A stretch of 46,398 nt of DNA from an uncultured Helicobacter sp. (GTDB lineage Bacteria; Campylobacterota; Campylobacteria; Campylobacterales; Helicobacteraceae). Position numbers and translations under genes: made by a program. This document shows, piece after piece, positions 1 to 46,398 of the stretch. The DNA is taken from NCBI GenBank assembly GCA_947177485.1, contig CAMWUR010000012.1, forward strand, positions 1-46,398, read 5' to 3'. A model generated the notes under the pieces. That model was not told the DNA's origin. It made no database searches and saw only the letters and a list, made by a program, of their open reading frames with translations. Numbering within the stretch: the first letter of the stretch is position 1; each line of letters opens with the position of its first letter.

Positions 1-43
1 AAGCTTCTTGTGCCTCTTTTGGTAATTCTAGTTCAAGTGTCAT
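1..43 (-). CDS. Antitoxin gene copy, 5' end only (partial, runs off the window)
   Basis: Reading leftwards, an ATG at 41-43 preceded by GGAGAAAC opens a frame giving MTLELELPKEAQEA before the window ends. These 14 residues are identical to the start of the complete antitoxin at 308-529, and the DNA of 1-55 is identical to 487-541, including the ribosome binding site. It lies 10 nt after the stop of the toxin gene at 54-308, so it would be read from the same transcript. What is visible is only the N-terminal fragment. Whether a full antitoxin and a second toxin follow cannot be seen. Confidence 0.75.
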   Translation of the reverse strand, partial: MTLELELPKEAQEA

Positions 44-53
44 TGTTTCTCCT

Positions 54-308
54 TTAATACACATTTTTTCTGTGGGTAATGTCGATTGCATAGATAATCA
101 GTTCACTATCGATAATCTCACAAATCACGCGATAGTCTCCTATGCGATAGCGCCAAAAACCAGCGAGATTCCCAACAAGCGCCCTACCCTTTGTGCGCGG
201 GTTTTCGAACGTTTCGAGTTCTGCTAGATATTTCAAGATTCGTCCTTTCGTTATCTTGTCCATTTTTTCCAGTGCCTTATCCGCCTTTTTTGCAAGCAAA
301 ACACGCAT
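54..308 (-). CDS. RelE/ParE-superfamily toxin
   Basis: An 84-residue basic protein with the RelE/ParE small-toxin layout: an N-terminal helical hairpin rich in Lys (residues 7-35), then a beta-rich half with the recognisable segments GFWRYRIGDYRVICEI (about 50-65) and a final IYAIDITHRKNVY. The Arg in the WRYRIGDYR segment and the C-terminal His-Arg match positions used by RelE-type ribosome-dependent mRNA endonucleases; that activity is inferred from the family. Its ATG overlaps the stop of the upstream antitoxin by one base (TAATG), the usual translational coupling in type II toxin-antitoxin modules. The target could instead be gyrase, as in ParE; sequence alone does not decide. Confidence 0.85.
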   Translation of the reverse strand: MRVLLAKKADKALEKMDKITKGRILKYLAELETFENPRTKGRALVGNLAGFWRYRIGDYRVICEIIDSELIIYAIDITHRKNVY

Positions 309-529
309 TAATGGATTCCATGTTTTTCCATGACTTCAGCAAGCGGAATGCCCACATCTCCATTCAAACGTTCCTCGCGCCCACGCAATGCGATTGCTAA
401 ATCTTCTAGGTCTTCTAAATATTCTAATAATGCCCTTTGCATGAGTTCTTCTTTGGTGATATTCTGTTCTTTTGCAAAATGACTATAAGCTTCTTGTGCC
501 TCTTTTGGTAATTCTAGTTCAAGTGTCAT
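308..529 (-). CDS. RelB-like / ribbon-helix-helix antitoxin
   Basis: A 73-residue acidic protein partnered with the toxin gene that starts at its stop codon. The N-terminus MTLELELPKEAQEAYSHF looks like the strand and first helix of a ribbon-helix-helix DNA-binding fold. ITKEELMQRALLEYLEDLED forms the second helix, and the C-terminal part (about 48-73) would wrap the toxin. Proteins of this kind neutralise the toxin and autorepress their operon. The ATG has a strong GGAGAAAC site. The first 14 codons plus leader are repeated exactly at 1-55, showing a recent duplication of this gene or module. Confidence 0.82.
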   Translation of the reverse strand: MTLELELPKEAQEAYSHFAKEQNITKEELMQRALLEYLEDLEDLAIALRGREERLNGDVGIPLAEVMEKHGIH

Positions 530-547
530 TGTTTCTCCTTTTTTATT

Positions 548-904
548 TCACAATAATAACATCAACAAAACGACTCCCCAAACGAGCAGCGCGAGCACAA
601 TGCTAAAAAATACCCCGGCACTTGCGCAATCTTTTGCGATTTTTGCCATAGGGTGAAATTCTTCAGTCACCAAATCCACGCAAGCCTCAATGGCAGAGTT
701 AAAGGCTTCGGCTATCAAAATAACAAACAAAACCATCGCCAAGAGTAGATGGAATATTAAATCAATGGGCAAAAAATAATCCACCACCAAAGCAGGTAAT
801 ATAATGACAAGCTCTAGCTGAAAAGCACGTTCATTTTTGAGCATTGCCCAAACACCTTCAAGGGCATATCGGGCATTAGCGAAGAAATGATATTTAGGTT
901 TCAT
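548..904 (-). CDS. dgkA: Diacylglycerol kinase (DgkA, prokaryotic type)
   Basis: A 118-residue integral membrane enzyme that phosphorylates diacylglycerol to phosphatidic acid. It recycles the diacylglycerol released when head groups are taken from phospholipids. The family signature is clear: EAFNSAIEACVD (about residues 66-77), whose Glu binds the catalytic Mg-ATP, followed by AKDCASAGVF. Three hydrophobic segments lie at roughly 31-50, 53-70 and 93-117, and the length matches the 110-125 residue family. Its ATG overlaps the eptC stop (ATGA), so the two are translationally coupled. The pairing makes sense: EptC takes phosphoethanolamine from phosphatidylethanolamine and leaves diacylglycerol, which DgkA removes. 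The same pair occurs in Campylobacter jejuni. Confidence 0.95.
   Translation of the reverse strand: MKPKYHFFANARYALEGVWAMLKNERAFQLELVIILPALVVDYFLPIDLIFHLLLAMVLFVILIAEAFNSAIEACVDLVTEEFHPMAKIAKDCASAGVFFSIVLALLVWGVVLLMLLL
553..561 (-). promoter_or_regulatory. Candidate extended -10 promoter of the first TA module
   Basis: Read on the minus strand the bases are TGT-TATTAT, an extended -10 element lying inside the 3' end of dgkA. Initiation about 7 nt downstream would leave a leader of roughly 17 nt before the antitoxin ATG at 529, about the same spacing as in the second TA module. No -35 box is seen. Inferred from sequence only. Confidence 0.4.
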
Positions 905-2454
905 TTTTCTCTCCTAAATAAATCATCTTGTTTTTGATAGACTGCACTTTCTACGCCAAAGAATCCAAGCAATGTGCTAAAAATAATATCATGGGATAAG
1001 GGCAAATCTTTGCGCATTTGTGCAATCTCCATAAGCTCTGCATTCTCGCTAAAAAAGATAAAAGGGACATGAATTTGCTCTTTTGGCGCTAAAAAATAAG
1101 GCATTCCATGTAAATAAATACCATTTTCTCCGAGACTCTCGCCATGGTCGGAGACATAGATTAAAGTGCCTTCATATTCTTGCTCATCTTGCAAAAGCTT
1201 GATAAGAGAGTGCAATAAAAAATCTGTATAGAGTATCGTATTATCGTATGTATTGGTCAACTGCTCTTTGGTGCATTTTTGAAGCTCGTTTGTATCGCAT
1301 GTTGGCGTAAATTTTTTAAAAGAATCGGGATAACGTTGAAAGTAGGTGGGACCATGCGAGCCTTGCAAATGTAACACAATTAGATTCTGGTCTTTGAGCT
1401 CTTTCAAGGGTTCTGCAATCGCATTTAAAAGCACCTCATCATAAGGTTCTTTAAAAAGTTTGACTTTTTCGAGATTCTTACAAACGCCTTGGCAGCCACT
1501 TGTATTATTATCTATCCATACAACATTCACCCCGAGTTTATGCAAAATATCTAAAACATTCTCGCGATAATAGGTAGAATATGAGAAATTCTCCCTTTTT
1601 AGGTCTGAAAACATGCAAGGTACACTAATGGCTGTCGATGTCCCACAAGACGAAAAATCACCAAAAAAAACAACAGAATCCTTTTGTGTGTATGCGTTGG
1701 TCTCATTGAGGGTATAGCCCGCAAAGGAATAATTTTCCGCCCTTGCTGTCTCGCCCACAACAAATATCAAAAGCCGTTTTTTATCGCTCGGTGCTAAGGT
1801 TGCATCTGTGGCAATCAGCTCAAACTCCCTAGCGGGCAACACTTCTTGTTTGATATATTTGATAAGAGAGTAAATTTGATGCACAGGCGTTTCGTAGGCT
1901 CGTAAAAATCGATGATTCCTAAAAAAAGGAATGATTGTTTGTGAATAGGCATAAAACAAACTACCCGCCATTATCAAGCTTAACAAGAAGGTTACAATGC
2001 GGACAATCAATGTTTTTTTCCAACTTCCCATAAAATACACAATGCGTACTTTTACGATGAGCAAGGTTGGCAAAACACCCAAAAGCGCAACAAAAAGCAA
2101 AAGACTTGGAGATAGCAGTGAAAAAGCCTCTGTGGTATCTGTCCGCAATACATTAACAAACATGTCTTTGTCAATTACCACGCCATAAGCAGACATAAAA
2201 TAAGCCGTCAAACAAACAATCCAAAGCAAAAAAAGCATCAAAACCTTTGTCAAATAAGGTACAAATACAAGCGCAAAAATTGACGTAAGTAAGCCAAAAT
2301 AAATGATGAAAAAAGAGGCTTTGAGCATAAAGCTTGAATCTGAATCAAGTTGTTGGTAGATTTGTCCAAAAAATGTATAGTTCATGATTGTGATAAATAA
2401 AGCGCCCAAGAGCGTAAAATACAACCATGAGATTTGGATTTGTTTTTGAAACAT
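901..2454 (-). CDS. eptC: Phosphoethanolamine transferase (EptA/EptC type)
   Basis: A 517-residue inner-membrane enzyme with five hydrophobic segments in the first ~190 residues and a periplasmic alkaline-phosphatase/sulfatase-like domain after that. Visible catalytic features are VGETARAENYSF (metal-binding Glu), CGTSTAISVPCMFS (the Thr that is phosphoethanolaminated) and YVSDHGESLGENGIYLHG (metal-binding Asp/His). Paired cysteines (CQGVCKN, CDTNELQKC) suggest periplasmic disulfides. Family members add phosphoethanolamine to lipid A, and in Campylobacter also to the flagellar rod protein and N-glycan, raising resistance to cationic peptides; which substrate applies here is unknown. The ATG at 2452-2454 with AAGGAG five bases upstream is preferred over the TTG directly before it. 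Confidence 0.93.
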   Translation of the reverse strand: MFQKQIQISWLYFTLLGALFITIMNYTFFGQIYQQLDSDSSFMLKASFFIIYFGLLTSIFALVFVPYLTKVLMLFLLWIVCLTAYFMSAYGVVIDKDMFVNVLRTDTTEAFSLLSPSLLLFVALLGVLPTLLIVKVRIVYFMGSWKKTLIVRIVTFLLSLIMAGSLFYAYSQTIIPFFRNHRFLRAYETPVHQIYSLIKYIKQEVLPAREFELIATDATLAPSDKKRLLIFVVGETARAENYSFAGYTLNETNAYTQKDSVVFFGDFSSCGTSTAISVPCMFSDLKRENFSYSTYYRENVLDILHKLGVNVVWIDNNTSGCQGVCKNLEKVKLFKEPYDEVLLNAIAEPLKELKDQNLIVLHLQGSHGPTYFQRYPDSFKKFTPTCDTNELQKCTKEQLTNTYDNTILYTDFLLHSLIKLLQDEQEYEGTLIYVSDHGESLGENGIYLHGMPYFLAPKEQIHVPFIFFSENAELMEIAQMRKDLPLSHDIIFSTLLGFFGVESAVYQKQDDLFRREK

Positions 2455-2552
2455 CAAAACTCCTTACAAATAAAAAATCATCTATTTCAAGGGCGCAGCC
2501 GCCCCTCATAACCTTGCATGACTTTGGACTTTACTTTCGACTTCTGTCATGT

Positions 2553-2813
2553 TTATTTATAAACATCGCCTCGACTATTTGCCTTATAAGCATAGACAAG
2601 AATTTGTTCTTCGATAATTTCATACAAAAAGCAGTATTTTCCAAGTCGTAGGCGATATTTGTTTTCCTCGCCTTTTAACTTTGCAATATCGAGTGCATTT
2701 TGGCGCGGATTTTGCGCAATTATCCTAAAACTTCTCACAACTTTTGGCGCTAAATCTCGATGTCTTTCCAAGAATTTATCAAATTCTTTGCTTATTTTGA
2801 TTTGATAAGACAT
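2553..2813 (-). CDS. RelE/YafQ-type toxin of the second TA module
   Basis: An 86-residue basic protein of the RelE superfamily. The N-terminal half MSYQIKISKEFDKFLERH is typical of RelE/YafQ-like toxins. The LKGEENKYRLRLGKYCFLYEI segment (about 44-64) carries the Arg-rich strand found in this fold, and the end is VYAYKANSRGDVYK. The predicted activity is ribosome-associated mRNA cleavage, an inference from the family. The ATG overlaps the antitoxin stop as TAATG, the same junction as in the first module. The two toxins differ clearly in sequence, so this is a second, diverged module and not a recent copy. Confidence 0.87.
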   Translation of the reverse strand: MSYQIKISKEFDKFLERHRDLAPKVVRSFRIIAQNPRQNALDIAKLKGEENKYRLRLGKYCFLYEIIEEQILVYAYKANSRGDVYK

Positions 2814-3025
2814 TACAAATACTTTCTTTCAAGTTCTTCCAAACTAATCGCCTCACCATTTGCTAGCTCTTTTCGAGCCTTTTTCCAAGCCTTGCGGTCG
2901 GCTTTGGTTTCCACAACCTCTTTTATGTTGCTTGTATCTTTAACACTTTTCACGCCTCTAATCAGCCGAATTGCATTCACAATTTGCTCTTGATTTTGGC
3001 TATTAATTTCTACACATAAAGTCAT
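2813..3025 (-). CDS. Antitoxin of the second TA module
   Basis: A 70-residue protein from the ATG at 3023-3025, preceded by AAGGATTGACA. An upstream in-frame ATG at 3061 would add 12 residues, but it lies upstream of the predicted transcription start and has no good ribosome site. The sequence is charged, with a helical N-terminal region (QNQEQIVNAIRLIRGVKSV) and a lysine-rich stretch leading to ELANGEAISLEELERKYL, a tail common in RelB-like antitoxins that occupy the toxin cleft. The gene directly precedes and overlaps its toxin. Exact antitoxin family not determined. Confidence 0.82.
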   Translation of the reverse strand: MTLCVEINSQNQEQIVNAIRLIRGVKSVKDTSNIKEVVETKADRKAWKKARKELANGEAISLEELERKYL

Positions 3026-3048
3026 TGTCAATCCTTCTTTTAATTTTG

Positions 3049-3057
3049 ATTCTATCA
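3049..3057 (-). promoter_or_regulatory. Extended -10 promoter of the second TA module
   Basis: On the minus strand the bases read TGA-TAGAAT. A start about 7 nt further gives a leader of about 17 nt before the ATG at 3025 and excludes the upstream ATG at 3061. No clear -35 box, which is usual for this group of bacteria. Confidence 0.5.
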
Positions 3058-3113
3058 TCATCTAATCTCCAGAATCGAGAAACGAGCAAACCAATTCTTC
3101 ATTCCAAACTCCC

Positions 3114-3635
3114 TCACAGCCCAAGTCGCAACAGCCCAACAGGAACTTTGATAACACATTTATGCACAATATCGCCATTTTCACCCGACACTTGCAAACC
3201 ACCCGCATGCACATCATTGGGGAAAAAGATGGCGAGCGAGCGGGGGCAGAGTGTGATGAATTGCGGGTTTGCCTGCATATTTGGGGGTGCATAGACGACA
3301 AGGTCGCGTTCCTCATCATAGGGCGCTTGCACTTTGCAATCCTCCGCTTCGCCAATCCAAAACCGCTCCTGCCCCGAGATGACAAGCTGAAAATCGACAT
3401 ATTGGCGGTGCGATTCAAAAAAGGCTTCGCCCGCTCCTTTGGTGCGATAACATTCAAAAATGGCACGCATTCCATGCCCGATGTCTTCGACTTTGCGCTC
3501 GCCGACATGCATTGTCTCGATGACGATGGATAATGTCCCATCAAGCGCGCTGTGCAAGCACTCGCGTAAGCGCAAGAGTGGCTCTGAACGTTCAAAAAGC
3601 GAACGTGCTTGGTGTGCGTCATAAAACAAAAGCAA
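3114..3635 (-). CDS. YhcH/YjgK/YiaL (TabA) family cupin-like protein
   Basis: A 173-residue protein of the DUF386 family. Family hallmarks seen are the metal-site segment ESHRQYVDFQLVISGQERFWIG (about 83-104, with His, Tyr, Asp, Glu) and a later FFPNDVHAGG followed by HKCVIKV. E. coli relatives include YhcH of the sialic acid operon and TabA, which affects biofilm formation. The enzymatic activity is not well established, so only the family is assigned. No ATG fits. A TTG at 3633-3635 sits five bases after GGAGG, and this GGAGG overlaps the last codons of the upstream cysN-like gene, so translation is probably coupled. A longer frame from 3716 would lie entirely inside the upstream gene. Last gene of the rho-to-yhcH run. 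Confidence 0.85.
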   Translation of the reverse strand: MLLFYDAHQARSLFERSEPLLRLRECLHSALDGTLSIVIETMHVGERKVEDIGHGMRAIFECYRTKGAGEAFFESHRQYVDFQLVISGQERFWIGEAEDCKVQAPYDEERDLVVYAPPNMQANPQFITLCPRSLAIFFPNDVHAGGLQVSGENGDIVHKCVIKVPVGLLRLGL

Positions 3636-3636
3636 T

Positions 3637-5028
3637 CTAACCTCCAAACTGATGTGGAAAATATTTACGCAGAAGCGCGAAAAGCTCTGTCTCAAACCCG
3701 GAAGGCAGCGAATCATTTGCGACTAATGTTGTCGTAATCGCTGAAATAGCAGCATTTTGAAGAATATCAAGCACAATTCCACCCGCAGCAGCGTCATATT
3801 CATCAACAAGCACAAACCGCCCAAGCGTTTGGTTGTCGGCAAAACGTGCGCAAACAAGCGGTGCAAGCAGACGCAAAACCACCGTGCCAGCCTGATTGCG
3901 CAAAAGCTCATGCGCATTGTGCAGCGCAATAGTCTCCTCACTGCCTGCTTCCAAGACCCGCTCAACACACACGAGCTCTGCTTTGACTTTTGCACTGCCA
4001 AGCTTCAAGAGATATTGCTTATTTTTGCAAAGAGGATTGCGACCAAGCCAGATTAGATTCACACGAATCTGTGTGGCAGTCTGCAAAAAGCTGCCCTTTT
4101 CCCATTGCGCCTTGCGCACCATCACCTCGCCGGGCTTGACATAAATATCTTCGCGAAGCGAGATTCCCACAGCCTCATGCCATGCGATTGTCTGCTTTTG
4201 GGGCGCGTTCCAAACCTCGAAACGTTCGATGGTTGCTGATTTTTGCGATGGCAAAAAAAGCACAGAATCACCAACCTCCGCGCTTCCGCTCACAACCGTT
4301 CCCGCATAAATGCGCCGTTCATCGCCCTCATTGCTAAAGCGATATACATCTTGCAACGGCAATAAAAATGTGTGATTGTCGCTGTCGTTTTTGTTTGAAA
4401 GCAAATCAAGATTCTGCAGCAAGCTGCCGCCATGATACCATGCCATCTGCGGAGATTGTGTCGCAACATTGTCGCCTTCGCGAGCCGAAATGGGAATCAC
4501 GCAAACAGGAACGACATTGAGTGTCGCAAGAAAATCAAGATATTCATTTTTGATATTCTCAAACACATCTTGTGCAAACCCAAATAAATCAAGCTTGTTA
4601 ATCACGACAATCACTTGCGAGATTCCAAGCATCGACAGCAGCATTCCATGACGTTTTGAATTTTCTGCCACGCCATCTTTGGCGTCAATCACCAAAACTG
4701 CCGCCTCTGCTCTGCTCGCACCGCTCAACATATTGCGCAAAAACTCGATGTGCCCCGGAGCATCGATGATGACATATTCGCGCCGCGTGCTCTTGAAAAA
4801 AATACGTGCCGAATCAATCGTGATTCCTTGCTTTTGTTCATCTTCGAGTGCATCGAGCAACATTGAATATTCAAAAGGACGTGCGTTTTTGGCACATGAC
4901 GCCCGCACACTCTCGAGCTTGCCTTGTGGGAGTGAATGCGTATCGGCGAGCAAGCGCCCCACAAGGGTAGATTTGCCATGGTCAACATGCCCCGTGATGA
5001 CAATGTGCATACGTTCTAATGCGTTCAT
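3637..5028 (-). CDS. cysN: CysN-like GTPase (sulfate adenylyltransferase large-subunit family)
   Basis: A 463-residue translation-factor-type GTPase. Motifs: G1 GHVDHGKS (13-20), QGITID (67-72) in the switch region, G3 DAPGH (89-93) and G4 NKLD (144-147), followed by two EF-Tu-like beta-barrel domains. The QGITIDSA...DAPGH...[14 protein letters not shown] pattern and the length place it with CysN, the GTPase that stimulates ATP sulfurylase CysD in sulfate activation (E. coli CysN is 475 residues). However no cysD, cysC or cysH is in this window; neighbours are an L,D-peptidase and yhcH. It may work with a CysD encoded elsewhere or do something else. The family is firm, the role less so. Confidence 0.82.
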
Positions 5029-5044
5029 TTTTTCCTTTCATGTT

Positions 5045-6025
5045 TTATTTTTCGGCGATAATGCGCATTTTGCCATTCACGAGCCGTACATAGAGTTCCT
5101 TATTGCCCTCAAATCGATAACCACTTGAAGCGCGATATTTTTCATGGAATGCAATGCGAAACAAAGCCTCGCCTTTTTCATTAGGATAAGGCGAAATATT
5201 GATATTGGTAAAGTCAATACTCTTGCTTTCTTTGCGTCCAAACACCTTGCGTTTGTAATCTTTAAAATCCTCAAAACGCATTTTATCAAAACGTTTGAAA
5301 TGCTGCTCATCATAAAAGCCAAGATATGTCTGCAAATCGCTCTCTTCCCATGCCTGCCTCCAAGCGAACAAGTCGCCTAGCAGGGCTGCTGCTTGCGCCT
5401 TGCTCATCTCGCCAAGCGTGCCTTCAGAAGTCAGCAGCACAGCTTGTTGGTGATTGATGACTTTATCGATTTCATTGAGTCTGTCATTATTAATCGCAAT
5501 ACAGCCTCGTGTGTTGATTTCACGCTCACCACTAAGCGGCAAACCATGAATCCAGATTCCATGCCCTGTTTTGCCCTGCACTTTGTCATAGGTGTTGGGA
5601 TATGACGTCACATAGGCAAGCGGTCCATAAAACGAATCAAGCTTTGTGAGTCGACTAGTCAGGTCATACGCGCCAATGGGTGTCTTGAGGTCGCCCTCGA
5701 CCATTTTGTCGCCTGTTTTGCTGCCCATAAGAGAATCGAGGCTGTATTTTTGTTCCAATCGATTGCCATTTTTTTGATAGAGCACCAATGTCGATGCTTG
5801 TTTGTTTGCGACGAAAATATATTGCACAGATTCATAATAGCCAAAACGAACATCTTCATCTTTGAGGCTTTCAGCCCAATAGCTCGAGCTTGCGAGCTCT
5901 TTTTGGAGCTGCGTTTTAATCGCTTCAAGTCCACCTTCGCGATAGGCTTTGACATAATCAAATCCCCATAAATATAAAGGCGCAATGCAGAAGAAAACCA
6001 CAATCCATTTTGACATATTTGACAT
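5045..6025 (-). CDS. Periplasmic L,D-transpeptidase/carboxypeptidase (Csd6/Pgp2-like)
   Basis: A 326-residue exported protein. A hydrophobic signal segment (residues 7-21) is followed by an ErfK/YbiS/YkuD catalytic domain with the motif HGIWIHG (His160) and RGCIAI (Cys175), then an NTF2-like C-terminal domain from about 205. That domain order and length match H. pylori Csd6 and C. jejuni Pgp2, which trim peptidoglycan tetrapeptides to tripeptides and are needed for helical cell shape; Csd6 is also linked to flagellin glycosylation. The ATG at 6023-6025, five bases after AGAGGAG, was chosen; the 38 extra codons upstream overlap era and look non-coding. Cell-shape function is inferred by similarity. 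Confidence 0.9.
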   Translation of the reverse strand: MSNMSKWIVVFFCIAPLYLWGFDYVKAYREGGLEAIKTQLQKELASSSYWAESLKDEDVRFGYYESVQYIFVANKQASTLVLYQKNGNRLEQKYSLDSLMGSKTGDKMVEGDLKTPIGAYDLTSRLTKLDSFYGPLAYVTSYPNTYDKVQGKTGHGIWIHGLPLSGEREINTRGCIAINNDRLNEIDKVINHQQAVLLTSEGTLGEMSKAQAAALLGDLFAWRQAWEESDLQTYLGFYDEQHFKRFDKMRFEDFKDYKRKVFGRKESKSIDFTNINISPYPNEKGEALFRIAFHEKYRASSGYRFEGNKELYVRLVNGKMRIIAEK

Positions 6026-6035
6026 ATCTGCTCCT

Positions 6036-6923
6036 CTAGTCCTCGAAATTATACCCAAAATCGCGCATTTTATCCTTGTCCTTGCACCATTTGCTATCCA
6101 CGCGCACAAATAAATTGAGGCGAATTTTTTTGCCCCCAAATTCTTCCATCATCTTGCGTGCATGCAACCCAATGCGGCGAATCGAGCTGCCATTTTTGCC
6201 AATCACAACGGCTTTTTGGCTCGGTTTGCAAACGACAATATCAGCAGCAATGCTGTCTTGATGAGGCGATTCGATGAATTTTTTTAACAAAACATCACTC
6301 TCATAAGGAATCTCATCGCTCATAAACTCAAAAATGGCTTCGCGAATCATCTCTTTGTAGAGACTGCGGAGATTCTCGGTTGTGGCAATCTCTGTGTCGA
6401 ACAACGCGGGAGAATCGGGCAGATTCTGTGCGAGCAGGTCGAGCAATGTCGTCAGGTTGTGCTGATTGTGCGCGCTTAGGGGCACGAGCGCCTCGTAATG
6501 TTGCGCAAGAGGCTGGTATTGCGCAATGCGCGCGAGCACCTCATCATGCCGCATTGTGTCAATTTTGGTGAGCGCAAGGAGATGTTTGCGCCCATGTGCA
6601 AGCTGCAAAAACTCTTCATAGCCCGCAAGGCTATCGTGAATGGGCGCGACAAACACGCACATATCGCAATCGCCAAGCGCACGCAACGATTCACCAAGCA
6701 TATAAGTATTGAGCAATTTTTCTTGATGATGAATCCCCGGTGTGTCGACAAAAATGATTTGCGCATTATTGTGAATCACGATGCACTGCAAGCGCTTGCG
6801 CGTTGCGTTTGCTTTGTGTGAAACAAGCGCGAGATGGTCGCGGCAAAGCGCATTGAGCAGTGAACTCTTACCCGCATTTGGACGCCCCAAAATGGCAACA
6901 AACCCAGCCTTTGTGATGGTCAT
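6036..6923 (-). CDS. era: Ribosome-assembly GTPase Era
   Basis: A 295-residue Ras-like GTPase with a C-terminal KH RNA-binding domain, needed for 30S maturation by binding the 3' end of 16S rRNA. G1 GRPNAGKSS (13-21) and G3 DTPG (60-63) are present. G4 reads TKID in place of the usual NKxD. The KH domain carries VVIGKNGSSIRRIG near residue 245. Length matches the family. The ATG overlaps the hslU stop by four bases (ATGA), so it is coupled to hslU. Confidence 0.97.
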   Translation of the reverse strand: MTITKAGFVAILGRPNAGKSSLLNALCRDHLALVSHKANATRKRLQCIVIHNNAQIIFVDTPGIHHQEKLLNTYMLGESLRALGDCDMCVFVAPIHDSLAGYEEFLQLAHGRKHLLALTKIDTMRHDEVLARIAQYQPLAQHYEALVPLSAHNQHNLTTLLDLLAQNLPDSPALFDTEIATTENLRSLYKEMIREAIFEFMSDEIPYESDVLLKKFIESPHQDSIAADIVVCKPSQKAVVIGKNGSSIRRIGLHARKMMEEFGGKKIRLNLFVRVDSKWCKDKDKMRDFGYNFED

Positions 6924-8257
6924 AAAATATAGCGCGCTGTATCGGTATCTTCAATCAAATCATCGAGCACTTCATGGACTTTTTGTTCCGTAACAGCAAC
7001 TTTTTGCCCATTGAAACAATCTGCCTCAAAGCTGATGTCTTCGAGCACTTTTTCAAGCACCGTATGCAAACGGCGCGCACCGATGTCTTCTGTTTTCTCA
7101 TTCGCACGTTGCGAGAGCTTCGCAAGCGCTCGAATCGCGTCTTCTTCAAAAACAAGCTCGACATCTTCTGTGGCAAGCAAGGCACTATATTGCTTGAGCA
7201 ATGAGTTTTTGGGCTGCGTGAGAATCTGATAGAGAATCTCTTCATCAAGTGAATCCAGCTCCACGCGAAGCGGAAAACGTCCTTGCAACTCGGGAATCAA
7301 ATCGCTTGGCTTGCTCAAATGAAAGGCTCCTGCAGCGATGAATAAGATATGGTCTGTCTTGATTTGCCCATATTTTGTGCTGACAGAGCTGCCCTCGACA
7401 ATCGGTAGCAAATCGCGTTGCACCCCTTCTTTGCTTGGGTCTTGACGACTCGAGCTGCCTTGCGAAACGGCGATTTTATCAATCTCATCGATAAAAATAA
7501 TCCCCTCTTCTTCTGCGCGCTTCAAGCCTTCGAGACGAATCGAATCCATATCGAGCAATTCCTCGCTTGCTTCGATTTTGAGCAACTCTTTTGCTTCGGC
7601 AACACTGACTTCTTTTTTTGGATTATCTTTATTTCCACTCATAAAAACTTTTGTAATCGATTCTTGAATCCGTACAATTTCTGGTGGCAGATTGCCTTCT
7701 TGAAATTCAATATTTTTTTTAGGAATCTCAATCTCAATCTTGAGATGGTCAACCTCGCCATTTTGCACTTTGCGCTTCATTTTTTCGTATGAGATATTGT
7801 ATTCATCTTGCTTGGTTTGTGTCGCTCCTTTAGGCAGCTGTGGGAGGAGCTTTTGCGTGATTTTATTGACGACATAATCCTCAATCGCGTCCTGATTTTT
7901 CTCTTTTTGTTCCTCTCGAATCAACGTCACAGACGCATTCACCAAATCACGTACCATCGATTCAACATCGCGCCCAACAAAGCCCACTTCGGTATATTTG
8001 CTCGCCTCAACTTTGATAAACGGCAAACCAAGAATCTTCGCCATGCGCCGCGCAATCTCGGTCTTGCCCACGCCTGTTGAACCAATCATCAAAATATTTT
8101 TAGGCTGCACTTCGTCTTGAAGTTCCTTGCTCAATTTTTTGCGGCGATAGCGGTTGCGCAATGCAATGGCAACGCGTTTTTTTGCCTCTTTTTGTCCGAT
8201 GATGTATTCATCAAGATAAGCAACAATCTCACGAGGTGTCATTTCTTCGTTACTCAT
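6920..8257 (-). CDS. hslU: ATP-dependent protease ATPase subunit HslU
   Basis: A 445-residue AAA+ unfoldase that feeds proteins into the HslV peptidase. Walker A is GSTGVGKTE (about 58-66) and Walker B is IIFIDEID (about 254-261). Between them lies the intermediate domain, rich in Lys and Glu. Sensor and C-terminal helices follow, ending ARYIL, the hydrophobic tail that docks in HslV. The ATG overlaps the hslV stop by four bases, the standard coupled order hslV-hslU. Confidence 0.98.
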
Positions 8258-8802
8258 GCATTTTCCTTGTTTTCAAGAATCAACGTTTTGATGTTTGTGT
8301 TGGTGTAGATACAAATCGCACCTGCAATCAAGAGCGATTCGCGCACAAGGCTTTCTTCGTCTAGCTCGCTGTGTTTGTGCAACGCGCGCGCAGCACTCAC
8401 GGCATAGTTTCCTCCGCTGCCAATGGCAGCAATTTGCCCATCTTCTGGCTCAACAACATCGCCCGTGCCGCTTAGGATAAAGATGTGTTCCCTATCAAGC
8501 ACAATCATCATCGCTTCAAGGCGGCGAAGATATTTATCTTTGCGCCATTCTTTGGAAAAATCGATGACGGATTTCATTAAATCGCCCTTGCGATTTTCCA
8601 AGATTCTCTCGAACATATCAAAAAGCGTAAAAGCATCTGCCGTGCTACCCGCAAAGCCGCTTAGAATCTTGCCATTATAGAGCGTGCGAATCTTTGTTGC
8701 ATTGCCTTTCATCACACAATTTCCAAGTGTTACTTGCCCATCGCCGCCGATGACGGAGCGATTCTTGCCCTTGTATGCGAGTATTGTTGTCGCGTGAAAC
8801 AC
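8254..8802 (-). CDS. hslV: ATP-dependent protease proteolytic subunit HslV
   Basis: A 182-residue proteasome-like Thr peptidase. The start is a GTG at 8800-8802 after GGGGGAA, giving [13 protein letters not shown]. pylori HslV begins in a very similar way. The catalytic Thr lies in the TTI motif and would be exposed by removing the first few residues. The family blocks [27 protein letters not shown] and [16 protein letters not shown] are intact. A frame from 8922 would add 40 residues but overlaps rplI and is not credible. It starts 1 nt after the rplI stop and overlaps hslU. Confidence 0.97.
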
Positions 8803-8803
8803 C

Positions 8804-9250
8804 CTATTCCCCCTGCACATCAAGCTTGATTGTCGCTTTGACACCAAGCCCAAGCTTGACTTCGAGGTCATAGAGCCCCGTGCTTTTAATCGGATTATGC
8901 AGCTCGATTCCTTTTTTGTCAATCATCACATGATGCGCTTTGTGAATGAGTTCTGCGATATGTTCCTTTGTGATTGCACCCTGCAACATGCCGTTGTTAC
9001 CCACTTTTGCATGGCAAACAACACTCTCTGCTGCGAGTTTTTTAGCAAGCGCTTCATATTCTGCCCTTTGCGCCGCTTCAACTTCAGCTTTTTTGCGTTG
9101 CTGCGCCTTGTAACGTGCAAGAATCTCGTTGGTTGCTTGCAAGGCAAGATTCTTTGCAATCAAAAAATTCATCGCATAGCCATCTTTGACATCGCAAACA
9201 TCGCCTGCCTTGCCAAGCCCCTTCACATTTTCTGTCAGCAAAACTTTCAT
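8804..9250 (-). CDS. rplI: 50S ribosomal protein L9
   Basis: A 148-residue L9 with the usual two globular domains joined by a long helix. The N-terminal domain starts [18 protein letters not shown] and includes YAMNFLI. The Lys/Gln/Ala-rich helix spans about 41-75, and the C-terminal rRNA-binding domain ends with IKLDVQGE. Located between rho and hslV, as part of one minus-strand run; Campylobacter also groups rplI with hslUV and era. Confidence 0.97.
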
Positions 9251-9273
9251 GTATTTTCCTTTATTTGGATTGT

Positions 9274-10593
9274 TTAACCTTCATTCATGATACTCAAAAA
9301 CTCTTCATTATTTTTCGTGCCACGCATTTTGCTATACAAAAACGTGAGCGCCTCCACTTCGTTATTCATCTGCTGAATCACATTGCGCAATGTCCAGACT
9401 TTTTGCAGCTTCTCGTTACCAAGCAGAATCTCTTCTTTGCGCGTGCCCGATTTGAGAATATCCATTGCAGGATAGATTCGCCTATCGGCGATATGCCGCG
9501 CAAGCACAATCTCCGAATTGCCCGTGCCCTTAAATTCTTCAAAAATCACCTCGTCCATGCGCGAGCCCGTCTCGATGAGTGCGGTGGCGATAATCGTGAG
9601 GCTGCCGCCTTCTTCGACATTGCGCGCCGCACCGAAGAATCGCTTGGGTTTATGCAACGCATTGGCATCCACACCACCGCTTAGCACCTTGCCGCTGCTT
9701 GGCGTGGCTGTGTTGTATGCGCGCGCAAGACGCGTAATCGAATCGAGCAAAATCACGACATCACGTTTCATTTCAACACTTCGTTTTGCCTTTTCAACAA
9801 CAAGCTCGGCAACGCGGATATGGTTGATTGCTGGCACATCAAATGTCGAACTATACACCTCGCCCTTGACAGAACGTTCCATGTCGGTTACTTCTTCGGG
9901 GCGCTCGTCGACAAGAAGCACAATGAGCTCGACATCGGGGTGGTTGCGCTCGATTCCCTGCGCAAGTTCTTTCATGAGCTCGGTCTTGCCCGTTCGCGGA
10001 GGCGCGACAATCAACGCGCGCTGCCCTTTGCCGATGGGCGCGAACAAATCAAGCATTCTGCCTGTGATTTTGTTTGCGTCATATTCAAGCTTGATTTGCT
10101 GTGTGGGAAACAACGGCGTGAGATTGTCAAACAATGGGCGATTTTTCATCTCATCAACAGCTTGGTAGTTGATGGCTTCGATTTTCAGTAACGCATAGTA
10201 ACGTTCTTGGTCTTTGGGTGGGCGCACTTGCCCCGTAACAAGGTCGCCGCTGCGCAATGCAAAACGGCGAATCTGCGTGTTGCTCACATACGCATCGTTT
10301 TGCGAATCCGAGAGATTCTCGTTCATCGCACGCAAGAAGCCATGCCCCTCGCTCGAAACCTCGAGAATGCCCGTGAAGAGGATATAACCGCCCTTGCTCA
10401 CTTGCGATTTGAGAATCTCAAATATCAACTCTTGTCGGCGATATTCTTGGGGGTTTTCAACCCCGAGTTCATTGGCAATTTTGAGAATCTGCTCCATTGG
10501 TTTGGCACGTAATTCTTCAATCTTGTAGCCCTCAACCGGTGTGTGTGTCCGAACCTTTCCGTTCTTTTCTTTTGGAGTGCTGCTTTCACCCAT
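9274..10593 (-). CDS. rho: Transcription termination factor Rho
   Basis: A 439-residue hexameric RNA helicase. The first ~30 residues are a charged variable leader, then the OB-fold RNA-binding domain (about 55-140), then the RecA-like motor with Walker [11 protein letters not shown] near residue 198 and Walker [15 protein letters not shown]. The Q-loop/R-loop region follows ([21 protein letters not shown]). Length fits bacterial Rho without a large insertion. First gene of the run down to yhcH, with 23 nt to rplI. The divergent upstream region (10594-10748) holds a candidate promoter and a hairpin. Confidence 0.98.
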
Positions 10594-10646
10594 ATTTTGG
10601 AATCCTTTTTGCTTAGGAGTGATTATTGAGTATGGCTGTGGATTTT

Positions 10647-10683
10647 TCCACCTCTTGTGGAGTTTTAGAATTGTAGTCTAAAA
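10647..10683. promoter_or_regulatory. Divergent rho / zincin-gene control region with palindrome and hairpin
   Basis: TTTTAGA (10663-10669) and TCTAAAA (10677-10683) form a perfect 7-bp inverted repeat with a 7-base spacer. On the minus strand a TACAAT (10670-10675) lies within the spacer and could be the rho -10 box, giving a leader of about 70 nt. That leader would contain a second hairpin, TCCAC/GTGGA at 10647-10651 and 10656-10660. The palindrome could be an operator or a second hairpin; nothing decides between these. Confidence 0.35.
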
Positions 10684-10691
10684 GCCGATAC

Positions 10692-10720
10692 TTGTCAAGG
10701 GCATAGTCTTTTGCTATAAT
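10692..10720 (+). promoter_or_regulatory. Sigma-70 promoter of the 10749 gene
   Basis: TTGTCA (10692-10697), 17-base spacer, TATAAT (10715-10720) with TGC in front of the -10 (TTGCTATAAT). AAGGAGG at 10736-10742 then serves the ATG at 10749. The most complete promoter in the window, having both boxes and an extended -10. Confidence 0.8.
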
Positions 10721-10748
10721 ATCAGTACAAACAACAAGGAGGTTTATC

Positions 10749-11861
10749 ATGCGAGTTGCAAACATCTACCCAACAGTGCCGCTGGCAAATAGTGGGGCGA
10801 TTACTGCGGTATCGCCCGTTTCTGCTGCGTCTTTTGAAAATGCGCTGCAAGCGCGTGATTGGTGGGACGTTGTCTCCTCTCAACTCGGTACGCGCGTTAC
10901 GGATATGTTGCGCGATAGTCTCTATGGCAACAATTTTCAAGTTCCTAGCGAGCCTACGCGGTTGAGCACCGAAGAGCTTTTACGTTTCACACTCGAAAAC
11001 GAGATTCGTCAATCCCAAATCCAACAACGCATTTTCAACCAAGAATTGCAAGAACAAAACCAGCAAATCAAAATTGCACAAATCTATGCCAAATCAGATT
11101 TATGGCTTGCCGAAAAAGACCGGCTTGAACGAGAAAAAGAAGCACAAAAAGAGGCTGAATTGCGTGTGCTTGCCCGTTCGCAAGGCGTCGAATCAACAGC
11201 TGTCTCAACACATAACGACACGCAACAGGCAGCCACAGCAGCACAAGCGCCAGCGCAGCCAACGCAGGCTTTAGGCACAGAATCTGCTGCTATTAGCGCC
11301 ATTGCGCCTCTGAATGAGCAAGCAGACCAAGACAATTTGGGCAATACCGAAGAAGATTCGGATTCCAAAAATGACACAAACGACCCGACAGCCATTATCG
11401 GCAAAGATGGCGAGGAATTGAGCGATGCGGAAAAACGCCTCGTTAGCGAGCTTTCAAGCATCGACACCAAAGTGCACGAACATGAAAACGCACATCTTGC
11501 AGCCGCCGGTGGACTCGCGCAAGGCGGGGCGAATTATAGCTATACCGAAGGACCAGATGGCAAACTCTATGCCACAGCGGGCGAAGTCTCGATTGATACA
11601 AGCTCAACAGGAGACGCGCAAAAAGATGTGCAAAAAGCACAACAAATCCAAGCGGCAGCGATGGCACCAGCCGACCCAAGCCCACAAGATTATCGCGTTG
11701 CAGCCGATGCTGCTATTATGCAAATGGAAGCACAGCTCAAAGTCAGCGAAGAACTTAGCGCGGAATTGCGCAAAACAGAGGGCGTGAAGCTTTACCAAGA
11801 AAATATGGACTTTTTTGAGCGCGAACGTAGTGCGCCCCGTTCCTTTCAGGCTGTTGCGTGA
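10749..11861 (+). CDS. Putative metalloprotease-like protein, CJM1_0395/SprA-related family
   Basis: A 370-residue protein without a signal peptide. Residues 1-75 look ordered, 80-140 are strongly helical (Gln/Glu/Lys rich), and 145-225 are low-complexity (Ala/Gln/Asp/Asn), probably a disordered linker. A conserved C-terminal domain (about 225-355) begins EKRLVSELSSIDTKVHEHENAH. His245-Glu-Asn-Ala-His249 is an HExxH zinc-protease motif, followed by AAAGGLAQGGANYSYTEGPDGK and AMAPADPSPQDYRVAADA. This C-terminal block is typical of a family annotated in Campylobacter as a putative metalloprotease; proteolysis has not, to my knowledge, been shown. It has its own strong promoter, and its stop overlaps the truD start. 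Confidence 0.78.
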   Translation: MRVANIYPTVPLANSGAITAVSPVSAASFENALQARDWWDVVSSQLGTRVTDMLRDSLYGNNFQVPSEPTRLSTEELLRFTLENEIRQSQIQQRIFNQELQEQNQQIKIAQIYAKSDLWLAEKDRLEREKEAQKEAELRVLARSQGVESTAVSTHNDTQQAATAAQAPAQPTQALGTESAAISAIAPLNEQADQDNLGNTEEDSDSKNDTNDPTAIIGKDGEELSDAEKRLVSELSSIDTKVHEHENAHLAAAGGLAQGGANYSYTEGPDGKLYATAGEVSIDTSSTGDAQKDVQKAQQIQAAAMAPADPSPQDYRVAADAAIMQMEAQLKVSEELSAELRKTEGVKLYQENMDFFERERSAPRSFQAVA

Positions 11862-12958
11862 CGCGCATTGGGTTGCTGACGCACGCCCCCATTTCGCTCT
11901 ATTTTCGACCGAGTGCCCGAGACTTTGTCGTGCAAGAGATTCCGCTCTATCCGCCTAGCGGGTATGGCGAACATCTCTATGTGCATGTGCGCAAAAAGTC
12001 TCTTAGCACACCCGAGTTGCTCAAGATTCTTTGTTCCTCTCTTGGAATCAAGCAGAATCTTGTCGGCTATGCAGGGCTTAAAGACAAGCATGCATTGAGT
12101 ATGCAATACATCACACTTCCTCAACAATATCGCGCAAAACTCGAATCGTTCACGCATCCTCTTATCAAGATTTTGAACATCGACCAACATCACAATAAAC
12201 TGCGCATTGGACATTTACGAGGAAATCGTTTTTTTATGCGGCTCAAAAAGCTTGATATGGCAAACGCAACAAAATTGCAATCTGTTTTGGAGATTCTTCG
12301 CCAGCAAGGCTTTGCAAATTATTTTGGCTACCAACGTTTTGGTAACAATGGCACAAATTACACCATTGCGCAAGAGATGCTTGCAGGTGCTTGCAAGATT
12401 CGCAACAAAGCAAAAGCGCAATTCTTTCTTTCAGCTCTCCAAAGTCATTTTTTTAATGTATGGCTTTCAAAGCGAATCCAGCTTTCACGTACATTTGCTG
12501 CATGTGGTCTCAACGAAACTTTGCAGCTCTATCAGTCGCTACAATTTTGTGCGCAAGATTGGACACAAGAACATCCTTTTATACTGCTCAAAGGCGATGT
12601 TATGGGGCACTATCCCTTAGGCAAGCTATTCTATGCGCACATGATATGCGAAGAGAGTTGTCGCTTTTTGCGACATGATATTGCGCCAACAGGACTTCTA
12701 GCAGGGCGCAAGACAATGCTTGCACAAGATAATGCCGCTTTGTTTGAAGATGCGACACAAGATTTCGGGCAACAGGGCAGCAGGCGCTTTGCATGGGTTT
12801 TTGCTGATGAGATAGAATTTGAATATATACCACAAGAAGCGCATGGACACTTGCATTTCACGCTCCCAAAGGGGAGCTATGCTTCAGTCTTTTTGGAGCA
12901 ATTATGCAATCAAGAACAGGTATTTGACGCACCTAATAATTTTGCACAAAGCGACTGA
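11858..12958 (+). CDS. truD: tRNA pseudouridine(13) synthase TruD
   Basis: A 366-residue enzyme that converts U13 of tRNA-Glu type tRNAs to pseudouridine. The catalytic-Asp motif GLKDKHALSMQY (about 72-83) is intact, and the N-terminal RDFVVQEIPLY and central FANYFGYQRFG blocks match the TruD family. Start is GTG at 11858, overlapping the previous stop as GTGA. The 3' end runs 26 bases into the convergent aminotransferase gene (12933-12958). Confidence 0.95.
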   Translation: MTRIGLLTHAPISLYFRPSARDFVVQEIPLYPPSGYGEHLYVHVRKKSLSTPELLKILCSSLGIKQNLVGYAGLKDKHALSMQYITLPQQYRAKLESFTHPLIKILNIDQHHNKLRIGHLRGNRFFMRLKKLDMANATKLQSVLEILRQQGFANYFGYQRFGNNGTNYTIAQEMLAGACKIRNKAKAQFFLSALQSHFFNVWLSKRIQLSRTFAACGLNETLQLYQSLQFCAQDWTQEHPFILLKGDVMGHYPLGKLFYAHMICEESCRFLRHDIAPTGLLAGRKTMLAQDNAALFEDATQDFGQQGSRRFAWVFADEIEFEYIPQEAHGHLHFTLPKGSYASVFLEQLCNQEQVFDAPNNFAQSD

Positions 12959-14099
12959 TACGTTCGATTCCTTGTATGATAGACTGCAAATCTGTTGCAA
13001 ACGAAAAACGGAAATAGCCGTCCATTCCAAATCCAGAGCCCGGAACAACAGCGACTCCTTCTTTTTCAAGCAACGCCTTGCAAAAACGCATGGAATCGGA
13101 TTCTATCTTACTCATATTGACAAAGATATAAAATGCGCCGCTAGGCTTGACAACCGACAAACCAGCAATGGCATTAAACTTCTCAACGGCAATATCGCGC
13201 CGCTTACAAAACTCTTTGCGCATTGCTTCGATTTCAGAATCGATTCGTCCATCAAGAGCAGCAATCGCTGCTTTTTGGGTGATAGAGTTAATATTAGATG
13301 TACATTGACTTTGAAGATTATCCATTAATTTGATAAGCTTTTTATCTTTTGAGGCGCAATACCCCATCCGCCAACCTGTCATGGCTGCAGATTTACTCAC
13401 GCCATTGACAGTAATTGTGCGATGCAATAAATCTTCAGTTGCTGATGCAGTTGCACAAAATTCTCCTTCAAAAAGAAGTTTTTCGTACATTTCATCGCTC
13501 ACAACCCAAATATCTGTGCCCTCAAGAACCTTGCTAAGTGCAGCAAGCTCATCGCGGCTATACACAGAACCTGTAGGATTTGAAGGGGAATTCAAGATGA
13601 GCATTTTAGTGCGAGACGTGAGAGCAGCTCGCAATTGTTCAGGTGTGATTTTGAATGCATGCGCATCGCTTGTCGGAAGAAAAATAGGTTTGCCGCCATG
13701 GTACTTCACCAATTCAGGATAGGTAACCCAAAACGGAACAGGAATCAATACTTCATCATCATGGTCAATCAACGCCGCACAAATATTAAACAGCGAATGC
13801 TTTGCACCATTGCTCACTAAAACTTCCGAGCGCTCATAGCTCAATGCATTTTCGCGTTTGAGTTTTGCGATAATCGCATCTTTGAGTTCAGGGATTCCGC
13901 TCACAGCTGTATATTTGGTAAAGCCCGTATTGATAGCGTCTATTGCCATGCTTTTAACATTTTGAGGCGTATCAAAATCAGGCTCGCCGGCAGAAAAGGA
14001 TAAAATATCCCGCCCTTTTGCTTTTAGCTCGCGTGCAAGGGAGCTCACAGCGATTGTTACAGATTCTTCAAGCGTTTGAACGCGATGAGAATATTGCAT
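12933..14099 (-). CDS. aspC: Aspartate aminotransferase (class I, PLP-dependent)
   Basis: A 388-residue fold-type I aminotransferase of the Igamma (thermophile/AspB) subgroup. Seen: the substrate-binding SAGEPDFDTP (about 36-45), NSPSNPTG (about 169-176), the PLP-Lys in VNGVSKSAAMTGWRMGY (about 232-248), and the carboxylate-binding Arg in FRFSFA near the C-terminus. It would interconvert aspartate/2-oxoglutarate and oxaloacetate/glutamate in the cytoplasm; broader specificity is possible. It stands alone, ends inside truD, and is separated from rplQ by 115 bases in which I see no clear terminator or confident promoter. Confidence 0.92.
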   Translation of the reverse strand: MQYSHRVQTLEESVTIAVSSLARELKAKGRDILSFSAGEPDFDTPQNVKSMAIDAINTGFTKYTAVSGIPELKDAIIAKLKRENALSYERSEVLVSNGAKHSLFNICAALIDHDDEVLIPVPFWVTYPELVKYHGGKPIFLPTSDAHAFKITPEQLRAALTSRTKMLILNSPSNPTGSVYSRDELAALSKVLEGTDIWVVSDEMYEKLLFEGEFCATASATEDLLHRTITVNGVSKSAAMTGWRMGYCASKDKKLIKLMDNLQSQCTSNINSITQKAAIAALDGRIDSEIEAMRKEFCKRRDIAVEKFNAIAGLSVVKPSGAFYIFVNMSKIESDSMRFCKALLEKEGVAVVPGSGFGMDGYFRFSFATDLQSIIQGIERISRFVQNY

Positions 14100-14214
14100 T
14101 GTCCTCTCCTATTCCTTAATTTCTGCTAATCCCCGCAAAATATTAATGCCCGCAACCTTTTAACAACAAAACGTAAAAGCACAATTTTATCGTAACCGCG
14201 AAAACTCACAAAAC

Positions 14215-14565
14215 CTAGACAAGTTCGATAAACGCCATAGAGGCAGCATCACCCTTGCGAAATTGTGTGCGCACAATACGTGTATAGCCACCATTGCGTC
14301 CTTGATATTTCGGAGCAATCTCGGCAACAAGTTTTTGTGTGGATTCTTTATCTTGCAAAGCAGCAAACACAGCACGATGAGCATTAAAATCACCACCTCT
14401 TGCTCGCGTCAAAAGACGTTCAAAATAACTCTGCAATTCTTTTGCTTTCATCAAAGTTGTCTCGATTTTGCCATGTCGCACAAGAGCAATAGAAAGATTG
14501 CGCAAAAGTGCCTTGCGATGTGCTGATGTTCTCCCGAGCTTCCTATAACCATGTTGATGTCTCAT
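14215..14565 (-). CDS. rplQ: 50S ribosomal protein L17
   Basis: A 116-residue L17 starting [19 protein letters not shown], the invariant family opening, with the [11 protein letters not shown] and [18 protein letters not shown] blocks. Last gene of the long ribosomal cluster, 11 nt after rpoA. No strong hairpin plus T-run follows its stop, so where the cluster transcript ends is not clear. Confidence 0.98.
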
Positions 14566-14576
14566 TCTGTTATCCT

Positions 14577-15575
14577 TTATTTCAATTTTGCTAGTCGCTT
14601 TTGCAAAGTCGCTAACGTTTCAGGAGAGACGTTGTTTCCACCAATAGGATAACCTATCTCTTCCATTTTTTCTTTGATTTCGTCCGTTGACTTTTTGCCA
14701 AGATTCTTAACCTCTTTGAGTTCCGATTCTGTCATCAGAACAATCTCGCCGATATACTTGATGTTCGCCCTATCCAAACAATTAAATGAACGTGCACTAA
14801 GATTTAGTGTTTCAACTTTTTGCAACAAATCTCGCATCTCTTTGCCATCATTGAGAGCATCATATTGTTCTCCGCCCACATTCCATTCGCTATTAAAAAC
14901 AGAAAGTTGTTTTTGCATAACATTCAAGGCATTATTAAATGCAGACATTGGGTCAATTTGTCCATCTGTCTGAATTTCGAGAACGATTTTTTCGAAAGTT
15001 GGGTCATCTTCTACAAGGAAATTCTCAATTTCATAGGTTACCTTTTTTACAGGGGTAAAGTAGGCATCAAGCGGGATATATCCTTCGGGCACAAGAGGAC
15101 GAATATCTTCGCTAGGTACATAGCCAATCCCTTTTTCAACTACAAGAGAAAAATTGAAATTGCCATTTTCATTGATTGTCGCAAGATATTGCTCGGGTGT
15201 TACAACCTCAAGGTCATCTGTATTTAAGTCGCTACCCTTGAGAACCTTTGGTCCAGCAAAGTGATAATCCACAACAATTTTTTGCATCGAATCATCTTTA
15301 ATCTTAAAGCGAATTGATTTAAGATTTGCAATAAAGAGTGTAACATCTTCCATCATTCCACGTAACGAATCAAATTCATGTGTAACACCATCAATCCGCA
15401 ACGCCGTAGGGGCATAGCCCACAGAACTACCCAATAAAAGGCGTTTGAGTGGATGTGCAACGGTAACGGCATATCCTGCCTCAAAAGGATAAGCAAAGAT
15501 TCGTGTTCTATTGCTGTCCAACTCTTCAACCACAATCTCTGTGGGTGTGTGTGGTGCAATCTTAATTGTCCTCAT
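14577..15575 (-). CDS. rpoA: RNA polymerase alpha subunit
   Basis: A 332-residue alpha subunit. The N-terminal assembly domain includes [23 protein letters not shown] (split here by family variation), and the C-terminal domain from about residue 255 has [16 protein letters not shown] and the helix-hairpin-helix [19 protein letters not shown] that contacts upstream DNA and regulators. Length is typical for epsilonproteobacteria. Sits between rpsD and rplQ, 11 nt from each. Confidence 0.98.
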
Positions 15576-15586
15576 GAATTTACCTT

Positions 15587-16213
15587 TTATTTTGAATACA
15601 ACTCAACAATCAAACGTTCTTTGATAGGAATCGTAATTTCTTCACGTTCTGGAATACGTGCAAAGATTCCAAAAATCTTTTCTTGGTCAACATCAACCCA
15701 CGCAACAATGCCTGTTTGGTGTGTGAGCTCAATCGCTCGCTTGATTTGAACATTTGTCTTTGAACGTTCTTTGATTTCCACTTTTGAACCGGGCTCAACC
15801 ATAGCCGAAGGAATATTGACTTTTTTACCATTTACAAGGATATGACCATGTGTAACAAGTTGTCTAGCGAATCGTCTTGTTGTGGCAAATCCCATACGAT
15901 AGACGACATTATCCAAGCGACTTTCGAGCAAAGTGACCAAAAGTTCTCCTGTATTGCCCTCTCGCCTACTTGCTTCTCGGAAAATACTGCGAAACTGCCG
16001 TTCGGAGATTCCATAAAGCATTTTTGCCTTTTGTTTTTCATGGAGCTGCAATGCATAATCAGAAGGCTTTGCACGTCTTTGTCCATGTTGCCCTGGTCCA
16101 TAATGCCGTCTTTCGACAGCAGATTTGCCTGCCAATCTACGCTCGCCTTTGAGAAACAATGAAACATCAAAACGTCTTTCAATTTTCTCAACGGGTCCTC
16201 TATATCGTGCCAT
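15587..16213 (-). CDS. rpsD: 30S ribosomal protein S4
   Basis: A 208-residue primary 16S-binding protein. It starts [16 protein letters not shown], contains [10 protein letters not shown], and has the S4 RNA-binding domain around [26 protein letters not shown] (about 97-125). The N-terminus has no cysteine cluster, so this is a zinc-free S4. Followed by rpoA as in most bacteria, where S4 can autoregulate the operon. Confidence 0.98.
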
Positions 16214-16222
16214 TTTGTCTCC

Positions 16223-16615
16223 TTATACTCTACGTCTTTTAGGTGGTCTGCAACCATTATGTGGCAAAGGCGTAATATTTTTAAACCACAAAACCTTGAT
16301 GCCATCAATTGTGCCAAGACTTTTTACAGCTGTTTCACTACCGCTACCAGGACCTTGAACTTTAACGCCTAGCTCCTTGATTCCACATTCTTTTGCTTTC
16401 ATAACAGCATTCTCAACCGCTTGTTGCGCTGCATACGGTGTAGATTTTTTACTGCCTTTAAAACCCAAAGCGCCTGCTGTACTCCAACAAAGCACGTTGC
16501 CCATTTCATCAGTTATTGTTACACTCGTGTTATTGAATGTGGCAGCAATATAAATAATGCCACGAGCAATATTTTTCTTTGCTGCTTTCTTTTTAATATT
16601 TTTTTTCGTTGCCAT
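16223..16615 (-). CDS. rpsK: 30S ribosomal protein S11
   Basis: A 130-residue S11. The basic N-terminus is rich in Lys and Ala, then come [18 protein letters not shown] and [17 protein letters not shown], and the C-terminal [10 protein letters not shown] contacting 16S rRNA is intact. Nine bases to rpsD. Confidence 0.98.
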
Positions 16616-16623
16616 GCTTATCC

Positions 16624-16992
16624 TTATTTGCTTGCGCTACCCACAGTTTTTCGTTTGCCCTTGCGGGTACGCGCATTGTTTTTTGTGGTCTGTCCACGCA
16701 CGGGAAGTCCTTTGCGATGACGCAGACCACGATAGTTTCCAAGATCCATCAAAGCCTTGATGTCCATTGTTACTTTCTTTCGCAAATCACCTTCAACCAT
16801 GCAATGTTCTTGAATCCACTTACTGATTGTCGAAACTTCTGACTCGCTCAAATCTTGCACTCGTTTATTAAAGGAGATATTGACCCCCTTTAAAATATCT
16901 CTTGAAGTTTTCAAGCCAATTCCGTAAATATAAGTAAGGGCATACTCCACTCGCTTTTTCTTTGGTAAATCAACGCCAGCAATACGTGCCAT
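16624..16992 (-). CDS. rpsM: 30S ribosomal protein S13
   Basis: A 122-residue S13 from the 30S head. It begins [22 protein letters not shown], has a helix-two-turn-helix core, then the [25 protein letters not shown] tail (split in the family as [14 protein letters not shown] and TKNNART) that reaches the tRNA sites. Three bases after rpmJ. Confidence 0.98.
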
Positions 16993-16995
16993 TTT

Positions 16996-17109
16996 TTATC
17001 CTTGTCTTTGTTTGTGTTTGGGTGTAATGCAAATCACGCGCACAATGCCCTTACGCTTGATAATTTTGCATTTATCACACATTTTTTTTACAGATGGTCT
17101 TACTTTCAT
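16996..17109 (-). CDS. rpmJ: 50S ribosomal protein L36
   Basis: A 37-residue protein read by eye from the ATG at 17107-17109 to TAA at 16996-16998, beginning [15 protein letters not shown]. It has the zinc ligands Cys11, Cys14 and Cys27 plus a later His in the CITPKH segment, so it is the zinc-binding (C+) form of L36. It sits between infA (11 nt) and rpsM (3 nt), its usual place. Confidence 0.95.
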
Positions 17110-17120
17110 TTTGACTCCTT

Positions 17121-17363
17121 TTATTTATGTCGATATACAATTCTTCCCTTATCAAGACTATATGGCGTCAATTCTACGTCCACTTTGTCTCCAGGGAGAA
17201 TCTTGATATAATGCATGCGCATACGTCCTGCGATATGGCACAATATCACATGTTTATTATTCTCAAGCTCTACCCGAAAAGTCGCATTGGGCAATGCTTC
17301 TACAACTTTGCCAACAACTTCGATGATATCTTTCTCCTTTTTAGGAGTATTGTGCTTTGCCAT
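17121..17363 (-). CDS. infA: Translation initiation factor IF-1
   Basis: An 80-residue S1-like OB-fold protein that blocks the A site during initiation. The core matches IF-1 ([44 protein letters not shown]). Common IF-1 is about 72 residues; here the N-terminus has about eight extra residues (the first ten are [10 protein letters not shown]). The ATG follows GGGAG with a six-base spacer, and there is no later ATG before the core, so the extension appears real. Confidence 0.97.
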
Positions 17364-17366
17364 AGA

Positions 17367-18125
17367 TTACTCCCGTGTTAAAATTTCGGCACGACCGCCA
17401 ACAATAGCAATTGTATGTTCATAATGGCTTCCATTCAATCCATCGGCTGCCACCACACTCCATTTATCGTCTAAAATCTGTGGTGTCCCATCTGTATGGC
17501 AAACCATAGGCTCGATACAAAAAACCATGCCATCTTTTATTTTTGGTCCTTGTCGTGGATTGTTACCATTAAGGTAATTAGGAACTTCGGGTTCTTCATG
17601 CGGCTTTTTACCAATTCCATGTCCACAAAAATCCTTCAAGGGAACAAAACCACGTGAAAGGATAAATTGCTCAAGAAAATAACTCAACTCTTTAAAACGC
17701 ATGCCGGCCCTAATAAAGTCAATCGATTCTGTGAGCGCATCTTTAGCGCACGCAATCAAATTAGAATCATCATGGGATATAGCACCAATGCCAAGAGTCA
17801 TTGCACCATCGCCATAATAACCATCAAGCTCACTTCCAACATCAACACCCAAAATATCCCCATTTTGGAGTTTATAGTCTGTAGGAATTCCATGAATAAT
17901 CACCCGATTGAGTGAGGTACATAATGTGTTAGGAAAACCATATAATCCCTTAAAAGCAGGACGTGCTGAACGAGAACGGATATAGTCTTCAGCAATATGG
18001 TCAAGCTCAAGCAAACTCACCCCTTCTTTGGCATGGCTGCGCAAAAGATTAAGAACCTCCGCAACAATTCTATTTGCTTCACGGAGTTTATCAATCTCTA
18101 CGGGTTTACGAATATTGATTGCCAT
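17367..18125 (-). CDS. map: Methionine aminopeptidase, type I
   Basis: A 252-residue pita-bread metallopeptidase that removes the initiator Met. Metal ligands are in GVDVGSELDGYYGDGAMT (two Asp), DFCGHGIGKKPHEEPEV (His), FCIEPM (Glu) and near the end SHYEHTIAI (Glu). No N-terminal zinc-finger extension, so type Ia. Lies between secY and infA as in other members of this group. Confidence 0.98.
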   Translation of the reverse strand: MAINIRKPVEIDKLREANRIVAEVLNLLRSHAKEGVSLLELDHIAEDYIRSRSARPAFKGLYGFPNTLCTSLNRVIIHGIPTDYKLQNGDILGVDVGSELDGYYGDGAMTLGIGAISHDDSNLIACAKDALTESIDFIRAGMRFKELSYFLEQFILSRGFVPLKDFCGHGIGKKPHEEPEVPNYLNGNNPRQGPKIKDGMVFCIEPMVCHTDGTPQILDDKWSVVAADGLNGSHYEHTIAIVGGRAEILTRE

Positions 18126-18127
18126 AA

Positions 18128-19381
18128 TTAGAGCCCTACTGCACTTAATGTCTGATAACGATTCATCACAATTTGCGCCTGAATCTTACGCATTGTATCC
18201 AAGGCAACTTGTACAACAATCAAAACTGCTGTTCCGCCAAAATAAAAAGGCACGCCCATACTTTTGACCAAAAGCCAAGGCACAGTAGAAATCACGGCAA
18301 GATAAAGTGCTCCAAAAAACGTGAGATTATTCGCAATTTGTGTCAATAAATCTGCAGTTTTTGTGCCCGGTGTAATTCCTGGGATAAAGCCACCTTGCCG
18401 CTTCAGATTCTCGGCAATATCTTTTGCATTAAACACAATCGATGAATAAAAATAGGCGAAAAATATCACTAATAAAAACATCAAGAAGTTATATAACAAA
18501 CCATTGGGGTTAAACCAATCTGCCATGATTTTCACTACATCACTTGTCGAAGCCTGCAGAAGTGTTGCAGGAAACATCAAAAGAGCCGATGCAAAAATAG
18601 GTGGAATCACGCCACTAAGATTGAGTTTAATGGGGATATAGTTCATTACACGTTTGTTTTGATTTTGAATCAAGACCTTACGTGCATACGAAACACCAAC
18701 ACGACGTTCCCCGAGCTCGACATAAATAATTGCCAAAATTGTTATGATGATGATGGCAACAATGCCTATCAATTCTAAATAGCTAATTTCATTTGTATTC
18801 AACAAGCTAAATGTACCACCTATGGCAGAAGGAATACTCGAAACGATACCAGCAAAAATAATCAATGAGATACCATTACCAATTCCTCGTTGTGTGATTT
18901 GTTCTCCAATCCACATCAGTATCATTGTGCCTGAAAGCATAGAAATGGCAGCAATTGTTACAAAAAGTGCTGTATCGTCTATTAAAATTGCCCCTTCGAT
19001 GCCACTGCGAATCCCAAGTGAAACACCCACCGCTTGAACTAAAGTAATCAACACAGTCAGGTAACGCACAATTTGCATGTATTTAATCATTGTGTCGCGT
19101 TCTTTTTTCATTTTGGCAAGTGCGGGAAAAGTTGCTGCAAGCAGCTCCATAATAATTGAAGCTGTAATATATGGCATAATTCCCAACGAAATAATACTAA
19201 AACGTTCTACGGCATTACCACTAAACATGTTGAACATGCCCAAAACATTACCTGCATTACCATCAAAAAAACTTTTAATCACAGATGCATCAACACCGGG
19301 AACAGGAATATATGCCAACACCCGATAAGCAAACAAAAATCCAAGCGTAATTAGAATTTTGCTTACGATAGCTTTATTCAT
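18128..19381 (-). CDS. secY: Preprotein translocase subunit SecY
   Basis: A 417-residue channel protein of the Sec translocon with ten hydrophobic segments. The N-terminal [21 protein letters not shown], the [16 protein letters not shown] segment of the plug and second helix, and the cytoplasmic loop [10 protein letters not shown] are characteristic. The four-base overlap with rplO links its translation to the ribosomal operon. Confidence 0.98.
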
Positions 19382-19830
19382 TGGCCACTCACAATAACAC
19401 GTGAATCTTTGATTTTGGGAGCGAGTTCTTTTGCTCCTTTTCCAATCAACTTAACCTGCAACCATTTGGAACGTTTTGTGGTATTTTTAAGCTTTTGACT
19501 TAAAGCATATTTTGCCCGAAAAGAAGGAATAGGACAAACCTTATTAAGCGTCTCAAGCGTAATTTCGGGTAGTTCTTTTATGGCTTTATGGTGTTCGATA
19601 TTCACCACATAGGGTTTATAGACACGCGATTGGAATCCAACTTTTGGCAAACGACGTTGCAAAGGCTGCTGCCCTCCTTCAAAACCTCTTTTTTGCTTGA
19701 ATCCTGAACGCGCAGTCTGCCCTTTGCCACCACGTGTCGAAGTTTTACCCATGCCACTACCTTGACCACGACCAACACGTTTGCGTTTTTTGACGCTTCC
19801 TTCTGCATGTTTGAGTTTTTCTAGTGCCAT
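19378..19830 (-). CDS. rplO: 50S ribosomal protein L15
   Basis: A 150-residue L15, longer than the ~133 residues I recall for H. pylori but near the general bacterial length. The glycine-rich [19 protein letters not shown] arm penetrates 23S rRNA, and the C-terminal domain contains [22 protein letters not shown]. It follows rpsE by only three bases, so the rpmD (L30) gene normally found between them is missing. Confidence 0.97.
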
Positions 19831-19833
19831 TTT

Positions 19834-20373
19834 TTATCCTTTAATTTGACGCAAGGCATCAACTGTTGCACGCACGACATTATAGGGGTTGCTAGAACCT
19901 AAAGATTTCGTGAGAATATCCTTAATGCCTGCAAGCTCAATAACAGGGCGAGTAGAACCTCCAGCGATAATGCCCGTACCTTCGCTCGCTGGTCTTAATA
20001 AAATTCTGCTCGAATTGTATTTGTATTCAATATCATGGGCAATGGTTGTACCTTTGATATTGATTTTAACAAGATTTTTAAAAGCATCATCGACAGCTTT
20101 TTTGATTGCATCTGGAACTTCTTTTGCTTTACCAAGCCCGAATCCCACAGTGCCATTCTCATCTCCCACAACAACAAGCGCATTGAAACGAAAACGTCGA
20201 CCACCTTTAACAACTTTTGTTACGCGCCCAATATTAACAACCACCTCTTTAAAGCCAGGGCGCATACCCTCACGCATGACTTCGCGCTCTTCTGACTTCT
20301 CACGAACTTCTGTTCGCTCTTGTGCTGTTTCTGCAAGCGTTTCTTGAGTCTCTACTTCTTTAGTATTTTCCAT
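19834..20373 (-). CDS. rpsE: 30S ribosomal protein S5 with acidic N-terminal extension
   Basis: A 179-residue S5. The core from about residue 41 is standard: [20 protein letters not shown], then [13 protein letters not shown], and the C-terminal [22 protein letters not shown]. Before it lie about 35 residues rich in Glu, Thr and Lys, not part of the usual fold; the H. pylori protein as I recall it is near 147 residues. The start at 20373 has AGGAGG upstream (11-base spacer). Internal ATGs at codons 33 and 37 have only weak sites, so the extension is probably translated. Confidence 0.96.
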
Positions 20374-20388
20374 ATTTTCTCTTTCCTC

Positions 20389-20745
20389 CTAAAACAACAC
20401 ATCATTTTCGCGTAAAGAATCAGCAAAAGCCGCAATCACTCCATGGTAGAGATAGCCATTTCTATCAAAAACAATCGTGCGAATCCCTTTTGACTTTAGC
20501 TTTTCTGCCAATGTATGAGCAATCTTTTTTGCATCTTCTGTGTTTGCTTTCAAACCCATTGTTTTGCCATCTACAACAGCAAGCGTTATAGAGTTCTCAT
20601 CATCAATGGCTTGAGCATAGAAATAGCGATTAGAACGAAAAACAGAAAGCCGAGGTTTTTGTGCTGTTCCATAAATTTTACTTCGTGTACGCATTTTGCG
20701 TTTAATGCGAAGACGATTTTTCTGTCGTATAGCTTTTTCTAACAT
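20389..20745 (-). CDS. rplR: 50S ribosomal protein L18
   Basis: A 118-residue 5S-rRNA-binding protein. Arg/Lys-rich N-terminus (KNRLRIKRKMRTRSKIYGT), then RLSVFRSNRYFYAQAIDD and the C-terminal FDRNGYLYHGVIAAFADSLRE. Nine bases after rplF and 15 before rpsE. Confidence 0.98.
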   Translation of the reverse strand: MLEKAIRQKNRLRIKRKMRTRSKIYGTAQKPRLSVFRSNRYFYAQAIDDENSITLAVVDGKTMGLKANTEDAKKIAHTLAEKLKSKGIRTIVFDRNGYLYHGVIAAFADSLRENDVLF

Positions 20746-20754
20746 TGTTTTTCC

Positions 20755-21291
20755 TTATTTTTTAGAAGTTTTGCCCGCTTTGCGGATAATCACTTCATCA
20801 GCATATTTGACACCCTTGCCCTTATAGGGTTCTGGGGGTCGAAAACTGCGAATATTGGCTGCAACCTGTCCTACTTGTTGTTTATCAATACCTTTGATGG
20901 TTAATATATTTTTATCCACCACCATTTCAATTCCTTCAGGAATATCATATTGAATAGGATGTGAAAAACCAAGATTAAGTTCCAAAACCTTGCCCTTTAC
21001 AGCTGCCCTATAACCCACTCCGTTGATTTCGAGCTGTTTACTGAAACCCTTATCTAAACCTTCAATAATATTGTTGGTAAGCGCTCGATACGTACCCCAA
21101 AATGCTCGGTCTTTCGATTCTGTACCATTAGGGGCAAAGACAAGAGAACCATTTTCAAATTTCAACTGCACACGTCCAAAAGTATCCAATGCAATTTTAT
21201 GTTTGCCTTTTGAAATATGGATTGTATTATGCTCGACTTTTACTTCAATTCCACTGGGAATTGTGATTGGCTTTTTTCCTATTCTTGACAT
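20755..21291 (-). CDS. rplF: 50S ribosomal protein L6
   Basis: A 178-residue L6 with two repeated domains. It starts [18 protein letters not shown] further in-frame start at 21315 was not used because AAGGGAT lies just before the ATG at 21289-21291. The C-terminal [22 protein letters not shown] and [14 protein letters not shown] blocks are intact; the latter contacts the sarcin-ricin loop region. Confidence 0.98.
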
Positions 21292-21308
21292 CGTTATCCC
21301 TTCATCAT

Positions 21309-21704
21309 TTACCAAATGCTACACAACGCTTCGCCACCAACGTTGGACTTATAGGCGTCTTCGTTGCTCACCACACCTTTTGATGTGCTCACAACAATAA
21401 GACCATAACCATTCTTGAAACGTTTCAGCTCATCGCGACCCTTATAAACACGTCTACCTGGTTTGCTAATGCGTTTAATTTCGCTAATAACAGAACGACC
21501 ATCTTCATCATAACGCAGAATCACTTTGATAGATTGCTTTCCTTCGTTTCCAACAATTTTGTAGCTCTCAATAAAGCCCTTCGACATGAATACATCAAGG
21601 ATAGAAACAATAATCTTGGCATAGCAAAGCGTTGTATGCTCGAGTCTCCGCATTGAAGCATTCCGGATTCTCGTTAGAGAATCGGCAATAATATCGCTCA
21701 TCAT
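21309..21704 (-). CDS. rpsH: 30S ribosomal protein S8
   Basis: A 131-residue S8: [18 protein letters not shown] at the start and [18 protein letters not shown], then [17 protein letters not shown] and the C-terminal [10 protein letters not shown]8 binds helix 21 of 16S rRNA and in other bacteria represses the spc operon. Seventeen bases before rplF. Confidence 0.98.
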
Positions 21705-21714
21705 ATCCTACTCC

Positions 21715-21900
21715 TTACCAACTTGCTTTTCGCATTCCAGGGATTAAACCCTCATTACCCATTTTACGCAAACACACGCGGCACAAACCAAAATCTCGAT
21801 ATACAGAATGTGGTCTGCCACAAATCTTGCAACGAGTATAAGCACGAACTTTAAATTTTGGTTTTCTTTTTGCCTTGATTACCATTGACTTCTTAGCCAT
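21715..21900 (-). CDS. rpsN: 30S ribosomal protein S14, zinc-binding type
   Basis: A 61-residue short S14 (type Z) starting [16 protein letters not shown]. Its zinc ribbon is made of CKIC and CRVC, separated by 12 residues. The longer frame from 21930 overlaps rplE and is not used. The eight-base overlap with rplE argues for coupling. Confidence 0.97.
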
Positions 21901-22447
21901 TTGTTCTTCCTTTTGCAAAAGGCATACCAAGAGCTTCGAGCAATTGGAATGCTTCTTTATCTGTTTGTGCAGTTGTTACAATTGTGATATTCATGCCATG
22001 TGTTACCATAATATCATCATAAACAACTTCTGGAAACATCAGCTGCTCATTGAGACCAAAGCTATAATTGCCATGCCCATCAAAACCATTACGTGATACG
22101 CCACGAAAGTCGCGCACACGAGGCAATGCAATCACAATGAGTTTTTCAAGAAAGTTATACATCTGGTTATTGCGCAATGTAACTTTCACACCCATAGGCA
22201 TTCCTTCGCGCATCTTGAATCCAGCAACAGATTTTTTAGCAAGAGTAATCACGGCTCTTTGCCCTGCAATCAGCGAAATTGTATCGGCAATATTTTGCAT
22301 CACTTTACTATCTTTTGCATAATCACCCGCACCTACACTAATCACAATCTTTTCAAGCTTTGGTAACAACATCGGATTTTTGAGCTGAAGTTTTTCTTTT
22401 AATTGTGCACGCACCTCATTTTTATAGAAGCTTTTAAGTTGATACAT
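21893..22447 (-). CDS. rplE: 50S ribosomal protein L5
   Basis: A 184-residue L5. The blocks [62 protein letters not shown] and [22 protein letters not shown] are the standard 5S-binding protein. Four bases after rplX. Confidence 0.98.
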
Positions 22448-22451
22448 AATA

Positions 22452-22679
22452 TTATGCCTCCTCTACTTTCTGCACATTAGAAATATGAATCGGTAGCTCT
22501 TTTTGGATAAAACCACCTTTAGGATTGTTATCATTGGGCTTAATGCTCTTTTTCACAACATGGCAGCCCGCAACAATGACTTTGGATTTTTTGGGCAAAA
22601 CACGTAATACTTCTGCTATTTTACCCTTATCATCGCCAGCAATCACTTTGACTTTGTCCCCTCGTTTGATATGTGCCAT
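22452..22679 (-). CDS. rplX: 50S ribosomal protein L24
   Basis: A 75-residue L24 with the KOW motif at its start ([21 protein letters not shown]) and the VKPN-like segment [22 protein letters not shown]. Short form as in related genera. Overlaps rplN by one base. Confidence 0.97.
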
Positions 22680-23047
22680 TACAAAACCTCCGGTGCCAAA
22701 GATACGATTTTCATAAAATTCGCATAGCGCACTTCGCGCCCCACAGGACCAAAGATACGTGTTCCAATTGGTTCTCGTTTGTTATCCAAAATCACGGCAG
22801 CATTATCATCAAAGCGAATCAGAGAACCGTTACCTCTTTGAATCTCCTTTTTGGTGCGAACAACGACAGCTTTAACGACTTGCCCCTTTTTAACCTTGCC
22901 ATTTGGAATCGCCTTTTTGACAGAAGCAACGATAATATCGCCCACAGTTGCATAACGTCTTTTGCTTCCACCCAAAATCTTGATGCACATGACTTCTTTT
23001 GCGCCACTATTATCTGCGACATTCAATCGTGTAAAACTCTGTATCAT
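22679..23047 (-). CDS. rplN: 50S ribosomal protein L14
   Basis: A 122-residue L14: [21 protein letters not shown] at the start (first 20 residues conserved), [15 protein letters not shown], and the C-terminal [13 protein letters not shown] with the end [10 protein letters not shown]. Overlaps rpsQ by four bases. Confidence 0.98.
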
Positions 23048-23313
23048 AACTCAACTCCCACAGAGACGACCTTATGGAGCATGAATGCTTTACGCTTTGA
23101 TATAGGCTTGCATTCAATTGCTTCAATAACATCTCCTACTTTAATTTTATTTTCTTCATCATGGACCAAATATTTCTTAAAACGTTTCACGATTTTTCGG
23201 TATCTTGGGTGAATTACTCTTTTTTCAACAAGAATCGAAACGCTTTTATCGCCACTCTTTGCAACAACACTGCCTTGAATCACACGTTTATGTGCCTGTT
23301 TGTTCTCATTCAT
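23044..23313 (-). CDS. rpsQ: 30S ribosomal protein S17
   Basis: An 89-residue OB-fold protein with [37 protein letters not shown] and [18 protein letters not shown]. Two bases after rpmC; four-base overlap with rplN. Confidence 0.98.
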
Positions 23314-23315
23314 GT

Positions 23316-23501
23316 CTAACCTTTTGCCACAAGAGCTGTATTGATACGTGCAATTTCCTTGCGAACAGCCCTTAATTCATTAGGGTTTTTCAATTGCATT
23401 GTCCGAAATCTTAAGCGAAGCTCAAATAAATGCAATTTCTTTTCTTTCAGGAGCTTTTGTAACTCTCCTTTATCTCTATTGATGATTTCAGTATATTTCA
23501 T
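23316..23501 (-). CDS. rpmC: 50S ribosomal protein L29
   Basis: A 61-residue two-helix protein starting [18 protein letters not shown], with the [22 protein letters not shown] core at the polypeptide exit. A start four codons earlier (23513) is possible, but the MKYTE start matches relatives and has GAGAG upstream. It overlaps the end of rplP by 14 bases. Confidence 0.96.
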
Positions 23502-23913
23502 TTTCACTCTCACTTGTTACAATCTTTGTCCGAAAAGGAAGTTTGCTTTGAGCAAGTGCAAGCGCCTCTCTAGCAAGTGCCTCATCAACACTTCCCATTT
23601 CATAAATGATTCGACCTGGTTGGATATTCATCACCCATTTCTCTACCGCACCGCGCCCTTTCCCCATGCGTACTTCAAGAGGCTTGGCAGTTAAAGGCTT
23701 ATCAGGAAAAACACGAATCCAAGTCTGCCCCGCTCTCTTAGTATGACGTGTCATTGCAATACGCGCTGCCTCAATTTGCCGCGAATCAATGCGACCATGC
23801 TCAAGCGCTTTGATTCCAATCGTCCCAAATGCAAGAGAATTGCCGCGAAATGCCTTACCGCGATTGCGCCCTTTCATTTGTTTTCGGTATTTTGTACGTT
23901 TTGGCATTAACAT
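23488..23913 (-). CDS. rplP: 50S ribosomal protein L16
   Basis: A 141-residue L16 starting [20 protein letters not shown], with [20 protein letters not shown], the [19 protein letters not shown] loop that contacts tRNA at the A site, and [16 protein letters not shown] at the end. One-base overlap with rpsC. Confidence 0.98.
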
Positions 23914-24638
23914 TACTGTTGTCTCCTTCGTCTTGCTAGGCGAGATTCTCTATCATTGCTTTCACGTTTTTCAACCTGAATGCCTTTTTGTAGAATTTCC
24001 CCTTTAAAAATCCATACTTTAACTCCGATAATCCCATAAGTCGTCATTGCTTCGGCAAATCCATATTCCACCTTTGCTCGTAGTGTGTGCAAAGGAACAC
24101 GACCGTCCATATACCATTCCATGCGTGCCATCTCTGCCCCAGCCAAACGTCCAGAGACTTGCACCTTAATGCCTTTTGCACCCGATTTCATCGCATTTTG
24201 CATGACCTTTTTCATTGCTCTACGAAATGCGACACGTTTCTCGAGCTGCATCGCAACATTCTCGGCTGCTAGCTGCGCATTTGCATAGGGACGTTTAACT
24301 TCTTTGATATTAATTCCAACATCTTTTTTCTCGCCATCTTTATTATTGTTATCAACAATTTTTTGTAAGGCTTTTTTGATATTTTCAACATCAGAACCCT
24401 TCTTGCCAATAATCACACCCGGACGTGCAGCCACAACGGTAATGCGCAATTTTTTAGCTGTTCGTTCAATCACAATCTCACTTACACCTGCCATACTAAG
24501 ATTCTTCTTCAAAAATTGACGAATCTTATGGTCCTCAACAATATTTTCAGGAGTTGCCCCAAAATGAGGAAACCAACGTGATTTCCAATTTTGATTGATA
24601 CCCAGCCTCAGACCAATTGGATTAACTTTTTGACCCAT
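23913..24638 (-). CDS. rpsC: 30S ribosomal protein S3
   Basis: A 241-residue S3. Start [20 protein letters not shown], a type II KH domain with the GKKGSD loop (about 79-84), then the C-terminal domain with [20 protein letters not shown] and an Arg-rich tail. The tail is somewhat longer than the family minimum. Two bases after rplV. Confidence 0.98.
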
Positions 24639-24640
24639 AA

Positions 24641-25030
24641 CTACTTATCCTCACTCTGTGCCACTTTTTTACCTCTCCTTGATGAGTATTTTGTTGGTTT
24701 CTTATCTGTCATCTCTGCCACCTCAACAAAAATATGCGATGTGGGCTTGCGAATAGGTGTCGCACGACCCCTTGCTCGCGGTGTGAAACGGCGCAAGACA
24801 GGACCAGTATCAATGCGACATGATGCAATTTCAACATTGCCTGCCTCATAATTGCCATTTGCAATAGCAGAAGCAAGAACCTTAGCAATTAACCTTGCTG
24901 CTTTGTTGGGAGTAAACTCAAGCGAAGCAAGAGCAATCTCTGCATTCATGCCTTGAATCTCACGCGCAATCAACCTCGCTTTTGTAGGAGAGAGGCGAAC
25001 GAAACGCAATAATGCTTTACTCATAGACAC
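24641..25030 (-). CDS. rplV: 50S ribosomal protein L22
   Basis: A 129-residue L22. Core: [36 protein letters not shown], then the exit-tunnel beta hairpin around [20 protein letters not shown]. It has about ten extra basic residues at the C-terminus ([14 protein letters not shown]) compared with a 110-residue L22. Confidence 0.98.
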
Positions 25031-25033
25031 TCC

Positions 25034-25315
25034 TTATTTACCAATCTTTTTTTGGACACTGCCCTTATGCCCTTTAAAAGTGCGTGTAGGAGCAAATTCA
25101 CCCAAACGATAGCCAACATGATTCTCGGTAATATATACAGGAACAAATGCGCGCCCATTATGAACATTGAAAGTCATACCAATCATATCAGGCAAAATTG
25201 TGCTACGTCTTGACCATGTTTTAATGGGTTTATTATCTTTCGCTGCCTTACTCTTCTGAACTTTCTTAAGAAGATGGTCATCTATAAAAGGACCTTTTTT
25301 AATCGATCTAGCCAT
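25034..25315 (-). CDS. rpsS: 30S ribosomal protein S19
   Basis: A 93-residue S19: [40 protein letters not shown], and [18 protein letters not shown] before a lysine-rich end. All family blocks present. Confidence 0.98.
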
Positions 25316-25324
25316 AATCCGTTC

Positions 25325-26152
25325 CTATTTTTTTCGTCTTGAAATAATCAATTTGTCGCTCGCTTTTTTACGACGAGTTTTGTAACCTTTGGTTGGCATA
25401 CCCCATGGCGACACAGGGTGTCCGCTCGAACCTGTTTTGCCCTCTCCCCCTCCGTGTGGGTGGTCAACAGGGTTCATCGCACTACCTCTTGTTTGTGGGC
25501 GAACACCAAGATAACGATTCCGACCTGCTTTGCCGATAGAAATATTCGCAAAGTCTGCATTACCAACAACACCAATAGTCGCCATGCATTCACTTAAGAT
25601 ATAACGCATTTCACCACTTGGCATGCGCAATATGGTATATTTGCCCTCACGTCCCATAATCTGCATGCTTGCACCTGCGCTTCGAGCAATCTGTCCACCA
25701 GCACCGGGATACAACTCGACATTATGCACAATTGTTCCAATGGGAATCGCGCGCAACTTCATTGCATATCCCACACGAATATCAAGCCCCTCTTCGGCAG
25801 CCAACACAGCATCACCCACGCCGAGCCCATTGGGTTGGAGAATGTAACGTTTCTCCCCGTCTTTGTAGCTCACGAGGGCAATGCGGCAATTGCGGTAGGG
25901 GTCGTACTCAATCGCTTGCACACGCCCTTCAATGCCATATTTATTACGTTTGAAATCAATCACGCGATACAGCTTCTTCGCCCCACCTTCTTTGTGTCGG
26001 CTTGTGATTCTGCCGTTGTTGTTGCGCCCCGATGTTACAGGCAACTTGACGAGCAGCTTGCGCACACTTGCCTTTGCTGTAATGTCGCTTGAGCTCAAAT
26101 TGCTCATGAATCGGCGACTTGGTGTGTAGGGCTTATAGGTTTTAATAGCCAT
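25325..26152 (-). CDS. rplB: 50S ribosomal protein L2
   Basis: A 275-residue L2. Contains [22 protein letters not shown], the SH3-like domain with [20 protein letters not shown], and [18 protein letters not shown] near residue 220, whose His is essential at the peptidyl transferase centre in other bacteria. Nine bases before rpsS. Confidence 0.98.
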
Positions 26153-26162
26153 TATTTTCTCC

Positions 26163-26465
26163 TTATACGGCGAGTGATTCTATGCGCGCACCCTCTGGGA
26201 GTTTGACATAGAATTTCTTAAACGACACTCGCTGACCTTTGATTTTTTTGCCCGAGCTGCTGCGAGTCCTCATAAACTTTACCTTACCATCTTGTTGCAA
26301 AGAATTGACACGAAGCGGTGTAAAGCCAAAGTATTCTTTAAAAACTTCTTTGAGCTGCTGCTTACTCACTCGCGGAGAAGTTTGCACGACTAATACATTC
26401 TCTTCCTGCAATTTTAGGGACTTTTCTGTATACATAATAGATTTAATGTCGGTAATATCTGCCAT
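26163..26465 (-). CDS. rplW: 50S ribosomal protein L23
   Basis: A 100-residue L23 at the exit tunnel, where it docks trigger factor and [17 protein letters not shown] and [19 protein letters not shown] are recognisable. Sequence is more diverged than its neighbours, as usual for L23. Confidence 0.96.
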
Positions 26466-26467
26466 TG

Positions 26468-27085
26468 TTAGCCCTCTTTAATCAATTTTTCAAATACTGC
26501 TTTTTCAACCACGACAGATTTAAAAACAGCAACAAGATATGCATTCAGCTCTGTAGAATCAACAACATAGCATTTTTTCAAATTGCGAAATGCCAAGTCA
26601 GTCTTAACATCTATACTATCCACAACAAATAAAGTATCCTTTTGCCCGATTTGTCGAAAAAGTGCAAAAGCATCTTTTGTTTTGCCACTCTCTACTTTGA
26701 TACTATCCACGACAAAAAGCCGACCCTCTGTTGCTTTTTCAAAGAGAGCATAATGTAATGCAAGTTTCTTTTGTTTTCTATTTATTTTTAGAGCATAATT
26801 CCGATTATTCCTAGGACCATGTGCAACGCCCCCACCAACAAATACAGGAGAAGTGATGCTCCCAGCTCGTGCCCTGCCACCGCCTTTTTGGCTCCATGGT
26901 TTTTTACCACCACCACTCACCTCGCCACGATTTTTAGACGAGGCACAATTCACACGAAATGAAGCTAAATAGGACTTGACATAGAGATAAAGATTGTGCT
27001 CATGAATGTCCTTATAACATTCAGGCAGAGCAAGCTCGCCATTTTTTTGCATGTTAGCGTCTAATACAATTGCTGCAGAACTCAT
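26468..27085 (-). CDS. rplD: 50S ribosomal protein L4
   Basis: A 205-residue L4. The tunnel loop region has [24 protein letters not shown] followed by [29 protein letters not shown]. In E. coli L4 also represses its own operon; whether it does so here is unknown. Four-base overlap with rplC. Confidence 0.98.
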
Positions 27086-27660
27086 CGAACCACCTTTATT
27101 TTTCCAAATGCGCCGTTATAGCCGGGTATTGAACCTTTCACAACCAAAACACGTTTCTGTGCGTCAAAAGAGACGACTTCATTTTGTACTGTCACGGTTT
27201 CATTGCCATAGTGCCCTGCCATTTTTTTGCCCGGCTGTACGCGCCCAGGCCACTCACGATTTCCAATTGAGCCAGTGCGTCTATGGAATCGATGCCCATG
27301 TGCAGCAGGACCTCCATTAAAATTCCAACGTTTCATCACCCCGCTAAAGCCGCGCCCTTTTGTACGAAATGTGATTTTCAATCGTTTTGCCTCGGCAAGC
27401 GATTCGATAGCCATATCTCCTGTGCTACCTGTTGCGACCTCAAGTGTCATAAAGCGATTATATTCTTTAGGAAGGTTGTATTTTTTTTGTTGACCACCAA
27501 TGGACTTATTCAATGTCTTTCCGCGCGGATAGGCAACAAGCGCTTTATTTTCACCAATCATCTCGCAAATCTTTGCTTCTTGCACACGCAAAAGTGTTAC
27601 AGGCGTGCTAATCGCCGCTAGTGTGCGGCTCATTCCAATTTTTTCGACTAAAAACTCCAT
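27082..27660 (-). CDS. rplC: 50S ribosomal protein L3
   Basis: A 192-residue L3. Start [49 protein letters not shown] in the central extension toward the peptidyl transferase centre, and [17 protein letters not shown] (Gln/Lys rich loop). A 75-base gap with a hairpin separates it from rpsJ. Confidence 0.98.
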
Positions 27661-27675
27661 CTCAATCCTTTATGG

Positions 27676-27696
27676 TTTGGGATATGGATTCCCAAA
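27676..27696 (-). promoter_or_regulatory. Stem-loop in the rpsJ-rplC intergenic leader
   Basis: TTTGGGA (27676-27682) and TCCCAAA (27690-27696) form a perfect 7-bp stem with a 7-base loop just upstream of the rplC ribosome site (AAGGATTGAG). No T-run follows, so it does not look like a terminator; it could tune translation of rplC or mark an RNA processing site. Confidence 0.4.
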
Positions 27697-27735
27697 ATTT
27701 TCCAATTTTACGACTCTTGTCTTCCAACTGCCCGA

Positions 27736-28047
27736 CTATTTGTCTAATGAGCGCACTTCGACATCAACTTCGGGCGCTAAATCAAGCTTTGTGAGACTCT
27801 CGACCGTGTCTGGCGTTGCAGACACAACATCAATCAAGCGCGTATGCACACGAATCTCGAATTGCTCTCGCGAATCCTTATTGATATGCGGAGAACGTAA
27901 CACCGTGTAACGTCTCTTTGTTGTGGGCAAAGGAATGGGTCCGCGAATTTCAGAACCCGTTCGTTTCACAGCTTCAACAATCGAAGCAACCGTTCTGTCA
28001 AGCACTCGATGGTCATACGCCTTGAGCTTGAATCTAATTTTTTCCAT
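27736..28047 (-). CDS. rpsJ: 30S ribosomal protein S10
   Basis: A 103-residue S10 (NusE), also a partner of NusB in antitermination. [50 protein letters not shown] and the final [10 protein letters not shown] are typical. First gene of the S10-spc-alpha cluster. ATG preceded by AAGGAAACAAA. Confidence 0.98.
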
Positions 28048-28077
28048 TTTGTTTCCTTACAATATCAAAGAACACAC

Positions 28078-28083
28078 ATTCTA
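28078..28083 (-). promoter_or_regulatory. Candidate -10 box for the ribosomal protein cluster
   Basis: TAGAAT on the minus strand, which would start transcription about 25 bases before the rpsJ ATG. There is no TG extension or -35 box, so this is only the best candidate in the 28048-28247 interval. A weak inverted repeat ACACAG/CTGTGT lies at 28099-28104 and 28122-28127. Confidence 0.3.
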
Positions 28084-28301
28084 AAATCACTGCCAAACAC
28101 ACAGCGCGGCAAGCGTCATGTCTGTGTTGCTTCCACATTCAAAACCAGAATCATACCCCATTCTCTTTCTTTTTGCAAGAGTTATCAAGAGATTTCCACG
28201 CTTTTTGCGCAATTTTTTTGCATTTTATTTCCTTATTAAAAGGATAGATTGGACATATCTTCGCGCCAAAAGAGCACAAAATCCACGATATACGGCTTTT
28301 G

Positions 28302-28310
28302 TGCTATAAT
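28302..28310 (+). promoter_or_regulatory. Extended -10 promoter of the ATPase-rnhB pair
   Basis: TGC-TATAAT, with the 13-base context TGCTATAATATCA identical to the promoter at 10712. The predicted start near 28317 falls inside the longest reading frame of the next gene, so true translation must begin later. Confidence 0.7.
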
Positions 28311-28347
28311 ATCAAACAATACGCTAAAAGGAAAGACAATCGATATT

Positions 28348-29427
28348 TTGGAACGAATCTATGAAAAAGAACAGAAGCACAGCATCAAGTCATTGGCACG
28401 CAAGCTAGTGATTCCAACCACAAAACGTGAGATTTTTAATCTCTATGGAGCTCCAAAAGTCGGCAAAACAATGCTCGCCAAACGTCATAGTGAGCATTTC
28501 AAAAATCCTTTCTATCTCGATTGTGGCGACATACGTCTGCAACAACATCTTGCCGACATTGCTAATTCTCTCCCGCCTTTCACAATCCAAAAACAATGCG
28601 ATTTGCTCATTCTCGACCATTTCTCGATGCCTGCACTCTTCCAAGCCGCAATTGACAAAATCCACATGCATAGCACAGCATCGATTCTGCTTGTCTCAAA
28701 ATCTCCGCTGCCCAATCGAGCGCAATATTGCCTATCGGGGCTCGATTTTGAGGAGTATGTGAGCTTTGCGCATAGCAACACGGCAGAACATCTATTCAAT
28801 CTCTTCTTGCTCGATGGCACAATGCCTGAAATCTGCCTGCTTGATGAATCCAAAAAAGGCGAACGCAAACGCGAGATTCTTGCGCTGGGTGATAACACAC
28901 GCATATTACAAGGAATCTTGCCTTTTATGGGACACACACTCACGACACACCATCTCTACACACATCTTAAAAAAACACAATCGATTAGCAAAGACACAAT
29001 GTACCGCTGTATTCACGATTTTGAGCTGCAAAAAATCGTCTTTTTTGTGCCCAAACTCCACCATGAAAAAGCACCCAAAAAACTCTATTTCTGGGATTTC
29101 TCGCTATTTTCGGCAATCTCCTACCAACGCAACTTCGTTGCTCTGTTTGAAAATATGATTTTTCTTGAACTCCAAAAAATCGGGCAACCCTTCTATTCAA
29201 ATCATCTCGACTTTTTGCTAACTACAAAAGATGCCAACATCGGTTTTATCGCCGCACCATTTTTAAGTGAAGATTCGATTCTAAACCGAATCGAAAAAGC
29301 ATACAACCAACATAAAGACCTTGCGCGGCTCTATGTCATCACGCTTGCCACAGCCTTTGAGCGCAAAGCGCCTCTGCCTTCTTTTGTGTTGCCATTTTGG
29401 GAGTTTGCTTTGGGGGAACAATGGTAA
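28348..29427 (+). CDS. AAA-type ATP-binding protein (DUF4143-like), function unknown
   Basis: A 359-residue cytoplasmic protein. A P-loop LYGAPKVGKTMLAKRH lies near residue 31, a Walker-B-like LLILDHFS follows around residue 90, and LLVSKSPLP may be a sensor. The C-terminal half (roughly from 175) is typical of AAA plus winged-helix/nuclease-like ATPases grouped with DUF4143 proteins. H. pylori has an ATP-binding protein gene at the same place beside rpsJ. The role is unknown. Start uncertain: the frame is open from a TTG at 28249, but a strong promoter lies inside it. Downstream of that promoter AAAAGGAAAG is followed by ATC (28339), ATT (28345) and TTG (28348), with no ATG. Overlaps rnhB by seven bases. 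Confidence 0.8.
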   Translation: MERIYEKEQKHSIKSLARKLVIPTTKREIFNLYGAPKVGKTMLAKRHSEHFKNPFYLDCGDIRLQQHLADIANSLPPFTIQKQCDLLILDHFSMPALFQAAIDKIHMHSTASILLVSKSPLPNRAQYCLSGLDFEEYVSFAHSNTAEHLFNLFLLDGTMPEICLLDESKKGERKREILALGDNTRILQGILPFMGHTLTTHHLYTHLKKTQSISKDTMYRCIHDFELQKIVFFVPKLHHEKAPKKLYFWDFSLFSAISYQRNFVALFENMIFLELQKIGQPFYSNHLDFLLTTKDANIGFIAAPFLSEDSILNRIEKAYNQHKDLARLYVITLATAFERKAPLPSFVLPFWEFALGEQW

Positions 29428-29972
29428 TTTGTGGTGTCGATGAAGCAGGACGTGGCTGCATTGCGGGCGCGCTTTTTGTCGCGGGCGTTGTGCTGTTGCA
29501 GCCCATAAGTGGATTGTGCGATTCCAAGACATTGAGCCGTGAAAAACGATTCGCATTGCGAGATGTCATTCAACAAAACGCGCGCTTTTTCGTGGTTAGT
29601 TTTTGCAACAAACAAGTCGACTCGCTTGGACTTAGTGCCTGCCTTGCACGCGCATTGCGACAAATCCGCGATGAACTAGCGGCAGAACAATATCTTGTTG
29701 ATGGCAACACAAACTTTGGAATCCGCGATTTTCGCCCCATCATCAAAGGCGATTCGACGATTCCTTGCATTTCTGCCGCAAGTATTCTTGCTAAATGTGC
29801 AAAAGACGCAGAGATGTTCGGCTGGCATGCGCAATATCCCAACTATGGCTTTGATAAACATTGTGGCTATGGCACAAAGGCGCATATCAGCGCAATACAA
29901 CAATATGGATTTCTCCCTATTCATCGCAAAAGTTTTCATATTAAAGCCTTACAAAAAAAGCTTGAATACTAG
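29421..29972 (+). CDS. rnhB: Ribonuclease HII
   Basis: A 183-residue nuclease that cleaves RNA in RNA-DNA hybrids and at single ribonucleotides in DNA. Start MVICGVDEAGRGCIAG holds the first catalytic Asp-Glu pair. LVDGN and KGDSTIPCISAASILAK give further active-site residues, and the C-terminus has GYGTKAHISAIQQYGFLPIHRKSF. The ATG at 29421 has GGGGGA before it; an upstream start at 29397 would lie inside the ATPase gene. Confidence 0.96.
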   Translation: MVICGVDEAGRGCIAGALFVAGVVLLQPISGLCDSKTLSREKRFALRDVIQQNARFFVVSFCNKQVDSLGLSACLARALRQIRDELAAEQYLVDGNTNFGIRDFRPIIKGDSTIPCISAASILAKCAKDAEMFGWHAQYPNYGFDKHCGYGTKAHISAIQQYGFLPIHRKSFHIKALQKKLEY

Positions 29973-30015
29973 AACTTTGCGCAGTTAGAGACTATGGGGA
30001 AGTTTTAGCAATTTC

Positions 30016-30024
30016 TGCTATAAT
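30016..30024 (+). promoter_or_regulatory. Extended -10 promoter of pntAB
   Basis: TGC-TATAAT, no recognisable -35, with TAGGAGG 13-19 bases downstream of the predicted start, before the pntA ATG at 30055. Confidence 0.7.
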
Positions 30025-30054
30025 CTTACACACTACTCAATAGGAGGCAAGGCA

Positions 30055-31587
30055 ATGAATATTTCCATTCCCAAAGAGCAGACCACTGGTGAATTGCGCG
30101 TTGCTGCAACGCCTAGCAGCGTTGCGCAATTCATCAAACTCGGTTTCGATGTTTCTGTGGAACAAGGTGCAGGCAAGCACGCAAATTTCAGCGATTCCGA
30201 CTATACACAAGCGGGCGCAACAATCAAAAACAAAAAGCAAATCTTTGCAGGCGATGTGATTCTCAAAGTCAATGCCCCAACCGATAACGAAATCGCGCTT
30301 ATCAAAGAAGGTGCAACACTCATTGGGCTTATGAACGTTGCACACAATCCCAATCTTTTGGAAAAACTCCAAGCTAAAAAAATCACCACACTCTCCATGG
30401 ATTGTGTGCCTCGAATCTCGCGCGCACAGAGTATGGACGCTCTAAGCTCCATGGCAAACATCGCGGGCTATCGTGCGATTGTCGAGGCTGCCTTTGAATT
30501 TGGGCGATTCTTCACAGGGCAAATCACGGCAGCAGGCAAGGTGCCCCCGGCAAAGGTTCTTGTCATTGGTGCAGGTGTCGCCGGGCTTGCTGCAATCGGC
30601 ACGGCGCATAGTCTCGGCGCGATTGTGCGCGCGTTTGATACCCGCCCCGAAGTGCGCGAGCAAGTCCAAAGTATGGGTGCAGAGTTTCTCGAGGTACATA
30701 TCCAAGAAGAAGCAAGCAGCGGCGATGGTTATGCAAAAGTCATGAGCCCCGAATATATCAAGGCTGAAATGGAGCTCTTCGCCGCGCAAGCAAAAGAAGT
30801 CGACATCATCATCACCACAGCGCTGATTCCGGGCAAACCCGCACCAAAACTTATCACAGCCGAGATGATTGCAAGCATGCATTCGGGCAGCGTGATTGTC
30901 GACCTCGCTGCTGCAAATGGCGGGAATTGTGAGCTCACCGAGAAGGATAGAGTGATAACCTCGCCAAATGGTGTGAAAATCATCGGTTATACCGACTTGC
31001 CAAGCCGCCTGCCCACGCAGTCTTCGCAACTCTATGCTACTAATCTTTTGAATCTCATCAAGCTGCTTTGCAAGCAAAAAGACGGCACATTGCAGATTGA
31101 TTTTGATGACGAGATTATCCGCTCTGCAACAGTGGTGCGCGAAGCCGAAATCACCTTCCCACCGCCACCTATCAAGGTCTCCGCCGCGCCCAAAAAGCCC
31201 GCCGCAGAAGCCGCGCCCGTGCAGCTCAAAGAACCGCCCAAACAGCTTTGCCCATGCATCAAATACGGCGCAGCAGCGCTTGTTGCGCTCTTGCTCGCGT
31301 GGTTGTTCGAGAATGTCGAGAACGCATTCTTAGCACATTTCAGCGTCTTTGTACTTGCCTGCATTGTGGGTTATTATGTCGTTTGGAATGTCAGCGGGGC
31401 GCTGCACACACCGCTTATGAGCGTTACAAACGCTATTTCAGGCATCATCATCATCGGCGTGCTGCTGCAAATCGGCAGCGGGGGCTTTGTGAGCTTCCTC
31501 GCGTTTGTCGGAATCCTGCTCGTGAGCATCAATATCTTCGGCGGCTTTGTCGTTACGCAACGCATGCTGAAAATGTTCCGTAAATAA
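30055..31587 (+). CDS. pntA: NAD(P) transhydrogenase alpha subunit
   Basis: A 510-residue protein with the E. coli-type domain order. The NAD(H)-binding domain I lies in the first ~380 residues, with RVAATP near the start, the nucleotide fold [18 protein letters not shown], and [18 protein letters not shown] Pro/Ala linker follows (about 370-400), then four membrane helices (about 405-507). With PntB it uses the proton gradient to reduce NADP with NADH. The full-length, unsplit alpha subunit resembles the enterobacterial form rather than the split PntAA/PntAB of many other bacteria. Followed by pntB after nine bases with AAGGAG. Confidence 0.97.
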
Positions 31588-31596
31588 GGAGATTCT

Positions 31597-32988
31597 ATGA
31601 TTGGTCTAGTCAATGTCGCCTATCTGATTGCCGCCGTTTTGTTTATCCTCTCACTCGCTGGACTTTCGCAGCAAGAGAGTGCAAAGCGAGGCAATATCTT
31701 TGGAATCATTGGAATGGCAATCGCCCTCTTGGCAACGATTTTTGGGGGCGAAACAGGGCATATCGCGCTTGTTTTGAGCGCAATGGTCATCGGCGGCGCG
31801 ATTGGAATCTATCTCGCACGCAAAGTCCAAATGACCGAAATGCCCGAGCTTGTCGCTGTTTTGCATAGCTTTGTGGGGCTTGTTGCCGTCATCGTGGGTT
31901 GGAATAGCTTCATCGATTCGGGCGAAGACTTGTTCCTTAGCGATACTATGCATGCAATCCACCTCACAGAAATCTCGCTTGGCGTATTTATCGGCGCGGT
32001 TACCTTCACAGGCTCGATTGTCGCGTTTGGCAAATTGCGCGGAATCCTTTCGGCAAAGCCGCTCATGTTGCGCGGCAAGCACTACCTAAACGGCGCGGCG
32101 ATTCTCGTTTCCTTGCTGCTTTTGTGGGTGTTTGTTGCAAGCGAAAAAGCAGGTGTTCAGGGCACGGCGTTATTCATCATGATGTTGATTGCGTTCGCAT
32201 TTGGTTGGCATTTAGTTGCGTCCATCGGCGGGGCAGACATGCCTGTCGTGATTTCCATGCTCAATTCCTATTCAGGCTGGGCAGCAGCCGCCTCGGGATT
32301 TATTCTCGGCAATGACTTGCTCATCATCACAGGTGCGCTCGTTGGATCTTCGGGCGCGATTCTGTCATATATTATGTGCAAGGCGATGAATCGCTCATTC
32401 ATTAGCGTGATTGCGGGCGGCTTTGGCACAGACGGCAGCAGCGCAGCAAGCGGCGAAGAAATGGGTGAATATGTCGAGATTAGCGCCGAAAGTGCGGCAG
32501 AAATGCTCAAAGACGCAAGCAGCGTGATTATCGTCCCAGGCTATGGAATGGCTGTTGCACAGGCGCAATATCCGATTTATGACCTGACCCAAAAGCTCCA
32601 AGCGCGCGGCTGCAAGGTGCGATTCGCCATTCACCCTGTCGCTGGGCGACTGCCCGGACACATGAATGTCTTGCTTGCCGAAGCGAAAGTGCCGTATGAC
32701 ATCGTGCTCGAAATGGACGAAATCAACGATGATTTCCCCGAAACCGATGTCGTGCTGGTGATTGGCGCAAACGACACCGTGAATCCAAGCGCCGAGACCG
32801 ACCCAAACAGCCCGATTGCAGGCATGCCTGTGCTCAAAGTGTGGAATGCAAAACAAGTGATTGTGTTCAAACGTTCGATGAATGCGGGCTATGCGGGCGT
32901 GCAAAATCCGCTCTTTTTCAACGAAAACAGCCGCATGCTGTTTGGGGACGCGAAAGACAGCGTCGACGCCATCAATCGCGGATTCTAA
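31597..32988 (+). CDS. pntB: NAD(P) transhydrogenase beta subunit
   Basis: A 463-residue protein. Nine hydrophobic helices lie in the first ~270 residues, including [22 protein letters not shown] and the [14 protein letters not shown] segment. The NADP(H)-binding domain III has [34 protein letters not shown] and [15 protein letters not shown]. Its stop shares bases with the stop of the convergent ubiD gene, so there is no terminator space between them. Confidence 0.97.
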
Positions 32989-34805
32989 CGTACAATCGAG
33001 CTACAAATCTGAAACGCGCGCAAGAATGCGTCATCGACATCGATGAGCCCCCTTGCGCGCAGGCTCTCAATCACTTCTTCTGTGCAATCTGTCTCAATTG
33101 CCCATGTCTTGTTGTATCCCTCGAGTGCGCCCTTGTCGGTACAATCGACAAACACACTCTTTTCGCGCACCCACACATCACGTAGTGCGTCTATGCTATT
33201 CACGGCGCGCCAGAGATTCATGTATTGATTGTCCAAATCGAGCTTGCAATCATCAAAAAACGCAACGACTCTAAGGTGCGGCAAAAGCGGCGCAAGAATC
33301 TCGGGCAACACACGCAGGGCGCGGGTTTTTTGCACGCCCACAAGTGCAATCGGGTTGGACGTATCGACAAAAATCTGCCGCAGTGAACGCACCTCGGGCG
33401 CAAGCGCGCGCATTTTTGCAAGCAGCGCGGAATCCTCGAGGCGCATGACATCGTTTGCCACAACCTCGCCCGTGCAATCGATTCCGAGCTTGCCACCATG
33501 CGCGTAGCCCTCGCTCGCGTGGTCGAGCGCATCGCACACGCCGTGGCTCAAGAGCAGTTTTTGCGGCGCAAGGCGCGCGAGGACAAAGCACGTGATTGCC
33601 TCGCTGTCATGCAGATTGGGCGCGTCTTTGCCCACAAAAATGGCATGCTTGACGAAGCTCATCTGCCCCACACCCCAGAGCGCATGCATAATCTGCTCGG
33701 CATGGCTCGGGTAGAGCGGCGCAATTTTGGCAAGAATCAGATTGTGGAACACGCCATTTTCGGGCATGTAATAATCGAGCAGCTCGGGCGCTGTCGTGCG
33801 CAATAGCGGCAAAAAAATCCTCTCGGTTGGATAGCCCAAAAATTTGTCCTCAAGCGGCGGCTTGCCCACAACCGTGGCGGGATAAATCGGATTCTTCTTG
33901 CGCGTGATGGCACTCACCTCAAGCACGGGATAATCTTCAATTGGCGTGTAGAATCCCGTATGGTCGCCAAAGGGACCTTCGGGCTCGAGCCGATTCACAT
34001 CAACCCAGCCTTCAATCACAATATCCGCATCATGCGGCACATACAGCGGATTACTCACGCAACGTACAAGCCGAGCACGCTTTTTGCGGATATAGCCATA
34101 GAGCAGCAGCTCAAAGATGCCATAGGGCAGTGGCGCAGTCGCGCACCATGTATAGAGCGGGTCGCCGCCAAGCGCCACAGACACAGGCATTTTCTGCCCA
34201 GCCTTGCGGTAGGATTCGAACATTTTCACAGAATCTTTATGAATCTGCCAATGCAGCGCGAGCTCATTGCGCCCGCGCAGCTGCAGCCGGTACATTCCTA
34301 GATTTTGCACCTTGCCATGAAGACTCTGTGCATACACCTGCCCCATCGTGATAAAAGGCGCGGCGTCTTTTTCCCACGTCTTTAGAATCGGCAGCTCAAG
34401 GAGATTCACATTTTCACGTTCTGCAATCACCTCTTGACAAAGCCCGCGCGTGCGCGTGCGCTTTGGGAAAATATGCGCAAGCTGCCACATCGTCCGAATC
34501 CAATGCATGCCCTCTGCTACACTCTTTGGCGGTTTTGGGCGCAAAAGTTTACTCACATTATCGGCGAGCTGTTCGACATCGCCGATAACCAACTCAACAA
34601 GCTTTGCGCTACCAAAAAGATTCATCAAGACAGGAATCTCATAGATTTTGCCTTGATGCGTTGGACGCGTGAATAGCAAAGCTTTTGCATCCTGCTTTTT
34701 GACTTCGATATACGCAATATGTGCCATTTCGAGTTCAATATCCACGGGCTCGTTGATAACACGTATCCAATCACGTTCAATCAGACGATTGACAAAGTTT
34801 CTCAT
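32985..34805 (-). CDS. UbiD-family decarboxylase, probably menaquinone biosynthesis
   Basis: A 606-residue UbiD-family enzyme, which uses prenylated FMN to decarboxylate aromatic acids. The core [21 protein letters not shown] and [19 protein letters not shown] is the family signature. The C-terminal third (from about 440) has a further alpha/beta region with [21 protein letters not shown]. Epsilonproteobacteria make menaquinone by the futalosine route, whose last decarboxylation is assigned to a UbiD-like protein (MqnL), so that role is likely here by inference. ATG at 34803-34805 with AAGGA seven bases upstream; a frame reaching 34895 runs into a repeat and was rejected. Confidence 0.88.
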
Positions 34806-34858
34806 GTTTATTTCCTTAAAGGTATCTATCGTTTTAGAATCCACAAAAAGTTTCCAAT

Positions 34859-34990
34859 CGTCATTGCGAGCCTGCAAGGCAGTGGCAACCAACAACGTTG
34901 AATAACCAAGAATCGTTGATTGCTTCGGCTGTCGCCTCGCAATGACGAATTTTTGTCATGTTGAGCGTAAGCGAAACATCTCAATAAAAT
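34859..34990. repeat. Palindromic intergenic repeat, copy A
   Basis: The interval 34806-35102 holds no gene. CGTCATTGCGAG (34859-34870) and CTCGCAATGACG (34936-34947) are a perfect 12-bp inverted repeat enclosing a GTGGCAACCAAC and AACCAAGAATCGTTG core. Immediately after it is a second element whose sequence runs ATGTTGAGCGTAAGCGAAAC, with ATGTT/AACAT ends that can pair. The 15-base AACCAAGAATCGTTG recurs in reverse complement at 38393-38407, and the same end motif recurs there, so this is a dispersed family. Confidence 0.8.
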
Positions 34991-35087
34991 TCCATTCCCC
35001 ACTCCAAACGCAAAACCCATGCGCCACCTACTCATGCCATTATATCCAATTTTGCTAATCGCTTTGGCGACTTTTTCAGCTTGATTT

Positions 35088-35096
35088 TGCTACAAT
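35088..35096 (+). promoter_or_regulatory. polA: Extended -10 promoter of polA, predicted leaderless
   Basis: TGC-TACAAT ends seven bases before the polA ATG at 35103, so the usual start distance puts the RNA 5' end at or next to the start codon. No Shine-Dalgarno sequence precedes the ATG. Confidence 0.55.
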
Positions 35097-35102
35097 CGCT
35101 TG

Positions 35103-37790
35103 ATGAAAAATTTGATTCTTGTCGACACATTTGGATTTTTATTCCGCTCTTTTTTTGCCCTGCCGCCACTCTCTGCTCCCAATGGGCAACCAACGGGTGT
35201 GCTCATGGGCTTTGCAAACCTCATTTTGGCTTTGCATAAAGAATACAAACAACAACCGCTTATTTTCGCACTCGAAAGCCAAGAAGAAAATCTTCGCAAA
35301 GGCATTGACCCAAACTACAAAGCCACGCGTCCCGAGATTGCAGCTGATTTAGCCGAGCAGATTCCTATCATCATCGAATGGATTTCTAAAATGAATCTAA
35401 AAAGCCTCAATGCCGCCGGCTTTGAAGCTGATGATGTGATTGCTTCGCTGTCTCGCCGCGCATACACAGAGGGCTACCAAATCACAATCATCACGCATGA
35501 CAAAGACTTTTGCCAGCTCATCAACGACCGCGTGCGACTCTATAACCCTGTGAGTAAAAGCTTTATGACCGAAGAAAGCTGTTTTGAAAAATATGGCGTA
35601 ACGCCCGCACAATTTGTCGACTACCAAAGCATTGTGGGCGATGCGAGCGACAATGTCCCTGGTGTCAGAGGAATCGGCGCAAAGGGCGCGGCGAGCCTGC
35701 TCACACAATTTGGCAGCCTGCAAGCCATTTATGACAACCTTGACAAATTGAGCACAAGGCAAGCGACACTCCTTGTCGAAAGCAAAGAAAATGCCTTTTT
35801 GTCACAAAAGCTCGTGCGCCTCTCGCAAGATTTAGAGTTTCCTTTGCAATTTGACGAAGCGATTTTGCCCGATTCCAATCCCCTTTTAGAAATCCTGCCC
35901 GAGCTGCAAGCGCTCGATTTCAAGCGCATTGTCCAAAAAATCACGCCACGGCGCTTGCTCCCTTTGCAACCCCAAGAGCTCGAGCAACAAAAAGCGCTCA
36001 CGGGCTTTGTGCGCAATGCAGAAATGATAAACGACATCAATTGTCTTATGGCATTGCTCGATAGCCTCGAGCCCAATGCCCCGATTGCATTCGATACCGA
36101 GACAACATCACTTGATTCGCGCAGCGCAAAGATTGTCGGCTTTAGTTTCGCCTTTGACGCACACAAAGGCTACTATGTCCCACTTGCACACAGCTACATC
36201 GGCGCACCAGAGCAGATTCCATTGCAAGACGCGCACAGAGCGATGACAAAGATTGTGCAACACCCGCTGATTGGGCATAATCTCAAATTTGACCTCGAAG
36301 TCATTGCCTACAATTTCGGTATCAATGTGAGCCTCGACAATCTCTATGATACAATGGTGCTCGCATGGCTCCTTGATAGCGACCAACCGCTAGCGCTCGA
36401 TTCGCTTGCTAAAAAATGCCTCAACCATACGATGATTGCCTTTAGCGATGTTGTCCCCAAAAAGGCGATTTTTAGCGACATCTTGCTCGACACGGCGACA
36501 CAATATGCCGCAGAAGATGCACAAGCCACCTTCGCCCTCTATGAGATTCTAACACAACAAATCGCAAGGACGGATAGCAATCTGCTCGATGTCGCAAAAA
36601 AACTTGAGTTTCCCTTTATTCGCGTCATTCAAAGTCTCGAAGAAAATGGAATTTGCATCGATGTGCCTTTTTTTGAATCTCTCAAAAAGCCGATTGCAGC
36701 ACAACTTCTTGCACTCACCGAAGAAATTTATCAATACGCGCAATGCAGTTTCAACATCAATTCTCCATTGCAACTTGGCGAGATTCTCTTTGAGCGACTC
36801 AAGCTGCCATACAAAAAGCGCACAAAAAATGGTTACAGCACCAATGAAAGCGTGCTCTTAAGCCTCAAAGACACACATCCTATCATTCCGCCTTTGCTCC
36901 AATATCGCGAAGTATTCAAGCTCCAAAGTACCTATATCGAGCCACTCTTACAGCTTGCCAAAAACCAAAAATCGCCACGTATTCACAGCTCGTTTCTCCA
37001 GACAGGCACAGCAACAGGACGCTTGAGCTCGCGCAATCCAAACTTGCAAAATATCCCCGTGCGCAGCGATTTGGGCAAGCAGATTCGTGAGGGCTTCATC
37101 GCTGAATCGGGCTTTGTGCTTTTGAGCCTCGATTATTCCCAAATCGAGTTGCGCCTTCTCGCCCATTTTTCGGGTGATTCCACGCTCACAAACGCATTTT
37201 TCGAGGGTGCAGACATTCATTATGAAACGGCAAAAAAAATCTTTAGTGCAGAATTTGCCAACCAAAAACGTGCGATTGCCAAAAGCATTAATTTTGGGCT
37301 AATTTATGGAATGGGCGCAAAAAAGCTGTCTGAAACTCTACAAATCAGCCTGACAGACGCTAAAAATTATATTCAAAGCTATTTTGATTCCTTCCCAACG
37401 GTCAAAACATATCTCAAAAACGCCGAAGAAGAAATTTTACGCAATGGCTATGCAGCAACGCTGCTAGGACGCAAGCGGCATTTTAGCTTTGGTGATATTC
37501 CCGACCATACAAAAGCCGCCTATTTGCGCGAGGGAATCAATACCATTTTTCAAGGCAGCGCAGCCGACCTTATCAAACTCGCAATGCTCGAAATCTATCG
37601 ACAAAACTATCAGACGCATGATTTGCGTATGCTGCTGCAAATCCATGACGAACTCATCTTTGAAATCCGCGAAGACAGCATCGATTTGCTCGCACAGAAA
37701 CTCATGCACACAATGGAGCATATCTATTCCTTGCATGTGCCGCTTGTTTGTGGCATGAGCAAGGGCAAAAATTGGGGAGAACTCAAATGA
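35103..37790 (+). CDS. polA: DNA polymerase I
   Basis: An 895-residue polymerase with all three domains. The 5'-3' exonuclease (about 1-290) has ILVDTFGFLFRSFFALPP, GFEADDVIASL and GDASDNVPGVRGIG. The 3'-5' exonuclease (about 310-490) keeps its acidic residues: FDTETTSLD, GHNLKFDLEV and YAAEDAQATF, so proofreading is probably active. The polymerase domain has LNSPLQLG-like INSPLQLGEIL, SSRNPNLQNIPVRS, motif A LLSLDYSQIELRLLAH, motif B KRAIAKSINFGLIYGMG and motif C LQIHDELIFE. An upstream in-frame TTG at 35100 was not chosen. No ribosome site is seen; a leaderless start is likely. Followed by a nuclease gene overlapping its stop. Confidence 0.98.
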   Translation: MKNLILVDTFGFLFRSFFALPPLSAPNGQPTGVLMGFANLILALHKEYKQQPLIFALESQEENLRKGIDPNYKATRPEIAADLAEQIPIIIEWISKMNLKSLNAAGFEADDVIASLSRRAYTEGYQITIITHDKDFCQLINDRVRLYNPVSKSFMTEESCFEKYGVTPAQFVDYQSIVGDASDNVPGVRGIGAKGAASLLTQFGSLQAIYDNLDKLSTRQATLLVESKENAFLSQKLVRLSQDLEFPLQFDEAILPDSNPLLEILPELQALDFKRIVQKITPRRLLPLQPQELEQQKALTGFVRNAEMINDINCLMALLDSLEPNAPIAFDTETTSLDSRSAKIVGFSFAFDAHKGYYVPLAHSYIGAPEQIPLQDAHRAMTKIVQHPLIGHNLKFDLEVIAYNFGINVSLDNLYDTMVLAWLLDSDQPLALDSLAKKCLNHTMIAFSDVVPKKAIFSDILLDTATQYAAEDAQATFALYEILTQQIARTDSNLLDVAKKLEFPFIRVIQSLEENGICIDVPFFESLKKPIAAQLLALTEEIYQYAQCSFNINSPLQLGEILFERLKLPYKKRTKNGYSTNESVLLSLKDTHPIIPPLLQYREVFKLQSTYIEPLLQLAKNQKSPRIHSSFLQTGTATGRLSSRNPNLQNIPVRSDLGKQIREGFIAESGFVLLSLDYSQIELRLLAHFSGDSTLTNAFFEGADIHYETAKKIFSAEFANQKRAIAKSINFGLIYGMGAKKLSETLQISLTDAKNYIQSYFDSFPTVKTYLKNAEEEILRNGYAATLLGRKRHFSFGDIPDHTKAAYLREGINTIFQGSAADLIKLAMLEIYRQNYQTHDLRMLLQIHDELIFEIREDSIDLLAQKLMHTMEHIYSLHVPLVCGMSKGKNWGELK

Positions 37791-38323
37791 AACAATGGCT
37801 TTGTGTCGCGCTTTGCAGTGTTTGTTTCGCATTCGAGCCGCCAGCAACGATGTTTGCGTTGCTCAAGGGCGTCTATGCTGCCTCGCTGTTTAGTATGTAC
37901 GCGCCGCGCATTGGCTATCTCTATTGCTCGCTCTATGGTGTGCAAGCACCGATTTATACACAACCAGAAATGTCATGCCAAATTGATGCTAAAAAAGCAC
38001 AAAAAATGCGTTGGTATGCGAAAACTTTTACACAACGCACGCTTTTCCTCGAGCAAAAATACCGACTCGGCTATGCCAATGGCTATTGTTTGGTACAAGA
38101 CGGCGCACATTTGTTCAATGCGACAATCATTCGCGAAGGCTTTGGTGTCTATCGTCCAATGCCAAAGACCAAAGGGGACGAACTGCTCAAAAGCCAGTTG
38201 CAAATGCTCGAAGACATCGCACGTATCAACAACAAAGGCTTATGGGGCGATTATGCAAGAGAAATGCAATGTTTGCGCAAAGTCGCACGCGAACGACCAG
38301 AAGGGATTGAGAAGGGGTATTAG
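37787..38323 (+). CDS. Secreted staphylococcal-nuclease-like (thermonuclease) protein
   Basis: A 178-residue protein with a signal peptide (MKQWLCVALCSVCFAFEPP) and a thermonuclease-like region (about 40-165). The family pattern is visible as IGYLYCSLYGVQAPI, FLEQKYRLGYANGYCLVQDG, LFNATIIREGFGVYRP and INNKGLWGDY. Catalytic Arg/Glu residues are not as clear as in the staphylococcal enzyme, so activity is unproven. Campylobacter jejuni has a secreted nuclease of this family. The ATG overlaps the polA stop (ATGA), coupling it to polA, an odd pairing for a secreted enzyme. A start at 37748 lies inside polA and was rejected. Confidence 0.85.
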   Translation: MKQWLCVALCSVCFAFEPPATMFALLKGVYAASLFSMYAPRIGYLYCSLYGVQAPIYTQPEMSCQIDAKKAQKMRWYAKTFTQRTLFLEQKYRLGYANGYCLVQDGAHLFNATIIREGFGVYRPMPKTKGDELLKSQLQMLEDIARINNKGLWGDYAREMQCLRKVARERPEGIEKGY

Positions 38324-38358
38324 TCGTGCTGCGGGGGCGCGGATTCGGAGATTCCTAT

Positions 38359-38455
38359 CGTCATTGCGACGTTCATTAGGACAAGTGGCAGCCAACGATT
38401 CTTGGTTGCCCGACGTCGTTGGTTGCCACGCTCGCGCTGCGAGCTCGCAATGATG
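38359..38455. repeat. Palindromic intergenic repeat, copy B
   Basis: TCATTGCGA (38361-38369) pairs with TCGCAATGA (38445-38453), and inside it GTGGCAGCCAACGA (38385-38398) pairs with TCGTTGGTTGCCAC (38416-38429, one G-T position). The CAACGATTCTTGGTT stretch (38393-38407) is the reverse complement of a 15-base piece of copy A. Sits just after the nuclease gene, in the 261-base gap before uvrB. Confidence 0.8.
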
Positions 38456-38467
38456 TTTGGAATCTTT

Positions 38468-38520
38468 GGAGGTGCGATTTCAATCGCAACCGTTAAATGT
38501 GCGACTAAAGTCGCACCTCC
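38468..38520. repeat. Nested hairpin repeat between convergent genes
   Basis: GGAGGTGCGA (38468-38477) and TCGCACCTCC (38511-38520) are a perfect 10-bp inverted repeat, enclosing two smaller hairpins, GCGATT/AATCGC and GTGCGACT/AGTCGCAC. It lies between the convergent nuclease and uvrB genes and may act as a two-way terminator, but no T-run is present. A further 8-bp stem GATTCTGT/ACAGAATC (38521-38528, 38548-38555) follows. Confidence 0.7.
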
Positions 38521-38584
38521 GATTCTGTGCTATCATTGCGAGGATTTACAGAATCTTCCATGATTCCACCAATAACCCCCCACA

Positions 38585-40573
38585 TCACGCCTTGCGAATC
38601 TTTGCAATCTCATCGCGCAAACGCGCCGCTTCTTCAAATTCAAGCGCTTTTGCAGCTGTGTGCATTTGTTTTGTCAATTCTTTGATAATTTTGTCGCGCT
38701 CACTCTTTGGAATCCTACGTTTGTCGGCAGTTAGCGGAATATCGCCAACATTTGCCTTGAGCTCTTGTTCAATCTTGCGGCTCACGCTTTGGGGCACGAT
38801 TCCATGTTTTTTGTTAAAATCTTGCTGTTTTTTACGTCGATAGTCTGTTGTATCCATCGCGATTTTCATCGATGGTGTGATTGTGTTGGCAAATAGAATC
38901 ACGCGCCCATTGAGATTACGCGCCGCACGTCCCATTGTCTGAATGAGGCTCGTCTCGCTGCGCAAAAACCCGGCTTTGTCCGCATCAAGAATCGCGACAA
39001 GTGCGACTTCTGGGAGGTCGAGCCCCTCGCGCAAAAGGTTGATTCCAACGAGCACATCAAACTCGCCAAGTCGCAATTGCCGAATAATCTCGTTGCGCTC
39101 AATCGCGTCAATATCGGAGTGCATATAGCGCACCTTGAGCCCCAAATCATTATAATATTGCGTGAGCTCTTCTGCCATTTTTTTCGTGAGCGCGGTTATC
39201 AAAACCCGCTCTTTATTTGCAATCGTTTTACAAATCTCATCATATAATCGCGCAACCTGATTATTGCTAGGCAGAATCTCATAATTTGGGTCGAGCAAAC
39301 CTGTAGGGCGCACAATCTGTTCGGCAACCACAACACTAAGTTCTTTTTCAAGTTTCGCAGGTGTTGCTGAAACAAATAAATAATGTGGAGCTTTGTTTAT
39401 AAATTCATCAAACATGAGCGGGCGATTATCAAGCGCACTTGGCAATCGGAATCCATATTCAACCAAAACTTCTTTGCGGCTTCTATCGCCCGCGTACATG
39501 CCGCCAAACTGGGGCAGCGACACATGCGATTCATCGACAATCACCAAATAGGGCATTTGCTTAAATTCAAAATAATCAAGCAGACTATATGGTGTTTCGC
39601 CCTGTTGTTTGCCCGTGAGGTGGCGCGAATAATTCTCAATTCCCTTGCAGATTCCGCTTGTGGCTATCATTTCTAAATCAAATTCTGTACGACTTTTGAG
39701 CCGTTCAAACTCGACATTGCGCCCCTCTTTTTGATAGAATGCAAGACGCTCGAGCAGTTCGTCCTTGATACTTTGCAGCGCCAAGTTCTGTCGCTCTTCG
39801 CCCACGATAAAGGGATTTGCGGCATAAAGGACAAACGACTTAATCTGTCGCAACTCGCGATAGTCGATACTATCGAGCACCACAATCCGTTCGATTTCGT
39901 CCCCAAAAAACTCGATTCGCACAACCTCATCTTCGCTATATGCAGGGAAAATATCGAGCACCTCGCCGCTCACGCGGAAATCACCACATTCAAAAAAATT
40001 GTCATTGCGCGCATAGCCCATATCGACAATGCGGCGCAAAAGCTCGCGCTGGTTGAATGTCTGTCCGACAGCAAGCGGCAAAATCATCTCGGAATATTCA
40101 TAGGGCGAACCGATTCCATAATTCGCTGACACACTCGCGACAACGATGACATCATTATAGGCAAGCAGGCTTGTTGTCGCGCGCAGGCGCAGGCGCTCAA
40201 GCTCATCATTGATAGATGAATCTTTCTCGATGAACAAATCCTGACGAGGAATATAGGCTTCTGGTTGGTAATAATCAAAATGAGAGATAAAATACTCAAC
40301 ATGGTTATTTGGAAAAAAGCCGCGAAACTCGCTATAAAGCTGTGCAGCAAGCGTTTTATTGTGCGTCATAATCAATGTTGGAATCTGCAAAGATTCGATG
40401 ATTTTTGCCATTGTAAAAGTCTTGCCACTCCCTGTAACGCCTAGCAGAAGTTGATAGCGATTACCATTTTGTATACTCTTGCTCAAAGTTGCGATTGCCT
40501 CGGGTTGGTCGCCTGCTGGGGAATAGGATGCATGGACACGTAAGGGGTTTTGCGGGGTGTTTTGTGGGCTCAC
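38585..40573 (-). CDS. uvrB: UvrABC excision nuclease subunit B
   Basis: A 662-residue DNA-damage helicase-like protein that loads on lesions with UvrA and recruits UvrC. Walker [14 protein letters not shown] (about 45-57), the beta-hairpin region with [27 protein letters not shown], motif [25 protein letters not shown] and [11 protein letters not shown], and the C-terminal UVR domain (about 625-662) that binds UvrC. The start is GTG at 40571-40573 with AAAGGA upstream. Divergent from the small gene at 40644. Confidence 0.98.
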
Positions 40574-40605
40574 ACGATTCCTTTAGAAAAAATATAGCGA
40601 TAAAA

Positions 40606-40618
40606 TGCTAGAATTATA
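40606..40618. promoter_or_regulatory. Bidirectional promoter: overlapping -10 boxes for uvrB and the priA operon
   Basis: On the plus strand TGC-TAGAAT (-10 at 40609-40614) points to the 40644 gene. On the minus strand TATAAT (40613-40618) points to uvrB. The two hexamers share two base pairs and the segment GCTAGAATTATAGC (40607-40620) is palindromic except for one mismatched pair, so it is a symmetric promoter. Predicted leaders are about 24 and 33 bases. Confidence 0.6.
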
Positions 40619-40643
40619 GCGCACTTTCTAGTTAGGAGAAAAA

Positions 40644-40916
40644 ATGGAACGACACGCACCAGTGATTGAAAAGCTCACAACGCAAATCAGCACATTGCTT
40701 GAGAAATACACATTGCAACAAGACGAGATTCGCCGTATCGAGCAAGAAAAAAGCATTCTCGCCCAAGCACTCGAGGAAAAGAATGCCGAGAACAAATCTC
40801 TCTACAATGAGCTCGCCCAAAAAGAAAAAGAGCTCGAATCCTTGCTCGAACACATCAATAAAGCACTTGGTGTCAGCCACAACGATGTTGCTGGTGGCGG
40901 CACAACAACCTACTAG
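40644..40916 (+). CDS. Small coiled-coil protein, function unknown
   Basis: A 90-residue acidic protein. Residues 5-75 form one continuous predicted coiled coil rich in Glu, Lys, Gln and Leu, for example TLLEKYTLQQDEIRRIEQEK. The last 15 residues are Gly/Thr-rich. It resembles the small septum-associated coiled-coil proteins (ZapB-like) only in general composition, so no function is given. ATG with TTAGGAGAAAAA upstream. First gene of a unit with the next small gene and priA. Confidence 0.8.
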   Translation: MERHAPVIEKLTTQISTLLEKYTLQQDEIRRIEQEKSILAQALEEKNAENKSLYNELAQKEKELESLLEHINKALGVSHNDVAGGGTTTY

Positions 40917-40931
40917 CGGTTTTGATAGCGC

Positions 40932-41147
40932 ATGGCACAAAAACTCATCACAACCATTATGGGGCGGAAATATGATGTTTCGCTCGTGCAGGCTCTACCG
41001 AGCGTCCAAGAGGAATGCGAATGGCTCAACAATAGCAATATCGACATCAAGGACTTGCTCAAAGCCTATATCCAAAAATGCCAAGAATGCGCTGAACTCG
41101 AATCGAATCTCGAAATCTTGAGCGGACATCTCGATGAATGGTTGTGA
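40932..41147 (+). CDS. Small hypothetical protein upstream of priA
   Basis: A 71-residue protein, beginning MAQKLITTIMGRKYDVSLVQ and then helical (DLLKAYIQKCQECAELESNLEIL, shown in part). The layout, a short beta hairpin followed by a helix, recalls ZapA-type division proteins, but the match is too weak to claim. It lies 15 bases after the coiled-coil gene, where AGCGGTTTTGATAGCGC shows no clear ribosome site, and overlaps priA by 10 bases. Confidence 0.7.
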   Translation: MAQKLITTIMGRKYDVSLVQALPSVQEECEWLNNSNIDIKDLLKAYIQKCQECAELESNLEILSGHLDEWL

Positions 41148-43012
41148 GGTTGCATTATTATAATCTCGCACTCATCGGACGCAAAAGCCCGATTCTAAGC
41201 TATTGTTGTGATTGTACGCTCGAATCGGGCGAAGTCGTTTCTGTTCCGCTCAAAAACAGCCTCGTCCATGCCGCCGTGCTCGAAGAATGCGCGCAGCCAA
41301 ACTTTGAAGTCAAACCCATTTTTGAGCGGCTTTTTGTCTGTCTCACACCCCTACAACAAAACCTTGCGCGCTTCATCGCGTCTTATTATCTCTGCTCGCT
41401 TGGTCAAAGCCTGCAACTCTTTGTTCCCATTGCATCATCGCTTGCGTTTTTGCCACAACTTGCCCCAACACTAAAACCGCTCTCAATCGCGCAAAATCGC
41501 GCGTTTGAGGCGATTTGCGATTCATCAAAAGCACTGCTTTTGGGGCAAACAGGCAGTGGCAAGACCGAAGTCTATTTTCATCTTATCGCACATGCGCTCT
41601 CACAGGGCAAGCAGGCGCTTTTGCTGATGCCCGAAATCAGCCTCACGCCACAAATGGAGGAACGTTTGCGCCATGTTTTTGGCGATTGTGTCGGAATCTG
41701 GCATTCCAAGATTACGCAAAAAAAGCGCAACGAGATTGTACAAAAGATTCAAAATGGCGAGATAACGATTCTCGCTGGTGCACGTAGCGCGATGTTTTTG
41801 CCGCTTAGTAGGCTCGGGCTTGTGATTGTCGATGAAGAGCATGATGACGCGTACAAATCGCAATCCACTCCATTCTATCATGCGCGCGACCTCGCGCTGT
41901 GGCTTTGCACACAAGGAATCCAGACCGTGCTAGGCAGCGCCACGCCAAGCGCAAGCAGCTACTACAAATTGCGCGACAATCTCTACACTTTGCCCCGATT
42001 TTTCGAGAGCGCAAGTCGCGAGATTACGTTTGTGATTGGTTGCGATGAGCCGATGCCAACGACACTAGACGCACTGCAACAAACGCTCGAAAGAGGCGAG
42101 CAAGCCATTTTTTTCTTGCCCACACGTGCGAACTATAAATACATCATCTGCACGCATTGCGCACACACCCTGCATTGCCCGCAATGCGATTTGACATTGA
42201 GCTATCACCAAAAAGAATCCAAAATCAGCTGCCACCACTGCCATTACAGCGCGCCGATTCCGTCCCACTGCCCCTATTGTAGCAATGAGTTGGTTTTACG
42301 TAGAATCGGCACAAGCGAGCTGCAAATGCGACTGCAAGAACACTTCCCGGCGCACACAATCGGACGACTCGATAAGGATTCGACAAGCACGTCTAAAAAA
42401 CTCCGCACGATTCTGCAAGATTTCAATGAAGGCAAAATCGCCGTTCTCATCGGCACGCAGATGATTGCAAAAGGGCATGATTATCATAATGTCGGGCTCG
42501 TAGTTGTGCTCGGAATCGACTATCTTTTGCGCAGCGAAGATTACCGCGCACGCGAGCGCGTGATTGCGCTGCTCGTACAGCTTTGCGGGCGCAGCGGGCG
42601 CAAACACAAGGGGCATGTGATTATCCAAACAGGCGAAGCGCATTTTTTTGGCGCATATCTGCATGATTATATGCGATTCTTAGACGATGAGCTCACGCTT
42701 CGAGGCGCGGATTATCCACCCTTAGCACGGCTTGCAATGGTGCATATCGAGCACAAAAATTTGCAAGATTGCGCAAAAATCTTCAACCAAACATTGCACT
42801 TTTTGGAACGCAACACGCATGGTGTCGCAATTTTGGGCGCTGGGCAATGCCCAGTGGAGCGGCTCACAAATACGTGGCGCTTCTTTGTGTTGTTGAGCCA
42901 TGCGAGCGCAAAAGCCTTACACACGCTATTACGCGAGTTTTTGCGCTTTGCAAGTGAACGCAAGATTCTAGCGACAATCTCTGTCGATATTGACCCCGTT
43001 TCTTTCACATGA
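41138..43012 (+). CDS. priA: Primosomal protein N' (replication restart helicase PriA)
   Basis: A 624-residue helicase, about 100 residues shorter than the E. coli protein, as usual in this group. Walker A LLGQTGSGKTEVYFHL (about 134-149), DEEH (about 237-240) as Walker B, and a zinc-binding region with four CxxC pairs (CTHC, CPQC, CHHC, CPYC, about 337-388) followed by IGTSELQMRLQEHFP and IGTQMIAKGHDYHNV. It restarts stalled replication forks. The ATG overlaps the preceding gene by 10 bases; GTG at 41144 is an alternative. Confidence 0.97.
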   Translation: MVVRLHYYNLALIGRKSPILSYCCDCTLESGEVVSVPLKNSLVHAAVLEECAQPNFEVKPIFERLFVCLTPLQQNLARFIASYYLCSLGQSLQLFVPIASSLAFLPQLAPTLKPLSIAQNRAFEAICDSSKALLLGQTGSGKTEVYFHLIAHALSQGKQALLLMPEISLTPQMEERLRHVFGDCVGIWHSKITQKKRNEIVQKIQNGEITILAGARSAMFLPLSRLGLVIVDEEHDDAYKSQSTPFYHARDLALWLCTQGIQTVLGSATPSASSYYKLRDNLYTLPRFFESASREITFVIGCDEPMPTTLDALQQTLERGEQAIFFLPTRANYKYIICTHCAHTLHCPQCDLTLSYHQKESKISCHHCHYSAPIPSHCPYCSNELVLRRIGTSELQMRLQEHFPAHTIGRLDKDSTSTSKKLRTILQDFNEGKIAVLIGTQMIAKGHDYHNVGLVVVLGIDYLLRSEDYRARERVIALLVQLCGRSGRKHKGHVIIQTGEAHFFGAYLHDYMRFLDDELTLRGADYPPLARLAMVHIEHKNLQDCAKIFNQTLHFLERNTHGVAILGAGQCPVERLTNTWRFFVLLSHASAKALHTLLREFLRFASERKILATISVDIDPVSFT

Positions 43013-43205
43013 CCCATTTTATAACACCATGTGCACACAAAATTTGCCCTTTTTGTGTCTTGAGATTCTGCCTTTTCTCCATCTCTCTATTTTCTATCAT
43101 GCCGTATTTTAGGCTCTTTGAGAGATATGCCCGCGATTCATTCCGTAACACAAATAAAAAAACTCAAGAAAACGTATGCAAAAACAGCTAAAAACGGCTT
43201 TTTTG

Positions 43206-43214
43206 TGGTAGAAT
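43206..43214 (+). promoter_or_regulatory. Extended -10 promoter of hup
   Basis: TGG-TAGAAT, followed by a leader of about 30 bases with GGAGG at 43242-43246 and the hup ATG at 43252. The region 43013-43205 between priA and this site holds nothing recognisable. Confidence 0.6.
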
Positions 43215-43251
43215 TGATTTTTCTAATCTACTAGAAGTTTCGGAGGAACTT

Positions 43252-43542
43252 ATGAATAAGGCTGAATTTGTTGATCTTGTCAAAGACGTCGGAGGGTTTG
43301 AGTCCAAAAAAGACGCCGAAAAAGCGGTGAGTGCTTTTACAGCTGCTGTGGAACAAGCATTGAAGAAAAAGCAAAATGTCATTCTGGTTGGCTTTGGCAC
43401 ATTTGAGCCCGTGATTCAAAAAGGCAAAACAGGCACTGTGCCCGGCAGCACAAAAACATACAAAACAAGCGATAAGTATGTTCCAAAATTCAAGCCGGGC
43501 AAAACACTCAAAGAAAGTGTGAGCAAAATCAAGGTGAAATAA
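43252..43542 (+). CDS. hup: DNA-binding protein HU
   Basis: A 96-residue HU/IHF-family protein. The N-terminal helical body (NKAEFVDLVKDVG), GFGTFEPVIQKGKTG with the beta-arm that inserts in the DNA minor groove, and the C-terminal helix ending KIKVK match HU. Arm prolines and arginines are partly replaced (PGSTKTYKTSDKYVPKFKPGK), typical of epsilonproteobacterial HU. Monocistronic, with its own promoter and hairpin. Confidence 0.95.
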   Translation: MNKAEFVDLVKDVGGFESKKDAEKAVSAFTAAVEQALKKKQNVILVGFGTFEPVIQKGKTGTVPGSTKTYKTSDKYVPKFKPGKTLKESVSKIKVK

Positions 43543-43548
43543 GCCTCG

Positions 43549-43574
43549 AAAATCCTCTTTTGCAAGAGGATTTT
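43549..43574 (+). terminator. Intrinsic-type hairpin after hup
   Basis: AAAATCCTCTT (43549-43559) and AAGAGGATTTT (43564-43574) form a perfect 11-bp stem with a TTGC loop, ending in TTTT. The next base is the first of the tRNA, so a tRNA read from the hup promoter would be made only by read-through. Confidence 0.65.
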
Positions 43575-43651
43575 GTCTTCGTAGCTCAGCAGGATAGAGC
43601 ATTCGATTCCTAATCGAAAGGTCGTGGGTTCGAATCCCGCCGTGGACACCA
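43575..43651 (+). tRNA. tRNA-Arg (anticodon CCU), CCA encoded
   Basis: A 77-base cloverleaf. D arm GCTC/GAGC, anticodon stem TTCGA/TCGAA with loop TTCCTAA (anticodon CCT, reading AGG), T arm GTGGG-TTCGAAT-CCCGC and an encoded CCA. The acceptor stem GTCTTCG / CGTGGAC contains a U-U opposition at position 5-68 and a U-G at 4-69. No terminator follows; the convergent receptor gene ends seven bases on. Confidence 0.9.
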
Positions 43652-43658
43652 TTTGAGC

Positions 43659-45863
43659 TTAGAAATCTGCACTTATCGAGAGATAATAGCGCCGCCCTTC
43701 ACGAATGTAGTTATAATTGTTGGTGTAGGTATTGGTGTAGCTATACTGCGCACCGCTTGCTGCAATATTGGTTACGGGGACATAATCCACGAAATCATGA
43801 TTGAGCAGATTGTAGATTCCAAAATTTGCACGCAATGTAGGTGTGAAATGATAATTCGCGCTTAGGTGCAACAGGAAATAGGGCTCGTAATATTCGCTCA
43901 CACCGGGATTGACACGTTGAAACTCTTCGAGAATGGTCGTATCGCCCGCCGTTGAGCCCGCTCGCCCTCCAATTTGGGTGCGCAATTGCCGCGCGCGAAA
44001 CTCTCCGCGCAAAGATGCGCCAAAGTCGCCATAGCCATAGTTCAGACCCGCATTGAGCGTATGTTCGGGCACACCTGTCAACGGTAGCCCTTTGTCCACT
44101 CCCGACGTGATTTCGTTTTTGAGCCATGTATATGCCAGATTCACGCCAACCCTGCCCGCGCCCGTGTCTATCGCCTTGAGCGCCGCAGCAAGCTCGATTC
44201 CATAGCTACGTGCGCTATCAACGTTGTAGCTATAACTGCAACTCGTGCCGGGCGTACCGAGTGTTGTGAGGAAATAATCGCATGTTTGCCCCGCCGCCAT
44301 CGCCGTTCCCACCTGTCCTTGTGCCCCCATCGACACGCTCGCGCTTGCGATTTTGTCTTTGAAGTCTTGCAAGAATCCTGTGAGCGAGATGTCGGTATAG
44401 GGCGTCTCATGCATAAGCGAGATTTCATAGCTGATAGAAGTCTCGGGCTTGAGGTCAGGGTTTCCAAATCCATGTGCGCTACCACCGCTATTGCCGCCCC
44501 CACTGCTGCTAATCCAACCGGGCAAGGTCGAGGTGATTTCGGGCAATTTGTAGCCTGTCGATACCCCACCCTTGAGCGTCAAGCTATCACTCAAATAGCC
44601 CACGAGATAGGCGCGCGGAGAGAAGTTGAGGTCGAAATCGCTATTTGCATTTGCGCGCGCACCAAAATTGAACAACAACGAATCGAGAATCGCCCATTCA
44701 TCTTCGGCATAGAGCGCATAGGTATGGCGATTCACAGCACTGCCAATCTCGCTGCTAAAGGTGCTGCCATGCACTGCTTTGACTTCTGAATAGTCATATT
44801 GCCCGCCAACATTGAGCTTCATGCGCCAAAAAGCGATGCTGCTTTTGTGTTCGGCGATGATGTCGCGTCCGTTGCGACTTCTGCTAAAATTGCGCGCTGT
44901 GTTATATTGCAAGCTCGAATCCGTCAGCCAATCGCGATATGTCCCTTCATGCCGCACTAGAAAATTGTTGCGGATAAAATAGCTATTCTCAAATGCGGCT
45001 GGGTCATACCATTGCCCGCCGTGTTGCAAATCGACAGAATACGCGTTGCTCTCATCTTTTGCAAATCCAATGCGCCCACCTGCCGCATAGTTATGGTTTT
45101 TGCCCCCGCCTAGAATCTGGCTGAACGTTTGCGTGCCGTTGCTCGCCGCAGCACTTGGAACAAGCGGATTATCGCCCGCGCCGCGTGCAGGAAGCGTGAG
45201 GGTGAGGTCGCCACGTTGTGGCGCTGTGTAGAGCTCGCTTGCGCGCAGCTGGAGCGACCACCTTTTGTCGGGTGTGAGCGGTCCTGCCGTGAAAGCTGAA
45301 AGCCCGATATTGTTACCAAACAAGCTATTTTCCTGAATTGTTGTACTCGCTGTGGCATTACTTGTCCATTTGTCAAAGGATTTTTTGAGAATCACATTCA
45401 CAACCCCTCCCATTGCATCATTGCCATAGATAATAGATGCGGGACCGCGAATCACCTCGATACGTTCAATCGCTGCGATTGGGGGCATAAACGTCGACTG
45501 GGCAAAGCCGCTGTTGGGATAGACGAGGCTGTTGGTGTCTTGGCGCTTACCATCGATGAGCAAAAGCGTATAATTGGCGGGCATCCCGCGAATCGAAATG
45601 CTCGTTGTCCCAAAGTCGGTTACGCCGCTTTCAATGCTTACACCCGGAAGCTGGCTCACTGCCTCGGCAAGGTCGCGCACGGGGCGAGTCGAAAGCTCAT
45701 CACCCTCGACCATCGAAACGCTCGCAGGCGCATCACGCAAATCTTGTTCAAACCCTGTCGCGCTCACCACAGAACGACTAAGCTGGATTGTTTCGGCATG
45801 CAAGCTCGCAACAGCCGCCGCGCCCGCCAGAAGTTGTGCGAGGATTTTTGAATTTTGAATCAT
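43659..45863 (-). CDS. TonB-dependent outer-membrane receptor (CirA/CfrB-like)
   Basis: A 734-residue receptor. Signal peptide to about residue 23 (SLHA), a TonB-box region around RSVVSATG, a plug domain (about 40-155) with LPGVSIES, SIRGMPANYTLLLIDGKRQ and IERIEVIRGPASIIYGNDAMGG, then the 22-strand barrel with alternating Gly/aromatic strands. It ends SADF, the C-terminal Phe needed for outer-membrane insertion. One extracellular loop has a Cys pair (TCDYFLTT...TSCSYSY). The plug resembles ferric-siderophore receptors of the CirA/CfrB type; the ligand is not shown. The leader has weak Fur-box-like sequence, in keeping with iron control. It stands alone. Confidence 0.93.
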   Translation of the reverse strand: MIQNSKILAQLLAGAAAVASLHAETIQLSRSVVSATGFEQDLRDAPASVSMVEGDELSTRPVRDLAEAVSQLPGVSIESGVTDFGTTSISIRGMPANYTLLLIDGKRQDTNSLVYPNSGFAQSTFMPPIAAIERIEVIRGPASIIYGNDAMGGVVNVILKKSFDKWTSNATASTTIQENSLFGNNIGLSAFTAGPLTPDKRWSLQLRASELYTAPQRGDLTLTLPARGAGDNPLVPSAAASNGTQTFSQILGGGKNHNYAAGGRIGFAKDESNAYSVDLQHGGQWYDPAAFENSYFIRNNFLVRHEGTYRDWLTDSSLQYNTARNFSRSRNGRDIIAEHKSSIAFWRMKLNVGGQYDYSEVKAVHGSTFSSEIGSAVNRHTYALYAEDEWAILDSLLFNFGARANANSDFDLNFSPRAYLVGYLSDSLTLKGGVSTGYKLPEITSTLPGWISSSGGGNSGGSAHGFGNPDLKPETSISYEISLMHETPYTDISLTGFLQDFKDKIASASVSMGAQGQVGTAMAAGQTCDYFLTTLGTPGTSCSYSYNVDSARSYGIELAAALKAIDTGAGRVGVNLAYTWLKNEITSGVDKGLPLTGVPEHTLNAGLNYGYGDFGASLRGEFRARQLRTQIGGRAGSTAGDTTILEEFQRVNPGVSEYYEPYFLLHLSANYHFTPTLRANFGIYNLLNHDFVDYVPVTNIAASGAQYSYTNTYTNNYNYIREGRRYYLSISADF

Positions 45864-45872
45864 GTTGTCTCC

Positions 45873-45915
45873 TTATAAAAATAAGAATGATTATACAAAT
45901 TGTATTATTAGGATA
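45873..45915 (-). promoter_or_regulatory. Promoter region of the TonB receptor gene, possible Fur site
   Basis: On the minus strand TATAAT at 45890-45895 is a -10 candidate. Around it lie TAATAAT (upstream, plus 45904-45910 complement) and AATCATTCTTATT, resembling the AT-rich inverted repeats of Fur boxes, though not a full match to the consensus. Confidence 0.35.
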
Positions 45916-45974
45916 AGATTAAAATACTTCTTACTATTGATATATTAATGGTGTAGGCACGCAATCTTCTTCAA

Positions 45975-46004
45975 TTGACAATGGCAAGATTTTTATGCTA
46001 GAAT
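45975..46004 (+). promoter_or_regulatory. Sigma-70 promoter of the poly-G gene
   Basis: TTGACA (45975-45980), an 18-base spacer and TGC-TAGAAT (-10 at 45999-46004). GGGGAG follows at 46019-46024, five bases before the ATG at 46030. Confidence 0.8.
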
Positions 46005-46029
46005 CGAAACAAAAACACGGGGAGTGCGC

Positions 46030-46398
46030 ATGCGCAGCAAAGAATTGCAGCTGTCGGGGCAGATGTTGACAGCCAAACAGCCGCTCGAATCGGCGTCATT
46101 TGATAGGGCGATTCAGGCTTTTTTGGAACGTAGAGGGCAGGAAGCAATGCCACTCGATTCGATGCAGCCTATCGACACGGGCGATTTTGCCTTTATCCAA
46201 ATCTCGCATATTTGCTATGAGCGCGAGCGCGATTGCAGCGACAAAAATTTGCTCGATTTGCAACAAATTCTAAGCGCAACAGCAAATATTGGGGGGGGGG
46301 GCAATTGCGATACCGCATTGTATATGATGGCGAGAATGGCCAAGAGAAACTATGCGTTTGCCAACAATGTTCCACACAAAATTAAGACAAAACGAGCG
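46030..46398 (+). CDS. Hypothetical protein with 11-G contingency tract (partial, runs off the window)
   Basis: The first 123 codons of a gene with strong promoter and ribosome site. The start is MRSKELQLSGQMLTAKQPLE; the protein is not recognised. At 46291-46301 there are eleven consecutive G bases inside the frame, coding for glycines. With 11 G the frame stays open to the window end (NNVPHKIKTKRA). With 10 G a TGA follows after about a dozen codons. With 12 G the reading is QLRYRIVYDGENGQEKL and stops after about 30 residues. Long G tracts in such genes usually vary by slippage, so this is probably a phase-variable gene. Which length is the ON state cannot be told from the visible part. 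Confidence 0.7.
   Translation, partial: MRSKELQLSGQMLTAKQPLESASFDRAIQAFLERRGQEAMPLDSMQPIDTGDFAFIQISHICYERERDCSDKNLLDLQQILSATANIGGGGNCDTALYMMARMAKRNYAFANNVPHKIKTKRA

Follow-up and report, generated by a model that had tools for sequence, protein, structure and literature searches.

Does the run of G at the end of this contig switch a gene on and off, and if so, which gene? The window analysed here is the entire contig C12 (46,398 bp), one of the 97 contigs of a draft Helicobacteraceae genome (G000). G runs of this kind underlie random gene switching in Helicobacter. A first, sequence-only reading had proposed that the tract makes a surface or restriction gene phase-variable, with 11 G as the open state. 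Our analysis indicates that the tract is probably a phase switch, but that the gene concerned heads a leoBC-leoA dynamin operon, the rest of which lies on another contig, C10.

The tract and its setting

The features on which the argument depends are as follows.

45975..46004, + strand: putative sigma70-like promoter TTGACA-N18-TAGAAT, read from sequence (TTGACA 45975-45980, TAGAAT 45999-46004, spacer 18 bases)
46019..46024, + strand: predicted ribosome-binding site GGGGAG, 5 bases 5' of the ATG at 46030, read from sequence
46030..46290, + strand: genuine 5' part of the short gene, 87 codons, HerA-like N-terminal domain by homology
46291..46301, + strand: poly-G tract, assembled as 11 but of uncertain length; phase-switch candidate from shuffles and from G10 and G7 in relatives
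46302..46398, no strand: noisy contig tail, an erroneous and unusable copy of C10 47645-47741 (complement strand), from a gapless 73/97 match

The sequence-only reading had thus described the start of the gene correctly: the eleven G are present at 46291-46301, the full promoter lies upstream of the ATG at 46030, and the roughly 90 codons said to precede the tract are 87 when counted from that ATG. A run of this type was seen in none of 100 shuffled versions of the window, so that a chance origin is not expected. The genome contains 62 runs of at least nine G followed by another base, part of which are artefacts at contig ends.

On the opposite strand, a gene for a TonB-dependent receptor (43659-45863) adjoins the short gene divergently. 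The A/T-rich stretch before it (45864-45920), AATAAGAATGATTATACAAATTGTATTATTAGG, resembles a Fur-type operator by eye.

The sequence beyond the tract

C12 ends 97 bases beyond the tract, and these bases match the inside of the C10 end without gaps at 73 of 97 positions (75%), where the next best match scores 44 and shuffles reach at most 45. The C10 end itself runs into an artefactual run of 52 G. This arrangement recurs throughout the assembly. The survey took in 178 contig ends, those of all but eight of the smallest contigs. A G or C run of 8 or more lies within the last 200 bases of 41 of them, compared with 13 of 1450 interior tiles (odds ratio 33, p 1.5e-30). Most tract-bearing ends are either "live", with an outward tract of G10-G17 followed by at most 115 bases, or "dead", with unique sequence running into about 40-53 G. 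Ten pairs, including C12-C10, were found in which a live tail matches the inside of a dead end without gaps; the identities, 52-100%, exceed every shuffle, and the offset approximates the length of the artefact run of the dead end. We regard the G runs of dead ends as artefacts because a C run is what the joined orientation would require at that place. In two-colour chemistries G carries no label (PMC11140927), so that lost signal is read as G, and we infer that the assembly derives from a two-colour machine.

As far as a cause can be assigned, the errors in the tails are low-quality bases after the G tract. Read-through into adapter was considered as a general cause and rejected: one tail (C36S) carries a degraded Nextera adapter that matches clearly (79% of 34 bases), another end (C33E) gives a marginal match, and C12 gives none. 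Simple phasing error from neighbouring bases was also set aside, as by eye some of the differences do not fit it. Roughly one in four of the examined contig ends breaks off at a G tract, for example the C10 end (L066), the C5 end (L071) and the C32 start (L080), and gene calls within the noisy tails of live ends are untrustworthy. More generally, in short-read assemblies the bases past a G tract at a contig end (up to about 100) may be wrong at up to half of their positions; frames and ON/OFF states read from them are therefore not evidence.

If, as the sequence-only reading had it, 11 G were the ON state of a longer gene extending past the window, C10 would have to be a separate paralogue. 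The window's own letters do remain open to the end in the 11-G frame. However, the tail behaves as a noisy gapless copy of the C10 end, as in nine other pairs, and its differences from C10 fall on the three codon positions as 9, 9 and 6, without codon structure. The corresponding rates (pN 0.27, pS 0.16) are unlike the genuine divergence of the N-terminal part of the gene (pN 0.20, pS 0.88). At the positions where tail and C10 differ, a relative from another genus (G110) agrees with C10 at 17 of 19 and with the tail at one, and Helicobacter mesocricetorum (G116) agrees with C10 at 7 of 10 and never with the tail. No second N-terminal part that could belong to C10 was found in the genome. On the ten-pair pattern and the agreement of the relatives with C10 we reject two paralogues, and we consider an ON state at 11 G in a longer gene to be very improbable. 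What follows the tract in C12, 97 bases in all, is noise, and the genuine continuation is on C10. The case for a physical join of C12 to C10, made from sequence comparison, is strong.

Reading frames of the joined locus

The sequence-only reading had given a different outcome for each of three tract lengths, which holds on the window's own letters and changes once C10 replaces the noisy tail. With the tract set to 9, 12 or 15 in the joined sequence, the frame stays open for 72 codons beyond it; such lengths, divisible by three, give an open reading frame of 162-164 residues that ends in a TGA overlapping the ATG of leoBC (TGATG). With 10 G a stop follows about 6 codons after the tract end, and with 11 about 20 codons after the tract start. 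Extending each frame to its end through C10, as had been suggested, thus closes all of them, leaves 11 short and makes only multiples of three long. The open frame claimed for 11 G does not survive this extension, and neither does the stop placed about 30 residues on for 12 G, as its TAA is an error of the tail and 12 restores the conserved frame. That the contig tail is in error could not be known from the letters, which is why the wrong frame was taken as ON. The assembled 11 G would then be out of frame, that is OFF, although the count itself is unreliable because reads fail there. The locus shows, as expected of a phase-variable gene, a homopolymer of at least 8 in a coding frame, and three lengths lead to three outcomes.

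The short protein

Pfam and NCBIfam scans of the 125-residue frame of the window and of its 12-G version gave no match, and a search for related loci across the contigs of the genomes with the window's frame returned nothing. The product of the short gene likewise had no match in Pfam, NCBIfam or PADLOC, hence none to restriction, LPS or outer-membrane proteins. The proposal of a surface or restriction gene therefore lacks such homology; only the N-termini of HerA-like ATPases match. The profile search that had been called for was carried out but drew a blank in Pfam and NCBIfam, and kinship was established from these N-termini. The N-terminal part is homologous to those of the HerA-like proteins of four genomes (G002, G030, G093 and G118), with 44-48% identity to G118 and G093 for a closely related composite query. 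The alignment covers only the N-terminal ~130 residues of an ATPase that in G030 has 1,084 residues (DUF87), and the motor domain with its Walker motifs is absent from G000: only the N-terminus matches, and the joined reading frame ends at about 163 residues. Judged by homology, the short gene belongs with the HerA-like ATPases in truncated form, with the N-terminal domain kept and the motor lost.

The full-length relatives lie in operons of their own (L064 4393-10814; L248 about 2650-9346; L247; L065), which contain an HNH nuclease (LHH or colicin-DNase/WHH), an immunity protein of the SUKH or DUF6985 type and a dynamin-like GTPase. Three of the four genomes have a tract (G15, C12 or G10) close to the start of the HerA-like gene, and the operon has the look of a phase-variable cassette for toxin-immunity or defence.

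The missing motor domain means that the short gene may be a remnant, that is, a decaying HerA-like gene with its core deleted, in which the tract slips without consequence and leoBC is expressed alone. Decay is indeed visible in the relatives: the leader of G110 is broken twice, leoBC of H. mesocricetorum is itself frameshifted, and the internal deletions differ among the three genomes. Against this, the N-terminal part is under purifying selection (pN 0.20 against a saturated pS of 0.88 over 67 codons between two genera), promoter and start are intact, and in two of the three genomes the frame after the tract is open to the stop that overlaps leoBC. We therefore hold a mere remnant to be unlikely, and favour a phase-switched leader of the downstream operon.

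The downstream operon

On C10 the short gene is followed by leoBC, encoding 687 residues that match the PADLOC model over 14-567 of 601 (E 2e-132), and by leoA, encoding 571 residues that match over 1-553 of 559 (E 1e-155; Pfam PF18709, E 4e-108). Both models are thus matched over most of their length by adjacent genes, which overlap by 4 bases, as in a Leo dynamin operon. A third gene after this pair encodes a small protein of 122 residues. LeoBC and LeoA are dynamin-like GTPases of the defence class in PADLOC, and the pair is a predicted anti-phage system. Predicted "dynamins" defence loci are present in H. pylori strains (PMC12003011), and in enterotoxigenic Escherichia coli (ETEC) LeoA is linked to vesicle secretion (PMC4159319).

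A ribosome-binding sequence, AGGGGAGG, precedes the ATG of leoBC itself, which may therefore be translated without the leader. This bears on a further alternative, in which switching by the tract is confined to the short protein; this would act as partner or regulator of the dynamin pair, whose own expression is unaffected. Such a role would fit the purifying selection on the N-terminal domain, and full-length HerA-like relatives share operons with a dynamin-like GTPase. It fits less well with a stop-start overlap that recurs in three genomes, and with repeats that at other loci lie inside leoBC or just upstream of it. We rate a switch confined to the short protein as quite unlikely.

Conservation in relatives

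In G110, whose genome is a single contig, GCAAATATT-G7-CAATTCGCATATCTCG lies upstream of a leoBC that is 74% identical to that of C10, and the flanks before and after the tract are the same as in the joined locus. In H. mesocricetorum (NZ_FZPJ01000018.1) an N-terminal part of ~70% identity, G10, CAAATTGCCTATTTAATTGATTGTGATGGGCAA and leoBC likewise follow one another on one contig. The codon position of the tract is therefore shared while its length differs in the orthologues, with G11 here, G10 in H. mesocricetorum and G7 in the decayed copy of G110, a third genus. In both relatives, too, the short gene's frame ends in an overlap with the start of leoBC, despite different internal deletions. 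In G110 a second frame shift disrupts the leader and leoBC is open all the same, which counts against a dependence of leoBC on the leader; leoBC of H. mesocricetorum is the frameshifted copy noted above.

Tracts also occur near the N-termini of the full-length HerA-like relatives (G15 in G093, C12 in G118, G10 in G002, none in G030), at positions other than that of the short gene. At the lengths assembled for these three genomes, and likewise for H. mesocricetorum and G110, the start is out of register with the conserved frame. Five of seven family members thus have at least 10 consecutive G or C near the N-terminus, for which the chance at this genome's tract density is ~5e-9, a rough figure that ignores kinship. 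The tract at the same codon with other lengths, as one of dozens in the genome and in a family where most members carry one, gives the proposal of likely phase variation good, if indirect, support.

Across 30 leoBC loci of Helicobacteraceae (L210-L236), a poly-T of 9-15 lies just upstream in 12, at -50 to -59 in 11 of these, and G8-G13 lies ~400 bases into leoBC in four, counts in which loci within one genus are not independent. These repeats suggest the dynamin pair as the switched target, and the dynamin operons look like repeated contingency loci in Helicobacteraceae.

Proposed mechanism and comparison with known systems

Most likely, the gene is phase-variable and stands first in a Leo operon, and it may switch leoBC through translational coupling. 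Slipped-strand change in the length of the tract, which is well supported by the comparisons above, would shift the frame of the ~163-residue leader. At a length divisible by three, translation would run to the TGATG overlap, from which ribosomes can pass on to leoBC since the stop overlaps its start. Out of frame, including at 11, translation would end about 55 or more codons before leoBC; the short protein would be lost and expression of leoBC and leoA probably lowered. Coupling of the leader to leoBC, with its effect on the dynamins, is plausible. A broader reading joins two statements: that a truncated HerA-type N-domain leader, phase-variable and translationally coupled, switches the Leo operon, and that Leo dynamins recur as contingency loci in the Helicobacteraceae by three designs, in which the repeat is a G tract within a leader gene, a G tract within leoBC, or a poly-T just upstream. 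We advance this combination only tentatively.

A search of the open-licence literature turned up no paper that describes Leo dynamins as phase-variable. If the reading is correct, a predicted defence operon of dynamins is randomly switched in gut Helicobacters, as restriction systems are, leaving one part of a population armed and the other part not.

The locus resembles ETEC LeoABC and the LeoA relatives of H. pylori in that LeoBC and LeoA are near full length, in the same order and overlapping. It differs from ETEC LeoABC in that a short gene with a HerA-type N-domain, itself a candidate for phase variation, precedes leoBC; the available part of the ETEC report describes no such leader gene or switch (PMC4159319). 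With the HerA-like (DUF87, PF01935) operons of G030, G118, G093 and G002 it shares the N-terminal ~130 residues, a tract near the N-terminus (in three of these four) and a dynamin-like GTPase that follows in the operon, but the motor domain, the nuclease and the immunity genes are absent here. As in the poly-G contingency genes of Helicobacter and Campylobacter, about 10 G lie towards the 5' end of a coding frame and have an ON/OFF consequence. Unlike in those systems, the target is the leader of a dynamin operon and not a gene for surface, LPS or restriction functions: the switching mechanism is known, and its target is unusual.
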